From contig NZ_CP082301.1 in assembly GCF_019880305.1 (NCBI RefSeq), positions 3,038,001 to 3,102,000 on the forward strand: DNA of 64,000 nt, read 5' to 3'. Source of the stretch: Streptomyces decoyicus (GTDB taxonomy: Bacteria > Actinomycetota > Actinomycetes > Streptomycetales > Streptomycetaceae). The notes beneath the pieces are model-generated. The model did not search any database. It was not told the origin of the DNA and saw only the letters and a program-made list of their open reading frames with translations. A program made the translations under genes and the position numbers. Shown here piece after piece: positions 1-64,000 of the stretch (the first letter of the stretch is position 1; each line of letters begins with the position of its first letter).

Positions 1-624
1 AATGTCGACCGGAATCTCAGCGGACTGCTCAAGGGCGTGGATCCGCAGGGGCCCCATGCCACCTCGCACGGCCCGGACCTCACCGGACGCAATTTCGCGG
101 TCATCGAAATCGAAGGGCCCAATGGGACCGAGTATGTCGTCGATTCCTCACACCCGAAGGAAGGCGATACGAAAAAGATGCACTCGGAGGAGAACCTGGG
201 CAACTGGCTGAACGAAGCGAACAAGGTATCCGGCGACAAATACACGCTGTCCGCCCTGTATACGGAACGCGAGCCGTGCGGAAACAAAAAGGGCGCGCTG
301 GGCAAGCACAACTGCTCGGACTACCTGATCAAGATGGCGAAGGAACAGGGGAAGGGGCACGATGTCCCGGTCTATTACAGTACGTCGTACCGGACTGACG
401 CGGATGTCGTCCAGGAGCGGAGCAAAGCCCGCCAGGAACTGATGAAACAGGCCCGCGACGCCCTGGGAGTCAGGAAACTCCCCAGGGAAACGCTGAAGCA
501 AATCGACGATGCGGTACACCGACGCGTCCCGGATTCACCGGCAATGGTGGCCCAGGAGCGCCAGTTCGAGGACCGAGTGGACCGGGTGCGGAATCTGTGG
601 TCCACGATTGCCACCCAGGTGTAG
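1..624 (+). CDS. C-terminal part of a probable polymorphic toxin with a zinc-dependent deaminase domain (5' end outside window)
   Basis: The frame is open from base 1, so this is the 3' end of a longer gene; the GTG at 37 is only an internal codon. The visible part has the layout of a cytidine-deaminase-like fold: a His-Ser-Glu motif (His codon 181-183, the proton-shuttling Glu at 187-189), then a Pro-Cys (Cys codon 277-279) and a second Cys (313-315) that would complete the zinc site. The spacing C-x11-C is wider than the usual PCxxC. By family knowledge such domains form the C-terminal tips of secreted polymorphic toxins that deaminate nucleic acids or nucleotides. The next gene encodes a SUKH-type immunity domain, which fits. 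The exact deaminase subfamily is uncertain, and the delivery domains lie outside the window. Confidence 0.72.
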   Translation, partial: NVDRNLSGLLKGVDPQGPHATSHGPDLTGRNFAVIEIEGPNGTEYVVDSSHPKEGDTKKMHSEENLGNWLNEANKVSGDKYTLSALYTEREPCGNKKGALGKHNCSDYLIKMAKEQGKGHDVPVYYSTSYRTDADVVQERSKARQELMKQARDALGVRKLPRETLKQIDDAVHRRVPDSPAMVAQERQFEDRVDRVRNLWSTIATQV

Positions 625-717
625 GCTCGGCGCCGCTCGGAGGCCCCTGGCCGGACGAAGCCGAGGGCTCCGGGGAGGGCGTCAGCTCAGCGGATCGTCA
701 GCTTCTGAAAGGACATG

Positions 718-2892
718 ATGTCGAGCCCCAGCACCTCCTATGAGGACATCCGCGCCGACGATGCCGTCGAACGGATCCTCCGATGGTGGCGCGACGATCA
801 CCGCGAGCCGGTCACCGAACTCGTCGGGCCCCCGGAATCGGGCAGAACCCAGGTGCTGCGACGGGTGCATGATTCCCTGCCCGCGGGAATATGGGTGGAT
901 GCCACCGGGCTCACCGCCGAAGAAGTCCTGCAACGCGTACTGTCCGCGGCAGGAGTGGAATCCCCGCCGCACCGGCGCGCGGGCTGGCGCAGCGAACTGG
1001 GGAAAGCGGGCCTCGGCAATCGGCCGGTGTTCCTCGCCAATGCGCACCGCGCGGGCCGCACCCGCAGATCGGCCCAGCCGGACCGGGTGGTCCGCACCTT
1101 GGCGCTCGATCTCGCGGTGACGGCCGGCACCAAGGTCGTCGTGGAAGCCGATCCGCCGGCCGAAGAGCCCTGGCTGCTGAACCTGTTGGCACTGCGCCTG
1201 GTGTCCGACGGCCCGCCGGACCACCGGCCCGTACCCCGTGAGCTACAGGCCCTCGCCCTGGCCGAATTGCCCCGGGCCCCGGTGGCCGTGTGGCGTGAAC
1301 TGGCGGACGTACTGGGTGCGCGGTTCCCGGACTCCGCTTCCGCGCTGGAATTCGCCCGGCGATTCCCGGAGTTGCTCACGGTCGACGGCGACGGGGAAGG
1401 GAGCGAGGGGGAATCGAGCAACGGGGAATGGGTCGCCTTCCGGGACGAACATTTCGCCCGTCGCATCCGCCGCGGCCTCGGCCCCGAGCAATTCCACGCG
1501 GCCGGGGACCGGTTGACGGACTGGCTGCCGGGCCACTTTGCGGGGCCGGTCGCGGAGTACGCCGCCCACGCCCTGCCCCTGCATGCGGTGCAGGCCGACC
1601 GGTTCGACGAGATGCAGCACAACGGCGAGCTGGTGGCGCACCTCGACCAGGTGGCGCTGCTCGACGCGGCGTGCTGCCACGCCCCGCGCTCCCTCGACCG
1701 GAACACCCCCGCGGGCGACGCGGCCAGTCTCTGGCTGAGCGGGGTCGACTCCCTGCCGCAAGGGACGTGGGCGTCCTGGCTGCATCTGATGAGCACTGTC
1801 CGGGGCGACACGGGATTCGCCGCCGGCATCGAGCGTTCCGGGGTGCCCCTCCCGTGGAAGGTCCGCTGGGCGAACTGGCGCCCGCCGGGCGGCTGGGACC
1901 TCTCGTACCTCCAGCCCGGTCCGCTGCTGGCCCTCTTCGATGCGACTGCCGAGGTGCCGGCCGTCGGTCGCCGCATCGTGGCCGGTCAGGGTGCCTGGGA
2001 CCGGCGCGTACGGATCTGGGACGCGCAGACCGGTGAACAGCTCGGCGGCCCCTGGAGCGACGGCGTCCCGCAGCCGGGGCAGGCGGAACCGCTCTGGCCG
2101 CGGGACCACGACCCGCAGATCACCCAGCCGTGGGTGCAGCTGACGAACTACGGGGTCGAACCGGAGCTGCTGACCGAAACCCTGCGGCTGGACGGCCTGG
2201 TGGTGGTCGGCGGCCTGGGCGGCGTGTTCGCCGTCGAGCCCGCGTCCCCGGACCGTTTCGAAGGCCTGGGGGACCTCCACGGCGAGCCGTTCCTCGCGGA
2301 GTTCGGCCGGGTCGGCGGCGGAACGGACTGGGACGCCCCCGATCGCGCGGTCCTGGAGGAGCTGTTCGGGCCCGGCACCGTGCGGCGCCTGGCGGCCGAA
2401 GACCTGCCGGCGGGGCTGGCCGACGAAGAGGCCCGCGCGCTGCTGACCGGGACCGGACTGCCGGCGTTCCGTGGGGCGGAGATGCGCCTGACGGCCCTCG
2501 GTGACGAGCCGCTCGCCGAGCTGTCGGCGGACGACGTCTGGGAGTTCACCGAGGAGGAGGACGTTCCCGAGCCGGCCGGCCGAGGGGCGTATTACCGGCT
2601 GGGCGTCTGGGGCGGCGATCCGCTCGTCCTCGACGGCGAGGGCGGGGGCGTCTACGTCGTACCCGGCGAGGACGGCCACGGCTACGAACAGCCGCTGGTG
2701 GCCGGCAGCCTGCCCGCCTTCGTGGCGATGCTCCAGGGCTATCTGGTCGGGCGCTGTCTGCTCCCCATGGCCGCGAGCCTCGCCGAGCGCAAGCGCATCC
2801 GGGACCTCATCGAACTCGATCTGGCGGCAATCGACGAGGAGGGCGCGGAGTCCGCGGCCTGGACCGACGTGCTGTACGACGATGCCGGCTGA
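718..2892 (+). CDS. Large protein with degenerate P-loop NTPase-like region and C-terminal SUKH-4-like immunity domain
   Basis: About 724 residues. The N-terminus has a Walker-A-like GPPESGRT (residues 37-44) in which the usual Lys is Arg; the expected Walker-B site reads FLANAH with no acidic pair, so ATP hydrolysis is doubtful. A stretch near residues 420-450 resembles one WD40/beta-propeller blade (RVRIWDAQTG). The last 200 or so residues look like a SUKH-4 domain (FGPGTVRRL, then YYRLGVWGGDPLVLDG and a closing helix LPAFVAMLQGYL). SUKH proteins neutralise polymorphic toxins, and the deaminase gene ends 93 bp upstream on the same strand, so this is the likely cognate immunity gene. Two ATGs (715, 718) are adjacent; 718 is better placed behind AGGA at 710-713. 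Function is inferred from domain and context only. Confidence 0.7.
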   Translation: MSSPSTSYEDIRADDAVERILRWWRDDHREPVTELVGPPESGRTQVLRRVHDSLPAGIWVDATGLTAEEVLQRVLSAAGVESPPHRRAGWRSELGKAGLGNRPVFLANAHRAGRTRRSAQPDRVVRTLALDLAVTAGTKVVVEADPPAEEPWLLNLLALRLVSDGPPDHRPVPRELQALALAELPRAPVAVWRELADVLGARFPDSASALEFARRFPELLTVDGDGEGSEGESSNGEWVAFRDEHFARRIRRGLGPEQFHAAGDRLTDWLPGHFAGPVAEYAAHALPLHAVQADRFDEMQHNGELVAHLDQVALLDAACCHAPRSLDRNTPAGDAASLWLSGVDSLPQGTWASWLHLMSTVRGDTGFAAGIERSGVPLPWKVRWANWRPPGGWDLSYLQPGPLLALFDATAEVPAVGRRIVAGQGAWDRRVRIWDAQTGEQLGGPWSDGVPQPGQAEPLWPRDHDPQITQPWVQLTNYGVEPELLTETLRLDGLVVVGGLGGVFAVEPASPDRFEGLGDLHGEPFLAEFGRVGGGTDWDAPDRAVLEELFGPGTVRRLAAEDLPAGLADEEARALLTGTGLPAFRGAEMRLTALGDEPLAELSADDVWEFTEEEDVPEPAGRGAYYRLGVWGGDPLVLDGEGGGVYVVPGEDGHGYEQPLVAGSLPAFVAMLQGYLVGRCLLPMAASLAERKRIRDLIELDLAAIDEEGAESAAWTDVLYDDAG

Positions 2893-2902
2893 CCCCGCAT
2901 GG

Positions 2903-2945
2903 TGCCGCCGGCCCGCCACGGTGTCTCCGTGGCGGGCCGGCGGCA
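2903..2945. terminator. Bidirectional terminator hairpin
   Basis: A perfect 19-bp inverted repeat (2903-2921 with 2927-2945) around a 5-nt loop TGTCT lies between the convergent immunity gene and speB. It should stop transcripts from both sides. No T-tract, as is common in Streptomyces. Confidence 0.85.
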
Positions 2946-2961
2946 TTGCCAGGTGCTGCGC

Positions 2962-3942
2962 TCAGCCGCGCGCGGCGGCGATCTGCCGCGACATGATCGT
3001 CGTCAGCTCGTACGCCGTGTGGGAGGCGGCGACCGAGGTCATCTCCGCGTGGTCGTAGGCGGGCGCCACCTCCACCAGGTCGGCCGAGACCAGGTTGCAG
3101 GAGGACAGGCCGCGCACGATCTCCAGGAGTTCGCGGGAGGTGAGGCCGCCGGCCTCGGGGGTGCCGGTGCCGGGGGCGTGGGCCGGGTCCAGGACGTCGA
3201 TGTCGATGGAGATGTAGAGGGGGCGGTCGCCGATGCGCTGGCGGAGCTGGTCGGCGACCTCGTCGACACCGCGGCGCATGACGTCCGCCGAGGTGACGAT
3301 GCCGAAGCCCATCTTCTCGTCCTCGTCGAGGTCCTTCTTGCCGTAGAGCGGCCCGCGGGTGCCGACGTGGGAGAGCGCGGAGGTGTCGAGGATGCCCTCC
3401 TCGACGGCGCGGCGGAACGGGGTTCCGTGGGTGTACTCGGCGCCGAAGTAGGTGTCCCAGGTGTCCAGGTGGGCGTCGAAGTGCAGCAGCGCGACCGGGC
3501 CGTGCTTCTTGGCGACCGAGCGGAGGAGGGGCAGGGCGATGGTGTGGTCGCCGCCGAGGGTCATCATGCGGGCGCCGGTGGCGAGCAGGTCGTCCGCCGC
3601 GGCCTCGACCGTCTCCACGGCCTCGTTGATGTTGAACGGGTTGGCGGCGATGTCACCGGCGTCGGCGACCTGCGCGAGCGCGAAGGGGGACGCGTCCTGG
3701 GCCGGGTTGTAGGGGCGCAGAAGGCGGGACGCCTCACGGATGGCGTTGCCACCGAAGCGGGCGCCGGGGCGGTAGGAGACACCGGTGTCGAAGGGGACAC
3801 CGACGACGGCCACATCGGCCCGGCCGCCGACCTCGTCGAGACGGGGCAGTCGGGCGAAGGTCGCGGGCCCGGCGTAACGCGGGATACGGGAGGAGTCGAC
3901 GGGGCCCACGGGCCCGTTGGATGCGCTGGCTGCGGTGGTCAT
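2962..3942 (-). CDS. speB: Agmatinase / ureohydrolase-family enzyme
   Basis: 326 residues from the ATG at 3942, the normal size for the ureohydrolase family. The manganese-binding motifs are intact: GGDHT, DAHLD and [10 protein letters not shown], plus the GTGTPEAGG loop. Agmatinase hydrolyses agmatine to putrescine and urea in the cytoplasm; related family members act on guanidinobutyrate or other guanidines, and the sequence alone does not settle the substrate. Longer in-frame extensions upstream exist but look like non-coding sequence, and the alignment of the family starts just after MTTAAS. No clear Shine-Dalgarno is visible. It converges with the immunity gene and is divergent from the conserved gene at 4164. 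Confidence 0.9.
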
Positions 3943-4163
3943 GAGGGTGAGAGTAGGGAGGGCCGGGCGCGGGGCCCATGGACATTTTGCGGAGATGCGG
4001 CCGGCGGCGTTGGACATTTTGGCCAGCGTCCCCCGGGACGGGCGGTGCCCGGGGCCTTGCTCGGTGTCCGCACCCCGGTGCCGCCGCTCCGGCATCCGCA
4101 CTCCGGTGTCCGGGCTGCGGAACTCCCCGGCCCCGGAACAGGCGTACGGGCACAATGGGCGCT

Positions 4164-4961
4164 ATGCCGATAGCCTCTGCTGCCACCGCACCCTCGCGCG
4201 CCGAACTCGTCGATCATCTCGTCCGGACCCGGATCGCCGGTGACGTCGCCACCCCCCGCGAGAACAACCTCTCCCACTACCGCAGACTCGCCAACGGCGA
4301 GCGCCACTACTGGTTCGGCCTGGAGTTCGGCGACCGCTGGACGGACGAGCAGGATGTGCTGGCCGTGATGGCGGAGCGCTGCGGGGTGAACGACGATCCG
4401 CACCACCGGCAGGGGCAGGACACCATCGACCCCGAGCTGACGGTGGATGCGCTGGACCGGGCGGCCGCGGTGCTGCGCAAGGCGGCCGCCGACGGGCAGC
4501 GGGTGCTGTTCGCGACCGGCCACCCGGGCGGGCTGCTCGATGTGCACCGGGCGACGGCCGAGGCGCTGCGCGCCCGGGACTGCGAGATCATGGTCGTCCC
4601 GGACGGGCTCCGGGCGGACGACGGGATGGTCTTCCAGTTCGGTGAGGTGGCGATGCTGGAGCGCGGTGCGACGCTGTGGCACACCCACTCCCCCGAGCCG
4701 ATGGCCGCGATCCTGGACGGGCTGGAGCGGGAAGGGCGGCCGCTGCCGGATCTGGTGATGGCCGACCACGGCTGGGCGGGCTGCGCCGGCCAGCGCGGTA
4801 TCGACGCGGTGGGCTTCGCGGACTGCAACGACCCGGCCCTCTTCCTGGCCGAGGCCGAGGGCACCCTCCAGGTGACGATCCCCCTGGACGACCATGTCCT
4901 GAGCCCGCGCCACTACGACCCGCTGACCGCCTATCTGCTGGACGCCGCCGGCCTGCGCTGA
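4164..4961 (+). CDS. Conserved actinobacterial protein, possible phosphatase
   Basis: About 265 residues, starting at the ATG at 4164 (another in-frame ATG lies at 4155). I recall close homologues in other Streptomyces annotated as phosphatase, but the sequence shows no classical HAD or histidine-phosphatase signature; the most striking conserved-looking segment is ATGHPGGLLDVH around residue 115. The protein is soluble with no signal peptide. A -10-like CACAAT at 4151-4156 sits about 8 nt before the ATG at 4164 and no ribosome site is visible, so a leaderless transcript is possible. It is divergent from speB. Biochemical function is not established from the sequence. Confidence 0.65.
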   Translation: MPIASAATAPSRAELVDHLVRTRIAGDVATPRENNLSHYRRLANGERHYWFGLEFGDRWTDEQDVLAVMAERCGVNDDPHHRQGQDTIDPELTVDALDRAAAVLRKAAADGQRVLFATGHPGGLLDVHRATAEALRARDCEIMVVPDGLRADDGMVFQFGEVAMLERGATLWHTHSPEPMAAILDGLEREGRPLPDLVMADHGWAGCAGQRGIDAVGFADCNDPALFLAEAEGTLQVTIPLDDHVLSPRHYDPLTAYLLDAAGLR

Positions 4962-5009
4962 GCCGGCCCGCTCCGCCGGCGCCCGGCCCCGCTCTCGTGG
5001 GCCTGCGGC

Positions 5010-5050
5010 GCCTGGCACGGCAGGGCCACCGCCTGGCACGGCAGGGCCAC
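5010..5050. repeat. 21-bp-period tandem duplication
   Basis: GCCTGGCACGGCAGGGCCAC occurs at 5010-5029 and again at 5031-5050, separated by one base, in the gap between two convergent genes. Confidence 0.9.
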
Positions 5051-5083
5051 GGAGACCACAGGACGCCGGGCCTCCCAGTCCTC

Positions 5084-5983
5084 CTAGGCCTCCTGGCCCC
5101 GCGGTACCCGGATGACGCCCTCCTGGATCACCGAGGCCGCCAGCTGTCCGTCGGCCGTGAAGATCCGGCCCTTGCCCAGTCCCCGGCCGCCCTGGGCGGT
5201 GGGTGACTCCTGGTCGTAGAGCAGCCATTCGTCGGCGCGCAGCGGCCGGTGGAACCACATCGCGTGGTCCAGGCTGGCGCCGACCACATCGCCGACCGCC
5301 CAGCCGCCCCGGCCGTGCGCGAGCAGGATCGAGTCCAGCAGCGTCATGTCGGAGACGTAGGTGACCAGGCAGATGTCCAGCAGCGGGCGGGGGATCTCGC
5401 CGTCGTCGTCGAGCTTGCCCTGGGTGCGGAACCAGACCTGGGACCGGGGGTCGCGTACCTCACCGACGGTGCCGAACGGCGGCGCGTCCACGTACCGCAG
5501 ATCGATCGCGGCCCGGGACTCCAGCAGCCGCTCGGCAACGCCCGGGTCGACGAACCGGTCGGCGTAGCGCGGCAGCATCTCCGCGGCGGTGGGCAGCTCC
5601 AGCGGGTCCGGCGCCGGCGGCATCGGCTCCTGGTGCTCCAGCCCGTCCTCGGTCACCTGGAAGGAGGCCGAGAGGTGGAAGATCGGCTGGCCGTGCTGGA
5701 CGGCGACGACCCGGCGGGTGGTGAAGGACCGGCCGTCGCGGATGCGGTCGACGGTGTAGACGATGGGTGCGCCGGGGTCCCCGGGGCGCAGGAAGTAGGC
5801 GTGCAGGGAGTGCGGGGGACGGTCGGCGGGGACCGTCCGCCCGGCCGCGACGAGGGCCTGGGCGGCGACCTGGCCGCCGAAGACCCGGGGCACGACCGAG
5901 GGACGGCTCTGGCCGCGGAAGATGTCCTGCTCGATCCGCTCCAGGGCGAGCAGACCGAGCAGGGACTCCAGTGCGTCGTTCAC
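5084..5983 (-). CDS. tesB: Acyl-CoA thioesterase II (TesB type)
   Basis: 299 residues from a GTG at 5983, preceded by AAGGG about 9 nt upstream. The protein has the double hot-dog layout of TesB: an N-terminal half with RVFGGQVAAQAL and SLHAYFLRPGD, and a C-terminal half with SLDHAMWFHRP and the closing GQLAASVIQEGVIR. TesB enzymes hydrolyse acyl-CoAs to free acid and CoA in the cytoplasm. The gene lies 20 bp downstream of the acyl-CoA dehydrogenase gene on the same strand, so the two are probably co-transcribed and work together in fatty or branched acyl-CoA turnover. Family assignment is firm; chain-length preference cannot be read from sequence. Confidence 0.9.
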   Translation of the reverse strand: MNDALESLLGLLALERIEQDIFRGQSRPSVVPRVFGGQVAAQALVAAGRTVPADRPPHSLHAYFLRPGDPGAPIVYTVDRIRDGRSFTTRRVVAVQHGQPIFHLSASFQVTEDGLEHQEPMPPAPDPLELPTAAEMLPRYADRFVDPGVAERLLESRAAIDLRYVDAPPFGTVGEVRDPRSQVWFRTQGKLDDDGEIPRPLLDICLVTYVSDMTLLDSILLAHGRGGWAVGDVVGASLDHAMWFHRPLRADEWLLYDQESPTAQGGRGLGKGRIFTADGQLAASVIQEGVIRVPRGQEA

Positions 5984-6003
5984 GTGCGTGCGGCCCTTAC
6001 GGC

Positions 6004-7161
6004 CTAGAGGCCCATGGACTTGGCGATGATCGACTTCATGACCTCGCTGGTGCCGCCGTAGATGCGGTTGACGCGGTTGTCGGCGTAGAGGCGGGCGATC
6101 GGGTACTCGTTCATGTAGCCGTAACCGCCGTGCAGCTGGAGGCACTTGTCGATGACGCGGTGGGCGACCTCGGTGCAGAAGAGCTTGGCGCTCGCGGCCT
6201 CGGCCGGGGACAGCTCGCCCGCGTCGAGGGCCTCCAGGGTGCGGTCGGCGACGGCCTGCGCGGCGTCCACCTCGGCCTGGCAGGCGGCCAGCTCGAACTT
6301 GGTGTTCTGGAAGGAGGCGACGGTCTTGCCGAAGATCGTGCGCTCCTGCACGTACTCCTTGGCGAACCGGACGGCCGCCGCGGCCTGCGCGTACGCGCCG
6401 AAGGCGATGCCCCAGCGCTCCGAGGCGAGGTTCAGGCCCAGGTAGGAGAAGCCCTTGTTCTCCTCGCCGAGCAGGTCCTCGACCGGCACCTTCACGTCGA
6501 CGAACGCCAGCTCGGCGGTGTCGGAGACCTTCAGGCCGAGCTTGTCCAGCTTGCGGCCGACGGAGTAGCCCGCGGACGTGGTGTCGACGGCGAACAGGGA
6601 GATACCGAAGCGGCGGTCGTCCTCCTTCGGCGCGGCGGTACGGGCGCAGACGATCACGCGGTCGGCGTGCACGCCGCCGGTGATGAAGGTCTTGGCGCCG
6701 TTGAGCACGTAGTGCGTGCCGTCGTCGGAGAGCTTCGCGGTGGTCTTCATGCCCGCGAGGTCGGAGCCGGTGCCCGGCTCGGTCATCGCGAGGGCCCACA
6801 TCTCCTCGCCGGAGACGAACTTCGGCAGGAAGCGCTTCTTCTGCTCGTCGGTGGCGAGCATCTTGATGTAGGGCAGACCGAGCAGGACGTGCACGCCGGA
6901 GCCGCCGAAGGAGACGCCCGCGCGCGAGGTCTCCTCGTACATCACGGCCTCGAACTTGTACGAGTCTATGCCCGCGCCGCCGTACTCCTCGTCGACACGG
7001 ATGCCGAAGACGCCCAGCTCGGCGAGCTTGTAGTAGAAGTCGCGCGGGGTCTGGCCGGCCGCGAACCACTCGTCGTACACCGGTACGACCTCGGCCTCGA
7101 TGAAGGCGCGCAGGGTCTCCCGGAACGCCTCGTGATCCTCGTTGAACACCGTACGGCGCAT
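6004..7161 (-). CDS. Acyl-CoA dehydrogenase (FadE-like)
   Basis: 385 residues, full length for the family. ATG at 7161 behind GGAGG (7169-7173). Visible landmarks: the FAD/substrate segment AMTEPGTGSDLAG, the middle beta domain, ERWGIAFGAYAQA, the C-terminal LQLHGGYGYMNEYPI and IYGGTSEVM, whose Glu matches the catalytic base of most acyl-CoA dehydrogenases. It oxidises acyl-CoA to 2-enoyl-CoA with electrons passed to ETF. It heads a likely two-gene operon with tesB and is divergent in orientation from the carboxylase operon, with a TetR gene between. An 18-bp near-palindrome at 7191-7208 in its promoter suggests TetR-type control. Substrate unknown. Confidence 0.9.
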   Translation of the reverse strand: MRRTVFNEDHEAFRETLRAFIEAEVVPVYDEWFAAGQTPRDFYYKLAELGVFGIRVDEEYGGAGIDSYKFEAVMYEETSRAGVSFGGSGVHVLLGLPYIKMLATDEQKKRFLPKFVSGEEMWALAMTEPGTGSDLAGMKTTAKLSDDGTHYVLNGAKTFITGGVHADRVIVCARTAAPKEDDRRFGISLFAVDTTSAGYSVGRKLDKLGLKVSDTAELAFVDVKVPVEDLLGEENKGFSYLGLNLASERWGIAFGAYAQAAAAVRFAKEYVQERTIFGKTVASFQNTKFELAACQAEVDAAQAVADRTLEALDAGELSPAEAASAKLFCTEVAHRVIDKCLQLHGGYGYMNEYPIARLYADNRVNRIYGGTSEVMKSIIAKSMGL

Positions 7162-7190
7162 GCCATGGCCTCCTTAGACCGCCGCGTCTG

Positions 7191-7208
7191 GCTAAGCGCT
7201 TGCTCAGC
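7191..7208. promoter_or_regulatory. Near-palindromic operator-like site before the acyl-CoA dehydrogenase
   Basis: GCTAAGCGCTTGCTCAGC has arms GCTAAGC and GCTCAGC that match at 6 of 7 positions when inverted. It lies 30-47 bp upstream of the start codon. The core differs from the GTTAA-type sites at the neighbouring TetR promoter, so another regulator may bind. Inference only. Confidence 0.45.
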
Positions 7209-7302
7209 TTCTCTCCGAAGCGAAAGCTACCCGCCAGTCACTAAAGCTGTCCAGAGGCGGACGAGACCCGGTGGGCGACGCCACACCCCCGCCCCGTACG
7301 CG

Positions 7303-7959
7303 CTACGCCCCCGGCACCCCCGCGGCGATCGACTCCCCCGCCACCGGTTCCCCGGCCTGCGACTCCCCGGCCGCCGCGCCGAACGCGCCCAGCGCCAGCC
7401 GGTGCAGCAGTTCCGCCATCTCCGTACGGCCCGGGAGGGCGCCCGGACGGCCGAGGTGCGGGGTGGAGTTGAGCAGGCCGAACACGGCGTGCACCGCGGC
7501 GCGGGCCTGGGACTCGGAGGGGACCGGGTGGACCCGCCGGACGACCTCCACCCACAGCTCCACGTACTGCCGCTGGAGCTGGCGGACCCGCTTGCGGTCG
7601 GTCTCCCGCAGCCGGTCCAGCTCGCGGTCGTGCAGGGTGATCAGCGGCCGGTCGTCCAGCGCGAAGTCGATGTGGCCGTCGATCAGCGCATGCAGCACCG
7701 CCTCGGGACTCCCCCCGCCCTCCGCCACCCGCATCCGGCCGCCCGCCAGCAGCCGCTCGCTGATGCCGACCAGCAGCTCGGCGAGCATCGCGTCCTTGCC
7801 GGCGAAGTGCCGGTAGAGGCCGGGACCGGAGATGCCCACGGCCGCCCCTATCTCATCCACTCCGACGCCGTGGAAGCCGCGCTCCGCGAAGAGCCGGGCC
7901 GCCTCCTTGAGGATCTGCTCGCGGCGGCTGGTCGGGGCGGAGGCCTGCGCATTACTCAT
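7303..7959 (-). CDS. accR: TetR-family repressor, AccR-like
   Basis: 218 residues. The N-terminal 60 residues are a clear TetR helix-turn-helix (ILKEAARLFAERGFHGVGVDEI, then GPGLYRHFAGKD); the rest is an effector-binding helical domain with an Ala/Gly/Pro-rich tail. It is divergently transcribed from the acyl-CoA carboxylase operon, and the shared promoter region carries two copies of a GTTAA-N6-TTAAC palindrome. I recall that motif as the one published for AccR of S. avermitilis, a TetR repressor that senses short-chain acyl-CoAs and controls the same genes. The context therefore supports AccR; symbol assigned by motif and neighbourhood. It probably represses both itself and the operon. Confidence 0.82.
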   Translation of the reverse strand: MSNAQASAPTSRREQILKEAARLFAERGFHGVGVDEIGAAVGISGPGLYRHFAGKDAMLAELLVGISERLLAGGRMRVAEGGGSPEAVLHALIDGHIDFALDDRPLITLHDRELDRLRETDRKRVRQLQRQYVELWVEVVRRVHPVPSESQARAAVHAVFGLLNSTPHLGRPGALPGRTEMAELLHRLALGAFGAAAGESQAGEPVAGESIAAGVPGA

Positions 7960-7980
7960 GCCGTCGATTGTAGACAGCCG

Positions 7981-8028
7981 GGTTAGTGCTCGTTAACCTG
8001 AAGGCAATGAGGTTAACGCCCATTAACC
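7981..8028. promoter_or_regulatory. Two AccR-type operators (GTTAA-N6-TTAAC)
   Basis: Site 1 (core 7982-7997) is GTTAG-N6-TTAAC, one mismatch; site 2 (core 8012-8027) is GTTAA-N6-TTAAC, a perfect palindrome extended by GG/CC on each side. They are 30 bp apart centre to centre, so on the same DNA face, and lie between the divergent TetR and carboxylase genes. Confidence 0.8.
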
Positions 8029-8093
8029 CGGATGGCCCGGCAGCCGCGGACCGCGGCTCCGGGAGCGCTGACCGAGCAAGGGGGCTCGTACTG

Positions 8094-9725
<1,632 letters not shown>

Positions 9726-9742
9726 GAGGGATGTCCCCAGCA

Positions 9743-11758
9743 ATGGCCACCAATTTCGACACCGTGCTCATCGCCAACCGCGGCGAGATCGCGGTCCGTG
9801 TCATCCGTACGCTGCGCGCCCTCGGCATCCGCTCGGTCGCCGTCTTCAGCGACGCGGACGCCGACGCCCGGCACGTGAGGGAGGCCGACACCGCCGTACG
9901 GATCGGTCCGGCCCCGGCCGCCGAGAGCTATCTGTCCGTGGAACGGCTGCTGGACGCGGCCGCCCGGACCGGCGCCCAGGCAGTCCATCCGGGCTACGGC
10001 TTCCTCGCCGAGAACGCCGCCTTCGCCCGCGCCTGCGCGGACGCCGGGCTGGTCTTCATCGGCCCGTCCGCCGAGGCCATCGAGCTGATGGGCGACAAGA
10101 TCCGGGCCAAGGAGACGGTGCGCGAGGCCGGCGTCCCGGTCGTCCCCGGCTCCTCGGGCAGCGGGCTGGACGACGGCCAACTGGCCGCCGCGGCCCGGGA
10201 GATCGGCATGCCGGTGCTGCTCAAGCCGTCCGCGGGCGGCGGCGGCAAGGGTATGCGGCTGGTCCGCGACGAGGCGCTGCTGGCCGACGAGATCGCCGCC
10301 GCCCGCCGCGAGGCCCGCTCCTCCTTCGGCGACGACACCCTGCTCGTCGAGCGCTGGATCGACCGGCCCCGGCACATCGAGATCCAGGTCCTGGCCGACG
10401 GCCACGGCAACGTCATCCACCTCGGCGAGCGCGAGTGCTCCCTCCAGCGCCGCCACCAGAAGGTCATCGAGGAGGCCCCCTCGGTCCTGCTGGACGAGGC
10501 GACCCGCGCCGCGATGGGCGAGGCGGCCGTGCAGGCGGCCCGTTCCTGCGGCTACCGCGGCGCCGGCACCGTCGAGTTCATCGTCCCGGGCAAGGACCCC
10601 GCCTCGTACTTCTTCATGGAGATGAACACCCGCCTCCAGGTCGAGCACCCGGTCACCGAGCTCATCACCGGTCTCGACCTGGTGGAGTGGCAGCTGCGGG
10701 TCGCGGCCGGCGAGCATCTCCCCTTCGCCCAGGAGGACATCACCCTCACCGGGCACGCCATCGAGGCGCGGATCTGCGCCGAGGACCCGGCCCGCGACTT
10801 CCTGCCGACCGGCGGCACGGTGCTCGCGCTCCACGAGGTGCAGGGCGACGGGCTGCGCACGGACTCCGGTCTGTCCCAGGGCGTGGAGGTCGGCAGCCGC
10901 TACGACCCGATGCTCTCCAAGGTCATCGCCCACGGCCCCGACCGGGCGAGCGCGCTGCGCCGGCTGCGGGCCGCGCTGGCGGAGACGGTCACCCTCGGGG
11001 TGACCACCAACGCCGGTTTCCTGCGGCGGCTGCTGGCCCACCCGGACGTGGTCTCCGGCGAGCTGGACACCGGCCTGGTGGAGCGCGAGGCGGCCGGTCT
11101 GGTCGACGGCGGGGTGCCGGACGAGGTGTACGCGGCGGCCGCCGCGGTACGCCAGGACGCCCTGGAACCGGCGGTGGCCGAGGACGGCTGGCGCGACCCG
11201 TTCGCCGCGCCGAACGGCTTCCGCCTCGGCGGCGAGCCCTCGCCCGTCCGCCACTGGCTGCGCGTCCCCGGCCACGACCCGGTCGCCCACGACGTACGGC
11301 CGGGTGCACAAACGGCCGGGCAGGTCGCAGCGGACCGCGTACGGGTCACCGTCGACGGGGTGCTGCACACCTTCCGCCACAGCGGCGACTGGCTCGGCCG
11401 GGACGGCGACTCCTGGCAGGTGACCACGTACGACCCGGTCGCGGCGGCGCTGCGCGGAGCCGCCGGAGCACATGGCGCGGACACCCTGGCCGCCCCGATG
11501 CCGGGGACCGTCACCGTCGTCAAGGTGGCCGTCGGCGACGAGGTGGCCGCCGGCCAGGGCCTGCTGGTGGTCGAGGCGATGAAGATGGAACACGTCATCT
11601 CCGCGCCGCACGCCGGGACCGTCACCGAACTGGACGTCACCGCAGGCACCACCGTCGCCATGGACCAGATCCTGGCCGTCATCGCCCCCCACGAGACCCC
11701 CGAAGAGGCCGCCGCGTCCGCGACGGCACCCGCGGACGAGCAGGGGAGCGCCTCATGA
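9743..11758 (+). CDS. liuD: Acyl-CoA carboxylase alpha subunit (biotin carboxylase plus biotin carrier)
   Basis: 671 residues. Order of domains: biotin carboxylase N-domain ([15 protein letters not shown]), ATP-grasp with the glycine loop [14 protein letters not shown], the [14 protein letters not shown] active-site segment, a linker, and a C-terminal biotin carrier with the biotinylated Lys in EAMKMEH. It carboxylates its own biotin with bicarbonate and ATP and hands it to the beta subunit. The ATG at 9743 is chosen because the conserved region begins a few residues later; the ATG at 9731 is one base from GAGGG and too close. The gene starts about 17 bp after the beta gene and overlaps the next by 4 bp (ATGA). 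Confidence 0.9.
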
Positions 11759-12696
11759 CCGCAGCCGGACTGCCGATGGAGGTCACCGCGGAGGGGCTGC
11801 CCACCCGCGTACGGATCCATGAGGTCGGCGCGCGCGACGGGCTGCAGAACGAGCAGACCGTCGTGCCCACGGAGATCAAGGCCGAGTTCATCCGCCGGCT
11901 CGTCGACGCGGGCCTGCCGACCGTCGAGGCCACCAGCTTCGTCCACCCCAAGTGGGTGCCCCAACTCGCCGACGCGGAGCAGCTGTTCCCGCAGCTGGAC
12001 GGCATCGACCCGCACCGGCTGCCCGTGCTGGTGCCCAACGAACGCGGTCTGGACCGTGCGCTCGCCCTGGGCGCCCGCCGGGTCGCGGTGTTCGGCAGCG
12101 CCACCGAGTCCTTCGCCAAGGCCAACCTCAACCGCACGGTCGACGAGGCGCTGGCGATGTTCGCGCCGGTCGTCGCGCGGGCCAAGGACGCCAAGGTGCA
12201 GGTCCGCGGCTATCTCTCGATGTGCTTCGGCGACCCCTGGGAGGGCCCGGTGCCCGTCGCGCAGACCGTCCGGGTCTGCCGGGCGCTGCTCGACCTGGGC
12301 TGCGACGAGCTGAGCCTGGGCGACACCATCGGCGTGGCCACCCCCGGCCACGTACAGACCCTGCTGGCCTCCCTCAACGAGGCCGGCATCCCCACCTCCC
12401 GTATCGGCGTGCACTTCCACGACACCTACGGGCAGGCCCTTGCCAACACCTTCGCCGCGCTTCAGCACGGCGTCACCACCATCGACGCCTCGGCGGGCGG
12501 CCTCGGCGGCTGCCCGTATGCCAAGAGCGCCACCGGCAACCTCGCCACCGAAGACCTCGTGTGGATGCTGCACGGCCTCGGCATCGAGACCGGGGTCGAT
12601 CTGGACCGGCTGACCGCCACCAGCGTGTGGATGGCCGAGGTCCTGGGCCGGCCGAGCCCCTCGCGTACCCTCCGTGCCCTCTCCCACCAGGAGTGA
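11755..12696 (+). CDS. liuE: Hydroxymethylglutaryl-CoA lyase
   Basis: 313 residues, normal length. The HMGL/DRE-TIM barrel signature begins at once ([11 protein letters not shown] with the catalytic Arg-Asp), followed by [25 protein letters not shown], the metal-binding [12 protein letters not shown] and the flexible cysteine loop GGLGGCPYA. It cleaves 3-hydroxy-3-methylglutaryl-CoA to acetoacetate and acetyl-CoA, the last step of leucine degradation. The start overlaps the alpha-subunit stop as ATGA and has AGGGGAG just upstream, so translation is coupled. Confidence 0.92.
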
Positions 12697-12701
12697 CCCT
12701 C

Positions 12702-13856
12702 ATGTCCCTTGACCACCGTCTGCCCGCCGAGCTGGAAGAACTCCGGCGTACGGTCGAGGCGTTCGCGCACGACGTCGTCGCCCCGAAGATCGGCGAGTAC
12801 TACGAGCAGCATGCGTTCCCGTACGAGATCGTGCAGGAGATGGGCCGGATGGGCCTGTTCGGCCTGCCGTTCCCCGAAGAGTACGGCGGGATGGGCGGCG
12901 ACTACCTCGCCCTCGGCATCGCCCTGGAGGAGCTGGCCCGGGTCGACTCCTCGGTGGCCATCACCCTGGAGGCCGGCGTCTCCCTGGGCGCCATGCCGGT
13001 CTACCACTTCGGCACGGAGGAGCAGAAGCGCGCGTGGCTGCCCAAGCTGTGCAGCGGTGAGATGCTCGGCGCCTTCGGCCTCACCGAACCGGACGGCGGC
13101 TCGGACGCCGGCGCGACGCGGACGACTGCCGTACGGGACGGCGACGACTGGGTGATCAACGGCAGCAAGTGCTTCATCACCAACTCCGGTACGGACATCA
13201 CCGGTCTGGTCACGGTCACCGCCGTCACCGGCCGCAAAGACGACGGCTCCCCGCTGATCTCCTCGGTCATCGTGCCGTCCGGCACCCCCGGCTTCACGGT
13301 CGGCGCCCCGTACTCCAAGGTCGGCTGGAGCGCCTCGGACACCCGCGAGCTGTCGTTCGCAGACGTCCGGGTCCCGGCCGCCAACCTGCTGGGCGAGGAG
13401 GGCCGCGGCTACGCCCAGTTCCTGCGCATCCTCGACGAGGGCCGGATCGCCATCGCCGCGCTGGCCACCGGCCTGGCGCAGGGCTGTGTGGACGAGTCGG
13501 TGCGCTACGCCAAGGAACGGCGGGCCTTCGGCCGCGCGATCGGCAGCAACCAGGCCATCCAGTTCAAGCTCGCCGACATGGAGATGCGCGCGCACACCTC
13601 CCGGCTGGCCTGGCGCGACGCCGCGTCCCGGCTGGTGCACGGCGAGCCCTTCAAGAAGGAGGCCGCCCTCGCCAAGCTCTACTCCTCCGAGATCGCGGTG
13701 GACAACGCCCGCGAGGCCACCCAGATCCACGGCGGGTACGGCTTCATGAACGAGTACCCGGTCGCCCGGATGTGGCGGGACGCCAAGATCCTGGAGATCG
13801 GCGAGGGCACCAGCGAGGTCCAGCGGATGCTGATCGCCCGGGAGCTGGGGGTCTAG
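12702..13856 (+). CDS. acdH: Acyl-CoA dehydrogenase AcdH
   Basis: 384 residues. ATG at 12702 behind AGGAG that overlaps the lyase stop codon. The family landmarks are present: FGLTEPDGGSDAGATRT, SASDTRELSFADVRVP, ERRAFGRAIGSNQAIQFKLAD, IHGGYGFMNEYPVARM and IGEGTSEVQR with the catalytic Glu. As the last gene of the leucine operon it most likely dehydrogenates branched acyl-CoAs. I recall acdH in S. coelicolor and S. avermitilis at this position as needed for valine, leucine and isoleucine use. It is distinct from the FadE-like gene at 6004. A strong terminator follows. Confidence 0.88.
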   Translation: MSLDHRLPAELEELRRTVEAFAHDVVAPKIGEYYEQHAFPYEIVQEMGRMGLFGLPFPEEYGGMGGDYLALGIALEELARVDSSVAITLEAGVSLGAMPVYHFGTEEQKRAWLPKLCSGEMLGAFGLTEPDGGSDAGATRTTAVRDGDDWVINGSKCFITNSGTDITGLVTVTAVTGRKDDGSPLISSVIVPSGTPGFTVGAPYSKVGWSASDTRELSFADVRVPAANLLGEEGRGYAQFLRILDEGRIAIAALATGLAQGCVDESVRYAKERRAFGRAIGSNQAIQFKLADMEMRAHTSRLAWRDAASRLVHGEPFKKEAALAKLYSSEIAVDNAREATQIHGGYGFMNEYPVARMWRDAKILEIGEGTSEVQRMLIARELGV

Positions 13857-13864
13857 GAAGGTAA

Positions 13865-13894
13865 CCGGCCGGGCGGCCGCAGCCGCCCGGCCGG
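13865..13894. terminator. Bidirectional terminator hairpin
   Basis: Perfect 13-bp inverted repeat (13865-13877 with 13882-13894), loop CGCA, between the convergent acdH and hexosaminidase genes. Confidence 0.85.
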
Positions 13895-13899
13895 ATCGC

Positions 13900-15504
13900 T
13901 CACTTCGCCGGCCAGGGCACTTCCGGCGAGCGGTAGTAGTTGATGCCCAGCGCGTCCCACCGCGGCCCCTGGGCCGCCAGCCGCACCTTGTAGTCGTCCC
14001 AGTCGTGCGTGGACGCCGGGGACCAGCCCAGCTCCGCGATGCCCGGCAGCCGCGGGAAGGCCATGTACTCGATGTGCGCGGAGGTGGAGAGGGTCTCCGA
14101 CCACAGGGGCGCCTCGACGCCGAGCACGGAGCCCGCGGGCGCACCGTCGAGGTAACTGCCCGGGTCCCAGTCGTAGGACCGCTCGACGCCGACATAGCCG
14201 GCCCAGGACAGGCCCAGCGGCGTGTTCTTGTCGTACTTCATGTCGAGGTAGGCGCGGTCGGCGGGCGAGAGGACCAGCCGGGTGCCGTTCCTGGCGGCGT
14301 CGACGACCTGGTTGCGCTCCGCCGTGCCGGTCTTGTCGTAGCCCCAGTACTGCGCGACGGCGCCCTTCGCCGGGTGCGCCCCGGTCAGCTGGTGCCAGCC
14401 GATCACGCTCTTGCCGTACTTGGCGACCAAGGGCTGCACCTTGTCCATGAAGGTCACGTAGTCCTCATGGCTGGTGGAGTGCGCCTCGTCACCGCCGATG
14501 TGCAGCGCGCGGCCCGGCGTCAGGGCCGCCAGCTCGCGCAGGACGTCGTCCACGAACTCGTACGTCTCCTTCTTGGGGACGCACAGCGAGCTGAAGCCGA
14601 CCTGGGTGCCGGTGTAGAGCGGCGGTGCCTGGCCGTTGCAGTTGAGCGGGGCGTAGGAGGCCAGTGCGGCGTTGGTGTGGCCCGGCATGTCGATCTCGGG
14701 GACGACGGTCAGATAGCGGGCGGCGGCATAGCGGATGATCTCGCGGTAGTCGTCCTGGGTGTAGTAGCCGCCGGGCCCGCCGCCGACCTGGGTGGAGCCG
14801 CCGTAGGTCGCCAGCCGCGGCCAGGACTTGAGGGCGATCCGCCAGCCCTGGTCGTCGGAGAGGTGCAGATGCAGCTTGTTGATCTTGTACATGGCGAGCT
14901 GGTCGATGTACCGCTTGACCTGCGCGACGGTGAAGAAGTGCCGGGAGACGTCGAGCATCGCGCCGCGGTAGGCGTAGCGCGGGGAGTCGGCGATGGTGCC
15001 CCCGGCGATCCGCCACCGCCCGGAACGGTCGCGCTGCCGCTCCGCGTCGGGGGGCAGCAGCTGGCGCAGGGTCTGGACGCCGTGGAAGAGGCCGGCCGGG
15101 CGGGCGGCGCTGATCGTGACCGCGCGGCCGCCGGAGGTCAGCCGGTAGCCCTCGGCGCCCAGGCCCTTGGTACCGCTGCCGCCGAGCCGGAGGACGATGC
15201 CGTCCCGGCCGTCCTTGGTGGTCACCGGAAGGCCGTAGCCGGTGGTCGGCCGCAGCAGGCCCGCCAGATACCCGGCGATCTTCTTGGCCTCGCCGGAGCC
15301 GCCCGGCACACGGATCCGGGTGCCCTCGCCGAGGGTGTACGCCTCCCCGCCGCCGCGTACGGAAGCGGGCGCGGGGATCACCTGGTCCAGTGGGGTGGCG
15401 GCCGCGGCGGCGGCGCCGGGCCCGCCCATGGGCGGTACGGCGGCGGTCCCCAGCCCCGCCGCCGCGGCCAGCAGCAGCGAGAACAGCAGTCTGCGTCGTC
15501 TCAT
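13900..15504 (-). CDS. Secreted beta-N-acetylhexosaminidase (GH20)
   Basis: 534 residues from the ATG at 15504 (AGGGA upstream). An Arg-rich N-terminus and hydrophobic core (MRRRRLLFSLLLAAAAG) mark an export signal, possibly Tat. An alpha/beta GH20b domain follows (about residues 45-155), then the catalytic barrel with KLHLHLSDDQGWR and the Asp-Glu pair D339-E340 in HIGGDEAH, the substrate-assisted catalytic residues of GH20. It releases GlcNAc from chitin oligomers outside the cell. A DasR-like site lies about 95 bp upstream. In S. coelicolor I recall the orthologue SCO2786 lying next to the desferrioxamine genes; here acdH is the direct neighbour instead. Confidence 0.92.
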   Translation of the reverse strand: MRRRRLLFSLLLAAAAGLGTAAVPPMGGPGAAAAAATPLDQVIPAPASVRGGGEAYTLGEGTRIRVPGGSGEAKKIAGYLAGLLRPTTGYGLPVTTKDGRDGIVLRLGGSGTKGLGAEGYRLTSGGRAVTISAARPAGLFHGVQTLRQLLPPDAERQRDRSGRWRIAGGTIADSPRYAYRGAMLDVSRHFFTVAQVKRYIDQLAMYKINKLHLHLSDDQGWRIALKSWPRLATYGGSTQVGGGPGGYYTQDDYREIIRYAAARYLTVVPEIDMPGHTNAALASYAPLNCNGQAPPLYTGTQVGFSSLCVPKKETYEFVDDVLRELAALTPGRALHIGGDEAHSTSHEDYVTFMDKVQPLVAKYGKSVIGWHQLTGAHPAKGAVAQYWGYDKTGTAERNQVVDAARNGTRLVLSPADRAYLDMKYDKNTPLGLSWAGYVGVERSYDWDPGSYLDGAPAGSVLGVEAPLWSETLSTSAHIEYMAFPRLPGIAELGWSPASTHDWDDYKVRLAAQGPRWDALGINYYRSPEVPWPAK

Positions 15505-15598
15505 CGACGGTCCCTTTCGGCGAACCTCGTGCATGACGTCGTGCATGGCATGGAGCGACCGAACGGTGACCATGCGTACCGTGAGCCTGGATTCCGGT

Positions 15599-15614
15599 CA
15601 AGGTTTAGACCACT
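15599..15614. promoter_or_regulatory. DasR-responsive-element-like site
   Basis: The 16-mer CAAGGTTTAGACCACT matches the dre consensus A(C/G)TGGTCTAGACCA(C/G)T at 12 positions, including GGT and TAGACCA. It lies about 95 bp upstream of the hexosaminidase start. DasR represses GlcNAc and chitin genes, so the match makes sense, but three of four left-flank bases and one core base differ. Confidence 0.5.
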
Positions 15615-15694
15615 TTCCGGCCGCCAAATCGGGTACGTGCCCGATACCGGGCAGATTTCTTGCGTAACTTCGCGCCGCCCCGCAATATCGACTG

Positions 15695-15985
15695 GTGCTC
15701 GAACGCCGTAACCGCAGCGCTGAGGCGCCGCACGAAGACCTGGTGGACCACCTGGTGCGCAGCACACCGCTTCAGCGCGGTGAGGCCGCCCGGGTGGTGC
15801 TCGATGTGCTGGCGTACTTCGACGAGACGACAGAGGAATTCGTCCGCCGCCGCCATCGGGAGCTGCAGTCCCACGGACTGCGCAACGAGGAGATCTTCGA
15901 ACGGATCCGCCACGAGATGCCGCACCGCGCCGTGGCCCCGCCCGATCTCTCGGCCCGCCAGCTGCGCCGCCTCGTCTACGGCTGA
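15695..15985 (+). CDS. Small conserved hypothetical protein
   Basis: 96 residues from a GTG at 15695. The protein is soluble and mostly helical and charged, with segments HEDLVDHLVRSTPL, VVLDVLAYFDETTEEFVRRRHREL and LRNEEIFERIRHEMPHR; no domain I recognise. It is encoded between the hexosaminidase gene (opposite strand) and glmS, 65 bp upstream of the latter, so it may be co-transcribed with glmS. No obvious ribosome site precedes the GTG. Third-position GC and length in-frame support a real gene. Function unknown. Confidence 0.65.
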   Translation: MLERRNRSAEAPHEDLVDHLVRSTPLQRGEAARVVLDVLAYFDETTEEFVRRRHRELQSHGLRNEEIFERIRHEMPHRAVAPPDLSARQLRRLVYG

Positions 15986-16050
15986 CGGCCACGCCCGGGG
16001 CGCCGGGCGGCACGAACCATTGCCACAACGTTTTCTCGGAGGGTCACTGT

Positions 16051-17880
16051 ATGTGCGGGATCGTCGGCTATATCGGCAAACGTGATGTTGCTCCGCTGCT
16101 CCTGGAGGGCCTCCAGCGCCTGGAGTACCGCGGCTACGACTCGGCGGGCATCGCCATCCACGCCAAGGGCACCGGCAAGGCCGCAGGCGGCCTGAAGACG
16201 GCCAAGGCCAAGGGCCGGGTCCGTGAGCTGGAGTCGCGGGTGCCGAAGCGCTTCGCGGGCACCACGGGCATCGCGCACACCCGCTGGGCCACCCACGGCG
16301 CGCCCACCGACGAGAACGCCCACCCGCACCTCGACACCGAGGGCAAGGTCGCGGTCGTCCACAACGGCATCATCGACAACGCCTCCGACCTGCGCGCCCG
16401 GCTGACCGCCGAGGGCATCACCTTCGCCTCCGAGACCGACACCGAGGTCCTGGCCCACCTGATCGGCCGTTCCACGGCCGAGAAGCTGGAGGAGCGGGTC
16501 CGCGAGGCACTGCGGCACATCGAGGGCACCTACGGCATCGCCGTGCTGCACGCCGACTTCCCCGACCGGATCGTCGTCGCCCGCAACGGCTCCCCGGTCG
16601 TGCTCGGCATCGGCGAGCACGAGATGTTCGTCTCCTCGGACGTCGCCGCCCTGGTCTCGCACACCCGCCAGGTCGTCACCCTCGACGACGGCGAGATGGC
16701 CACCCTCAAGGCCGACGACTACCGCACGTACACCACCGAGGGCTCGCGGACCACGTCCGCTCCGGAGACCGTCGAGTACGCGGCCGAGTCGTACGACCTG
16801 GGCGGCCACGACACCTACATGCACAAGGAGATCTCCGAGCAGGCCGACGCGGTGGACCGCGCGCTGCGCGGGCGGATCGACGACCGCTTCTCCACCGTGC
16901 ACCTCGGCGGTCTGAACCTCGACGCCCGCGAGGCGCGCGGGGTCCGCCGGGTGAAGATCCTGGGCTGCGGCACCTCGTACCACGCGGGCCAGATCGGCGC
17001 GCAGATGATCGAGGAGCTGGCCCGTATCCCCTCGGACGCCGAGCCGGCCTCCGAGTTCCGCTACCGCAACCCGGTCGTGGACCCCGACACGCTCTACGTG
17101 GCGGTCTCCCAGTCCGGCGAGACCTACGACGTGCTGGCGGCCGTCCAGGAGCTCAAGCGCAAGGGCGCCCGGGTGCTGGGCCTGGTGAACGTGGTCGGCT
17201 CGGCGATCGCCCGGGAGACCGACGGCGGCATCTACGTGCACGCGGGCCCCGAGGTCTGCGTGGTCTCCACCAAGTGCTTCACCAACATGGTGGTCTCCTT
17301 CGCGCTGCTCGCCCTGCACCTCGGCCGGATCCGTGACCTGTCCGTCGCGGACGGCAAGCGGATCATCGAGGGCCTGCGCAAGCTGCCCGCCCAGATCGAC
17401 GAGATCCTCGAAACCGAGGCGGACATCAAGAAGATGGCCGAGCTGTACGCGGACGCCAAGTCGATGATGTTCATCGGCCGGGTGCGCGGCTACCCCGTGG
17501 CGCGCGAGGCCTCCCTGAAGCTCAAGGAGGTCTCCTACATCCACGCCGAGGCCTACCCGGCCTCGGAGCTCAAGCACGGCCCGCTGGCCCTCATCGAGCC
17601 CGCCATGCCGACCGTCGCGATCGTCCCCGACGACGACCTGCTGGAGAAGAACCGCGCCGCGCTGGAGGAGATCAAGGCCCGCAGCGGCCGCATCCTGGCC
17701 GTCGCGCACCAGGAGCAGGAGAAGGCCGACCACACCATCGTCGTCCCGAAGAACGAGCCCGAGCTGGACCCGATCCTCATGGGCATCCCGCTGCAACTGC
17801 TCGCCTACCACACGGCGTTGGCCCTCGGCCGGGACATCGACAAGCCCCGCAACCTCGCCAAGTCCGTGACGGTGGAGTAG
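16051..17880 (+). CDS. glmS: Glutamine--fructose-6-phosphate aminotransferase (GlcN-6-P synthase)
   Basis: 609 residues, normal length. Starts with the Cys2 nucleophile of class-II glutamine amidotransferases (MCGIVGYIGKRDVAP), with HTRWATHG and the HNGIIDN loop, then two SIS isomerase domains (GCGTSYHAG, SQSGETYDVLAA, EVSYIHAEAYPASELKHGPLAL) and the family's C-terminal KPRNLAKSVTVE. It makes glucosamine-6-phosphate, the entry to peptidoglycan amino sugars. GGAGGG at 16038-16043 is a strong ribosome site. No glmS ribozyme is expected or seen in this lineage. S. coelicolor has more than one glmS-like gene, so this need not be the only copy. Confidence 0.95.
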   Translation: MCGIVGYIGKRDVAPLLLEGLQRLEYRGYDSAGIAIHAKGTGKAAGGLKTAKAKGRVRELESRVPKRFAGTTGIAHTRWATHGAPTDENAHPHLDTEGKVAVVHNGIIDNASDLRARLTAEGITFASETDTEVLAHLIGRSTAEKLEERVREALRHIEGTYGIAVLHADFPDRIVVARNGSPVVLGIGEHEMFVSSDVAALVSHTRQVVTLDDGEMATLKADDYRTYTTEGSRTTSAPETVEYAAESYDLGGHDTYMHKEISEQADAVDRALRGRIDDRFSTVHLGGLNLDAREARGVRRVKILGCGTSYHAGQIGAQMIEELARIPSDAEPASEFRYRNPVVDPDTLYVAVSQSGETYDVLAAVQELKRKGARVLGLVNVVGSAIARETDGGIYVHAGPEVCVVSTKCFTNMVVSFALLALHLGRIRDLSVADGKRIIEGLRKLPAQIDEILETEADIKKMAELYADAKSMMFIGRVRGYPVAREASLKLKEVSYIHAEAYPASELKHGPLALIEPAMPTVAIVPDDDLLEKNRAALEEIKARSGRILAVAHQEQEKADHTIVVPKNEPELDPILMGIPLQLLAYHTALALGRDIDKPRNLAKSVTVE

Positions 17881-18381
17881 AACCCGTGGGCCGCGGTGGG
17901 ATGGCCGCCCTGGGGCACGCGTCGGGCCCCAGGATCACGGCAAGGCAATCCACCCACCGCAGCGACACTTGAGCAACCCCCATGGGCGCCCAGCCACCTC
18001 CGCGAGAGCGGCGGCGGTTCAGCCGCAAAAGCAGGCAAGCGGCTCCGCGCGCGTGCCACCATACGCGCGCGGAGCCGCCGCCTCCCTTGGCCGGCGTCGC
18101 CCATACGCCGGCAGGATGCCGCCTCCCCGGGAGCCGTCATCTCCCGGCCGGCGGCACGAAGTTGTCGTGCGCGCGTCCGCCGGGCCCGTGACGCGGCGCG
18201 CCCACGTGACCGTTTTCTACCCCTCGCCGGCGCACAATTCACCTGCGCGGGCCGGGAGAAATGCGGCTGCGCGCAATCCCCATGACGCCCCCTCAACTGT
18301 GCGCATGCCGCGAAGAACCGATCGTGCACGAGGCGCGAAGGGGCCGCGCGGCGAGGGGAGTTGGGCTGCGCCGAGAAGGCG
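17881..18381. other. 500-bp intergenic region after glmS
   Basis: No convincing gene on either strand; open frames here are Arg/Ala/Pro-rich and look like non-coding high-GC sequence. It contains a long hairpin (18039-18078, listed separately) between the convergent glmS and universal stress protein genes. Confidence 0.6.
18039..18078. terminator. Long perfect hairpin, probable terminator
   Basis: A perfect 16-bp inverted repeat (18039-18054 with 18063-18078) around the loop GCCACCAT. It lies about 160 bp after glmS, between convergent genes. The stem includes an alternating GCGCGCG run. No T-tract. Confidence 0.7.
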
Positions 18382-18903
18382 TCAGGGAATCACGATCACC
18401 GGGCGCTGCGCCCGGCGGGCCAGCCGGCCGGCCACCGAACCGAAGATCCGGCCGACGATGCCGTGCGTGGAGCCGACCACGATCGCGTCGGCCTCGTACT
18501 CCCGGCCGACCTCCTCCAGCTCATGGCAGATGTCGCCGCCGCGCTCGACGAGGATCCAGGAGACCTCGCTGAGGTGGTCGGCGCAGGCCAGCTCCAGGCC
18601 GAGCACTTCGGTGCGGTGATCCGGTACGTCCACGAAGACCGGGGGCTCACAGCCCGCCCAGACGGTCGTCGGCAGCCGGTTGGCCACATGGACGATGATC
18701 AAACCGGAGCCGAGGCGCCGGGCCATACCGATTGCATACGCCAACGCTCGCTCGCTCGACATGGAGCCGTCGAAGCCGACCACGACGCCGTGCCGGAAGG
18801 CGGGGTCGCAGGAGTGGCGCGTCTTTTCCGCCGCTTCGAGGTCCGCCATCGGATCGGCGACCTGCTTGCGGTCCGCGGGTTCGGGGATTTCGTGACCGGC
18901 CAT
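18382..18903 (-). CDS. Universal stress protein (UspA family)
   Basis: About 173 residues from the ATG at 18903; an in-frame ATG at 19008 would add 35 residues, but the family-like sequence starts with MAGHEIPEPADRKQ. Single Usp domain: VVVGFDGSMSSERALAYAIGMA at the N-side and the ATP-binding signature VVGSTHGIVGRIFGSVAGRL near the C-terminus, which fits G-2x-G-9x-G-(S/T). Cytoplasmic stress protein; ATP-binding type. It is divergent from the small membrane protein gene upstream of adpA. Confidence 0.85.
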   Translation of the reverse strand: MAGHEIPEPADRKQVADPMADLEAAEKTRHSCDPAFRHGVVVGFDGSMSSERALAYAIGMARRLGSGLIIVHVANRLPTTVWAGCEPPVFVDVPDHRTEVLGLELACADHLSEVSWILVERGGDICHELEEVGREYEADAIVVGSTHGIVGRIFGSVAGRLARRAQRPVIVIP

Positions 18904-19269
18904 TGGTGTCTCGGCGAGGACGTCCTCTTGCGGAGGGGCGAACGGGGAACGGCGATTGACTTGATCCGGCAGTTGACTGAGCTGGCTCGCTCGAGGTGCG
19001 AGCGCCATAGTTCAAAGAGGAACGATAAGACCGGGAATCATCTTCCCAACCTGATACCCCAAGAGTACGGCGCCAGACCCCCGCTGCCCAGAGCTCACCA
19101 CGGACGCGGGGCGCCCGTGCGAGGTGGGGTGGGGCCTCGAACGTTCCCCGGAGCATGCCGGAGCGTGGCGCGGATGGCAATGCCCCGGCCTGCCCCCGTA
19201 CGTACCCCTCGCGGTGACCCATGATCGCCGACGGCGTTGTAGTAGCAGCCAGTCCGAGGGGAGTGCACG
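18904..19269. other. Divergent intergenic region with a short inverted repeat
   Basis: Separates the universal stress gene and the membrane-protein gene. The 15-mer GGGAATCATCTTCCC (19033-19047) is a palindrome with 5-bp arms and could be an operator. No gene seen. Confidence 0.45.
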
Positions 19270-19575
19270 GTGCCGTTGCCGTCCGACAGATCACCCGACC
19301 CAGTGAGCGATGTCATGCGCTGGGGCGCCTTCAGCTGCGCCCTGGTGCCCTTCGTACTGATCATCAGCGGCGCCTCCTGGGCCGGCGCGGCGGGCACCGC
19401 AGCCGGTCTGGCCGCGGTGACCTGCGCCTGCCGCGCCCTGCTGCGGCAATCCGAACGGACCGCCGCGCGGATCCGCGTACGCGAGACCGGAAGGCACCGG
19501 GACAGAAGGGATTATTTGGGGTCAGCGGCGCACGGGGGCGGTCGGCACTCCGAAGGGCGTACGCCGGTCGATTGA
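19270..19575 (+). CDS. Small membrane protein upstream of adpA
   Basis: 101 residues from a GTG at 19270, with GAGGGGAG about 7 nt upstream. After 16 residues come two close hydrophobic stretches (WGAFSCALVPFVLIISGASW and AAGTAAGLAAVTCACRALL), probably a hairpin of two membrane helices, then a basic, polar cytoplasmic tail of about 45 residues. No enzyme motif. It is in the same orientation as adpA but separated by 350 bp of regulatory DNA. I recall a similar small membrane protein before adpA in other streptomycetes; function unknown. Confidence 0.7.
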   Translation: MPLPSDRSPDPVSDVMRWGAFSCALVPFVLIISGASWAGAAGTAAGLAAVTCACRALLRQSERTAARIRVRETGRHRDRRDYLGSAAHGGGRHSEGRTPVD

Positions 19576-19924
19576 GGCGCTTGCAAGTCTGCGCGCGACC
19601 GTTTTCAGCCAACTTCCGGCCGAGGTCCACACCTTGTCCCCAGCCCCCCTCAACCCTGGTGTGAGCTGGGAGGAAAGGACCGCTGGGCATGGTTGTGCCC
19701 TACTGCGAACGGGCAGAGCCGAGACGCGTACTTCCCATGTAGGCCCGACGAGTGGAACGCTTCGTGATCGAATGCTTCGCGCCAAGTTGCCATATCGACA
19801 TACCAGCGGGTGGTGAACTTGGCACTCCATCCTCACGGAACACAGTAGATTCGATCTTGGTAGTAACGGCGGGGGAACTGTGCAGGACCGAGAGGGCGAG
19901 ACGACCGAGGGGGGCTTAAGTGCC
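19576..19924 (+). promoter_or_regulatory. adpA upstream control region
   Basis: 349 bp without a gene, less GC-rich than its surroundings. A possible promoter is TTGGCA (19819-19824) with TAGATT (19846-19851), though the 21-bp spacing is long. In other streptomycetes this region receives gamma-butyrolactone-receptor, BldD and AdpA control; I do not see a clear copy of those sites. Confidence 0.5.
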
Positions 19925-21211
19925 ATGAGCCAGGACTCCGCTGCCGTACCAGATGCCGCACGCAAGCTCGCCGCCCGACGACGCCGCGAAATAGTCGCGG
20001 TGCTCCTCTTCAGCGGCGGCCCCATTTTCGAGAGCTCCATTCCGCTCTCGGTCTTCGGCATCGACCGCCAAGACGCAGGCGTTCCGCGGTACCGGCTACT
20101 TGTGTGCGCGGGCGAAGATGCGCCTTTGCGCACGACCGGGGGGCTCGAACTATCCGCCCCCTACGGGCTGGAGGCGATCTCCCGTGCCGGGACGGTCGTC
20201 GTACCGGCCTGGCGTTCCATCACGCAGGCCCCGCCGCCCGCGGCGCTCGATGCGCTGCGCCGCGCGCATGAAGAAGGGGCCAGAATCGTCGGGTTGTGCA
20301 CGGGGGCGTTCGTCCTCGCCGCGGCCGGACTGCTCGACGGCCGCCCGGCCACGACCCATTGGATGTACGCACCGACGCTCGCCAAGCGTTACCCGTCCGT
20401 CCATGTGGACCCCCGCGAGCTCTTCGTCGACGACGGCGATGTGCTCACGTCCGCGGGAACGGCCGCCGGCATCGACCTGTGTCTGCACATCGTGCGCACC
20501 GACCACGGCGCGGACGCCGCGAACGCGCTGGCCCGCCGGCTCGTCGTGCCGCCCCGCCGCACCGCGTCCGACATGGGGAACCAGCGCTACCTCGACAGGT
20601 CATTACCTGAAGAGATCGGCGCCGACCCGCTGGCCGAGGTCGTCGCCTGGGCGCTGGAGCACCTCCACGAGCAGTTCGATGTGGAGACCCTGGCCGCGCG
20701 CGCGTACATGAGCCGCCGCACCTTCGACCGGCGCTTCCGGTCCCTTACGGGGAGCGCTCCGTTGCAGTGGCTGATCACCCAGCGGGTGCTGCAGGCCCAG
20801 CGGCTGCTGGAGACCTCCGACTATTCGGTGGACGAGGTCGCGGGACGCTGCGGGTTCCGCTCGCCGGTCGCCCTGCGCGGCCACTTCCGCAGGCAGCTGG
20901 GCGCCTCGCCCGCGGCCTACCGGGCGGCCTACCGCGCCCGCCGGCCGCAGAACGGGTCGCCCGACCCCGCGCTCAGACCGGAGCGGGCCGAGCGTGCCGA
21001 GCGGCCGGAGCGCGAGCGGGCGGCCCTGGGGGCGGGTGCGGAGCGGTTCTCCGCCGCCGCGCTGGCCGGCCACGGCCTGGCCTCCGCCGAAACGGGCGAA
21101 GCGGGCAAACCGCAGTCGGATGTCTACGCCTCCCGGCTGCCGGAGACCGCGGTGGGGAGGGGAGCCGCCCGCCCCGTGCTGCCCGGACAGCGCGAGCGCC
21201 CCGTAGGGTGA
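19925..21211 (+). CDS. adpA: AdpA/BldH central transcriptional regulator, with bldA-type TTA codon
   Basis: 428 residues from the ATG at 19925 (GAGGGGGG upstream). N-terminal class-1 glutamine-amidotransferase/DJ-1-like dimerisation domain ([37 protein letters not shown]), then a C-terminal AraC-type double helix-turn-helix ([16 protein letters not shown] and [19 protein letters not shown]). The two are joined by a linker holding the single TTA codon (20603-20605, residue 227), exactly where AdpA proteins have it, so translation should need the bldA tRNA. AdpA activates hundreds of genes for aerial growth and antibiotics. The C-terminal 100 residues are low-complexity. orn starts 5 bp after its stop. 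Confidence 0.97.
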
Positions 21212-21216
21212 GATGT

Positions 21217-21834
21217 ATGAACGATCGCATGGTGTGGATCGACTGCGAGATGACCGGACTCTCGCTGGCGAATGACGCGCTCATCGAGGTGGCCGCACTG
21301 GTCACCGACTCGGAGCTGAATGTGCTGGGCGACGGGGTGGATGTGGTGATCCGCCCCCCGGCCGAGGCACTCGGCACCATGCCGGAAGTGGTGCGCCAGA
21401 TGCACACCGCCTCCGGACTGCTGGAGGAGCTGGACGGCGGGACGACGCTGGAGGCGGCCGAGGCGCAGGTGCTTGCGTACATCAAGCAGCATGTGCCGGA
21501 GCCGCGGAAGGCGCCGCTGTGCGGCAATTCCGTCGGCACCGACCGTGGCTTCCTGCTGCGCGACATGCCGACGCTGGAGGAGTATCTCCACTACCGGATC
21601 GTCGATGTCTCGTCCGTGAAGGAACTGGCCCGGCGCTGGTACCCGCGGGCCTACTTCAACAGTCCGGACAAGAACGGCAATCACCGGGCGCTGGCGGACA
21701 TCCGCGAATCCATCGCGGAACTGCGCTACTACCGCGAGGCCGTCTTCGTGCCGCAGCCCGGCCCCGACTCGGACACCGCGAAGGCCATCGCCGCCAAGCA
21801 CGTCCTTCCTGCTGAGCAGGAGTCCACACCGTAG
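21217..21834 (+). CDS. orn: Oligoribonuclease
   Basis: 205 residues, normal length. DEDDh 3'-5' exonuclease: D9 and E11 in WIDCEMTG, the second Asp in [11 protein letters not shown], and the His-Asp of NHRALADI. It degrades 2-5 nt RNA and, by family knowledge, pGpG from c-di-GMP turnover, which links it to the GGDEF-EAL protein at 47.5 kb. The start at 21217 follows the adpA stop by 5 bp, so the two are probably partly co-transcribed; the ornA mutant in S. coelicolor is slow-growing and poorly sporulating (recalled). A hairpin follows. Confidence 0.96.
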
Positions 21835-21847
21835 TGAGGCACAGGGC

Positions 21848-21896
21848 GCGTGTCGTGCGGGTCCCGGCGGGGTCCGCCGTGGCCCGCACGACACGC
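21848..21896 (+). terminator. Terminator-like hairpin after orn
   Basis: 14-bp perfect stem (21848-21861 with 21883-21896); the 21-nt loop itself can form a small CGGCGG/CCGCCG stem. Confidence 0.75.
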
Positions 21897-21997
21897 CCTC
21901 GGTCCCGGGACACGAAACCTGGGCGCGAGCACCCCTCCGGACCCTGTACACTTTTTCTCAGCCGGTGGGGAAAAAGAACCACACAGCACCGGTCATG

Positions 21998-22073
21998 GTG
22001 GGTATAGCTCAGCTGGTAGAGCACCTGGTTGTGGTCCAGGATGTCGCGGGTTCAAGTCCCGTTACTCACCCCA
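21998..22073 (+). tRNA. tRNA-His (anticodon GTG)
   Basis: Complete cloverleaf: acceptor GTGGGTA with TACTCAC, anticodon GTG at 22031-22033 in loop TTGTGGT, T-loop GTTCAAGTC. CCA is encoded (22071-22073). The base before the stem is G (21997) and faces C73, the usual identity element of tRNA-His. As in other streptomycetes it lies just after orn. Confidence 0.97.
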
Positions 22074-22077
22074 CATC

Positions 22078-22106
22078 AAGGCCCCCGACCTCAGGTCGGG
22101 GGCCTT
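22078..22106. terminator. Terminator after tRNA-His
   Basis: Perfect 13-bp inverted repeat (22078-22090 with 22094-22106) with loop TCA, directly after the tRNA. Confidence 0.9.
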
Positions 22107-22148
22107 GGCGTTATGCGGGCGTATATATAAGGAGCCGGTGCCGGCGGC

Positions 22149-22799
22149 TCAGTAGCCGACGGTGAAGCGCTCGCCGAGGTGGCGGGGCCGCTCGATCTCG
22201 TCGAGGACGGCGACCGCGTAGTCCTCGGTGGTGATCCGGCTGGTGCCGCCGGCGTCGGTGATCAGTTCATCGAGCGCGGTGCGGTAGCTGCCGGTGCGCT
22301 CGCCGGGCTCGATGGTGGCGGCCGGGCTGAGACTGGTCCAGCGCACCCCGGAGACGGAGCGGAAGTAGTCGAGCGCGTCACCGTGGGCGTGCATGATCTG
22401 CAGCAGGAACTCGGGGAGCCCCTCCGCGTCCCAGACCTGCTTGCCGTCCGGGGTGCGCAGCGAGCCGGCGCCGCCGACGGAGATCAGCCGGGGCGCGGTG
22501 TCGCCGAGGGTGCGCAGACCGGCGACGAGGGACTCGGCGGCGGGCCCGATCGTGGCGACATGGCCCGGTCCGTCGCCACCGCCGACCGCGCTGACCAGGA
22601 CGTCCTGGCCCTTGGCCGCGGCGGCGACGGAGGCCGGATCGAGGACGTCGCCGGTGGTCACGGTCAGGTCCGGATGCGTCGTGGTGATCTTCGCGGGGTC
22701 GCGGACGACCGCGGTGACCTGGTGACCGCGCCGGAGGGCCTCGTGGAGGATGCGGCTTCCGATGGTGCCGTTGGCCCCGAAGAGAGCGATCGTGGACAT
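22149..22799 (-). CDS. NAD(P)H-binding NmrA/SDR-like protein
   Basis: 216 residues. The N-terminus is an atypical short-chain reductase Rossmann fold with the dinucleotide motif GANGTIGS (residues 8-15), then VRDPAKI and a DVLDPASV segment; the NAD(P)-binding NmrA-like group. No complete SDR catalytic Tyr-x3-Lys is evident, so it may sense or reduce through NAD(P)H. GGGAG precedes the ATG at 22799. It is divergent from an AraC-type regulator 122 bp away, which probably controls it. Confidence 0.85.
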   Translation of the reverse strand: MSTIALFGANGTIGSRILHEALRRGHQVTAVVRDPAKITTTHPDLTVTTGDVLDPASVAAAAKGQDVLVSAVGGGDGPGHVATIGPAAESLVAGLRTLGDTAPRLISVGGAGSLRTPDGKQVWDAEGLPEFLLQIMHAHGDALDYFRSVSGVRWTSLSPAATIEPGERTGSYRTALDELITDAGGTSRITTEDYAVAVLDEIERPRHLGERFTVGY

Positions 22800-22921
22800 G
22801 GTGGTCTCCCAGCTGTTCTGTGCGTCCGGGGAAGGACTTCCGTTTTCCGTCAGCGGCCTCGCTGACGTCTTCTACGCTAGGGGGACCAGCGGGGCATTTC
22901 GGGGTAGCGAGGGGACCAGTG

Positions 22922-23827
22922 ATGGTCAGAATGCGACAGGAGGGCAGGGAGCCCGTTCCGGAGATCCCGGAGGTGGCGTTCTCCGCGCCGGCCGGGCGGC
23001 CGACGGGGGTGGAGGTGATGACGCTCGCGGAGCTGCGGGCGCGCGCGGACGCCTGCCAGCTGTCCGCCCCGCACCGCCCCGGCTTCCACCATCTGCTGAT
23101 GCTGGACAGCGGCCGGCTGGTGCACAGCGTCGACTTCCGGGAGCACGTCCTCGCGCCGGGCGATCTGCTGTGGTCGCGCCCCGGGCAGGTCCAGCACTTC
23201 GGTGATCTGACGGAAGCGGAGGGGCGGCTGGTGCTCTTCGAGGCCGGCTTTCTGGACCCGGCGACCGCGGCCGCGGCCCGGATCGAGGACTGGTACGGGC
23301 CGCCCGTACGGCGTCCCGAGGGCGCGGCGGCCCGGGGTGTGGACGAGGCGATGCGGCAGCTGCACGGGGAGTTCGGGGCGCTGGGCGGACTGCCGCTGGA
23401 GATCCATCTGGACGTGCTGCGGCATCTGCTGGCCGTACTGGTGCTGCGGGCCGCGTATCCGGGCGGGGAGCCGGACGGGGACGGGTCCTGTACGGCGAGC
23501 GCGGCCTATCTGCGCTTCCGGGACGCGGTGGAACGGGGCTTCACCCGCAGCCGCCGGGTCGCCGACTACGCCCGCTCGCTGGGCTATGCGCCGCGCACCC
23601 TCTCCCGGGCCACCGAGGCGTCCGCCGGGGTGGGGGCGAAGGAGTTCATCGACCGGCGGGTGGCGCTGGAGGCCAAGCGGCTGCTGGCGCACGGCGATCA
23701 GTCCGCGGCCCGGATCGCGGACCGGCTGGGCTTCGCCGACGCCACCAACTTCAGCAAGTTCTTCCAGCGGCAGACGGGCACCACCCCGATCGCCTTCCGC
23801 ACGGCGGTTCGCGGCGGCGTGGGCTGA
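22922..23827 (+). CDS. AraC-family transcriptional regulator
   Basis: 301 residues from the ATG at 22922 (GAGGGGA upstream); an earlier in-frame ATG at 22820 is less likely. N-terminal cupin-like sensor (FHHLLMLDSGRLVHSVDF, then LAPGDLLWSRPGQVQHFG) and C-terminal AraC helix-turn-helix (RRVADYARSLGYAPRTLSRA, IADRLGFADATNFSKFFQRQ). Divergent from the NmrA-like gene, its likely target; ligand unknown. Confidence 0.87.
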   Translation: MVRMRQEGREPVPEIPEVAFSAPAGRPTGVEVMTLAELRARADACQLSAPHRPGFHHLLMLDSGRLVHSVDFREHVLAPGDLLWSRPGQVQHFGDLTEAEGRLVLFEAGFLDPATAAAARIEDWYGPPVRRPEGAAARGVDEAMRQLHGEFGALGGLPLEIHLDVLRHLLAVLVLRAAYPGGEPDGDGSCTASAAYLRFRDAVERGFTRSRRVADYARSLGYAPRTLSRATEASAGVGAKEFIDRRVALEAKRLLAHGDQSAARIADRLGFADATNFSKFFQRQTGTTPIAFRTAVRGGVG

Positions 23828-23871
23828 GGACGCGCCGTACACGGGGAGTTGCGGCGTCCGCGCGGCGGACG

Positions 23872-23912
23872 GCGGGGCGCAGCGGGTGGGGGAACTGTCC
23901 GCTGCGCCCCGC
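23872..23912. terminator. Bidirectional terminator hairpin
   Basis: Perfect 14-bp stem (23872-23885 with 23899-23912), 13-nt loop, between the convergent AraC and chitinase genes. Confidence 0.85.
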
Positions 23913-23958
23913 CTCGGGGACGAGCGGCCCGGTTGGGGGCCCGGACCGCCGGTGGGGG

Positions 23959-25011
23959 TCAGCCGGTGTACGCGCCGAAGGCCTTGGTGAAGTCCAGCGG
24001 GCTCTGCTCGATGGAGCTACAGGTCGGCTGCGCGGAATTGCCCGCGCCGCCCGGGCAGGCCTTGTCCCGGGTCCCGGACCACATCGACAGCCAGGCCAGG
24101 TGCTTGTCCTGGGCGAACTTCACCAGTTCGGTGGCGTCGTCGGTCTTGAAGACCTCGCTCTGGACGTCGTTGACGCCGATCATCGGGGTCACGGCCACGG
24201 TCTTCCAGGCGGCCGCATCGCTCAGGCCGAGCGCCTTCTTGAGCTGGCCCTGGGTGGCGGTGGCGGCCTGGGTCGCGTAGGTGCCCATGTCGCCGTTGTA
24301 GGAGGGCCCGTAGTCCATCGCCATGATGTTCACGGCGGAGATCTTGACGCCGTTCTTCTTGGCGTCGGCGACCAGGTTCACCCCGTCCTGGGTCAGGCCC
24401 TCGGGCAGGACCGGCAGGGTGAAGGAGACGTCCAGACCGGGGTGCTTCTTCTGGAGCTGGGTGATGGCCTGGGCGCGGCGGGTGTTGGCGGCGGTATTGG
24501 GCAGTGCGCCGCCCTCGATGTCGAAGTCGACCTTGGTGAGCTCGAACTGGTCGATGACCTTGCCGTACGCGGCGGCCAGCTCGTCCGCGGAGCCGCAGGC
24601 GACCCCGAGCTCGGAGCCGTTGGCGCCGCCGAAGGAGACCCGGACGTCGCCGCCGGCCTTGCGCAGGGCGGGTATCTGCCGGGCCACCGCGTCGTTGCCG
24701 AGCTCGCCGGAGCCGCCCCACTTGGGGGTGCAGCCGCCGCCGGAGGTGACGAACGCCAGGGTGAAGTTCTTCACCCCGGTCTTCTGGGCGGTGCCGGCCA
24801 GGTCGTAGGCGGGGGCGAGCGAGGTGTCGACGTACGGGGCGAAGCCAGCCGCTGCCTTCGGGGCCTTCGTGGAGCCGCCCTGCGGTGCCTTGGCGGCCAG
24901 GGCCGAACCGGCGACGGCGAAGGCGCCGCCGGCCGCGACCACGGCGGCCGCGCCGCTCACGATCAGCTTGGTGGTGCGGCTCTTGCGCCGGCGGTGTACC
25001 GAGGAACTCAT
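23959..25011 (-). CDS. Secreted GH18 chitinase-like protein
   Basis: 350 residues from the ATG at 25011. Signal peptide: basic start (SSSVHRRRKSRTTK), hydrophobic core and SALA-type cleavage near residue 38. A single GH18 barrel follows: FTLAFVTSGGGCTPKW, DVRVSFGGANGSE (the SxGG motif) and the catalytic strand VDFDIE with E166 as acid and D164 as partner; the first Asp of DxxDxDxE is Thr here. YxM-like MAMDYGPS is also present. No separate carbohydrate-binding domain is visible. It likely hydrolyses chitin or related amino-sugar polymers outside the cell. Two pairs of Cys suggest disulphides. Confidence 0.88.
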   Translation of the reverse strand: MSSSVHRRRKSRTTKLIVSGAAAVVAAGGAFAVAGSALAAKAPQGGSTKAPKAAAGFAPYVDTSLAPAYDLAGTAQKTGVKNFTLAFVTSGGGCTPKWGGSGELGNDAVARQIPALRKAGGDVRVSFGGANGSELGVACGSADELAAAYGKVIDQFELTKVDFDIEGGALPNTAANTRRAQAITQLQKKHPGLDVSFTLPVLPEGLTQDGVNLVADAKKNGVKISAVNIMAMDYGPSYNGDMGTYATQAATATQGQLKKALGLSDAAAWKTVAVTPMIGVNDVQSEVFKTDDATELVKFAQDKHLAWLSMWSGTRDKACPGGAGNSAQPTCSSIEQSPLDFTKAFGAYTG

Positions 25012-25191
25012 CGCGTGCCTGCCTGTCGTCACATGGGGGGGTGGAGTGCACCGTGGTGCGTCCCGCACGCTAGCGGCAGGGAAACGGACAAATGTCGGTA
25101 ATGGTGCGGAGGTTGGGGGACTTATGAACGCCTTAAGGAAGCGGAAGGGAGTGGTTAAGAGCCGGGGGCACATGCCCGGCGGGGCGGACGT

Positions 25192-26622
25192 TCAGGAGCC
25201 GGTGCGCGCGGTCCGCCGGCGCCGGCCGCCGAGCGTGCGGCGCAGCCGGTGGCCGCGGCGGGTGCCGGGGCGGGCGCGCCGGTCGTCCAGCGCCAGCCAG
25301 ACCCGTACCTCGGTGCCGCCGAGGACGGAGCGGCCGATGCGCACATCGCCGCCGGTGGACTCGGCCAGCCGCCGCACGATGTCCAGGCCGAGGCCGGTGG
25401 AGCCGCCCCCGGCTTCCGCCGGGCGCTGCCCCCGCCCGCCGCCCGACCAGCCGCGGCGCAGCGCCGCGTCCGGGTCGGCGATGCCGGGGCCGGCGTCGGA
25501 GACCAGCACGATCACCGCCTCCTCCGCGTTGTGGACGTCGACCGCGAAGGCGGTGCCCTCGGGGGTGTGGCGGAAGACGTTGCCGAGCATCGCGTCCAGG
25601 GCGGCGGCGAGTTCGGGGCGGGCGACGGGGACGCGTACGGGGCGGTCCGCGCCGGCGATGCGTACGGTGCGGCCCTCGTCCTCGGCGAGCGCCGACCAGA
25701 AGCCCATCCGCTCACGGATCACCTCGGCGGCGTCACAGCCGGCCGCGGCGGCCGCCTGCCGGGTCTGGGCCTTCTGTTCCCGGGCGGTGCGGATGATCTG
25801 GTCGACCTCGCGCTCCAGCTGTTCGACGGCGGCCCGGGTCTGTTCGGCGGCCGGGGTGTCGCCGAGCGAGGCGGCGTTGAGCCGCAGGACGGTCAGCGGG
25901 GTGCGCAGCCGGTGCGAGAGGTCGGCGGCCAGTTCGCGTTCGTTGGCCAGCAGTTGGACGACCTGGTCGGCCATGGAGTTGAAGGCGCTGGCCGCGGACC
26001 GCAGTTCCTTGGGGCCGTCCTCCGGGACGCGGACGCCGAGCTTGCCCTTGCCGAGGTCGTGGGCGGCGCCGGCCAGCCGTTCCGCGGGCCGCACCATCCG
26101 GGTGCCGAGCCGGTCGGCGACGGCGACCGAGCCGATGACCAGCGCGAGGCCGACCCCGGTGAGCACCACCCAGGAGGTGGTGACGCCGTTGGTGAGCGCC
26201 GCGTCGGGGACGAAGACCTCGACGACGGCGATGCCGGAGGCGACGGCGGTCGGCTGGAGGAGCGAGGAGCCGCCGGTGACCGGCGAGATGGAGGCCCGGC
26301 CGAGCTTGGCGGCGGCCTCGACGTCCTTCTGCGCGGCGCGCCGGGAGCCGATCTCGGCGGGCTTGCCGTTCTTGCCGCTCGCCGGGACATGGACTCCGAT
26401 CCGGCCGCCGGCACCGGTCTCGGCGCTGGCCACGGCGCGCTCCAGCTGGGGGCGGTCGGTGGTGATGGCGAGGACCGGGCCGATGGTGGCGGCCTGCCGC
26501 TCGGCGCTTCCGTAGGCGCGGTCGCGGGCCAGCTCCTTGACGACCAGTCCGAGGGGGACGGCGAAGGCGACCACGACCATCGTGGTGACCGCCAGCGCTA
26601 CCTTGACCAGGGCCCATCTCAC
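25192..26622 (-). CDS. Two-component sensor histidine kinase
   Basis: 476 residues from a GTG at 26622 (GGAGAAGGG upstream). Membrane helix 1 at residues 5-27, an extracytoplasmic domain of about 120 residues, membrane helix 2 near residues 150-170, a HAMP segment (RLGTRMVRPAERLAGAA), the phospho-acceptor H237 in DLSHRLRTPLT, and the HATPase domain with N-box NVFRHTPEGTA, G1 DAGPGIAD and G2 STGLGLDIVRR. The last 30 residues are Arg-rich. It pairs with the response regulator gene 140 bp upstream. Signal unknown. Confidence 0.93.
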   Translation of the reverse strand: MRWALVKVALAVTTMVVVAFAVPLGLVVKELARDRAYGSAERQAATIGPVLAITTDRPQLERAVASAETGAGGRIGVHVPASGKNGKPAEIGSRRAAQKDVEAAAKLGRASISPVTGGSSLLQPTAVASGIAVVEVFVPDAALTNGVTTSWVVLTGVGLALVIGSVAVADRLGTRMVRPAERLAGAAHDLGKGKLGVRVPEDGPKELRSAASAFNSMADQVVQLLANERELAADLSHRLRTPLTVLRLNAASLGDTPAAEQTRAAVEQLEREVDQIIRTAREQKAQTRQAAAAAGCDAAEVIRERMGFWSALAEDEGRTVRIAGADRPVRVPVARPELAAALDAMLGNVFRHTPEGTAFAVDVHNAEEAVIVLVSDAGPGIADPDAALRRGWSGGGRGQRPAEAGGGSTGLGLDIVRRLAESTGGDVRIGRSVLGGTEVRVWLALDDRRARPGTRRGHRLRRTLGGRRRRTARTGS

Positions 26623-26764
26623 TGCGTCCCACCCTTCTCCCCCGGACTCCGTCCGGGGGCACCCCCAGCTCCGCCCGCGAGGCGCAGAGGTGCGGCATGC
26701 GCCGTTGTCCGCAGCCCGGCGGCCTCGCCTGCTCCCCCCGCTACCGCCGGGAGGTACCCCCAGC

Positions 26765-27457
26765 TCACTGCGGCGGCTCCAGCTTCACTCCGACACCCCG
26801 CAGAGTGTGCAAGTAGCGCGGTTTCGCAGCGGTTTCGCCCAGCTTGCGGCGCAGCCAGGAAAGATGGACGTCGATGGTCTGGTCGTCGCCGTAGGACTGC
26901 TGCCAGACCTCGGCGAGGAGTTCCCTGCGGGCGACGACGACGCCGGGGCGCCCGGCGAGGAAGGCCAGCAGATCGAATTCCCTGCGGGTCAGATCGAGGG
27001 CGACGCCGTCGAGTTCGGCCTGTCGGCGCAGCGGGTCGATGGACAGCCCGCCGACCCGGATCACTCGTGAGGGCGGTTCCGCGCCGGCCGCGGCGGCCCG
27101 GGAGCGGCGCAGTACGGCCGTCATCCGGGCCGAGAGGTGCTCGACGGAGAACGGCTTGGTGAGGTAGTCGTCGGCACCGTCGTTCAACAGCCGTACGATG
27201 TCGGCCTCGTCGTCCCGGGCAGTGGCGATGATCACGGGGACATCGGTGATGCCGCGGAGCATCTTCAGCGCCTCTCCCCCGTCCAGATCGGGCAGCCCGA
27301 GGTCGAGGATGACGACGTCGAAGCCGACGTGCGCCACCTCGCGGAGCGCCTCCAGGGCGGTACCGACGCTGCGTACCGTGTGGGCGGCCTCGGTCAGATG
27401 CCGGATGAGTGCCGAGCGTACGAACTGGTCGTCCTCGACGACGAGCACACGTGCCAT
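26765..27457 (-). CDS. OmpR/PhoB-type response regulator
   Basis: 230 residues from the ATG at 27457. Receiver domain with acidic pair D9-D10, phospho-acceptor D52 (VVILDLGLPD), Thr and the switch Lys in DDYLTKPFS; C-terminal winged helix (LTRREFDLLAFLAG, DDQTIDVHLSWLRRKLGE, RYLHTLRGVGVKL). Immediately upstream of its kinase. There is no ribosome site, but TACGGT lies 7 nt before the ATG, so a leaderless transcript is likely. Divergent from the cell-surface gene at 27567, a candidate target. Confidence 0.93.
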   Translation of the reverse strand: MARVLVVEDDQFVRSALIRHLTEAAHTVRSVGTALEALREVAHVGFDVVILDLGLPDLDGGEALKMLRGITDVPVIIATARDDEADIVRLLNDGADDYLTKPFSVEHLSARMTAVLRRSRAAAAGAEPPSRVIRVGGLSIDPLRRQAELDGVALDLTRREFDLLAFLAGRPGVVVARRELLAEVWQQSYGDDQTIDVHLSWLRRKLGETAAKPRYLHTLRGVGVKLEPPQ

Positions 27458-27566
27458 GGGCGGCACCGTACGCCATTCGGGGAGGGTTCCCGGCCCGAGG
27501 TTGACACCTGGGCGGCGCACTCCGGCATGCGTGACGGGCTGCAACGGGGCGGGCCGGTGGTGCAGT

Positions 27567-28148
27567 ATGAGCCGGATGCAACGAGGACTGGTTCACGCGG
27601 CGGCCTGGACGCTGGCGACCGGCGCCGCGGTCACCCTGTCGTGGTTCGGCGTGCACACCGTGCTGTCCGGCACGGCGTATGACGCGCCCCGCGCGCTGCC
27701 CATCTCCGACCAGGTGACCTCCTCGAAGGCGCCTGAGGACGACCGCGCCGCACCGCGCGTCTCCTCCACCCACCGCCCCAAGCCGTCCCGTTCGCCCGCC
27801 CGCGGCACGGCGTCCCCCGACGGCACCCCGTCCCACTCCGGCAGGCCGTCGCACAGCGGTACGCCCCGGTCGGGATACCCGGGCACCAACTCGCCGGGCG
27901 GCTCCGCACCGGGCACCGGCGGCCAGGTCAAGAGCTACTCCACGGCGGGCGGCCGGGTGGTCTTCGCCATGGGCGGCCGCTCGGCCGAGCTGGTGTCGGC
28001 GACGCCGAACTCGGGCTGGGAGATGCAGGTGTGGAAGCAGGACGGGTGGATCCGGGTCGACTTCTCCGGCGGCAGCGCCCACACGTCCGTGTTCTGCACC
28101 TGGAACGGCCATCCGCCGACCGTGCAGACCAGCGACGACGCGACGTAG
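27567..28148 (+). CDS. Membrane-anchored or secreted protein with Pro/Ser/Thr-rich stalk
   Basis: 193 residues from the ATG at 27567 (GGTGG upstream; a second ATG at 27576 is possible). A hydrophobic helix near the N-terminus (GLVHAAAWTLATGAAVTLSW), a 75-residue Ser/Pro/Thr/Gly-rich linker, then a compact C-terminal beta-rich domain (GGRVVFAMGGRSAELVSATP, WEMQVWKQDGWIRVDF, SVFCTWNGHPPTV). It looks like an extracytoplasmic domain on a flexible stalk. It is divergent from the response regulator, so may be regulated by it. No function assigned. Confidence 0.7.
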   Translation: MSRMQRGLVHAAAWTLATGAAVTLSWFGVHTVLSGTAYDAPRALPISDQVTSSKAPEDDRAAPRVSSTHRPKPSRSPARGTASPDGTPSHSGRPSHSGTPRSGYPGTNSPGGSAPGTGGQVKSYSTAGGRVVFAMGGRSAELVSATPNSGWEMQVWKQDGWIRVDFSGGSAHTSVFCTWNGHPPTVQTSDDAT

Positions 28149-28176
28149 CACCGCCCCGTGCCGGCGCGGCCCGTCG

Positions 28177-29037
28177 TCAGTCGAAGGCCTCGGCCGGCGG
28201 GGCGGGCGAGGCGAGGGCCGTGTCGTCGGTGACCGGTGCCGCTCCGCCGGTGAAGTCCAGCAGCGCCCGGCCGTGTTCGACGCGTCCTGCCTGCGGATCG
28301 GTGGCCGCCCGCCGGGTCAGTTCGGCGACCGGCAGCTCCCCGTCGGCAGCCAGCAGGACGGCGTTGCCGAAGCGCTTGCCGCGCAGTACGGCCGGGTCGG
28401 CGGTCAGACAGAGTTCGGGGAAGACCGTACGGGCCGTGGCGATCTGGCCGCGCAGGAACCGCAGCGGCGGCCCGTCGGCGAGGTTCGCCGCGTAGAACCC
28501 GCCGGGCCGCAGCGCACGGTGTATCTCCGTCAGGAATTCGGTGCTGGTCAGGTGGGCCGGCGTACGGGCGCCGCCGAAGACATCGGCGATGATCAGATCC
28601 GCCCAGCCGTCCGGGATCTTCGCCAGGCCGGTACGGGCGTCGCCGCCGCGCACCCGTATCCGCCAGCCGCTGTCCAACGGCAGGTTCTGGCGCACGAGGT
28701 GGACGAGCGGGGCGTCGATCTCCACGACCTGCTGGGTGGACCGCGGGCGGGTCGCCGCGACATAGCGGGCCAGGGTCAGGGCGCCGCCGCCCAGATGGAC
28801 CACGCGCAGCGGTTTGCCCGGCGGTCCGGCCAGGTCGGCGACGTGCCCGAGCCGCCGCTGATAGGAGAAGTCGAGGTACGCCGGGTCGTCGAGGTCCACA
28901 TGGGACTGCGGGGCACCGTCGAGCAGCAGCGTCCAGCCGCGCGGCCGGTCCCGGTCGGGCCGTAGCTCGGCAAGCCCGCCGTCCACCGTCTCCATGACGG
29001 ACTCCGGTCCGCCGCGCGCGCGCCTGCTCTTCGCCAT
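28177..29037 (-). CDS. Spermidine-synthase-like SAM-binding protein
   Basis: 286 residues from the ATG at 29037; the ATG at 28995 has a better spaced GGAG and is an alternative. Rossmann-type aminopropyl/methyl-transferase fold with motif I VVHLGGGALTLARYVA, acidic VVEIDAPLVHL, RGGDARTGL and DLIIADVFGGARTP. The polyamine-binding residues of true spermidine synthases are not obvious, and no membrane part is fused. Distant from speB (2962), so a polyamine link is only a guess. Many actinobacteria carry such proteins of unknown substrate. Confidence 0.78.
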   Translation of the reverse strand: MAKSRRARGGPESVMETVDGGLAELRPDRDRPRGWTLLLDGAPQSHVDLDDPAYLDFSYQRRLGHVADLAGPPGKPLRVVHLGGGALTLARYVAATRPRSTQQVVEIDAPLVHLVRQNLPLDSGWRIRVRGGDARTGLAKIPDGWADLIIADVFGGARTPAHLTSTEFLTEIHRALRPGGFYAANLADGPPLRFLRGQIATARTVFPELCLTADPAVLRGKRFGNAVLLAADGELPVAELTRRAATDPQAGRVEHGRALLDFTGGAAPVTDDTALASPAPPAEAFD

Positions 29038-29231
29038 GCCCTCCAGTATGGCCCCTGCCTCGGAGGCCGTATCCGCTGGTCAGCGAGGTGCGGCCGGCCG
29101 GAGGGGCGACGTGGGGCGCCCGGACGTACGGGTCAGAGCGGCGGACCACCCACGACCGAGGTCCCGGGTGATCCGCCAACTGCACACCATGACCCGTGCC
29201 GGCCCGATGTCCATCCGGACCGGCGGGCGGG

Positions 29232-29567
29232 TCACCTATTGACGCATGCGTTCCCGAACGCCGGGTTCAGCGCCGCGAGAAGGTTGAGGCTGTTGCCGCA
29301 GATGTTGATCGGAATGTTGATCGGCACCTGGACATTGTTACCACTGAGGATGCCAGGAGAGCCCGCTGCAAAGCCGGCCGCGTTGGCACCGGAACGGTGG
29401 TTGTAGAGACCGCGGTGGTCGTTGCGGTAGTGGTCGTGGTAGTGGCGGTTGTGATTGTGGTGACGGCTACCGTGGTTTCCGTCGCTAGCCGATGCCACAC
29501 CTGCGCCACTCAGCACCACGGCGCAGCTGGCCGCAGTCATCGCGGCGGCCTTGACAAAGCGCTTCAT
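29232..29567 (-). CDS. Chaplin with an unusual His-rich N-terminal insert
   Basis: 111 residues. Signal peptide to about residue 27 (MKRFVKAAAMTAASCAVVLS, ASA). Then about 35 residues with nine His plus Asn, Tyr, Arg and Asp. Then one chaplin domain (GSPGILSGNNVQVPINIPIN, CGNSLNLLAALNPAFGNACVN) with the two Cys that make the chaplin disulphide. Chaplins are secreted amyloid-forming surfactants that coat aerial hyphae. Short chaplins in other species are about 75-85 residues before cleavage, without this insert. No sorting signal. Upstream AGGAGAA-like sequence is the ribosome site. Confidence 0.92.
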   Translation of the reverse strand: MKRFVKAAAMTAASCAVVLSGAGVASASDGNHGSRHHNHNRHYHDHYRNDHRGLYNHRSGANAAGFAAGSPGILSGNNVQVPINIPINICGNSLNLLAALNPAFGNACVNR

Positions 29568-29811
29568 CCCATTCTCCTTTCAGTTCGTGAATGGGGCAAC
29601 CGGTCACAACGAACGAAATGAGTCAGAGATGCGGGCGTTCCCTCTTCCGGGAATATATTAGGCCTTCTGGCAGTAACGGCGTTTGTACCTACGGCCCGGT
29701 ATTCCGCTGAACGGGGCCCCCGACGGGCATCCGGCGTGCCTGCCGCGGTTTCCAACATGATTTCTGTCAGAGTGTTCTGCAGTTTGACTGATTGAAGTCG
29801 GAGAGGAAGAC

Positions 29812-30750
29812 ATGCGGAAGTCGATGGACCGCACCGCGCGCGGCGTCGTAAGCGCACCGGCCTCCCTGGCTTTGCCGGCCTCCCAGTCTTCGGCGTCGGC
29901 GGCACCGGCTCCCGAGGAATCCCCGTGCATTCCTTTCAGCGAGCGCTTTCACGTGACCCGGCACGGCGGTATCACGCGTGCCGCCCACACCTCGGTCACC
30001 CGCAGACGGGCGGCCCGCCCCGCGGCCACTCCGTGCACCGCGGCCCAGCGGGGCTGCGCCGGCTCGAACGGCCACGACCGGACGGCGTACCCCGGCGTCG
30101 GCTCCGACGCCCGCACCTCTCGCGCCGACCCGTCGACCGGTCATCGCACCACCGCCGCGACCGACGGTTTCCAGGCCTCCGCGGACGTCACCGAACTCGT
30201 GCGGAAAAGCGGTGCGGGCGCCCGCACGGTGGCCCAGATCAATGTCGCGAGGGGTTATTCGCCCCGGGCCGACGCCAGGGGCGGCCGGACGCTGGTGGCC
30301 GCATACCGGAACAGCAAGCAGCCGCTGCACGGCATCGCACTGCGGGACGGTTTCCAGTCGCTGGGAACGCACCGCCGCTCGTTTTCGGTACGGCTGAACG
30401 GACTGCGCATCCCGGCGCATTCACATGGCCGCGCGGGCGCGGTGGCATACGACGGCGACCGGGGCCGCGGAAATGTCGCGCTCTCCGTCCGGGCGGGCCG
30501 GCACCGCGCGCGGAAAGCAGACGATTCCGCCGGTCCGGCGGACGACGTGATGAACTCGGCCATCACCGAATCGGGCCGCCCGGCGAAGCGGTGTCCCGCC
30601 TGCCGCAACACGCTCGCATTTGATTCCGCCGTATTCGACATCGGCCCCGCACTGCGGTCCGGCGGCGATCGGCTCGCTTTCCGCTTCACCACCCGCAATC
30701 CGGGATATCTACTCGGCGCGCTCTTCGGCCGGACCGATACCAGGCACTGA
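29812..30750 (+). CDS. DUF3344-like secreted or surface protein, diverged
   Basis: 312 residues. GGAGAGGAAG directly before the ATG supports this start. The pattern matches the DUF3344 surface proteins of streptomycetes as I know them: early IPFSERFHVTRHGGI, then a FQASADVTELVRKSGAGA strand, TLVAAYRNSKQPLHGIAL, GAVAYDGDRG, ADDSAGPADDVMNSAI, and CRNTLAFDSAVFD. The N-terminal leader is only weakly hydrophobic, and the sequence is unusually Arg-rich with expected residues altered, so it may be diverging or decaying. It follows a chaplin and precedes the polysaccharide genes, which fits a cell-surface role. Confidence 0.6.
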   Translation: MRKSMDRTARGVVSAPASLALPASQSSASAAPAPEESPCIPFSERFHVTRHGGITRAAHTSVTRRRAARPAATPCTAAQRGCAGSNGHDRTAYPGVGSDARTSRADPSTGHRTTAATDGFQASADVTELVRKSGAGARTVAQINVARGYSPRADARGGRTLVAAYRNSKQPLHGIALRDGFQSLGTHRRSFSVRLNGLRIPAHSHGRAGAVAYDGDRGRGNVALSVRAGRHRARKADDSAGPADDVMNSAITESGRPAKRCPACRNTLAFDSAVFDIGPALRSGGDRLAFRFTTRNPGYLLGALFGRTDTRH

Positions 30751-30810
30751 GCGGCGCGCGCCGGAAATTCTCGCAGAGTTCTGTCAGCTCGGTAATCAGG
30801 GGAGCAGTGC

Positions 30811-31998
30811 GTGCTGCCGCAAGACCTGCAGTGCCAAGAGCGGCCAACGGTTCTCCATGTTTCCCAGCCCGTCGACGGCGGGGTCGCCCGGGTCGTCACC
30901 GACCTGGTGCGGGCCCAGGTGGCGGCGGGACTGCGGGCCGTGGTCGCCGCACCGTCCGGCGGGGAGCTGCACCGCGACGCCGCCGCGGCGGGCGCCGAGG
31001 TCGTCCCCTGGCCCGCGCGCCGCTCCCCCGGCCCGGCACTCGCCGGTGAGACCGCACGGCTGGCCCGGCTGGTCCGGCGGACCGGCCCGCACCTCGTCCA
31101 TGCGCACAGCGCCAAGGCCGGGCTCGCCGCCCGGCTGGCCGTCCGCGGCCGGATCCCGACGGTCCATCAGCCGCATGCCTGGTCCTTCGAGGCGGCCGGC
31201 GGGACGGCGGGGCGGCTGGCGCTCGGCTGGGAGCGGTATGCCGCGCGCTGGGCGGACCGGGTGCTGTGTGTGAGCGAGACGGAGCGGCTGCGGGGAGCCG
31301 AAGCGGGGGTGCCGGCCCGGTGGGCGGTGATCCGCAACGGAGTGGACCTGGACCGCTGTGCGCCCGCGTACCGCGATGACGCGGCACGGCGCGCGCTGCG
31401 CCGCGACCTGCCCGCACTCGGCGATCTGCCGCCGGACGGGCCGCTGGTGGTGTGCGTGGGGCGGCTGTGCCCGCAAAAGGGCCAGCTGTCGCTGTTGCGC
31501 GCATGGCCCGCGGTCGTCGCGGCCCTGCCGGACGCCCGGCTGGTGCTGGTCGGCGACGGCCCGGACCGGGAGCTGCTGCATGCGGCCGCACCGCCCGGCG
31601 TGCGCTTCGCCGGCCGGGCCCGCAGCGCCGTCCCCTGGTACCGGGCGGCGGACCTGGTCGTCCTGCCGTCACGCTGGGAAGGCATGGCGCTGGCCCCTCT
31701 GGAGGCGATGGCCTGCGGCCGCCCCGTGGTGGTCACCGATGTCGGCGGAGCCCGGGAGAGCCTGCCGCCCGGAGCCGCACCGCACTGTCTGGTGCCGCCC
31801 ACCGATCCGGCCGCCCTCGCGCAGGCCGTACTCGGTCTGCTGACCCACCCTCAGCTGCGCAGGAAGCTGGCCCACCGGTCCCTGGAGCACATGCGGGCGG
31901 CGTACGACGTACGGCACACCGCCGCGGCGGTCCTCGGCCTGTACCGCGAACTGCTCGATGTGGCGTGCCCCGGGAGCAGGGAGCGGATCAGCCGATGA
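30811..31998 (+). CDS. Glycosyltransferase family 4
   Basis: 395 residues from a GTG at 30811 (GGGGAG upstream). GT-B fold: N-domain with GGVARVVTDLVRAQ and PHLVHAHSAKAGL; C-domain with VCVGRLCPQKGQLSLL, RLVLVGDGPDRELL and the donor-binding E-x7-E segment WEGMALAPLEAMACGRPVV. It adds a sugar from a nucleotide donor to a membrane-bound or soluble acceptor. It is followed with ATGA overlap by an initiating sugar transferase, and the set looks like a small exopolysaccharide operon. No signal peptide. Confidence 0.9.
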   Translation: MLPQDLQCQERPTVLHVSQPVDGGVARVVTDLVRAQVAAGLRAVVAAPSGGELHRDAAAAGAEVVPWPARRSPGPALAGETARLARLVRRTGPHLVHAHSAKAGLAARLAVRGRIPTVHQPHAWSFEAAGGTAGRLALGWERYAARWADRVLCVSETERLRGAEAGVPARWAVIRNGVDLDRCAPAYRDDAARRALRRDLPALGDLPPDGPLVVCVGRLCPQKGQLSLLRAWPAVVAALPDARLVLVGDGPDRELLHAAAPPGVRFAGRARSAVPWYRAADLVVLPSRWEGMALAPLEAMACGRPVVVTDVGGARESLPPGAAPHCLVPPTDPAALAQAVLGLLTHPQLRRKLAHRSLEHMRAAYDVRHTAAAVLGLYRELLDVACPGSRERISR

Positions 31999-33632
31999 CG
32001 ACGGACAGCGCGGACGCGCCCCATTCCGCCCGGGTCCCGCTCCCGTCGGCGGCACCCCGGCCGGCGGCCGTCGCGGTCCATCCGCCCCGCGGGCCGGGGC
32101 GGGAGACCCTGCCCCCGCCCCGGCCAGGCCGCGGTGCCCGTCGGCGGACCGTCGCCCCGCTGGTGGCCGCCGACGCCCTGGCCACCGTGGGCACCGCCCT
32201 GCTCGCCCTCGGCACCGGTACGGCGCCGACGGCGCTCGCCGCCATGGTGCTGGGCCTGCTGCTGCTCCACCACGGGGCCGGGCTCTACCGGCCCGGGCCC
32301 GCCCCCGTCGCGCTGAACGACCTGCGGGTGCTGCTGGGCCGGGCCGCGGTCTGCTGGTGCGCGGTGGCCGCTGTGCTCGCCGCCGCGGACCCCGGGCAGG
32401 CGCTGCCGCCGACCCTGCTGGGGTGCGCGGTGGCGGTGCACACCCTGCTGGCCTTCGGCGGCCGGGCCACGGTCTACCGGGCGCACCGCGCCGCCGCCCG
32501 CCGCAGACCACGCGCCACCCTGATCGTCGGCACCGACCCGGCCGCCCGGCAGCTGGCCGCCGTCCTGCACGCCCACCCCGAGTACGGCATGCGTCCGGTG
32601 GGTCTGGTCACGCCGCCGTCCCTGCTGCCCGGCGGGCCCGACACGCCCCCGGCCCGCGGGCGGCTCCCGCTGCCGCGGCTCACCTCCGCGCAGGAGATCA
32701 CCCGGGCCGTCATCCAGAACACCGTGCGGGACGCGGTGTTCACGCTGCCGCCGTACGGCGATCCGCACACCGCCGCGCTGCTGCGCCGCTTCATCGACCA
32801 GGGCTCGGCGATCTGGCTGGCCGGTGCCGCGGCCGCCCGGGAGGGCCGTACGCCGCATGCGGACACCGACCATCTGTGGGGCTTCGCCTGCCGGCGGCTG
32901 GAGACCGCCCCGCCGCGGCACGGCGGCCGGGGCAAGCGGGCGCTGGACCTCGCGCTGGCCGTCCCGGCGCTGGTGGTCGCGGCCCCGGTGCTCCTGGGCT
33001 GTGCGCTCGCGGTACGGCTCGCCGACGGGCCCGGCGTGCTCTGCCGGCAGGAACATATCGGCCGGGGCGGGCGCCGCTTCACCCTGCTGACGTTCCGCAC
33101 CCTGCGCGCGTGCGACGCGGACGAGGCGGACGAGGCGGACGAGGCGGACGAGGCGTCGACGCAGGGGAACGTGACGGACGACGGCCGGACGAGCGGGGTC
33201 TGCCGGACGCGCGGGGTCAGCGGGACAACCGGTGCCGGCGGGACAAGCGGGGTCGGCGGGACAAGCGGGGTCGGCCGGACAAGCGGGGTCGGCGGGACGA
33301 GCGGGGTCGGCCGGCTGCTGCGGCGCACCGCGCTGGAGGGGCTGCCGCAGCTGTGGAACGTGCTGCGCGGCGACATGAGCCTGGTCGGGCCGCGCCCGGA
33401 GCGCCCCTGCTTCGTCCAGCAGTGCACCCAGGCCCACCCGGAGTACGCCGCCCGGCACCGGATGCCGGTGGGCATCACGGGACTTGCGCAGGTGCACGGG
33501 CTGCGCGGCGACGCCTCCGTCGAGGACCGGGTCCGCTTCGACAACCTCTACATCGACAGCTGGTCGCTGTGGCAGGACATCCGGATCCTGCTGCGCACCG
33601 TGGCCCGCCTGGTGCGGCCGGAGGGCAGATGA
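31995..33632 (+). CDS. Exopolysaccharide initiating sugar transferase (polyprenyl-phosphate type) with in-frame repeat insert
   Basis: 545 residues, ATGA overlap with the glycosyltransferase. Four membrane helices at about residues 55-160, a CoA-binding-like domain (RATLIVGTDPAARQLAAVL), a fifth helix (DLALAVPALVVAAPVLLGC) and the catalytic bacterial sugar-transferase domain ending LEGLPQLWNVLRGDMSLVGP. It should transfer a sugar phosphate to undecaprenyl phosphate. Inside that domain, between TLLTFRTL and GRLLRRT, sits an insert: four Asp-Glu-Ala units (residues 376-387) and seven six-residue units like GTSGVG (398-439). The usual segment is about 30-35 residues; here it is about 75. Whether the enzyme still works is unclear, though all flanking motifs are intact. 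Confidence 0.88.
   Translation: MTTDSADAPHSARVPLPSAAPRPAAVAVHPPRGPGRETLPPPRPGRGARRRTVAPLVAADALATVGTALLALGTGTAPTALAAMVLGLLLLHHGAGLYRPGPAPVALNDLRVLLGRAAVCWCAVAAVLAAADPGQALPPTLLGCAVAVHTLLAFGGRATVYRAHRAAARRRPRATLIVGTDPAARQLAAVLHAHPEYGMRPVGLVTPPSLLPGGPDTPPARGRLPLPRLTSAQEITRAVIQNTVRDAVFTLPPYGDPHTAALLRRFIDQGSAIWLAGAAAAREGRTPHADTDHLWGFACRRLETAPPRHGGRGKRALDLALAVPALVVAAPVLLGCALAVRLADGPGVLCRQEHIGRGGRRFTLLTFRTLRACDADEADEADEADEASTQGNVTDDGRTSGVCRTRGVSGTTGAGGTSGVGGTSGVGRTSGVGGTSGVGRLLRRTALEGLPQLWNVLRGDMSLVGPRPERPCFVQQCTQAHPEYAARHRMPVGITGLAQVHGLRGDASVEDRVRFDNLYIDSWSLWQDIRILLRTVARLVRPEGR
33120..33155 (+). repeat. 9-bp tandem repeat x4 in the sugar transferase gene
   Basis: GACGAGGCG is repeated four times without change, adding Asp-Glu-Ala units in frame. 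Confidence 0.97.
33186..33311 (+). repeat. 18-bp tandem repeat x7 in the sugar transferase gene
   Basis: Seven consecutive 18-bp units of the type GGGACAAGCGGGGTCGGC; the last four are nearly identical, the first three diverged. They encode (G/R)TSGV(G/C/S) and end exactly at the conserved GRLLRR motif, so the repeat looks like multiplication of the codons just before it. Confidence 0.95.
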
Positions 33633-33961
33633 GCGCGGGCGCACCGGCGTCCGCGCTGCCCGGGCCGTGGCGCACGGCCGGCCGGGGCAGCGGGCGTCGG
33701 TGGCGCAACGGCCTCTGCTCGGCGTACGGCACCGTCGGCACCCGGCCCGTCGCGGCGGTACGCGCGGCCGGCTACGGCTCTGCCTGCGCCCTCGACTCCG
33801 GCCCGCCGGCCGGCCGGCACGCCCTGCCGCGGTTCCACATCGGCGCCGCGGACACCCCCTGGCGGCCGCACCTCCAGCGCGCGCCGCACCCGCTGCGCCG
33901 CCCTGCGCCGCCCCTCGACGAGACCACCACCCCGGCCGCTACCCCAGGAGGCATCCGGTGA
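33629..33961 (+). pseudogene. Remnant of a polysaccharide deacetylase (C-terminal end only)
   Basis: 110 residues, ATGA overlap with the sugar transferase and GTGA overlap with the next glycosyltransferase, so the frame is kept in the operon. The second half reads like the tail of a carbohydrate esterase 4 / polysaccharide deacetylase (AYGTVGTRPVAAVRAAGYGS, then HALPRFHIGAADTPWR). The catalytic part, with the Asp-Asp and His-x3-His metal motifs, is absent; a full enzyme would be 220-270 residues. It could be a decayed gene with an in-frame deletion, or a short protein kept for translational coupling. Confidence 0.65.
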
Positions 33962-35235
33962 AGGTTCTGCACATCATTACGGGCCTCGACGTGGGCGGCG
34001 CCGAGCAGCAGCTGCGACTGCTGCTGCGCCGGCTGCCCGCACACTGCGAGGTCATCACCCTGACGAATCCGGGCCCGGTCGCCCATGGCATCGAGTCCGA
34101 CGGCACCCCCGTGACCCACCTCGGCATGACCGGCAACCGGGACCTGACCGCGCTCCCCCGTCTCGCCGGACTGATCCGTGGCGGCGGCTACGACCTGGTG
34201 CACACCCATCTCTACCGGGCCTGCGTCTACGGCCGGATCGCCGCCCGGATGGCCGGTGTACGGGCCGTGGTCGCCACCGAGCACTCGCTCGGCGATGCGG
34301 TCATGGAGGGGCGCCGGCTGACCCGTGGCGTCCGCACGCTCTACCGGGCCACCGAACGGCTGGGCACGGCGACGGTCGCCGTCTCGGACACCGTCGCCGC
34401 CCGGCTGCGCCGCTGGGGCGTGCCGGAGCAGCGGATCCATGTGGTGCCCAACGGCATCGAGGCGCACCGCTTCGCCTTCGACCCCGCCGCCCGTGCCCTG
34501 GTCCGCACCCGGCTGGGGCTGCCGCTGGACGCCTTCGTGGTGGGCGGCGTGGGCCGGCTGGTGCCCGGCAAGCGGTTCGACGTACTGGTCCGCGCGGTGA
34601 CCCAACTGCCGGGCGTGCACCTGCTGCTGGCGGGCGCGGGGCCGGAGCGGGAGATGCTGCGGCGGATGGCGGAGCAGTTCGGCTCGGGCGACCGGATCCA
34701 CCTGCTGGGCGAGCGTGACGGGGCCGTCGACGCCACGGTCGGCGGACGAGCGGCTGACGGCCGCCCGGCCGACGGGCCCGACATCCCCGGCCTGCTCTCG
34801 GCCATCGACGTCTTCGTCTCGCCCTCCCCGGACGAGGCGTTCGGGCTGGCCGTCCTGGAGGCGCTCGGGTCCGGGCTGCATGTGCTCTACGGGAGCTGCC
34901 CGGCGGTCGACGAACTGCCCGCCGACCAGGCGCCCGGCGCCCGCCACTTCAGCCTCGGAGTCCATGAACTCGCCACGGCACTGCGGGAGTTGCGGCGTGG
35001 CGGGCCGGGCCGGCTGCCGGTCCCGCCGGTGGTGCGGCGCTATGACATCACCCGCAGCGCCGAGGCGCTGATGTCCGTGTACGAGCAGGCCGTGGCCGCC
35101 GCCACCCCGGTACGGCGCCGCAACCCTGCGGCGGTGCCCCCGCCCCAGGGCCGGACGGCCGCGCTCCCCGCGGCGGCCGTGTCGCTGCCGGACCCGTCCC
35201 GGTCGCCCGACCCGTCCCAGCTCTCGAAGAGGTAG
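33958..35235 (+). CDS. Glycosyltransferase family 4
   Basis: 425 residues from the GTG at 33958, with AGGAGG at 33946-33951 and GTGA overlap with the preceding remnant. GT-B fold: VLHIITGLDVGGAEQQLRLL at the start, DLVHTHLYRACVYGR, IHVVPNGIEAHRF, GVGRLVPGKRFDVLVRAV, LLLAGAGPEREML, and the donor-site SPDEAFGLAVLEALGSG. The last 60 residues are Pro/Ala-rich and probably disordered. It would extend the glycan begun by the sugar transferase of the same operon. It resembles WecA-operon and exopolysaccharide transferases, but sugar specificity is not readable. Confidence 0.9.
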   Translation: MKVLHIITGLDVGGAEQQLRLLLRRLPAHCEVITLTNPGPVAHGIESDGTPVTHLGMTGNRDLTALPRLAGLIRGGGYDLVHTHLYRACVYGRIAARMAGVRAVVATEHSLGDAVMEGRRLTRGVRTLYRATERLGTATVAVSDTVAARLRRWGVPEQRIHVVPNGIEAHRFAFDPAARALVRTRLGLPLDAFVVGGVGRLVPGKRFDVLVRAVTQLPGVHLLLAGAGPEREMLRRMAEQFGSGDRIHLLGERDGAVDATVGGRAADGRPADGPDIPGLLSAIDVFVSPSPDEAFGLAVLEALGSGLHVLYGSCPAVDELPADQAPGARHFSLGVHELATALRELRRGGPGRLPVPPVVRRYDITRSAEALMSVYEQAVAAATPVRRRNPAAVPPPQGRTAALPAAAVSLPDPSRSPDPSQLSKR

Positions 35236-35674
35236 CTGCCGGGCGGACCGGGGAGCGGGGGCTCCGGCGCCCCTCGGTGTCCGCCCAGCGCCCGCCGGGC
35301 AGCGAGGTGTGACCGACCCGGACGTCCGTCCCGCCGAGCCGGCGTGCAGACCGGCCGGCCGCCGCCCGCCCTCCGCCTCGGCCCCGGGAAAGCGCCCGGC
35401 CAAAGAGGAGAGAGCGGAAATACGGCAGCGGGCGGCGGTCCGGCAGCCGCCCGTCCGCGAGGGCGCCGGTGGGGCCGGTCGCGGAGACGGAGCGGCCGGC
35501 GGCGGACAGACAAATCGCCATCGCCCGGTTGCGGTGCCCGCACCCCGCTCCCGGCCCGCCCGATGCCGGCGCGACCGCTCGGGGTGTCGCAACGGCCCTG
35601 AGGGCCCGCACCCCTCGCACCCCATGCCGCACCGACAACCCGCACCGCACAAAGAGAAAGAGCAGGGAACTTCC
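35236..35674. other. Intergenic region before the flavoprotein gene
   Basis: 440 bp with no convincing gene, promoter motif or terminator. Open frames on both strands are Arg/Pro/Gly-rich and look like background. Confidence 0.5.
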
Positions 35675-36934
35675 ATGTACGACCTCGTGGTGGTGGGCGC
35701 CGGCCCCTACGGACTCTCGATCGCCGCACATGCGGCGGCGGCCGGACTGCGGCTGCGGGTCCTGGGCCGGCCGATGGCCTCCTGGCGCGACCACATGCCC
35801 GACGGCATGCTCCTCAAGTCCGAGCCCTGGTCCTCCGATCTCTCCGACCCGTCGGGCGGCCACACCCTGGCCGACTACTGCGCCGCCCACGACCTGACCG
35901 CCGAGCACGGCGTCCCGCTGCCCCTCGACACCTTCACCGCATACGGCAGATGGTTCGGCGAACGGGCGGTGCCACAGGTCGAGGAGGTCACCGTCACCGG
36001 CGTCCGCCCGGACGGTGACGGCTTCCACGTGGAGACGGACACCGGCGAGCAGATCGCGGCCCGGACCGTGGCGCTCGCCGTCGGCGTGATGCCGTTCGTC
36101 AACCGCCCCTGGCCGCTGCTCGAACTGCCCCCCGAGCTCGCCTCGCACAGCAGCGACCACCGCGACCTGCGCCGCTTCCGCGGCCAGGACGTCACCGTGA
36201 TCGGCTCCGGGCAGGCGGCGCTGGAGACCGCGACCCTGCTCGCCGAACAGGGCGCCCGGCCCCGCGTCGTGGCCCGCGCCGACCGGCTGCGCTGGAACGC
36301 CCCGCCCCAGCCACTGGAGCGCGGCCGGCTGCGTGCGCTGCGCGATCCGCACTCCGGGCTCGGCACCGGCTGGCCGAGCCGGCTGTGGTCGGAGATGCCC
36401 TGGGCGGTGCGCCGGCTGCCCTCGGCGACCCGGGTACGCATCGCCGAGACCGCGCTGGGCCCGTCCGGTGCCTGGTGGCTGCGGGAGCGCTTCGAACCGA
36501 CCGTGCCGGTCCTGCTGAGCCACCGGCTCCGGGCGGCGGTCCCGCACGACGACGGGGTGCGACTCCACCTCACCCATACGGAGGGCGGTACCGAGACCGT
36601 GGACACCCACCACGTGGTGGCGGCCACCGGTTTCCGCCCCGACCTCGGGCGGCTGCGGCTGCTCGTTCCCCAAGTGCGCACCACCCTGCGGACGGTGGGC
36701 GGCAGCCGGGCGCCCGAGCTGAGCTCCGGCTTCGAATCGTCGTGGCCCGGACTGTTCTTCGCGGGGCTGCTGACCGCCCCGTCGTTCGGCCCGTCGATGC
36801 GCTTCGTGTACGGCGCGGACTTCACTGCGGCGCGGCTGCTGCGCGGCGTACAGCGCCGGCTGGGCGACCGGCGCGGCGCCACCACCATCCCCCGCCCGGC
36901 GAGGGACGGCGCACCGGCCGCGCAGGGCACGTAG
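35675..36934 (+). CDS. FAD-dependent oxidoreductase (flavoprotein monooxygenase-like)
   Basis: 419 residues from the ATG at 35675 (CAGGGA upstream). FAD-binding motif VVVGAGPYGLSIAAHA at the very start and a second dinucleotide motif VTVIGSGQAALETATLLAEQG near residue 175, the layout of NAD(P)H/FAD two-domain monooxygenases and of flavin-dependent N-hydroxylases. The segment HVVAATGFRPDLGRL is the usual ATG-type motif. Substrate unknown. Same strand as the polysaccharide genes but 440 bp away, so separate transcription is likely. A possible modifying enzyme for the same product, by position only. Confidence 0.85.
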   Translation: MYDLVVVGAGPYGLSIAAHAAAAGLRLRVLGRPMASWRDHMPDGMLLKSEPWSSDLSDPSGGHTLADYCAAHDLTAEHGVPLPLDTFTAYGRWFGERAVPQVEEVTVTGVRPDGDGFHVETDTGEQIAARTVALAVGVMPFVNRPWPLLELPPELASHSSDHRDLRRFRGQDVTVIGSGQAALETATLLAEQGARPRVVARADRLRWNAPPQPLERGRLRALRDPHSGLGTGWPSRLWSEMPWAVRRLPSATRVRIAETALGPSGAWWLRERFEPTVPVLLSHRLRAAVPHDDGVRLHLTHTEGGTETVDTHHVVAATGFRPDLGRLRLLVPQVRTTLRTVGGSRAPELSSGFESSWPGLFFAGLLTAPSFGPSMRFVYGADFTAARLLRGVQRRLGDRRGATTIPRPARDGAPAAQGT

Positions 36935-36990
36935 GACGCGGGCTTCCCACGCCGCAGGGCCCGGCACCGGCCGGGCGGCCCCTGCGCTGC

Positions 36991-37458
36991 TCACTGGCAG
37001 CGGTCGACGGCCTCGATCGTGCGGGCCGCCTCGCCGAGCGCCGCGCGCAGCACGGCCGGGTCGGTGGCGGCGGCGCCCGCGCCCTCCGGGGGCACCAGCC
37101 AGCCGGTGCCGGTCACCGGCGGCTGTGCCGCGGTCCCTTCACCGCACAGCGCACCCAGCGCGATGCCCCGCCCGGAGGTCTGGGTACAGGCGCTGCCCGG
37201 CACGTCCCAGCCCGCTGCCGTGCCCGCGGGCACCAGAAAGCCCAGGGTGTCGCAGGTGCCGTCGTGCAGGACCGGGCCGACGCCGTCCCGCAGCCGGAGG
37301 ATGTCGACGGCTTCCAGCCCCTGCCGGGCCGGCACCGTCACGAGGTCGCACGACTGCGCCGGTACGGCCGGTGCCCCGCCTGCGACGGCCTGGCCCGCGG
37401 ACCCGTTGCCGCCCCTGCTCACGCCGGTCTCCCACACGGAGAACCCCTCCTCCTGCAC
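36991..37458 (-). CDS. Hypothetical protein related to a Streptomyces primase-polymerase-associated fold
   Basis: 155 residues from a GTG at 37458 (AAAGGG upstream). Soluble with four Cys (SCDLVT, GTCDTLGF, SACTQT, VDRCQ). Segments VGPVLHDGTCDTLGFLVPAG and GTGWLVPPEG resemble the C-terminal part of small Streptomyces proteins annotated as bifunctional DNA primase/polymerase-like, and the protein at 45120 shows the same GPVxxH...F(L/A)(V/A)P(A/P)GTA layout. No catalytic motif of a primase is present. The overlapping frame on the other strand lacks such similarity. Confidence 0.6.
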   Translation of the reverse strand: MQEEGFSVWETGVSRGGNGSAGQAVAGGAPAVPAQSCDLVTVPARQGLEAVDILRLRDGVGPVLHDGTCDTLGFLVPAGTAAGWDVPGSACTQTSGRGIALGALCGEGTAAQPPVTGTGWLVPPEGAGAAATDPAVLRAALGEAARTIEAVDRCQ

Positions 37459-37682
37459 GCACCAGACCCTTTACACCGTCTTCAACGGTCAGGCGTGTCA
37501 ACAGCTACGGCGGCGTAACGCTGCAAAGGATGGCAGTTCATGGCAGATCGTGCGCGAGATATCCGATTTGTAGGCAAACTCTCCGTATCGGAGCCATCAC
37601 AGCCGGTACGGTCATCCCGCCGCACCGCCAGGAGGCGGCATCGCCACCTGATGGCACGGAGAGGGCACGGAGAGGGTCCGCC

Positions 37683-39131
37683 ATGGCGTCGCCAGCAGCA
37701 AGTTCAGCGTCGTCCCGCACCGTACCCGTCCGCCCGAACCTCGCTTTCCGACAGCTGCGCGGCCGGCTGTCGCCAGGCGAGTTCGCGGCGGCGGTCCGAC
37801 GGTCCGCCCGTGAGATCGGCGAACAGGTCTCGTGCGACGCCCGCTATGTGGGCCGCGTCGAGTCCGGGGAGATCAGGTGTCCGAACTACGCCTACGAGCG
37901 CGTGTTCCGGCACATGTTCCCGGGGCTGACGCTGCCCGACATGGGCTTCGCGCCGCGCGAGGCGGTACGCGGACGGGGGGCGCGTACGGCGGCGGTCAGC
38001 GCCGCGCCCCTGGCAACCGACCCCGACCACCGCGATACCTGTATCCAGATCTGCGAGGAGAGCGACGTGCTGCGTCGCGCGTTCATCACCGGCGGCCCGG
38101 CAGCGGCCCTGGGCTTTGCCGCCCTGCATCCCATCGAGGCCACTGCCGCCGCCGCATCCGCCCGGGTGCCGGGCCCCCGCGCATCGGCCACCGGCCGGGC
38201 CGGGGCCGCCGAGGCCGCCGCCGTCGAGGAGGCCGTCCGCCAGATCCGGCTGCTGGACGACCGGCACGGCGCCGAGGGCATCTACCGCCGCGCCGCCCAG
38301 CCGCTGCGTGCCGCCTACGAGCTGCTGGACGCGGGCGTACAGCGCAGATCGGTGGCCGACCGGCTGCACGCCGGGGCCGGTGAACTCGCCATCACCGTCG
38401 GCTGGTTGGCACATGACTCGGGCCGTTTCGAGGACGCCCGCTCGCACTACGCGGAGGCACTGGCCACCGCCCGGGTCTGCGGCGATGCCGCCCTGGAGGC
38501 CCACGCCTTCTGCAACACGGCGTTCCTCGCCCGCGACGCCGGCCGGCCGCGCGAGGCGGTGCGCGCCGCGCAGGCCGCACAACAGGCCGCGAGACATCTG
38601 GCCTCGCCGCGGCTGCTGTCACTGCTGGCGCTGCGTGAGGCGGGCGGCTGGGCGGGGCTGGCGGACCGCTCCGGCTGCGAGCAGGCGCTGGTCCGGGCGG
38701 AGCGGCTGTTCGCGGGCGGGCCGCGGGACGGCGACCCGGAGTGGATGACGTTCTACGGCGAGGCCGAACTGGCGGGCCTCCAGGCGCAGTGCTGGTCGGC
38801 AATGGGCGAAGCGGGGCGCGCCGTGGAGCACGCGCGCCGGGCGGTGGCTCTCCAGGATCCCCACTTCACGCGCAATATCGCCCTGTTCACCGCGGAGCTC
38901 GCGGGCGACCTCGCGGACAGCGGAGCGCCCGAGGAGGCAGCCGCGGCCGGGGTCCGGGTGCTGGCGCTGCTGGCCCAGGTCCGGTCGGCCCGTATCCGTT
39001 CGATGCTCGACGGCACGGCCCGGACGCTGTGGGCGCATCGCGACTGCGGCGCGGTCGCCGACTTCCTGGAGCGGCACGCGGCATCGGCCGCGTCCGAGGA
39101 CGGGACGGCGGCCCCGGACTCCGCCGGCTGA
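37683..39131 (+). CDS. Transcriptional regulator with N-terminal DNA-binding domain and TPR-like repeats
   Basis: 482 residues from the ATG at 37683, GGAGAGGG upstream. The N-terminal 75 residues look like a helix-turn-helix (LSPGEFAAAVRRSAREIGEQ, RYVGRVESGEIRCPN). The middle carries a Tat-like or spacer part (RRAFITGGPAAALGFAALHP) and the rest is helical, TPR-type (LAITVGWLAHDSGRFEDARS, AFCNTAFLARDAGRPREAVR, CWSAMGEAGRAVEHARRAVA). Streptomycetes hold many such TPR regulators, some affecting differentiation. I do not consider it NsdA, whose start differs. Target unknown. Confidence 0.8.
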   Translation: MASPAASSASSRTVPVRPNLAFRQLRGRLSPGEFAAAVRRSAREIGEQVSCDARYVGRVESGEIRCPNYAYERVFRHMFPGLTLPDMGFAPREAVRGRGARTAAVSAAPLATDPDHRDTCIQICEESDVLRRAFITGGPAAALGFAALHPIEATAAAASARVPGPRASATGRAGAAEAAAVEEAVRQIRLLDDRHGAEGIYRRAAQPLRAAYELLDAGVQRRSVADRLHAGAGELAITVGWLAHDSGRFEDARSHYAEALATARVCGDAALEAHAFCNTAFLARDAGRPREAVRAAQAAQQAARHLASPRLLSLLALREAGGWAGLADRSGCEQALVRAERLFAGGPRDGDPEWMTFYGEAELAGLQAQCWSAMGEAGRAVEHARRAVALQDPHFTRNIALFTAELAGDLADSGAPEEAAAAGVRVLALLAQVRSARIRSMLDGTARTLWAHRDCGAVADFLERHAASAASEDGTAAPDSAG

Positions 39132-39183
39132 CGGCGCACGCCCGACGGGCGGGCGCCTACGGGCTGTCAGGCGGCCTGCGGAG

Positions 39184-39267
39184 CCCGTACCTTCGGGCCG
39201 TCGGACGGTCCTCGGGTCCCGCACCTTCGGGCCCTCGGACGGTCCCCGGAGCCCGCGCCTTCGGGCC
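39184..39267. repeat. 34-bp tandem repeat, 2.5 copies
   Basis: Units at 39184-39217 and 39218-39251, partial at 39252-39267, each containing CCTTCGGGCC and a CGGACGGTCC element. Located between convergent genes; the units can fold into small hairpins and may act in termination. Confidence 0.9.
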
Positions 39268-39289
39268 GATTCGCGTCTCGTGCCTGCCC

Positions 39290-39883
39290 TCAGCCGAGGT
39301 GTCCGGTGTCGTTCCAGCGCTCGATCGCCGGCTCCCCGTAGGCCCAGCCGAGCACCGACAGGGACGTCGGCTCCAGCCGGATCCGGGCGCCGAAGGAGAT
39401 GTCCAGGCCCAGCCAGCGGGCGCCCAGGGCGCGCAGGATGTGGCCGTGCGCGAAGACCAGCACATCCCGGTCGGCCGAGCGCGCCCAGCCGATGACCTCG
39501 TCGGCCCGCGCGGTGACCTCGGCGAGCGTTTCGCCCTCCGGCACACCGTCGCGCCAGATGAGCCAGTCCGGCCGCCCCGACTTGATCTCGGCCGGTGTCA
39601 GGCCCTCGTACGCGCCGTAGTCGAACTCCATCAGCGCATCCCACTGCTGCGCCCGGTCCCCGAAACCGGCCAGCTCACAGGTCTCCTTCGCCCGCACGAG
39701 CGGGCTGGTGCGGACCTCGACGCCCGGCAGGCCGTCCCAGGGTGCGCGGTGCAGCCGCTCGCCCAGCAGCTTGGCGCCGCGCCGGCCCTCGTCCAGCAGC
39801 GGGATGTCCGTACGGCCGGTGTGCCTGCCGGACAGCGACCACTCGGTCTGCCCGTGCCTGGCCAGGAATATGCGCGCTGCCAT
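39290..39883 (-). CDS. Histidine phosphatase family protein (acid phosphatase / phosphoglycerate-mutase-like)
   Basis: 197 residues from the ATG at 39883, GAGAGG upstream. Branch-1 histidine phosphatase: the phospho-histidine motif [11 protein letters not shown], then [24 protein letters not shown] with the acidic donor, and the second His in [18 protein letters not shown]. Members include cofactor-dependent phosphoglycerate mutases, broad acid phosphatases and sugar phosphatases; the length and the FDYGxYEG signature fit the GpmB/acid phosphatase group. Divergent from the nuclease operon 266 bp away. Confidence 0.88.
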
Positions 39884-39979
39884 GGTCGTACCTCTCGCCG
39901 ACTTCTCGGCTGTTCGTTGCTCGGTGCGGGCGGCGTCGACCGCGGGCCTTCCATCATCGCGCATCGGGTCGTTTTGTCC

Positions 39980-40051
39980 CTGACCGGGGAGGCCGTCATG
40001 CCGCTGACCGGGGACGTCGCCCGGTCCGTGAGCGGGGATGCCGTTCGGCCC
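39980..40051. repeat. 24-bp imperfect tandem repeat x3
   Basis: Three 24-bp units starting CTGACCGGGGA, CTGACCGGGGA and GTGAGCGGGGA at 39980, 40004 and 40028, in the divergent gap between the phosphatase and nuclease genes. Confidence 0.85.
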
Positions 40052-40149
40052 CGGCCTGCCGGGGCCTGCCGGGGGCGCGCCGACCGTACAGCGTAGGGGC
40101 GCGCGGGAGCGGCACCCGCAGACGGCCGGTCCGTGGCCGGTCGCCCCAC

Positions 40150-41433
40150 ATGTCGGTGCCGGATGCGAGACTTCCGCAGGTGAACGTTTTCCGCGACAGC
40201 CGACCCGCACCGGCCGCCCCCGGGGCGGAGCAGCCGGTGGCGACACCGGGCCTGCGGCAGAGGCTCACCGAACTGCGCGGCCCCGGGGTGCGCCCCCGCT
40301 CCCTCGACGCCCGCGCGCTCGCCGCGCTGGCCGCCAACCCCGGCTGCCGGCGCCGTGCGCTGCTGGACGGCGCGGGCATCGACAAGGGCGCGCTGGCCCA
40401 GGCGCTGGGCTCGCCCGCGGCGTACGGGCAGTCCCAGTTCGCGTTCGTCCGGGGCAATGCGTTCGAGGCCCGGGTGAAAGCCGACGGCGGCACGGAGTTG
40501 CTGCGGCTGCTGCACGAACGGCTGGCGCCCGGCACCCCCGCCCCCTCGCCCGATGAGGTGGCCACCCCGGATCTGTCCGCGGCCGGGCCCGAGGGCCGGG
40601 CGGCGCGTACGGCACTGGCGCTGCGCGAGGCGACCGCGGGCGGCGGCTGGGCCCTGCTCGACCATCCGCTGCTGGCCGTCGAGGTGGCCGGTTCGCCCGC
40701 CTATGTGGAGCCGGACGCGGTGGTGGTGCATCCGGACGGCGGCTGGACGGTCGTCGAGATCAAGTCCTTCCCGATGATCGACGGTTCGGCGGACGCCGCC
40801 AAGGTGGGCGCCGCCGCGCGGCAGGCGGCGGTCTACGTGCTGGCCCTGGAGCCGGTCGCGGGGCATGTCGGCGCGCACACCGGCCGCACGGTCCGGGTCC
40901 GCGACCGGGTGCTGCTGGTCTGCCCGAAGGACTTCTCCAACCTCCCCACGGCCGCGGCGGTCGACGTCCGCAAACAGCTGGCCACGACCCGGCGGCAGCT
41001 GGCCCGCCTCACCCGGGTCGAGGAGATCGCCGCCGCCCTCCCCGCCCGGACCACCTTCGACCTCCGGCTCGCGGACGACGGGAAGACCGCGACCCGCCCG
41101 CCCGAGGAGCTGGCCGAGGCCGTCGAAGCGGTCGGTGCGGCCTACGCCCCCGAGTGCCTGGCCGCCTGTGAGCTGGCCTTCCACTGCCGTAAGCGGTCCC
41201 GTCAGGACGGCGCGGTGGAGGCGCTGGGGCGCGGCGTACGGGGCGAGTTGGGCGGGCTGCGCACCATCGAGGAGGTCCTGGCGGCGGCCGGACCGGACGG
41301 CCCGGAGCCCCCCGCGGACCCGGACGGTCCACACGACCCGGCCGTGGTGGCGCTGCGACGGGCCGCCACGCTGCGCGCCGAGGCGCTGGCGGCCGTGCCG
41401 GCGCAGCGAGCGGAGGAGCCGGGATGTCACTGA
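40150..41433 (+). CDS. PD-(D/E)XK nuclease with probable Fe-S cluster (Cas4/Dna2/RecB-like)
   Basis: 427 residues if the ATG at 40150 is used (GTG at 40180 is an alternative; neither has a clear ribosome site). A PD-(D/E)XK core is visible: D189 in [14 protein letters not shown], then E203-I-K205 in [10 protein letters not shown]. One Cys lies before it (C66 in [10 protein letters not shown]) and three after it (C336, C340, C346: C-x3-C-x5-C). A 1+3 cysteine split around a RecB-type core is the 4Fe-4S arrangement of Cas4, AddB and Dna2. The likely activity is DNA cleavage or resection. It overlaps the next gene by 10 bp and belongs to an operon with an SF1 helicase. Confidence 0.82.
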
Positions 41434-42974
41434 TCGAGACGCTGGCCCGGATGGAGGCGGTCGCCACGGGCCGCGCGCAGCCGCGCTGCACGGTCCGGCA
41501 CCGCCATCTGTCCGAACGCCCCCTGGTCCTCGTCCTGTTGACGACCGCGGGCGAGGCCGGTGCCCCGCTGGGCGCGCTGGTCGGCACGGACCGCGAGAAG
41601 CCGCAGCTGCTGGCCGTTCCGCAGCCGCGCGACCGCGATCTGCGGTTCGCGTTCCTCGCCGAGCTGGCCGAGACGGTGCTGCCGTATGTGGACGGCTTCG
41701 CGGACGCCATCGAGTGGGAGGAGCGCAAGGAGACCGATCCGGAGACGGGCAAGAAGGTTCCGGTGCAGGTCGAACTGTGCGCGGACGCACCCCAGTTGAT
41801 CGTTCCGAGCGCCGCCGGTATCGAGTTCGTCCGGCTGCTGGGCCGCTCGATGCGGTTCCGGCGGACGGCCGAGCAGGAGCCGGAGACGCCGTACCCCGCA
41901 CCCCCGCACGTCCCGTTGCTGGGCCGCTGGCTGACCCATTTCGGCGAGCGGGCGCGGGTCCCGGGCGCGAGCCTGCTGCTGTCCATGACGGGCCTGCTGA
42001 CCCGCCACTGGGCGAGCGGCCAGAGCGTGCTGGAGGACCAGCATCTGGGCGCGCTGCTGTCCTGGATCGACCCGCCGCCGGGGCTGTCGGGCCAGGAGGC
42101 GGCCGAGCGCGCCGAGTCGGCGCGCGGCGCGGACGGGCAGCTGCTGTGCCCGCCGGCCGGCCCGGCCACCGACCCGGCGTTCGACAACCGGCTGCTGGCC
42201 CCCGCGATGGCCCGCTACGACGCCGGGCTGCCGGGCGCCGAGGACGCGCTCCGGGCCCTGGTCGAGGGGCAGCTGCGGCCGACCTGGGACGCCGTCTGGC
42301 ACGGCCTCGACCTGCTGCGGGCGCTCCCCGCGGGCAGCCGGGTCCCCGACCGCTGGAAGCGCGACCGCTGGTCGTACACGGCGCACCGCGACCGGGTGCG
42401 CGCCGGGGAGCCCCCGCAGCCCCGTCAGGACGACGCGGTCACCGCCGCGCAGAAGCTGTCCGCACGGGAGACCGCACAGGCCCAACTGGACGCCCAGGAA
42501 GCCCTGGACGACCCGTTGGTGATGGCGGGGCGCCGGCTGGCCGGCGAGGCGTTCCAGGGCACGGTCACCGCCGTCGAAATGGCGTTCTCCGAGGGCAAGC
42601 GGCCGATGCCCCGCCCGCTGGTCACGCTGCGCACGGCCGACCGTCCGCAGCTGTCCGAGGGTGGCAAGCTCTACCGCGCCCTGGCAGACGGCAGGACCCA
42701 GACCGCCGAATTCGTGGCGGCCGTGGGCGAGGAGCCGGGCGCGCTGGTGGTGCGGCTGACGGGCGGGATGGGGCGCGGGAAGACACCGGAGCCCGGTTCG
42801 GTGCCGGAGCCGGACGAGACCGTGTGCTGGACGCTGTTCGAGCACGCGCCGCGCGGCGGCCCGGAGCTCCCGGACCCCGAGGACACCCCGTGGACCCACG
42901 GCGGCCCCCCGCCCGGCGCCGCGGACGCACCGCACGCCTCCCCCGACCCCGTGACCCCGGAGGACTTCCTGTGA
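41424..42974 (+). CDS. Unknown protein of the nuclease-helicase operon
   Basis: 516 residues, ATG at 41424 behind GGAGGAG, overlapping the nuclease gene by 10 bp. No domain is recognised. The N-half mixes strands and helices (LVLVLLTTAGEAGAPLGALV, ELAETVLPYVDGFADAIEWE), the middle holds Arg/Trp-rich helices (RVPDRWKRDRWSYTAHRDRV), and the last 130 residues look like a beta-rich domain (GTVTAVEM, RPLVTLRT, GALVVRLTGGMGRGKT, VCWTLFEH). That last part resembles the beta-barrel (1B) that SF1B helicases have next to their ATPase core, so the helicase may be split over two genes. GGMGRGKT fits the Walker-A pattern by chance, I think. Confidence 0.7.
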   Translation: MSLIETLARMEAVATGRAQPRCTVRHRHLSERPLVLVLLTTAGEAGAPLGALVGTDREKPQLLAVPQPRDRDLRFAFLAELAETVLPYVDGFADAIEWEERKETDPETGKKVPVQVELCADAPQLIVPSAAGIEFVRLLGRSMRFRRTAEQEPETPYPAPPHVPLLGRWLTHFGERARVPGASLLLSMTGLLTRHWASGQSVLEDQHLGALLSWIDPPPGLSGQEAAERAESARGADGQLLCPPAGPATDPAFDNRLLAPAMARYDAGLPGAEDALRALVEGQLRPTWDAVWHGLDLLRALPAGSRVPDRWKRDRWSYTAHRDRVRAGEPPQPRQDDAVTAAQKLSARETAQAQLDAQEALDDPLVMAGRRLAGEAFQGTVTAVEMAFSEGKRPMPRPLVTLRTADRPQLSEGGKLYRALADGRTQTAEFVAAVGEEPGALVVRLTGGMGRGKTPEPGSVPEPDETVCWTLFEHAPRGGPELPDPEDTPWTHGGPPPGAADAPHASPDPVTPEDFL

Positions 42975-43014
42975 CCCGCGCCCGGTATGCGACCGCCCTG
43001 GAGAACACCGCCGT

Positions 43015-44397
43015 ATGACGGCCACTCAGGATCCCCACGCGACCACCACCGGCTCCTTCGATCCCGCCGCCGCGGCCGCCGCGGCGACCGAGGCGATCCT
43101 GCACGACACGCTGCACGGCTCCCGGCGCGGCGTGGTCGTGGACTCCCCGCCCGGCGCCGGCAAGTCCACCCTCGTGGTGCGGGCGGCCCGCGAACTGGCC
43201 GCCGCCGGACGCCCGCTGATGGTGATCGCGCAGACCAACGCCCAGGTCGACGACCTCGTGCTGCGGCTCGCCGAGAAGGACCCGCAGCTGCCGGTCGGCC
43301 GGCTGCACAGCAACGAGCCCGGCGCGTTCGACCCGGCGCTGGCCGAGCTGCCCGCGGTCCGTACGTCCGCGAAGGCCGCGGATCTCGCCGGGATGGACAT
43401 CGTGGTCTCGACGGCCGCGAAATGGGCGTACACGAAGGTCGACGAGCCGTGGCGGCACGCCATCGTGGACGAGGCCTACCAGATGCGCTCCGACGCGCTG
43501 CTGAGCGTCGCCGGGCTCTTCGAGCGGGCGCTGTTCGTCGGCGACCCGGGCCAGCTGGACCCGTTCAGCGTGGTCGGCGCGGAGCAGTGGGCGGGGCTGG
43601 CCTACGACCCGTCCGCGAGCGCGGTGTCCACCCTCCTGGCCCACAACCCCGATCTGCCGCAGCACCGGCTGCCGGTCTCCTGGCGGCTGCCCGCCTCGGC
43701 CGCGCCGCTGGTCTCCGCCGCCTTCTATCCGTTCACCCCCTTCCGCAGCGGCACCGGCCACGGCGACCGCCGGCTGGCGTTCGGGGTGCCGGGCGACGGC
43801 TCGGGAGTGGACCGCGTCCTGGACGAGGCCGCGGAGTCCGGCTGGGGCCTGCTGGAACTCCCCGCCCGCCGTACGCCGCGCACGGACCCGGAGGCGGTCC
43901 GCGCGGTGGCGCAGGTGGTGCGCCGGCTCCTGGACCGCGGGGGCGCCGCGACCAGCGAGGGCCGGCACGATCCGGACGGGGTGCCGGTCCCGGTGCCGCT
44001 GACCGCGGGCCGGATCGCGGTCGGCACGGCCCATCGCGACCAGGCGGCGGCCGTCCGCTCCGCGCTCGCCGGCCTCGGCGTGACCGGGGTCGCGGTGGAC
44101 ACCGCCAACCGTCTCCAGGGCCGCGAGTTCGATGTCACGGTCGTGCTCCACCCGCTCTCCGGCCGCCCCGACGCCACCGCGTTCCATCTGGAGACCGGAC
44201 GGCTGTGCGTGCTCGCCTCCCGCCACCGGCACGCCTGCATCGTGGTCTGCCGGGCGGGCGTCGCCGGCCTGCTCGACGAACACCCCTCGACCGAGCCGGT
44301 CCGGCTGGGCGTCACGGTCAAGTTCCCGGACGGCTGGGAGGCCAACCACGCCGTCCTCGCCCACCTGGCGGAACACCGGGTGGCATGGCGCCCGTAA
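43015..44397 (+). CDS. SF1 (Upf1/Dna2-like) helicase core
   Basis: 460 residues from the ATG at 43015, 40 bp after the previous gene. Helicase motifs in order: I SPPGAGKST (44-52), II VDEAYQM (D152-E153), III VGDPGQLDP (G176-L181), V VDTANRLQGREFDV (Q368-E371), VI LASRHRHACIV. There are only about 40 residues before motif I and no accessory or DNA-binding insert is obvious, so this is a bare motor. With the Fe-S nuclease two genes upstream it forms the two parts of a Dna2-type enzyme as separate proteins. Likely role: unwinding coupled to nucleolytic processing in repair or defence. Confidence 0.85.
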   Translation: MTATQDPHATTTGSFDPAAAAAAATEAILHDTLHGSRRGVVVDSPPGAGKSTLVVRAARELAAAGRPLMVIAQTNAQVDDLVLRLAEKDPQLPVGRLHSNEPGAFDPALAELPAVRTSAKAADLAGMDIVVSTAAKWAYTKVDEPWRHAIVDEAYQMRSDALLSVAGLFERALFVGDPGQLDPFSVVGAEQWAGLAYDPSASAVSTLLAHNPDLPQHRLPVSWRLPASAAPLVSAAFYPFTPFRSGTGHGDRRLAFGVPGDGSGVDRVLDEAAESGWGLLELPARRTPRTDPEAVRAVAQVVRRLLDRGGAATSEGRHDPDGVPVPVPLTAGRIAVGTAHRDQAAAVRSALAGLGVTGVAVDTANRLQGREFDVTVVLHPLSGRPDATAFHLETGRLCVLASRHRHACIVVCRAGVAGLLDEHPSTEPVRLGVTVKFPDGWEANHAVLAHLAEHRVAWRP

Positions 44398-44547
44398 CGG
44401 GGTGGCATGGGTCCCTGGGGGAGTTGCCCACCACCTGCCGCCGCGGGCGGAAGGGAAGACGGCGGCCGGCCCCCGCACGGCACGGCCTCCGGCCCCCTTG
44501 CGCGGGGCGGGACAATGGAATGCGGCACACGATCTGGAGGTAGGTAC

Positions 44548-44931
44548 ATGTCCGAGCCGCGACCGGCTCCCGACCCGCGTGGTACGGCGCCGGGACCACG
44601 GCGGATGAAGCCCGCGCAGCTGCTCTTCGAGCCGCCCGAGGCCGTCTCCGACCCCGAGCACTTCTTCGGCCTGGAGTCGATGGAGGACCCGCGCGAGCTG
44701 CTCAACCGTGCCACGGAGCTGGCCCTGGCCTTCCGCGCCGCGGCCGACCGCGCCACGGAATTCCAGGCACTGGCCGCGGCCCAGCTGACCGACCCCAGCC
44801 GGTTCGACCGGATGCCGCCGGCCGTGCTGGCGGAGCAGGCGGAGTGGACCGAGGACTATGCGCAGAAAATGATCGAGTTCGGCGCCAGTCTGATGCGCAG
44901 CAGCAGCGCACTGCCGGGCGACATGGACTGA
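44548..44931 (+). CDS. Small hypothetical protein after the helicase gene
   Basis: 127 residues from the ATG at 44548, GGAGG 7 nt upstream. A proline-rich start, then MKPAQLLFEPPEAVSDPEHF, then a helical region (PRELLNRATELALAFRAAAD, LAAAQLTDPSRF, QAEWTEDYAQKMIEFGASLM). Soluble and acidic. 150 bp after the helicase gene, so possibly but not surely part of that operon. No recognised domain. Confidence 0.72.
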   Translation: MSEPRPAPDPRGTAPGPRRMKPAQLLFEPPEAVSDPEHFFGLESMEDPRELLNRATELALAFRAAADRATEFQALAAAQLTDPSRFDRMPPAVLAEQAEWTEDYAQKMIEFGASLMRSSSALPGDMD

Positions 44932-45119
44932 GCGCCCCCGGTCCCGCCGACCGTCCCAGGCGTCACATCCGCACCACGCGCTCCGCTACGGCTCATGGTC
45001 CATGACCATGGGCCGCTGGCATATGCAAGAGGCGTAAGATACCGGCTCCCCCACCACTCCGTCCCGTTTTCCGTCAATCAGCTCAACGCGCACGCGCCGG
45101 CTCGGTAGACCTGTCCCCC

Positions 45120-45779
45120 ATGAGCGAATGGCTGCCTGAGACCCCCCGCACCCTGGCCTTTCCCACCGCCGCGTATGTCACCCTCGCGGGCGCCGACTGG
45201 CTCGCCTCCGCCAGCCCCCACCCCGACGAGATGCACGCCCTGTGGGCCACCCGCCCGGCCGCCCCGAGCGTGCTGCCGTGCGGCACCGCCTTCGACGTGA
45301 TCAACGCCCCCGCGCTGTTCGGGCGGCGGATGGCCGACCGTTTATGGTCCGACGGTCCCGGCTCGGGCCCGGTGGCGGCGCACCGCGGCCGGATCCTGCT
45401 CTTCGCCGCGCCGGGCACGGCCCAGCGGCTGCCCGCGCTGCTCGGCTGGGAGGAGTGGGCCACCGCCGTCCCCCCGCTGCTGTGCCATGGCAGCGGCGAT
45501 GCGGTCACCGTCCCGCCGCTGCACCCGCCCCGTGGCGCCACCGAGGACGCACCCGCGAACGCCCCCTTCCTGGCCGCCGCGGAGCCGCCCTTCCTGGCCG
45601 CCGAGGAACCGTCCGGCCCGGCCGGCTCCCGCTGGCTGGTGGCGCCGGACGTCCGCGACCCCTGGCTGCCGGGACCGGACGTACTGCTGTGGGCCTGTGT
45701 CCGCGCCGCCCGCTCCGTGGCCGGTCCCGAGAAGGAAACCGCAGCTCAGCACCCCGTTTCGGCGCTGACCCGGGGCTGA
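45120..45779 (+). CDS. Primase-polymerase-associated-fold-like protein with a TTA codon
   Basis: 219 residues from the ATG at 45120. Soluble; early SEWLPETPRTLAFPTAAYVT, then VLPCGTAFDVINAPALFGRR and GPVAAHRGRILLFAAPGTAQ, a layout found in the C-terminal part of Streptomyces proteins annotated as bifunctional DNA primase/polymerase, and shared with the protein at 36991. No primase active site. Codon 75 is TTA (45342-45344, in the segment ADRLWSDG), rare in Streptomyces and a mark of bldA dependence. A short Phe-Leu-Ala-Ala repeat lies at about residues 149-165. Function unknown. Confidence 0.75.
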   Translation: MSEWLPETPRTLAFPTAAYVTLAGADWLASASPHPDEMHALWATRPAAPSVLPCGTAFDVINAPALFGRRMADRLWSDGPGSGPVAAHRGRILLFAAPGTAQRLPALLGWEEWATAVPPLLCHGSGDAVTVPPLHPPRGATEDAPANAPFLAAAEPPFLAAEEPSGPAGSRWLVAPDVRDPWLPGPDVLLWACVRAARSVAGPEKETAAQHPVSALTRG

Positions 45780-45792
45780 GACAAACCGATTT

Positions 45793-45820
45793 TTGTCCTC
45801 CCCGACCATGATGCTAATGT
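45793..45820 (+). promoter_or_regulatory. tRNA-Lys promoter
   Basis: TTGTCC (45793-45798), 16-bp spacer, TAATGT (45815-45820), about 16 bp before the tRNA gene; a vegetative-type promoter. Confidence 0.7.
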
Positions 45821-45835
45821 TTTCCCCGTCAGCAG

Positions 45836-45909
45836 GCGCCGCTAGCTCAGTTGGTTAGAGCAGCTGACTCTTAATCAGCGGGTCCGGGGTTCGAGTCCCT
45901 GGCGGCGCA
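45836..45909 (+). tRNA. tRNA-Lys (anticodon CTT), copy 1
   Basis: 74 nt. Acceptor GCGCCGC/GCGGCGC, anticodon stem GCTGA/TCAGC, loop CTCTTAA with CTT at 45870-45872, discriminator A; CCA is not encoded. Identical to the gene at 62763. Confidence 0.97.
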
Positions 45910-45918
45910 CAGACAGTC

Positions 45919-45946
45919 GAAGGCCTCCACCGCGGTGGGGGCCTTC
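45919..45946 (+). terminator. Terminator after tRNA-Lys copy 1
   Basis: 13-bp stem (45919-45931 with 45934-45946, one T-G pair) just behind the tRNA; the apex CGCG forms the loop. Confidence 0.85.
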
Positions 45947-46021
45947 GTCGTATGCCGGTTCCCTCGCGCGCACTGCCGGCCGTCCGCCGCGGCCTCGGGA
46001 CCGCCGGGCATCCGCGGGGCG

Positions 46022-47263
46022 TCAGTCGCGCCCGACCTTGACCGCCCAGTCCCCGTCGGTCGTCCGGCCCTCCACCTGGATGCGTACGCCGTCCTCGGCG
46101 TCGTTCATGCTCTCCCCCACGCCCAGGGGCGCGTCCGCGAGCGGCGGATAGACGGAGGAGCCCCGGCAGGCCGAGGTACCGGGGTGCCCGTCGAGGACCT
46201 GCACGGGTCCCGTCCCGGAGGGCGCCCGGCTGCGCACGCGGTAGACCAGGACACCTTCGGCACACATGGAGCGGTCATTGCCCATGGCACCGCGTGCCTC
46301 GATGGCGACGGCGCTTTCGGGCCCCGTACGGGCCACCAGGAGCCGTGTCCGGCGCTGGGCCCGGGGCTCCTTGGGGGCCGACAGCGTGCGCAGCGAGTGC
46401 ACGGCCGGGCGGGTCAGATCGACACAGTCGACCTGGTTGTCGGAGATCCAGCCCAGCTTCCATTTGTGCCAGGCGAAGGGGTCGGGCGCCAGACCGAACT
46501 GGCTGCCCATGAGGTCCCAGTCGCCGACGTAGGTGTCCCAGTCGCCCTTGCCGTCCTCCGGCCGGTGGTAGAGGTCCGGCAGGTCGAAGACGTGCCCGGT
46601 CTCGTGGGCGAGGACATTGCGGTCCGGCGGGCTCTGCTCGAAGACGGTGACGAACCGGCGCAGATCGCGGTCGTCGGCGTGCATCGGGCGGTCGAGGTTG
46701 ACGACCTTGGTGGCGTCCGAGTCGACGCCGGGGGCGTCCGGGTCGGCGACGAAATAGACCACGTCGAAGCGGCCGAAGTCCACGAACGGGTCGGCGGCGG
46801 CGACCGCGTCGCGCAGATAGGAGGAGCGCCGGCCGGCGTCCCAGTCGCGCTGTATCCCGTAGGAGCCGGACGGGTGCGGCATCCGGATCCAGTAGCGGTG
46901 GACGCGCGGGCGCAGCCGGAACTTCCCGTACGAGGCGCGGTCGAAGAAGCCGGAGGTGGCGGGGAAGTAGTCGCGGGAGAGCTCTTCCGGGTCGGCGGAC
47001 GGCCGGGCGTCCGGGAAGGACAGGTAGATCATGACGGCGTCGAGCGGCCGGTCCGGGCGTGGATAGGCGCTGTTCCAGCTGTCGACGCCCTCGGAGTGGT
47101 GCGCGTCGGTGCGTCCTAGGGCGCACGGGAGTGCGGCCTCGGAGGCGGTGGCGGGTCCGGCGACGATGGACGTCGCGATGAGCGCACTCAGGGAGGTGGC
47201 GACGGCCGCGACGCGCCGCAGACGGCGGCGATCCACCCCGTCGGGTGTCTGAGCGCGCGGCAC
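46022..47263 (-). CDS. Secreted M6-family metalloprotease
   Basis: 413 residues from a GTG at 47263, GGAGG 5 nt upstream; an in-frame ATG at 47296 has no such site. Arg-rich N-terminus and hydrophobic core (RRLRRVAAVATSLSALIATS, cleavage near ATASEA). Zinc-binding HETGH with the downstream Asp (HETGHVFDLPDLYH) and the M6 landmark DWDLMGSQFG confirm an immune-inhibitor-A-like gluzincin/metzincin-type protease. The C-terminal part (about 130 residues) is a beta domain with Cys pairs. Extracellular proteolysis is likely. It shares an upstream region with the c-di-GMP gene. Confidence 0.88.
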   Translation of the reverse strand: MPRAQTPDGVDRRRLRRVAAVATSLSALIATSIVAGPATASEAALPCALGRTDAHHSEGVDSWNSAYPRPDRPLDAVMIYLSFPDARPSADPEELSRDYFPATSGFFDRASYGKFRLRPRVHRYWIRMPHPSGSYGIQRDWDAGRRSSYLRDAVAAADPFVDFGRFDVVYFVADPDAPGVDSDATKVVNLDRPMHADDRDLRRFVTVFEQSPPDRNVLAHETGHVFDLPDLYHRPEDGKGDWDTYVGDWDLMGSQFGLAPDPFAWHKWKLGWISDNQVDCVDLTRPAVHSLRTLSAPKEPRAQRRTRLLVARTGPESAVAIEARGAMGNDRSMCAEGVLVYRVRSRAPSGTGPVQVLDGHPGTSACRGSSVYPPLADAPLGVGESMNDAEDGVRIQVEGRTTDGDWAVKVGRD

Positions 47264-47346
47264 ATCTACCTCCAGGGACGGATTCGGAGACCTCACCTAC
47301 CCTGTGGCGATTTAATGCTATTCGTCCTGTTTTGCAGCCCCGGAAG

Positions 47347-47370
47347 AGTGACCGGCGCGTCTTGGTCACC
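47347..47370. promoter_or_regulatory. BldD-box-like site between protease and c-di-GMP gene
   Basis: AGTGA (47347-47351) and TCACC (47366-47370) separated by 14 bp match the BldD consensus AGTGA-Nm-TCACC. Two more GTNAC half-sites follow at 47373-47377 and 47383-47387. BldD bound to c-di-GMP represses several GGDEF/EAL genes, so control of the adjacent gene would be expected. Confidence 0.55.
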
Positions 47371-47569
47371 CCGTAACGGAAAGTCACAAACAGCCAATGG
47401 GGCATTCAGTACGAACAGAGCCGCGCAGAAATGGCTGAAGTTCCGTCATGCGGGCGGACGATCACGGCTGCGTCGCTGGCTCGGCCGTTGCGCCAGCCTC
47501 TATGATCGCCACACTTTCCAGCGCGAGATCCCCCCTTCATCACGAGACAGCGCCATGCGGGAGCGAGCA

Positions 47570-49438
47570 GTGAGCGGACACCCCGACAGTCCGGGCCGCA
47601 CGCCCGGAGCGACGCTCCCCTCAGTGACGGAGCGTAACGGTACGACCAAAGGATCTGCCGAAGCCAGGCACGCCCCGGCCGGCCGCTGCGATGACACCGC
47701 GGCCTCCCTCGGCGACTACCGCGCCACCTTCTACGCCGCCCGGCTGGCGATGGCCGTCCTCAACCGCGACGGCCTGGTCCTCGCCGCCAACCCCGCCTTC
47801 GGCGAACTGGTCGGCGCCGACCCGGCCGAGCTGGTCGCCGCCACCGCGGCGGACCTCACCGACCTCGGTGCCGACCCCCGGGTGTGGACCGCCTACCGCG
47901 AGGTGCTGTGCGGCCGCAGCGACCGGCTGCGCTGCACCCGCCGCCTCAAACACCCCGAAGGGCACTCCATCTGGGTGGAGGTGACCGTCGAGCCGCTGAC
48001 CCCGGAGCCGCTCAGCGGAGAGGAGCGGATGCTGCTGTCGGTGGCGGACATCAGCGACCGGCACGATCTGCTGGCCCGGCTGCGGCATCTCCAGATGCAC
48101 GATCCGGTGACCCGGCTGCCCAACCGGGCGCTGTTCTTCGAGCGGCTCTCCACCGCACTGGAGACCGCCTCCTTCGAACCGTCCGGCACCGGCCGGATCG
48201 GGCTGTGCTACCTCGACCTGGACGGTTTCAAGGCCGTCAACGACACCCTCGGGCACCGCGTCGGCGACCGGCTGCTGAGCGCGGTGGCGCAGCGGCTGAC
48301 ACGCTGCGCGGAGAGCGCGGCGGACCGCGGGCCGGGCCACGCCGGGCACCTCGTCGCACGACTGGGCGGTGACGAATTCGCTCTTTTGGTGGAGGACTCC
48401 ACCGGCACCGACCAGCTGGCCGAGCTGGCCCAGTCCGTCCTGGACGCGCTACAGCGCCCGTTCGACCTGGCCGGGCAGCGGCTGTCGGTGTCGGCGAGCA
48501 TCGGCGTGGTGGAGCGGGCCGCCACCGGCACCACCGCGACCGGTCTGATGCAGGCCGCCGACACCACGCTGTACTGGGCGAAGGAGGACGGCAAGGCCCG
48601 CTGGACGCTCTTCGACCCGGAGCGCAACGCCCACCGGATGACCCGGCAGGCGCTCTCCAGCACCCTGCGGCCCGCCGTGGACCGCGGCGAATTCACCCTG
48701 GAGTACCAGCCGCTGGTCGGACTGGGTGACGGCCGGGCGCAGGGCGTGGAGGCGCTGGTGCGCTGGCGGCATCCGCAGTTCGGGACGCTGTCGCCGAATC
48801 GGTTCATCGCCCTGGCGGAGGAGAACGGCGCGATCGTCGAGCTGGGCCGCTGGGTCCTGGAGCGGGCCTGCTACCAGGCACGGGCCTGGCAGCTGGCGCA
48901 CCCCGGCCAGCCGCTGTTCGTCAGTGTCAATGTGGCCGTGCGTCAGGTGTGGGACTCCGACCTGGTCGCGGATGTCGCCGGGATTCTGGCGGAGACCGGG
49001 CTGCCGCCGCGGCTGCTCCAGCTGGAGCTGACCGAGTCGGCCGTGATGGGCTCGGCCGGCCGGCCGCTCCAGGCCCTCCAGGCCCTCAGCGACATGGGCG
49101 TACGGATCGCCATCGACGACTTCGGCACCGGCTACTCCAACCTCGCCTACCTCAGCCGCCTCCCGGTGTCCGTACTGAAACTGGACGGGTCCTTCGTCCG
49201 CGGCTTCCGCTCGCAGGAGCACCCCAACCCGGCGGACGAGATGATCGTGGAGGCGCTGGTGGCGCTGGCGCACCGGCTGGGCCTCACGGTCACCGCCGAG
49301 TGCGTGGAGAGCGCCGAGCAGGCCGAGCGGCTCCGCCGGATCGGCTGCGACACCGGCCAGGGCTGGCTCTACTCCCGCCCCGTCGCCCCCGAACGGGTCG
49401 AGGCCCTGCTCGACGCGGGCCGGCACACGGGCGCCTGA
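47570..49438 (+). CDS. cdgA: PAS-GGDEF-EAL c-di-GMP turnover protein (CdgA-like)
   Basis: 622 residues if the GTG at 47570 is used (GGGAG just upstream); an ATG at 47555 adds 5. No membrane helix. PAS domain about residues 60-165 (MAVLNRDGLVLAANPAFGEL), GGDEF about 180-345 with intact GGDEF (LGGDEFALLVED) but no RxxD inhibitory site, then EAL about 365-605 with EALVRWRHP, the SVNVAV, LELTES and DDFGTGYSN ligands and LKLDGSFVRG. Both domains look active. The domain order and recalled neighbourhood fit CdgA (SCO2817), a BldD target affecting sporulation; symbol therefore tentative. Its product pGpG would be cleared by orn (21.2 kb). Confidence 0.88.
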   Translation: MSGHPDSPGRTPGATLPSVTERNGTTKGSAEARHAPAGRCDDTAASLGDYRATFYAARLAMAVLNRDGLVLAANPAFGELVGADPAELVAATAADLTDLGADPRVWTAYREVLCGRSDRLRCTRRLKHPEGHSIWVEVTVEPLTPEPLSGEERMLLSVADISDRHDLLARLRHLQMHDPVTRLPNRALFFERLSTALETASFEPSGTGRIGLCYLDLDGFKAVNDTLGHRVGDRLLSAVAQRLTRCAESAADRGPGHAGHLVARLGGDEFALLVEDSTGTDQLAELAQSVLDALQRPFDLAGQRLSVSASIGVVERAATGTTATGLMQAADTTLYWAKEDGKARWTLFDPERNAHRMTRQALSSTLRPAVDRGEFTLEYQPLVGLGDGRAQGVEALVRWRHPQFGTLSPNRFIALAEENGAIVELGRWVLERACYQARAWQLAHPGQPLFVSVNVAVRQVWDSDLVADVAGILAETGLPPRLLQLELTESAVMGSAGRPLQALQALSDMGVRIAIDDFGTGYSNLAYLSRLPVSVLKLDGSFVRGFRSQEHPNPADEMIVEALVALAHRLGLTVTAECVESAEQAERLRRIGCDTGQGWLYSRPVAPERVEALLDAGRHTGA

Positions 49439-49578
49439 GGGCCCCGCGCAGCCGGACCCGGGGCGAGTGGAACGCAGTTCCGCCCGCCCCGGAAAAGAAT
49501 CCCGCCGCGACGGCGCGCACCCCCCACGGCGAGGGTCCGGCGGAATCGACGGCAGCGGCAGCCACCGCGTACGAGTAC

Positions 49579-50715
49579 CTAGCCCCGCGGCAAGCCGTAC
49601 GCGTCCGCGATCAGCTCGTAGGAGCGCAGCCGGGCCGCGCCGCCGTGGGCGTTGGCGGTGATCATCAGCTCGTCGGCGCCGGTGCGCTTGGCGAGCTCGT
49701 CCAGGCCCTGGCGGACGGCGTCCGGGGTGCCGTGGACGACATTGCCGAGCCAGCTGTCGACGAAGCCCCGCTCCAACTCGTTGAAGCGGTACGCCTCGGC
49801 CTCCTCGGGGCTCGGGACCAGGCCGGGGCGGCCGGTGCGCAGCCGGACCATGGACAGCGCGCCGGTCAGCACCTGGCGGCGGGCCTCGTGCTCCTCCTCG
49901 GCGGCCAGCGCCGCGACCCCGATCAGGGCGTACGGCTCCGACAGCACCTCGGAGGGGCGGAAGGACGCGCGGTAGAGGTCCAGCGCGGGGACGGTGTTGG
50001 CCGCGGAGAAGTGGTGCGCGAAGGCGAACGGCAGGCCGAGGGAGCCGGCGAGCCGGGCACTGAAGCCGGAGGAGCCCAGCAGCCACAGGGGCGGCCGGTG
50101 AGCGGACTGGACGCCGCCGGGCGAGGTGGCCTGGACCGGGCCGGGGACCGCGTGGATCTTGGCGTAGGGGTGGCCGTCGGGGAAGGAGTCGTCGAGGAAG
50201 CGGGTCAACTCGGCCAGTTGCTGGGGGAAATCGTCCGCGCCCTCGTGCAGCCGCTCGGTCCGGCGCAGCGCCGCGGCGGTGGCGCCGTCGGTGCCCGGCG
50301 CACGGCCCAGGCCCAGATCGACCCGGCCGGGGGCCATCGCCTCCAGGGTGCCGAACTGCTCGGCGATCACCAGCGGGGCGTGGTTGGGCAGCATCACGCC
50401 GCCGGAGCCGAGACGGATGCGCTCGGTGTGGGCGGCGAGGTGGGCGAGGAGCACGGCGGGCGAGGAGGAGGCGACGCCGGGCATGGAGTGGTGCTCGGCG
50501 ACCCAGTAGCGGTGGAAGCCACGGCGTTCGGCCGTACGGGCGATGTCGACGGCCGTACGGACCGCGCCGGAAGCGGTGTGGCCGGCCCCGACCGTCACCA
50601 GGTCGAGCACGGACAGCGGGACCGGGGCGCTGCCCAGGGCCGCGCCCCGTATCCCGTCGCCGCTTTCACTGTTGGCCTCTTCGCTGCCCCGGGTCTGGTC
50701 ACTCTCGCCGCTCAC
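49579..50715 (-). CDS. LLM-class flavin-dependent oxidoreductase
   Basis: 378 residues from a GTG at 50715 (GAGGAGGA upstream). Bacterial luciferase-like barrel: [73 protein letters not shown] and [20 protein letters not shown], the wording of the MsnO8-type LLM group. It should use reduced FMN or F420. The first 45 residues are disordered. Substrate unknown; convergent with the c-di-GMP gene. Confidence 0.88.
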
Positions 50716-50861
50716 GGTGCGGGTCCTCCTCGCGTCAGTGGTCTGCGAGGAGGGTAACCGGAGAGGCTCTCCACTTATTCCCGGGTCAGATCCGGGGCCG
50801 GCACCGGCGGGCGGCGGGCGCCCGCCGCCGGACATACGCCGGTGCCGCCGGACATGCGCCG

Positions 50862-51587
50862 CTAGACGTGCGCCGTCCGCGAGAAGAGGGTGCCGAGCAC
50901 CGGGCAGGAGATCGTGCGGTCGAGCAGCCGCAGGCCCTCCCAGGCCGTCACCTGATTGGCGGTGAGCACCGGCTTGCGCAGCTCCGCTTCGAGGGCCGGC
51001 AGATGTTCGGCGGTGTGCAGTGCGGTGTCGGGCAGCAGCACCACCTCGGCATCGGGATGGTCGCCGGCCCGTGCCAGCGCCAGCACCTCCTCCCGGCCCC
51101 AGGTGCCGACCTCGGCGGCCGTGATGATGCCGCTGCCGCGGGTCGAGACGACCTCCGTACCGGCGGACTTCAAGAAGGCGTGGAAGCGCTCGGCCACATC
51201 GTCCGGATAGGTGGCGGCGATCGCGACCCGCCGGGCGCCGAGTGCCTGCACGGCATGCGCGAAGGCGAAGGACGTACTGGAGGCGGGCAGGCCGGCGGTG
51301 ACGGACAACTCCCGGACCTGTTCGTGGGCGCCCTCCCAGCCGAAGACGAAGCTGGCGCTCGTGCAGGCCCAGACGACGGCCTCGGCACCGCGCTCCTTGA
51401 GGGTGTCGACGCCGGCCGCCAGCCGCGCCGCGGAGCCCATCTCCAGCAGCGCGTCGACCCGGTGGGCGTCCTCGCCGATGTCGGTGTGCACGAGCGGCAG
51501 CTGGACGGCGCCGCCCAGGAGCGATTCGAGCCGGGGGTAGTCGTCCTCCGCGGAGTAGCCGGGGTAGAGGAAGCCGACCGATGCCAT
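50862..51587 (-). CDS. Maleate isomerase / Asp-Glu racemase-like enzyme 1
   Basis: 241 residues from the ATG at 51587 (AAGGGAGA upstream). Asp/Glu racemase superfamily: [20 protein letters not shown] at the start, the first catalytic-Cys segment [14 protein letters not shown], a C-half with [20 protein letters not shown], and [17 protein letters not shown]. The second catalytic Cys, expected about 110 residues later, is replaced in the LLPDTALHT segment, so true racemisation is less likely than isomerisation or decarboxylation. Similar to the protein encoded next upstream. Part of the uptake-catabolic locus. Confidence 0.82.
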
Positions 51588-51742
51588 GCAGATCTCCCTT
51601 GCGTGTACGGCTGCGGGTGCAGGGGCGTTCGTGGGTGCGGGTGCGTCACAGGTGGTGCGGCGAGGTGCGGAAGGGGCGCTGCCGGCGAGTGGGGCGACGC
51701 CGGCAGCATCCTGGGTGAGAGCCGGGCCCGGACCGGCCGGTC

Positions 51743-52657
51743 TCACACCGGGGGCAGACCTCCTGTGTCCTCGGGCGGGTAGGGCGGGGGTTCCAGGCCG
51801 TCGAGGGCCTCCCCGTCCGGTGGCACGGAGGAGGCGGCGAAGGCGGCCTCGGGGGTCGCCCGCGGCAGCCCATCCGTCGGCACCGCCGGCTCCGAACCGG
51901 ACATCGCGGCCGGGCCGCGGCGCGCCACCGGATCGAGCAGCGCCTGGTACGGGCCCACCGCCTGGACGCCGATGGCGCGCAGCGCGGCCCACATCGTGAC
52001 CTGATTGGCGGACAGCACCGGCATCCGCAGCTCGGCCTCCAGCTGCGGGATGACGTCGTAGGTCGGCAGATTCGTGCAGCTGATGAAGAGGGCATCGGCG
52101 GAGCCGACCACGGCCGCGCGGGCCATGTCGACGACGTCGCGGTAGGGCACCTTCCAGATGTGCCGGGTCAGCCCGAGGTAGGCGCGGCCGGTGACCGTGA
52201 TGCCGGCTTCACCGAGGAAGTCCTCCAGGGAGTCGGTGACCGATTTCGTGTAGGGCGTGACCACGGCGATGCGCCGTGCGCCGATCTCGCGCAGCGCTTC
52301 GATCAGTGCGCCCGATGTCGTGAGGGAGGGAACCTCCCCCGCCTGGGCCATGGCGGCGCACATGGCCCGCTCGCCCGCCACCCCGGCGACGAAGCTGCCG
52401 GACGTGCAGGCATAGGAGATGACCTGCGGTGATACCGCGCACAGCGCCTGGACGGCGGCGTGCAGCGTTTCGTGCTCACTGACCAGACGAGCCAGATCGA
52501 GGCTGACCTCGACGGGCACAAAAGGGGTGCGGGTGAGGTGGAGGGACACATCGTCGGGTACCCAGCGCCACAGCTCTCGGTCGAGCGCGAAGTCGAAGGG
52601 AGCGACGACACCCACGCCGAGCTGCGGCTGTGGGCCACCCAGAAAAGAGACGTCCAT
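51743..52657 (-). CDS. Maleate isomerase / Asp-Glu racemase-like enzyme 2
   Basis: 304 residues from the ATG at 52657 (TAGGGG upstream). The same fold as its neighbour, with both catalytic cysteines: VISYACTSGSFVAGVAGERA and ADALFISCTNLPTYDV, followed by PVLSANQVTMWAALRAIGV. Such pairs occur in maleate cis-trans isomerase and in EutA of ectoine utilisation. The C-terminal 70 residues are a Pro/Ala-rich tail. Divergent from the 2-hydroxyacid dehydrogenase; 155 bp separate it from the first isomerase gene. Confidence 0.84.
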   Translation of the reverse strand: MDVSFLGGPQPQLGVGVVAPFDFALDRELWRWVPDDVSLHLTRTPFVPVEVSLDLARLVSEHETLHAAVQALCAVSPQVISYACTSGSFVAGVAGERAMCAAMAQAGEVPSLTTSGALIEALREIGARRIAVVTPYTKSVTDSLEDFLGEAGITVTGRAYLGLTRHIWKVPYRDVVDMARAAVVGSADALFISCTNLPTYDVIPQLEAELRMPVLSANQVTMWAALRAIGVQAVGPYQALLDPVARRGPAAMSGSEPAVPTDGLPRATPEAAFAASSVPPDGEALDGLEPPPYPPEDTGGLPPV

Positions 52658-52757
52658 GAAGGCCCCTAGAACAAAAACGAAGGGCTGGAATGGCCAGGCC
52701 AGTGGCCGAGGATGAGGTGCAGCCGGATCAAGCCGGGACGTCGGAACAGAGCCGTTG

Positions 52758-52786
52758 TTGACACGGTAGATACGACTTCTTAGCGT
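52758..52786 (+). promoter_or_regulatory. Housekeeping-type promoter of the catabolic genes
   Basis: TTGACA (52758-52763), 17-bp spacer, TAGCGT (52781-52786): a near-ideal HrdB promoter, giving an untranslated leader of about 70 nt before the dehydrogenase. Confidence 0.75.
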
Positions 52787-52865
52787 GGTCAATCCTCGCA
52801 TCCCAGGCATCTGTCGGCGCCCCTTTCCATTGAAAGGGACTCACGTTTCAGAACGGTTTCTGGCT

Positions 52866-53831
52866 ATGTCCGAAAGCACCGTCCTCGTCCTCGGTTCCGA
52901 CCCGCCTCCGAAGCTCGACCGGCTCACCGGGCGGGCTCGGGTGATCTTCACCGATGAGGACTCGCTCGCTGACCGACTCCCCTCCGCCGACGTGCTGTTG
53001 GCCTGGGACTTCACCTCCGATGCGATCCGCAGAGCCTGGCCGGAGAAGGGCCCCAGGCCCCGCTGGGTGCACACCGCCAGCGCCGGTGTGGATCAGCTGC
53101 TGTGCCCGGCGCTGGTCGCCGACGACACCCTGGTGACCAACGCCCGGGGCGTTTTCGAGCAGCCGATCGCCGAATATGTCGCCGGGCTGGTGATCGCCAT
53201 GGCCAAGGACTTCTACGGAAGTTGGGAGCTTCAGCGGCAGCGGCGCTGGCAGCACCGCGAGACGCTGCGGCTGGCCGGCAGCCGGGCCGTCGTGGTGGGC
53301 TCCGGGCCGATCGGCCGGGCCATCGGCACCACCCTCCTGGCACTGGGTGTCAAGGTCGATCTGGTCGGCCGCCGGGAGCGCTCCGGCGACCCCGAATTCG
53401 GCCTCGTCCATGCGAGTGACGCGCTGAACGGCCTCCTTCCCCAGGCGGATTGGGTGGTCTGCGCGGCGCCCCTGACCGAGGCCACCCGCGGCCTGTTCGA
53501 CAAGGCGGCGTTCTCCCGGATGCCGCCGCGGGCCCGGTTCATCAACATCGGGCGCGGGCCGCTGGTCGTCGAGGACGCTCTGGTGGCGGCGCTGCGCGAG
53601 TGGCGGATCGCGGCGGCCGCGCTGGACGTGTTCGAGCAGGAGCCGCTGCCCACGGACAGCCCGCTGTGGGACGTCCCGCATCTGATCGTCTCGCCCCACA
53701 TGAGCGGCGACACGCTGGGCTGGCGGGACGCCCTCGCCGAGCAGTTCCAGGACAACTTCGACCAGTGGTCGGCCGGCCGGCCGCTGCACAACCTCGTCGA
53801 CAAGCGGCTCGGGTACGTCCCGGTGCAGTGA
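52866..53831 (+). CDS. D-2-hydroxyacid dehydrogenase family protein
   Basis: 321 residues from the ATG at 52866; ribosome site unclear. NAD-binding Rossmann motif VVVGSGPIGRAIGTTLLALG, the Arg-containing FINIGRGPLVVEDALVAAL, the Glu of AALDVFEQEPLP and the catalytic His of IVSPHMSG are all present, with HTASAGVDQLL upstream. It interconverts a 2-keto and a 2-hydroxy acid. Followed 84 bp later by the amidase gene, so it works on the same compound family, perhaps after isomerisation. Substrate unknown. Confidence 0.88.
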   Translation: MSESTVLVLGSDPPPKLDRLTGRARVIFTDEDSLADRLPSADVLLAWDFTSDAIRRAWPEKGPRPRWVHTASAGVDQLLCPALVADDTLVTNARGVFEQPIAEYVAGLVIAMAKDFYGSWELQRQRRWQHRETLRLAGSRAVVVGSGPIGRAIGTTLLALGVKVDLVGRRERSGDPEFGLVHASDALNGLLPQADWVVCAAPLTEATRGLFDKAAFSRMPPRARFINIGRGPLVVEDALVAALREWRIAAAALDVFEQEPLPTDSPLWDVPHLIVSPHMSGDTLGWRDALAEQFQDNFDQWSAGRPLHNLVDKRLGYVPVQ

Positions 53832-53915
53832 CGGCGCGGCCGCCGGGGCCCGCCGCCCCGGCAGCCGCGCCCCCGCCGCCGCCCCGCCCGGGGGCGGCCA
53901 ACGCTCGGAGGACGC

Positions 53916-55331
53916 ATGACCACCGAACCGACCCAGCTCGCCGACCTCACCGCCACCCGTCTCACGGCCGGGTACGCGGCCGGCGAATTCTCCCCCGTCG
54001 AGGCGGTCCGGGCGGTGCTGGAGCGCGCCGAGGCCGCACAGGACGCGACGAACTGCTTCACCCGGATCGACGCGGACGAGGCGCTGTCGGGCGCCAAGGA
54101 GTCGGCGGAGCGCTGGCGGGCCGGTACTCCGGCCGGGCCGGTGGACGGGGTGCCCGTCACCGTCAAGGATCTGATCCTCACCCGGGGCACGCCGACGCTG
54201 CGCGGTTCGCGGACGGTGCGGGCCGAGGGCCCGTGGGAGGAGGACGCCCCGTCGGTCGCCCGGCTGCGGGAGTCCGGTGCGGTGTTCGTCGGCAAGACCA
54301 CCACCCCGGAGTTCGGCTGGAAGGGCGTCACCGACAGTCCACGGCACGGGGTGACGGGCAATCCGTACGACCCGGGGCGCACCGCGGGCGGCTCCAGCGG
54401 CGGCAGCGCGGCGGCGGTGGCACTGGGCGCCGGGCCGCTGTCCCTGGGCACGGACGGCGGCGGTTCGGTCCGTATCCCGGCGTCCTTCTGCGGGATCTTC
54501 GCCCTCAAGGCGACCTACGGGCGGGTGCCGCTGTATCCGGCGAGCCCGTTCGGGACGCTGGCGCACGTCGGGCCGATGACCCGGGACGCGGCGGACGCGG
54601 CGCTGATGATGGAGGTGATCTGCGGCGCGGACTGGCGGGACTGGTCCCAGCTCGGTCCGGCCGCAGGCCCGTTCCGTCAGGCGCTGGCCGGTCCGGTCTC
54701 CGGGCTGCGGGTGGCCTTCAGCCCCTCGCTCGGCTGGGACGTGGCGGTGGCCCCGGAGATCGCCGCGGCGGTCAGGTCGGCCGTCGGCACGCTGGCCGGG
54801 CTCGGCGCGGTCGTCGAGGAGATCGACCCGGGCATCGCGGACCCGGTGGAGGCCTTCCACACGCTGTGGTTCAGCGGCGCGGCACGGGTGGTGCAGCACC
54901 TGGACGACGCGGACCGGGAGCTGCTGGACCCGGGGCTGCGGGAGATCTGCGAGCAGGGCGCCCGGTACAGCGCGCTGGACTACCTGGCCGCGGTCGACAC
55001 GCGGATGGCGCTCGGTCAGGCCATGGGCCGCTTCCACAGCGCCTACGACCTGTTGGTGACGCCGACCGTGCCGATCACTGCCTTCGAGGCCGGCGTCGAG
55101 GTCCCTGCCGGATCCGGCCACACCCGCTGGACGGGCTGGACGCCGTTCACCTACCCCTTCAACCTCACCCAGCAGCCGGCCGCGACGCTGCCCTGCGGGG
55201 TGGACGGAGACGGGATGCCGATCGGCGTCCAGCTGGTCGGCGCGCGGCACGCGGACGCGCTCGTCCTGCGTGCCGCGCACGCCCTCTACGAGGCGGGGAC
55301 CGCGCAGATCCCGGCGCCGCCTGCCCTCTGA
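53916..55331 (+). CDS. Amidase (amidase signature family)
   Basis: 471 residues, ATG at 53916 behind CGGAGGA. The Ser-cisSer-Lys triad is intact: K84 (VTVKD), S160 in GGSSGGS and nucleophile S184 in TDGGGSVRIP, spaced as in the family. Hydrolyses an amide to acid and ammonia in the cytoplasm. GatA-type fold, but the context (uptake transporter, hydroxyacid dehydrogenase, isomerases) points to catabolism rather than tRNA amidation. Substrate unknown. Confidence 0.9.
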   Translation: MTTEPTQLADLTATRLTAGYAAGEFSPVEAVRAVLERAEAAQDATNCFTRIDADEALSGAKESAERWRAGTPAGPVDGVPVTVKDLILTRGTPTLRGSRTVRAEGPWEEDAPSVARLRESGAVFVGKTTTPEFGWKGVTDSPRHGVTGNPYDPGRTAGGSSGGSAAAVALGAGPLSLGTDGGGSVRIPASFCGIFALKATYGRVPLYPASPFGTLAHVGPMTRDAADAALMMEVICGADWRDWSQLGPAAGPFRQALAGPVSGLRVAFSPSLGWDVAVAPEIAAAVRSAVGTLAGLGAVVEEIDPGIADPVEAFHTLWFSGAARVVQHLDDADRELLDPGLREICEQGARYSALDYLAAVDTRMALGQAMGRFHSAYDLLVTPTVPITAFEAGVEVPAGSGHTRWTGWTPFTYPFNLTQQPAATLPCGVDGDGMPIGVQLVGARHADALVLRAAHALYEAGTAQIPAPPAL

Positions 55332-55351
55332 GGTGACCGCGTGCACCCGCT

Positions 55352-55852
55352 CTAGGCCCGCCGGAAGTTGAGGGTCTCCCCCAGGGCTCCGGCCCGCCAC
55401 AGGTCCTGACAGGCGTCGGCCATCCGGTCCAGGCCGTCGACGACGCTGCCCCACACGATGCCCGGCACCCAGCCCGCGTCACCGTTGATCAGCAGATTGT
55501 TGCGCTCATAGAACAGCGCAAGATCGACGACGGTGGCGCGGCCCTGGTGCTGGGCCTGGGTCTCGTAACCGTAGGACTTCGTACCCAGTTGGGTGTCGGT
55601 GAAGGTGAAGTAGCACAGATCGCCGGGGATCGGGGTGATCGTCGGATTCTCCAGCGGCGGCTCCTCGGGAGCGAACGGCGCAAGCAGGGCGTAGATCTCG
55701 TTGCGGGCGTATTTGGCGTGATAGACGTCGCCGCCGAGTGGGAGGGCATCCCACACGGCATTGCAGGTGATCGGCGCGCGGTCGTCGAGCAACTTGGCCG
55801 TGCAGCTCACGCCGCGCTTGTCCAGGGAGACTTCGATGAAGCGATCGGTCAT
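55352..55852 (-). CDS. DUF3830 family protein (cyclophilin-like)
   Basis: 166 residues from the ATG at 55852. Matches the DUF3830 family: RFIEVSLDKRGVSCTAKLL, TCNAVWDALPLGGDVYHAKY, ARNEIYALLAPFAPEE, PGDLCYFTFTD. The fold is cyclophilin-like and no catalytic residues are known. Oriented towards the amidase end and divergent from the Ehu genes (137 bp). I recall such genes near amidase and transporter genes in actinobacteria, so it probably belongs to this pathway. Confidence 0.82.
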   Translation of the reverse strand: MTDRFIEVSLDKRGVSCTAKLLDDRAPITCNAVWDALPLGGDVYHAKYARNEIYALLAPFAPEEPPLENPTITPIPGDLCYFTFTDTQLGTKSYGYETQAQHQGRATVVDLALFYERNNLLINGDAGWVPGIVWGSVVDGLDRMADACQDLWRAGALGETLNFRRA

Positions 55853-55989
55853 GCCCCGATCGTAGGTGGGCAATACCGGCGTACGGAACAAGTCCGAGGC
55901 GCTTCTATCAAGGGCTGGAAACGATCGGCATATCTGTCAGGCGTTCGGGTAGCCGCGCGCCCATGGCTCCACCACAGGAGAACACCAAA

Positions 55990-56901
55990 ATGATCAAGAG
56001 AAAATTGGCAAGCGGCATCCGCCGCCGCTCGCTGCTCGCGGGGGTAGCGGCGCTCGGCGCAGCGGGTGCGGTGGGAGCGGCGACGGGCTGCTCCCGGGTC
56101 GATATCTCCGGCGCGACCGGAGGCGGACACCAGCTGGAGGACCTGCGGAAAAAGGGCACCATCCGCATGGGCATCGCGAGCGAACCGCCCTATGCCTCGA
56201 TCAACAGCAAGGGTGAGCTGACGGGTGAGGCACCCGCGGTCGCCAAGACCATCTTCCGCCGGCTGGGCATCAAGAATTTCGAGCCGGTGCCGGTCGAGTT
56301 CGGCGCATTGGTGCCGGGACTCCATTCCTTCCAGTACGACGTGATCGTCGCGGGCATGTTCATCAACAAAGCCCGCTGCGCGGCCGTCCTCTTCTCCGAC
56401 CCGGATTACGAGAACAAGGACGCCTTTCTCGTACTCAAGGGCAACCCGAAGAAAATCCACTCCTATGCGGACATCGCCAAGGGGAAATTCCGGATGGGCT
56501 CGGGAATCGGCTATGCGGAGATCGACTACGCGGTCGGCAACGGTGTCAAGAAGGACACGATCCAGACCTACGGCGACCAGATCGCCGGTATGGAGGCTCT
56601 GGAAGCGGGCCGTATCGACGCCTTCGCCGGCACGGCGCTGACCATGATCGAGGCGCTGAAGGCCGGTAAGCATCCCAAGGTGGAGATGACCGAGCCGTTC
56701 ACGCCGGTGGTCGACGGGAAGCCCCAGCGCGACGGCGGCGGTTACGGCTTCCGGATCGGCGAGACCAATCTGCGGGACGCGTTCAACCGCGAACTCCAGA
56801 AGATGAAGAAGAGCGGCGAACTCCTGCGTATCGCCAAGCCGTACGGCTTCACCGAGGAGTTCATGACCGACCTCACGGCGAAGGAGCTCTGTAAAAAGTG
56901 A
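55990..56901 (+). CDS. ehuB: Ectoine/hydroxyectoine-type ABC transporter substrate-binding lipoprotein
   Basis: 303 residues from the ATG at 55990 (AGGAGA upstream; an ATG at 55963 is less likely). Twin-arginine-type start with lipobox: RRRSLLAGVAALGAAGAV and ATGCSR, lipidated Cys near residue 35. SBP_bac_3 fold (RMGIASEPPYASINSKGELT, FGALVPGLHSFQYDVIVAGM, MGSGIGYAEIDYAVGNGVKK). EhuB-like by sequence pattern; the substrate may be ectoine, hydroxyectoine or another compact zwitterion or amino acid. First of four overlapping genes. Confidence 0.88.
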   Translation: MIKRKLASGIRRRSLLAGVAALGAAGAVGAATGCSRVDISGATGGGHQLEDLRKKGTIRMGIASEPPYASINSKGELTGEAPAVAKTIFRRLGIKNFEPVPVEFGALVPGLHSFQYDVIVAGMFINKARCAAVLFSDPDYENKDAFLVLKGNPKKIHSYADIAKGKFRMGSGIGYAEIDYAVGNGVKKDTIQTYGDQIAGMEALEAGRIDAFAGTALTMIEALKAGKHPKVEMTEPFTPVVDGKPQRDGGGYGFRIGETNLRDAFNRELQKMKKSGELLRIAKPYGFTEEFMTDLTAKELCKK

Positions 56902-57629
56902 CCGGCGCCCTATGGCAACTCTTCTTCGAAGGACTGTGGATCACCATCCAGTTGATGGTCTACAGCGCCGCCCTGGCCGCCGCCGTCGCCTTCGGTATCG
57001 GTCTGGCCCGCACCTCACGCTTCTGGATCGTCCGCTTCCTGTCCGGTGTCTATGTGGAGTTCTTCCGCGGCACCTCGGCCCTGGTGCTGATGTTCTGGCT
57101 GTTCTTCGCGCTGCCGCTGCTGGGCTGGCAGCTGGTCGGTATCTGGGCGGGCACCCTGGCGCTGGGCCTCTCCTACGGGGCGTACGGCTCCGAGGTCGTC
57201 CGCGGCGCCCTCCAGTCGGTGGCACCCGCCCAGCAGGAGGCGGCCATCGCACTGAGCTTCACGCCCTGGCAACGGCTGCGGAAGGTGCTGCTGCCGCAGG
57301 CCGTCCCCGAGATGATGCCGCCGTTCAACAACCTGCTGATCGAGCTGCTCAAGGGCACCGCGCTGGCCTCGCTGCTGTCCATCGGCGAACTCACCTTCCA
57401 GGCCAAGCTCGCCCGGCTGTCCACGGGCGAGAGCGCCCAGATCTACGGAATCATCCTCGTCCTCTACTTCGCGGTCGCGTTCGTACTGACCCGGATCATG
57501 CGGGTGCTGGAGCGCCGCGCCAAGGCCTCGGTCGGCCGGGCGGTACCCAAGGGTGAGGGCTGGTTCTCCCGCAAACTGCCCGTCGAGAAGCAGGGCCCCG
57601 AGGCGCTGGCCACCGGAGGAAAGCCGTGA
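56898..57629 (+). CDS. ehuC: Ehu-type ABC transporter permease
   Basis: 243 residues from a GTG at 56898, GTGA overlap with the binding-protein gene. Polar amino acid permease (HisM type): membrane helices at about residues 10-35, 45-80, 85-105 and 185-210, and the coupling EAA loop (AQQEAAIALSFTPWQRLRKV). Forms the channel together with the next protein. Confidence 0.88.
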   Translation: MTGALWQLFFEGLWITIQLMVYSAALAAAVAFGIGLARTSRFWIVRFLSGVYVEFFRGTSALVLMFWLFFALPLLGWQLVGIWAGTLALGLSYGAYGSEVVRGALQSVAPAQQEAAIALSFTPWQRLRKVLLPQAVPEMMPPFNNLLIELLKGTALASLLSIGELTFQAKLARLSTGESAQIYGIILVLYFAVAFVLTRIMRVLERRAKASVGRAVPKGEGWFSRKLPVEKQGPEALATGGKP

Positions 57630-58279
57630 ACAACTGGTCATGGAGCTACGTCGGCGAGATCATGCCCGAGATCCTCAAAGGGCTGTGGATCACGATCCAG
57701 GCGACGATCTACGGCTCGCTGGTCTCCTTCGCGCTCGGGCTGGTGTGGGCGGTGGCGCTGCGCTCGCGGAGCCGCTGGGTGACCTGGCCGGTCAGCATCT
57801 TCGTCGAGTTCATCCGCAACACCCCGCTGCTGGTGCAGCTGTTCTTCCTGTTCTTCGTCCTGCCGGGCTGGGGGCTGGCCTTCTCGCCGCTGACCACGGG
57901 CGTCATCGGCCTGGGCCTGCACTACTCCACGTACACCTCGGAGGTCTACCGCGCCGGTATCGACGGTGTGCCGCCCGGCCAGTGGGAGGCCGCCACGGCG
58001 CTGAGCCTGCCGCGCCGGCGCACCTGGACCGCGGTGATCCTGCCGCAGGCGTTCCGCCGGGTGGTTCCCGCGCTGGGCAACTACGTCATCGCCATGTTCA
58101 AGGACACGCCGCTGCTGGCCGGTATCACCGTCGCCGACATGCTCTTCCAGGCGAACAGCATCAGCGCCACCACCTTCGACTACCTGGAGCCGATCACCAT
58201 CGTCGGCATCCTCTTCGTGGTCATCTCCTACCCCACTTCTCTCCTCCTGCGAGCCCTGGAGCGTCGTCTTGTCCGCTGA
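57626..58279 (+). CDS. ehuD: Ehu-type ABC transporter permease
   Basis: 217 residues from a GTG at 57626, GTGA overlap with the previous gene. Same topology as the partner permease; N-terminal [40 protein letters not shown], and the EAA loop [20 protein letters not shown]. Overlaps the ATPase gene by 11 bp. Confidence 0.9.
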
Positions 58280-59084
58280 CAGCACCCCCTCGAAAGAAAC
58301 GGCCAACCCGGCGGTCGACGGCACCGAGCTGATCCGCTTCGACAACGTCACCAAGCGGTTCGGGACCAACACCGTCCTGGACTCCCTGGACTTCACCGTC
58401 TCGTCGGGCAAGCACGTCACCCTCATCGGCCCGTCCGGGTCCGGCAAGACCACGATCCTGCGGCTGCTGATGACGCTGCTGAAGCCCGACGAGGGCACCA
58501 TCAAGGTCGGCGGCGAGTACCTGACGCACGAGGAGAAGGGCGGCAAGCTCGTCCCGGCCGGGGAGAAGCACATCCGCGAGGTCCGCAAGAACATCGGCAT
58601 GGTGTTCCAGCAGTTCAACCTCTTCCCGAACATGAAGGTGCTGCGGAACATCACCGAGGCGCCGGTGCACGTCCTGGGGATGGAAAAGGACGCCGCCGAG
58701 GAGCGGGCCCGCGAACTCCTCGACCTGGTGGGCCTGACCGAGCACCTCGACAAGTACCCCACCCAGCTCTCCGGCGGCCAGCAGCAGCGGGTCGCCATCG
58801 CCCGGGCGCTGGCGATGCGCCCGCAGGTGCTGCTGCTGGACGAGGTGACCTCCGCGCTCGACCCGGAGCTGGTGGCCGGGGTGCTGGACGTACTGCGGGA
58901 CATCGCGCACACCACGGACATCACCATGCTGTGCGTCACCCACGAGATGAACTTCGCCCGGGACATCTCCGACGACGTCCTGATGTTCGACGCCGGCCGG
59001 GTCATCGAATCCGGTTCCCCGGAAAAGATCTTCACGGAGCCGGAGCACGAGCGCACCCGGGAATTCCTGAGCGCCGTGCTGTGA
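58269..59084 (+). CDS. ehuA: Ehu-type ABC transporter ATP-binding protein
   Basis: 271 residues from a TTG at 58269, GGAG upstream, 11-bp overlap with the permease gene. Walker [11 protein letters not shown]-loop [13 protein letters not shown], signature [15 protein letters not shown], Walker [15 protein letters not shown]-loop VTHEM. Drives import of the compound bound by the lipoprotein. Last gene of the operon. Confidence 0.94.
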
Positions 59085-59599
59085 GGGGCGGCCGTTAGGC
59101 CGTGAGTTCGGGTGGCGGATCCCCGTCCGGGGGGCCGCCACCCTTTCTCATTTCCCCACACCGGAGCCATGGCGGCCGAATTCCGGAATATCACCCCGCG
59201 GCCCCTCGGCGACTGCGGGAAATCGCTCGCCCGGCCGCCGCCGCAGGCTCAACAGTTCCTCAAGTCGGTGACCTATGGCTGATGTCAGACCTACGGTCTA
59301 CCGTCTAGGGACGGTCCGCGCGCCGCGCATGACACCACCTCATGACCGGAGTGGGAGCGCGGAGTCGGGCCGTACCGGCGTCTCGCCCGGGTGCCCGCCC
59401 CAGGTGTCGCACCTCGGCTTTCACGCCACAGAATTCTGTCCGCGAGCACAACAACGGGGTCCCTTTTTCATGGGAAGGACAGTGGAGACGTGAACGTCTC
59501 ATGTATTGCCACGGGAGTCTGCGCATACCGGAAAACAGTCAGAAACGCCCGCACGGGCCCGGCGTATTGCCCCTCCTGGTGCATCCCTGAGGAGCTGAT
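59085..59599. other. 515-bp intergenic region with a short inverted repeat
   Basis: No convincing gene. AGACC-TAC-GGTCT at 59287-59299 is an inverted repeat with a GTCT direct repeat just after it, which could be an operator or promoter element for the winged-helix gene. GGAAGGACAG near 59473 is purine-rich but no frame follows. Confidence 0.5.
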
Positions 59600-60145
59600 G
59601 TGAGCACGCATACTCAGGACCCGTCACTGCGGCACCAGGATCCGCCACTGCGGCAACAGGACGCATACGCGGTCGTCGTCACGGAATCCGTCGACGACAT
59701 CGAGCAGCTCAACGAATTGCTGCACAGCAATCTGCCGGTCCTGCTCGTCCGCGATCTCGACCAGGCCAGACGCCTGATGGACGGCGAACCGGCCGCCGGG
59801 TCCGCCGCGGACACCCCGCGGCCGGCCCGGCTCCGGGTCGGCCGGCTGGAGGTCCGGCCGGAGGAACAGCGGGCACTGTGGCGGGGCGCGCCGCTGGAGC
59901 TGACCGCACAGGAGATCGGCCTGCTGGGCTGCCTCGCCGGACACGGCGGCAGCGTGGCCTCCTACCGGGAACTCGTCCAGGACGTCTGGGGAGCGTCCTG
60001 CGGAGTGGACACGACGGTGATTCACAGCGCCGTACGACGACTGCGCCGGAAGCTGGAAAAGGCCGGTGTCGACGTCGAGATCGAGTCGGTCCGCGGTTAC
60101 GGTCTGCGGATCGCGTACGAGGGTCAGCAACCGTCAGTGAACTGA
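59600..60145 (+). CDS. Orphan winged-helix regulator (OmpR-type DNA-binding domain)
   Basis: 181 residues from a GTG at 59600 (GAGGAG 5 nt upstream). The C-terminal 100 residues are a Trans_reg_C winged helix (LTAQEIGLLGCLAGHGGSVA, VDTTVIHSAVRRLRRKLEKA, IESVRGYGLRI). The N-terminal 75 residues show only the trace of a regulator domain (AVVVTESVDDIEQLNELLHS, NLPVLLVRDLDQARRLMDGE) with no phospho-Asp, so it is probably not controlled by a kinase. No partner kinase is adjacent. The next two genes encode small secreted proteins, possible targets. Confidence 0.82.
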   Translation: MSTHTQDPSLRHQDPPLRQQDAYAVVVTESVDDIEQLNELLHSNLPVLLVRDLDQARRLMDGEPAAGSAADTPRPARLRVGRLEVRPEEQRALWRGAPLELTAQEIGLLGCLAGHGGSVASYRELVQDVWGASCGVDTTVIHSAVRRLRRKLEKAGVDVEIESVRGYGLRIAYEGQQPSVN

Positions 60146-60288
60146 CATCAACCTGACATTGGCCGCCCCGCCGGATTCCTCAAGAATATGAGGCGCATCT
60201 CCGGCGGGGACGCCTTTTCCCAACTCCTGGGAATTCCGCAGCCAGACGGCGTCTTCGCTTCCTCATCACCATCCGAAGGGGAGGCAGC

Positions 60289-60705
60289 ATGCGCGCACTC
60301 AAGACATCTCGCGCACTCCTGGCGAGTGCCGCCACCGTGAGCATTCTCGGAACGACGGGAATGGCTTCCCATGCCGCGGTGGCCGCGGACCACGGCTCCG
60401 CAGCGCTGAAGAGGACCTGCAAGGTCTCCGCCTACACCGACCGTGTCGACCGGAGGACGGACAAGTTCGGCAACGGCGCGATCCAGTGCAATTACAAGCC
60501 GGCTTACACCAAGATCGTCGTCACCCTCTACAAGGGCAAGAAGAAGATGGCGACGGCCAAGTGCGCCAATCACAAGAGGTCTTGTTTCGTCGCCACGAAG
60601 GAAATCAAGGACGACATGCCCGTCCAGACGTGGCGCACCAAGGTCACCGGAGCCTGGGGCTCCGGAAAGCACAAGACCGTGTGGAGCAAGCCGCTGCACG
60701 GCTGA
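60289..60705 (+). CDS. Small secreted cysteine-containing protein 1
   Basis: 138 residues, AGGGGAGG upstream of the ATG. Signal peptide (SRALLASAATVSILGTTGMA, cleavage around ASHAAVA). The mature 100 residues carry four Cys (TCKVS, IQCNY, AKCANH, SCFVA) and many Lys, suggesting a small disulphide-bonded basic exoprotein. No family recognised. It sits 78 bp before a second secreted protein of similar type, so they may be related in function. Confidence 0.78.
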   Translation: MRALKTSRALLASAATVSILGTTGMASHAAVAADHGSAALKRTCKVSAYTDRVDRRTDKFGNGAIQCNYKPAYTKIVVTLYKGKKKMATAKCANHKRSCFVATKEIKDDMPVQTWRTKVTGAWGSGKHKTVWSKPLHG

Positions 60706-60783
60706 GCCGGACGCGCCCCACGCTCACCGGCCTCGGGCCCGCTGAGGCCTCATCACCGCCACGACCAGCAAAGGCAGATGCGT

Positions 60784-61308
60784 ATGCGCACCATGATCGC
60801 GCGCGGCGCGGTGGCCGCTCTCGCCGCCACCGCCCTGGCCGGGTCCCTCGCGGGCTCCGCCTCGGCCCAGACCGCCCACACCAAGAAGACCGCCTCGGCC
60901 CAGACCGTGCACACCAAGAAGACCGCCTCGGCCCAGACCGTGCACACCAAGAAGACCGTGTACAGCCAGAAGGCGAAGCCCACCACGAAGTCGATCAGGC
61001 TCGACGCCGGCTGCAACTTCATCAGCAACGGCCGTAAGAAGGCGGGCCAGGCCTGCTTCAAGAAAAACGGCGACCGGGTCTGGATCCGTGACACCGCCCG
61101 CGACGGTATGCGCATCGAGGTGCGCGGTTCGGTCAACAGCAAGGGCCAGCCCGGCTACCGCTGCTACGGCAACTACAAGGGCGGCTGGCAGGTCTGCAAC
61201 TTCGACCGCAAGATGGCCGAGGGCCATGTCTTCCTCTGGTACGTCAACAAGTGGAAGGGCAACAAGCTGAAGGGCACCAGCGACGAGAAGATGATGGTGA
61301 CCTCCTGA
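60784..61308 (+). CDS. Small secreted protein 2 with an N-terminal 11-residue repeat
   Basis: 174 residues from the ATG at 60784 (AAAGG at 60770-60774; the ATG at 60778 is too near). Signal peptide to about residue 29 (RGAVAALAATALAGSLAGSA). Then three 11-residue repeats ASAQT(A/V)HTKKT (from a 33-bp DNA repeat), then a Lys/Gly-rich domain with four Cys (DAGCNFIS, QACFKK, RCYGNYKGG, QVCNFD). Basic exoprotein; the repeat may be a flexible Lys-rich tether. Follows the similar secreted gene; function unknown. Confidence 0.8.
   Translation: MRTMIARGAVAALAATALAGSLAGSASAQTAHTKKTASAQTVHTKKTASAQTVHTKKTVYSQKAKPTTKSIRLDAGCNFISNGRKKAGQACFKKNGDRVWIRDTARDGMRIEVRGSVNSKGQPGYRCYGNYKGGWQVCNFDRKMAEGHVFLWYVNKWKGNKLKGTSDEKMMVTS
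60859..60957 (+). repeat. 33-bp tandem repeat x3 inside the secreted protein gene
   Basis: Units 60859-60891, 60892-60924 and 60925-60957 encode ASAQT(A/V)HTKKT. Units 2 and 3 are the same in every base. Confidence 0.97.
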
Positions 61309-61829
61309 GCGGCCCCCGGATGTCACGAACCGCGCGTGCCGTCATGGCTGTTACCGACGTCCGAACCGCTCGTGACGCCATGGCCGTTGCCGACGTCCGA
61401 ACCGCTCGTGACGTCATGGCCGTTGCCGGCACCGGAACCGTTCCCGGTGCCATGAGGCCGGATTCAGATCCCCTGTAGCGAGGGGCCGAGCGCCCTCCTG
61501 CCGGGCCGTCTCGCGGAACCGGCCACAGATGTGGCCGGTTCCGCACCCTTCCGGGGCGCTCCCCCGCCCCTGGGCCGGGGTATCCGGGTGCCATGGGCCG
61601 CAAAACACCAGGACACCGGAAGCCCCATGACCTTGGCATATGCCAAAGTCTCAAGCCCCAGTACAGAAACGCCGGGCACACCTCTTTTCAGTCAAGACCC
61701 CCTCCGCCGAGGGCCGTTGACCGCTATCGTGAGAGTCACGCCGTTGTCCGGGATCGGCCGCGCAAGCGCCGGACGTGACCACCGACGACGCTCATGACGC
61801 AAGCGGTAACAACCTGCTAGGGGGACACC
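61309..61829. other. 520-bp intergenic region with a 36-bp tandem repeat
   Basis: Between the secreted gene and the IclR gene. The left part holds the repeat listed next; the right part, about 61440-61820, shows no gene. TATCGTGAGAGTCACG near 61724 may be part of the IclR promoter. Confidence 0.55.
61326..61433. repeat. 36-bp tandem repeat x3
   Basis: Units at 61326-61361, 61362-61397 and 61398-61433, starting CGAACCGC and carrying CATGGC(T/C)GTT. Unit 1 and part of unit 3 have drifted. The length is a multiple of 3 and the frame stays open on both strands, so translation cannot be excluded, but no start with a ribosome site is seen. Confidence 0.9.
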
Positions 61830-62588
61830 GTGGCGCTGAAGCCCGAGCCGACCGCGCCGTTCCATTCGGTGCAGTACGCCCTTCGCGTGCTCGAAACGAT
61901 CTCCAGGCACGCCGACGGCGTGACCGATGCGCAGATCGCCCGCGAGACCGGCCTGTCCCCGGGCCAGCTCGCCCAGATGCTGTCGATGCTCCGGCGCGAG
62001 GGCTATGTCGAGCAGGTCACCGACGGGGCGTATGTCGTCGGCGAATCGCTCCTGCTCCTCGGAACGGGCGGCGACCGCGACCAGGCCCTGCGCGACAAGC
62101 TCCAGCTCACCCTCGACCACCTGCGCGACTCGGTCGGCGCGGCGGTCTACATCAGCCGGTACATCGACGGCGAGGTGAAGATCCTCCACTACGCCGACGG
62201 ACCGCTGGCACCCAAGGTCAACGAGTGGGCCGAGTTCCACCGCACGGCACACGCCAGCGCGGTCGGCAAATGTCTGCTGGCGCAGCTCGACCACGACGGC
62301 CGCAAGGACCACCTCTCCCGTCACAAGACCGCCCGGCTCACCTCCCGGACGATCACCAACGAGAAGGTCCTGTTCCACAAGCTCGACAGCCAGCCGCCCA
62401 CGGTCCCCGTCCTCGACCTCCAGGAGTACGCCGTCGGCACGGTCTGCGCGGCCGTCCCGATCACCGCCGGTTCGACGGTCGGCTGCCTCGCCCTGTCCAT
62501 GCCGCTGGAGCACGCCCACCGTCTGCGCCAGGCCGCCGACACCCTCAACCGCCGGGCCGCTCCGGTTCTGCTGTCGCTGGCGATCTGA
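61830..62588 (+). CDS. IclR-family transcriptional regulator
   Basis: 252 residues from a GTG at 61830 (GGGGG upstream). N-terminal winged helix (SVQYALRVLETISRHADGVT, LSPGQLAQMLSMLRREGYVE) and C-terminal IclR effector (GAF-like) domain with EWAEFHRTAHASAVGKCLLA and VGTVCAAVPITAGSTVGCLA. It probably binds a small aromatic or carboxylic acid; target unknown. A link to the catabolic locus upstream is possible but not shown. Confidence 0.87.
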   Translation: MALKPEPTAPFHSVQYALRVLETISRHADGVTDAQIARETGLSPGQLAQMLSMLRREGYVEQVTDGAYVVGESLLLLGTGGDRDQALRDKLQLTLDHLRDSVGAAVYISRYIDGEVKILHYADGPLAPKVNEWAEFHRTAHASAVGKCLLAQLDHDGRKDHLSRHKTARLTSRTITNEKVLFHKLDSQPPTVPVLDLQEYAVGTVCAAVPITAGSTVGCLALSMPLEHAHRLRQAADTLNRRAAPVLLSLAI

Positions 62589-62762
62589 GCGGGGCGGGAG
62601 CCGGGCGGGTGGGAGCCAGGCTGGCGTGAGCCGGGCGGGTGTGAGCCAGGTGGGCGCCGGCCGGCCGGGCTCGCGCCGGGAGTGGCGCCGCCCCTCCGTC
62701 CTCCGCCGCGGCTGTGGTCACGAGCACCCCTCTCGACCAGGTAGTATTTCTTTCGTCAGCGC

Positions 62763-62836
62763 GCGCCGCTAGCTCAGTTGGTTAGAGCAGCTGACTCTTA
62801 ATCAGCGGGTCCGGGGTTCGAGTCCCTGGCGGCGCA
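62763..62836 (+). tRNA. tRNA-Lys (anticodon CTT), copy 2
   Basis: Identical in all 74 bases to the gene at 45836; flanks differ. No encoded CCA. A TAGTAT (62742-62747) 15 bp upstream is a plausible -10. Confidence 0.97.
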
Positions 62837-62843
62837 CGTATCG

Positions 62844-62877
62844 AGTGGGCGTTTCCGGTTCTCCGGGAACGCCCACT
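62844..62877 (+). terminator. Terminator after tRNA-Lys copy 2
   Basis: 15-bp stem (62844-62858 with 62863-62877, one G-T pair) followed by TTTGTTTG. Confidence 0.88.
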
Positions 62878-62931
62878 TTGTTTGTCGTGACGGGGTGGGT
62901 GGGGCCGCCGGGGCCCTCAAGCCGACGGTCC

Positions 62932-62973
62932 GTGGTCGACGGCCTGTGGTCGACGGCTCGCGGTCGACGGCTC
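62932..62973. repeat. 14-bp tandem repeat x3
   Basis: GTGGTCGACGGCCT, GTGGTCGACGGCTC and GCGGTCGACGGCTC in a row, in the gap between tRNA-Lys and the acyl-CoA synthetase gene. Confidence 0.9.
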
Positions 62974-63028
62974 ACGGCTCACGGTCGGCAGCCGGGCCGG
63001 CCCCCGGGACCATCGGTCCAGGACGGGA

Positions 63029-64000
63029 TCATCGGTCCAGGAGATGGGCCCGGTCGTGATCGCGGTACAGCGCCAGGAGAGCGGCCCGGTCCCCGGCGGT
63101 GAACGGGCGGTACGCGCTTCCGGCCGGAGCGGGGGAAACGGCGCGAGCAGGAGGAACCGCGGGACCTGCGGGAGTCGCGGGAACGGCAGGGGTGCCGGGG
63201 GCCCCGGGAACGCCAGACGTGTCAGGTCTGTCAGGTGTGGCATGGGTCGTGGGGTCCGCCGAGCCGAGCGGCGACCACCAGACCGGATCCGGGCAGCGGA
63301 AACCGGCCCGTCGCAGGGCGGCCCGATGCACCTTGTTCGTGGCGGTCACCGGCAGCGCGGCCACCGTCCGTACGAACCGGGGCGCCGTCTTCGTCCCGAG
63401 GTCGGGCTGGGCGGCGAGAAAGGCCACGAAGTCGTCCGGGTCGAACACGGCGCCCTCCCTCAGCGCCAGGGCCGCCATGACCTGGTCCCCGGCGACGGGG
63501 TCGGGCACCGCGTACACGGCCACTCCCTCGGCCGGGGCGTAACGGGCGAGGATGTTCTCGATCACCCCGGCGGCCAGATTCTCGCTGTCGACCCGTAGCC
63601 GGTCGTCCGAGCGCCCGGCGAAGTGGAAGAACCCCTCGGTGTCCCGGAAGAAGAGATCACCGGTCCAGTACCAGCCCGCACCGACCCGCCCCTCGCCCCG
63701 GCCGCGGGTGCGGGCGGCGGTCGCCTCGGGGTTGCGCCAGTAGCCCTCGAAGGAGCTGCGGCCGCGGTTGACCAGCTCGCCTATCGACTGCTCCCCGTTC
63801 AGCAGCCGGCCGGCCGGATCGAGACGGGCGCGCGGCAGCTCGGCGCCGGTCTCCGGGTCGACGACGGCGAGATCAGCTCCTGGCGCGGGCCGCCCGATGG
63901 CGCCGGGCGGGGTGTCCGGTGTGCGCTGGATCGCGGCGCCGCCCTCGGAGGAGCCGTACCCCTCGGTCAGGCGGACGCCGAACCGTGCGGCGAAGCGGGC
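63029..64000 (-). CDS. AMP-binding acyl-CoA synthetase, C-terminal part (5' end outside window)
   Basis: The frame is open on the minus strand to the window edge, so only the last 323 codons are seen. Adenylate-forming landmarks: RLTEGYGSSEGGA (A5), FEGYWRNPEAT, WYWTGDLFFRDTEGFFHFAG (A7) with RSDDRLRV (A8), then the C-terminal lid with TNKVHRAALRR carrying the A10 Lys. It activates a carboxylic acid to acyl-CoA; chain length is not readable. The C-terminus has a 50-residue Pro/Ala/Thr-rich insert before a final FTAGDRAALLALYRDHDRAH, unusual for the family. Confidence 0.88.
   Translation of the reverse strand, partial: ARFAARFGVRLTEGYGSSEGGAAIQRTPDTPPGAIGRPAPGADLAVVDPETGAELPRARLDPAGRLLNGEQSIGELVNRGRSSFEGYWRNPEATAARTRGRGEGRVGAGWYWTGDLFFRDTEGFFHFAGRSDDRLRVDSENLAAGVIENILARYAPAEGVAVYAVPDPVAGDQVMAALALREGAVFDPDDFVAFLAAQPDLGTKTAPRFVRTVAALPVTATNKVHRAALRRAGFRCPDPVWWSPLGSADPTTHATPDRPDTSGVPGAPGTPAVPATPAGPAVPPARAVSPAPAGSAYRPFTAGDRAALLALYRDHDRAHLLDR

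Follow-up and report, generated by a model that had tools for sequence, protein, structure and literature searches.

A three-gene locus of the Streptomyces core genome probably encoding a split DNA2-like helicase-nuclease

In the 64,000-nucleotide stretch of Streptomyces decoyicus DNA analysed here (the window), three adjoining genes, designated N, M and H, probably encode one helicase-nuclease of the DNA2/Bad type, split into three subunits at domain borders. The probability of this reading is put at about 0.72, a figure that covers one split DNA2-like machine and excludes its role. It is supported by the co-occurrence of the three genes, their collinearity with DNA2, the gene order of a very distant relative, a natural N+M-like fusion, invariant cysteines and the parallel with Bad. 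Since the trio matches the pieces of DNA2 and Bad, and since its relatives adjoin anti-plasmid and anti-phage systems, it is probably an undescribed machine for DNA-end processing or immunity. The single-chain DNA2 and Bad are already known; for the three-gene form, core in Streptomyces, literature searches returned no described equivalent in this genus.

The locus and its neighbours

The three open reading frames reported in the earlier note were confirmed as real genes, overlapping or closely spaced, with a 10-nt overlap between N and M and a 40-nt gap between M and H. N runs from an ATG at 40150 to a stop at 41433, its exact start being uncertain because conservation begins around residue 36 and residues 1-22 are modelled with a pLDDT below 50. 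The features are as follows.

39290-39883, minus strand: histidine phosphatase (His_Phos_1), divergent, upstream; in 62/62 Streptomyces loci
40150-41433, plus strand: N, iron-staple-type PD-(D/E)XK nuclease by motifs, model (pLDDT 87) and VIA matches, 427 aa
40345-40347, plus strand: C66, first putative Fe-S cysteine of N
40714-40764, plus strand: active-site region of N (D189 at 40714-40716; E203-x-K205 at 40756-40764)
41155-41187, plus strand: C336-x3-C340-x5-C346, remaining three putative Fe-S cysteines of N
41424-42974, plus strand: M, middle subunit, 516 aa; no family match, model pLDDT 88
42429-42890, plus strand: M residues 336-489, predicted stalk helix and 1B beta-barrel of SF1B (Upf1/DNA2) type, from VIA on the model
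43015-44397, plus strand: H, bare Upf1/DNA2-type SF1 helicase core by motifs and PDB profile matches, 460 aa
43144-43167, plus strand: Walker A motif of H, SPPGAGKS, with K50
44551-44931, plus strand: conserved small protein after H, without Pfam match; in 62/62 Streptomyces loci

Besides the histidine phosphatase, which is a fixed neighbour outside the N-M-H system, the surroundings comprise Prim-Pol, tRNA-Lys and GGDEF-EAL genes. The small downstream protein is likewise a fixed Streptomyces neighbour but did not turn up at the trio loci searched outside Streptomyces, and its membership in the system is uncertain. The neighbour survey found neither cas1 nor cas2 beside the locus, no DNA-repair gene adjoining the window trio and, across the Streptomyces loci, no defence gene near the window copy.

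Predicted domains and their counterparts in known machines

By its motifs and predicted fold, N is an iron-staple-type PD-(D/E)XK nuclease, i.e. a RecB-family nuclease with four Fe-S-type cysteines spanning the domain, as in DNA2 and Bad. The residues that the earlier note had singled out (C66, C336, C340, C346, D189, E203 and K205) are all in place. C336, C340 and C346 are invariant in 45/45 homologues and C66 in the 44/44 covering it, so that cysteine loss, named beforehand as evidence against the proposal, is not seen. The active-site residues, namely D189, E203-x-K205 and the QxxxY motif (Q225, Y229), show exceptions only in one accessory clade and one further locus (L147) and are intact in the Streptomyces core clade; the four cysteines persist where the active site has decayed, which fits the expected role of a structural staple. 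The spacing in AddB, Cas4 and Dna2 is C-x2-C-x5-C, to which N adds one residue (C-x3-C-x5-C). Regarding structure, VIA matched the N model to Cas4 (Z 10.3), AddB (Z 8.0) and Dna2 (Z 7.1); Foldseek returned no match at E <=0.001, and the sequence profile found no credible relative in the PDB, its matches being designed repeat proteins.

The SF1 motifs are present in H, with DEAYQ as motif II and the P-loop at residues 44-51. Nothing precedes this P-loop, in agreement with the motor lacking any accessory domain described previously. Pfam-type matches are to AAA_11/AAA_12 and the best PDB profile matches are to DNA2 (4.3e-12) and IGHMBP2 (9.7e-12), as expected of an Upf1-like SF1B core such as those of DNA2 and Bad. 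The motifs are intact in the homologues with data at those columns, the distant L157 diverging at motif V. In PADLOC, H gave only weak ATPase matches (best 2.7e-6) and N none. The AddAB, AdnAB and RecBCD machines also combine a RecB-family nuclease (with Fe-S in AddB) and SF1 motors, but theirs are UvrD-like SF1A motors fused to the nuclease, whereas H is Upf1/DNA2-like and the nuclease is a separate gene. An AddAB/RecBCD-type identity is rejected on these matches, and the AddAB half of the original Dna2/AddAB-type proposal is not supported.

The piece absent from H is the piece present in M. This protein had no match in Pfam, NCBIfam or PADLOC, none in Foldseek at E <=0.001 and no credible relative when its sequence profile was run against the PDB. 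Its N-terminal part of about 330 residues is modelled as an alpha/beta plus helical domain with no recognised fold, for which no relative was detected. Its last 150 residues are predicted to form the stalk and 1B barrel of the Upf1/DNA2 helicase class: residues 336-489 align with IGHMBP2 7-159 (Z 9.8 over 130 residues), Sen1 (Z 8.4) and Dna2 462-569 (Z 7.6), and the only four chains at Z >=8 are all Upf1-like helicases, though unrelated ferredoxin-reductase-type barrels reach Z 7.9 against this region. The earlier likening of the beta-rich end of M to a 1B domain is borne out at the level of prediction, and on this predicted model M would bring the stalk and 1B barrel to the place that they have in DNA2 and Bad, after the nuclease and ahead of the RecA core.

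Taken in gene order, the trio maps on consecutive, non-overlapping portions of DNA2 (N on residues 37-425, M on 462-569, H on 645-810), a collinear mapping that spans DNA2 and IGHMBP2 and strengthens the Dna2-like reading. DNA2 differs in being a single chain, essential in eukaryotes, and no counterpart of M 1-330 was detected in it. The one-polypeptide arrangement of DNA2 and Bad is replaced here by three genes, an N+M-like fusion occurring in two-gene relatives. IGHMBP2, Sen1 and Upf1 share the class of stalk, 1B barrel and RecA core, but carry 1B and RecA core on one chain with no nuclease attached. Since RNA and DNA are both substrates of Upf1-like helicases and IGHMBP2 is the nearest fold for the end of M, an RNA-directed machine pairing an Upf1/IGHMBP2-like helicase with a nuclease could be argued; this is very unlikely, as N groups structurally with Cas4, AddB, Dna2, Exo5 and MGME1, all of them DNA-acting, and as DNA-acting systems adjoin the relatives.

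The closest parallel is Bad from Geobacillus stearothermophilus, a rare and sporadic single chain of 1245 aa comprising a nuclease, a central domain without assigned function and an SF1B motor, with 5'-3' motor and ssDNA endonuclease activities (PMC7430649). The Fe-S nuclease, central domain and motor stand in the same order as N-M-H, and Bad adjoins a type III-like methyltransferase, as do the two-gene relatives; it differs as one rare chain from three genes that are core in Streptomyces. Calling the operon dissimilar to known DNA-repair operons is reasonable for the three-gene arrangement, less so given that single-chain Bad had already been described (PMC7430649). UvrD-Cas4 and other loci pairing a Cas4-like nuclease with a helicase combine a Cas4-type nuclease with an SF1 helicase, and some adjoin type III restriction-modification genes, but the helicase is a 3'-5' UvrD-type enzyme and no M-like subunit is described; that text mentions neither Actinobacteria nor Streptomyces (PMC5704561). 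From Cas4 itself the window locus also differs by its lack of CRISPR genes.

Co-occurrence, synteny and accessory relatives

N, M and H occur in the same 48/297 Actinomycetia genomes, with zero partial sets, so the co-conservation on which the original proposal depended is observed. Copy numbers match where two copies occur (G012, G016, G031, G036), and the trio is retained even with H about 36-50 kb away (G237, G329). Single weak matches in two further genomes (G311, G418) were put down to chance, as the frame contains no such gene. Gene order and strand are the same in 77/77 Streptomyces loci with all three genes, beyond what chance would give, and L157, a very distant trio from another actinobacterial class, has an identical order. 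That three independent enzymes merely share an operon could be argued from the N and M models, each confident and self-contained (pLDDT 87 and 88), the complex being something we infer; with no subset genomes, with the trio kept despite a displaced H, and with a natural N+M-like fusion, it is highly improbable.

The window copy is a core, vertically inherited Streptomyces locus. M is found in 137/148 genomes of the order (Streptomycetales), the trio being absent from three Streptomyces with smaller genomes, and the nearest neighbours are identical in 62/62 Streptomyces loci, a sample of best matches to N that leans towards close relatives. A mobile or defence-island origin of this copy is rejected on this fixed synteny and on searches of mobile elements: phage records contained no M and viral contigs no N, and only three plasmid-collection records contained M, one being a chromosome-sized Nonomuraea replicon.

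The accessory relatives carry a fourth gene, which the window copy lacks, and adjoin Wadjet I (L179, L180), Wadjet II (L146, L153), Hma (L150), MTase_III with helicase-like genes (L173-L176) or HEC-07-like or PD-Lambda-1 genes (L171, L172), with sbcCD divergent beside several of them. A two-gene form, an N+M-like fusion plus H, is carried by Rhodococcus plasmids, where type III-like restriction-modification genes (Mod, ResIII) adjoin it, and is patchy, with full-length matches in 7/198 genomes of its family; scanning the whole phylum with the two-gene profile gave no match, which shows little. The fusion matches N in its N part (E 1.1e-9), and the adjacent H matches H (E 3.7e-22). Its M part is collinear in position yet insignificant against M (E 0.02-0.25), which is insufficient for sequence homology. 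The suggestion of a defence system divides: it is not supported for the window copy, core and free of defence neighbours, while an immunity link of the accessory relatives is strongly suggested.

Proposed mechanism and role

In the proposed complex, N would be the iron-staple nuclease and H the RecA-like motor, and M would supply the stalk and 1B barrel normally found ahead of an SF1B RecA core. By analogy with the central domain of Bad, and from the position of M between N and the motor, its domain of about 330 residues would scaffold N on the motor and guide ssDNA. Loading of the complex would take place at a free 5' end or flap; using the 1B domain of M, H would move 5' to 3' as DNA2/Upf1-type motors do, and N would cut the displaced or threaded strand, leaving processed or degraded DNA ends.

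Two readings concern the role and are each compatible with the split machine. The odds are about even that the trio is a housekeeping repair or replication factor, dedicated to 5' flaps, stalled forks or double-strand break resection parallel to AdnAB, as the core status, vertical inheritance, intact active site and DNA2 architecture would suggest; its absence from most Actinomycetia sampled and from three Streptomyces, by which it is not essential in general, and the lack of an adjoining repair gene count against this. An intrinsic immune system of Streptomyces degrading incoming linear or broken foreign DNA, be it phage, plasmid or transforming, is conceivable at somewhat under even odds. 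The company kept by the accessory relatives, the patchy plasmid-borne two-gene form and the methyltransferase beside Bad argue for it, while known defence systems are usually patchy and the window copy is near-universal in the genus, with ordinary fixed neighbours and no fourth gene. For the core copy, genome maintenance, meaning the processing of DNA ends or flaps beside AdnAB, appears slightly likelier than intrinsic immunity.

More tentatively, N-M-H, joined in accessory loci by the fourth gene, could be an undescribed end-processing module recruited by many defence systems: Wadjet, Hma or restriction enzymes would cut or mark the invading DNA, SbcCD (Mre11-Rad50) would open its ends and the split DNA2-like machine would degrade it, the three-gene version having become fixed in the Streptomyces core as a permanent DNA-surveillance enzyme. 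If true, this would be a bacterial counterpart of the MRN-DNA2 pathway. The repeated adjacency to Wadjet, Hma and restriction-modification systems, in several cases with sbcCD, would make the fate of DNA after cutting testable. In the split form, nuclease, coupling domain and motor can each be isolated and mutated on their own, an option that single-chain DNA2 and Bad do not offer, and the accessory relatives with four cysteines but a decayed active site are natural tests of staple versus nuclease. An unnamed multi-subunit DNA2-like machine appears to be present in nearly every Streptomyces species sampled.

Domain collinearity with DNA2

The window spans 3.04-3.10 Mb of an 8.63 Mb single-contig genome, and an ORF check of the operon claimed in the earlier note placed its three genes exactly where they had been described:

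40150-41433, + strand: N, PD-(D/E)XK nuclease
41424-42974, + strand: M, 516-aa middle protein
43015-44397, + strand: H, SF1 helicase

N and M overlap by 10 nt, while 40 nt separate M from H. Searches against Pfam, NCBIfam and PADLOC returned no match for N or M; H matched SF1 models of the AAA_11/AAA_12 type, and its closest PDB sequence is DNA2 (4.4e-7 with the single sequence, 4.3e-12 with a profile), followed by IGHMBP2.

The AlphaFold models of M and N reached pLDDT values of 88 and 87, respectively. In VIA, the model of N best matched Cas4 (Z 10.3), then RecE/lambda-type exonucleases, Exo5, MGME1, AddB (8.0) and Dna2 (7.1). The suggestion that the beta-rich end of M resembles a 1B domain was borne out by its predicted model, where residues 336-489 matched IGHMBP2 over its residues 7-159, which form the stalk and 1B region (Z 9.8, 130 residues). 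Besides IGHMBP2, the sole chains at Z >= 8 for this part were Sen1 structures (8.3-8.4); Dna2 462-569 scored Z 7.6 (2.7 A rmsd) and unrelated ferredoxin-reductase-type barrels up to 7.9. The first ~330 residues of M had no match in the VIA list, which derives from a whole-chain search and is a poor test of this part.

On DNA2, N aligns with 37-425 and M with 462-569 (both in entry numbering), and H with 645-810 (sequence index); on IGHMBP2, M aligns with 7-159 and H starts from about 204. This consecutive mapping means that gene order equals domain order and, on the predicted models, M supplies what H is missing. The best-supported reading is that the trio N-M-H corresponds to a DNA2/Bad-type helicase-nuclease split into three subunits. 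Bad, the bacterial DNA2-like enzyme, joins an Fe-S nuclease and a 'completely unknown' central domain to an SF1B motor; it moves 5'-3' and cleaves ssDNA, its gene lies next to one for a type III-like methyltransferase, and it is reported as rare (PMC7430649). The architecture is alike but, strictly, the trio falls outside the DNA2/Bad membership, which is defined by a single chain, three genes being found instead.

Conserved cysteines and distant relatives

Conservation was assessed with 31 or 32 homologues of each protein. In N, C66, D189, Y229, C336, C340 and C346 were exceptionless, and E203, K205 and Q225 nearly invariant. The four cysteines, earlier proposed as Fe-S ligands, were likewise kept in a wider set (n=45), with C336, C340 and C346 in 45/45 and C66 in all 44 sequences covering that position. 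In an accessory Streptomyces clade (loci L150 and L171-L176), the active site has decayed, with G102E and K205R throughout and E203L in most, yet the four cysteines and the helicase motifs are retained; N of L147 is also degenerate (E203A). Such retention where the active site decayed fits a putative Fe-S staple with a structural role, like those reported in AddB and Bad (PMC7430649).

In another actinobacterial class, a distant trio (L157) keeps the N-M-H order and the C-x3-C-x5-C spacing. Directly downstream lies a gene for a TIGR03491-type protein that combines RecB nuclease and RNase H-like parts (5059-6753). A two-gene version consists of a fused N+M-like protein followed by an H homologue (E 3.7e-22 to H); the nuclease part of the fusion matches N (E 1.1e-9) with C-x2-C-x5-C spacing, and the match of its central part to M, though in the collinear position, is not significant. 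This version is chromosomal in genome G310, where a 1180-aa frame about 18-19 kb off also encodes a TIGR03491 protein, and the fused gene, counted alone, was found in 6 further genomes of the same family. On two Rhodococcus plasmids (L166 8935-17905; L169 8935-17908), the pair precedes a type III-like methyltransferase and a ResIII helicase, the whole forming a single tight four-gene run.

The core Streptomyces locus

That the three genes are co-conserved was upheld: N, M and H share one identical set of 48 genomes among 297 of the class, single weak matches to G310 and G311 being set aside, and their copy numbers are equal in genomes with two copies. H is retained in G237 and G329 though about 36 and 50 kb away from N-M. 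Within the order, M is present in 137/148 genomes. Trio order and strand are identical in 77/77 Streptomyces loci. In 62/62 loci, sampled as best matches to N and hence biased to close relatives, the order runs TPR regulator, histidine phosphatase, N, M, H and small protein, followed in 48-60 of them by Prim-Pol, a predicted secreted protein and PAS-GGDEF-EAL. The Prim-Pol-domain protein (45120-45779 in the window; near the trio in 60/62 loci) sits beside tRNA-Lys (45836-45910). In L140 and L144, from which H has moved off, N-M lies near a GGDEF-EAL gene with 41-42% identity to the Streptomyces-trio one, perhaps a remnant of an old shared neighbourhood.

The window copy is core, and in a concatenated tree with weak deep nodes it falls inside a well supported Streptomyces core clade, separate from accessory Streptomyces copies. 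Proximity to defence islands, considered in the earlier note, did not hold for it, no defence gene being found in the neighbourhood of the core locus (62 loci). The role of this core copy may be repair, or it may be intrinsic immunity.

Accessory copies and their neighbours

Many non-core copies carry a fourth gene of about 280 aa directly upstream:

2318-3163 of L167: fourth gene, family A8, adjoining N on its upstream side; seen in accessory loci and in some outside Streptomyces

Its product had no match in family databases, and a coiled-coil at its N-terminus is possible (weak, E 0.003). The window genome lacks the gene, which was found in 14/119 genomes of the order, at the coordinates of accessory copies where compared. 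It is carried by L128-L134 and by some non-Streptomyces chromosomal copies, such as L168 (Nonomuraea), that are without obvious defence neighbours.

On two Streptomyces plasmids (L179 6093-22426; L180 208-14021), the four-gene module is followed at once by a complete Wadjet I jetABCD, with sbcC-sbcD divergent from the module and, in one plasmid, annotated merely as short fragments. In L146 (1051-13652) and L153 (3842-15208), sbcCD and the module are arranged alike but precede Wadjet II, with jetA2 (DUF2397) in both and jetB2 (DUF2398) in L146; both Wadjet types are thus joined to the same module. Further neighbours are sbcCD and a restriction-type SF2 helicase (L151, L152), HmaA-HmaB (L150), a large helicase-like gene with a scored MTase_III (L173, L174, whose layout L175 and L176 resemble by position and sequence start), and HEC-07-like and PD-Lambda-1 genes (L171, L172). 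The decayed-active-site clade adjoins Hma, MTase_III or other defence genes. Although defence genes are abundant anyway on plasmids and chromosome arms, these defence and sbcCD neighbours suggest that the accessory copies may constitute a module acting, with Mre11-Rad50, after DNA cutting by defence systems.
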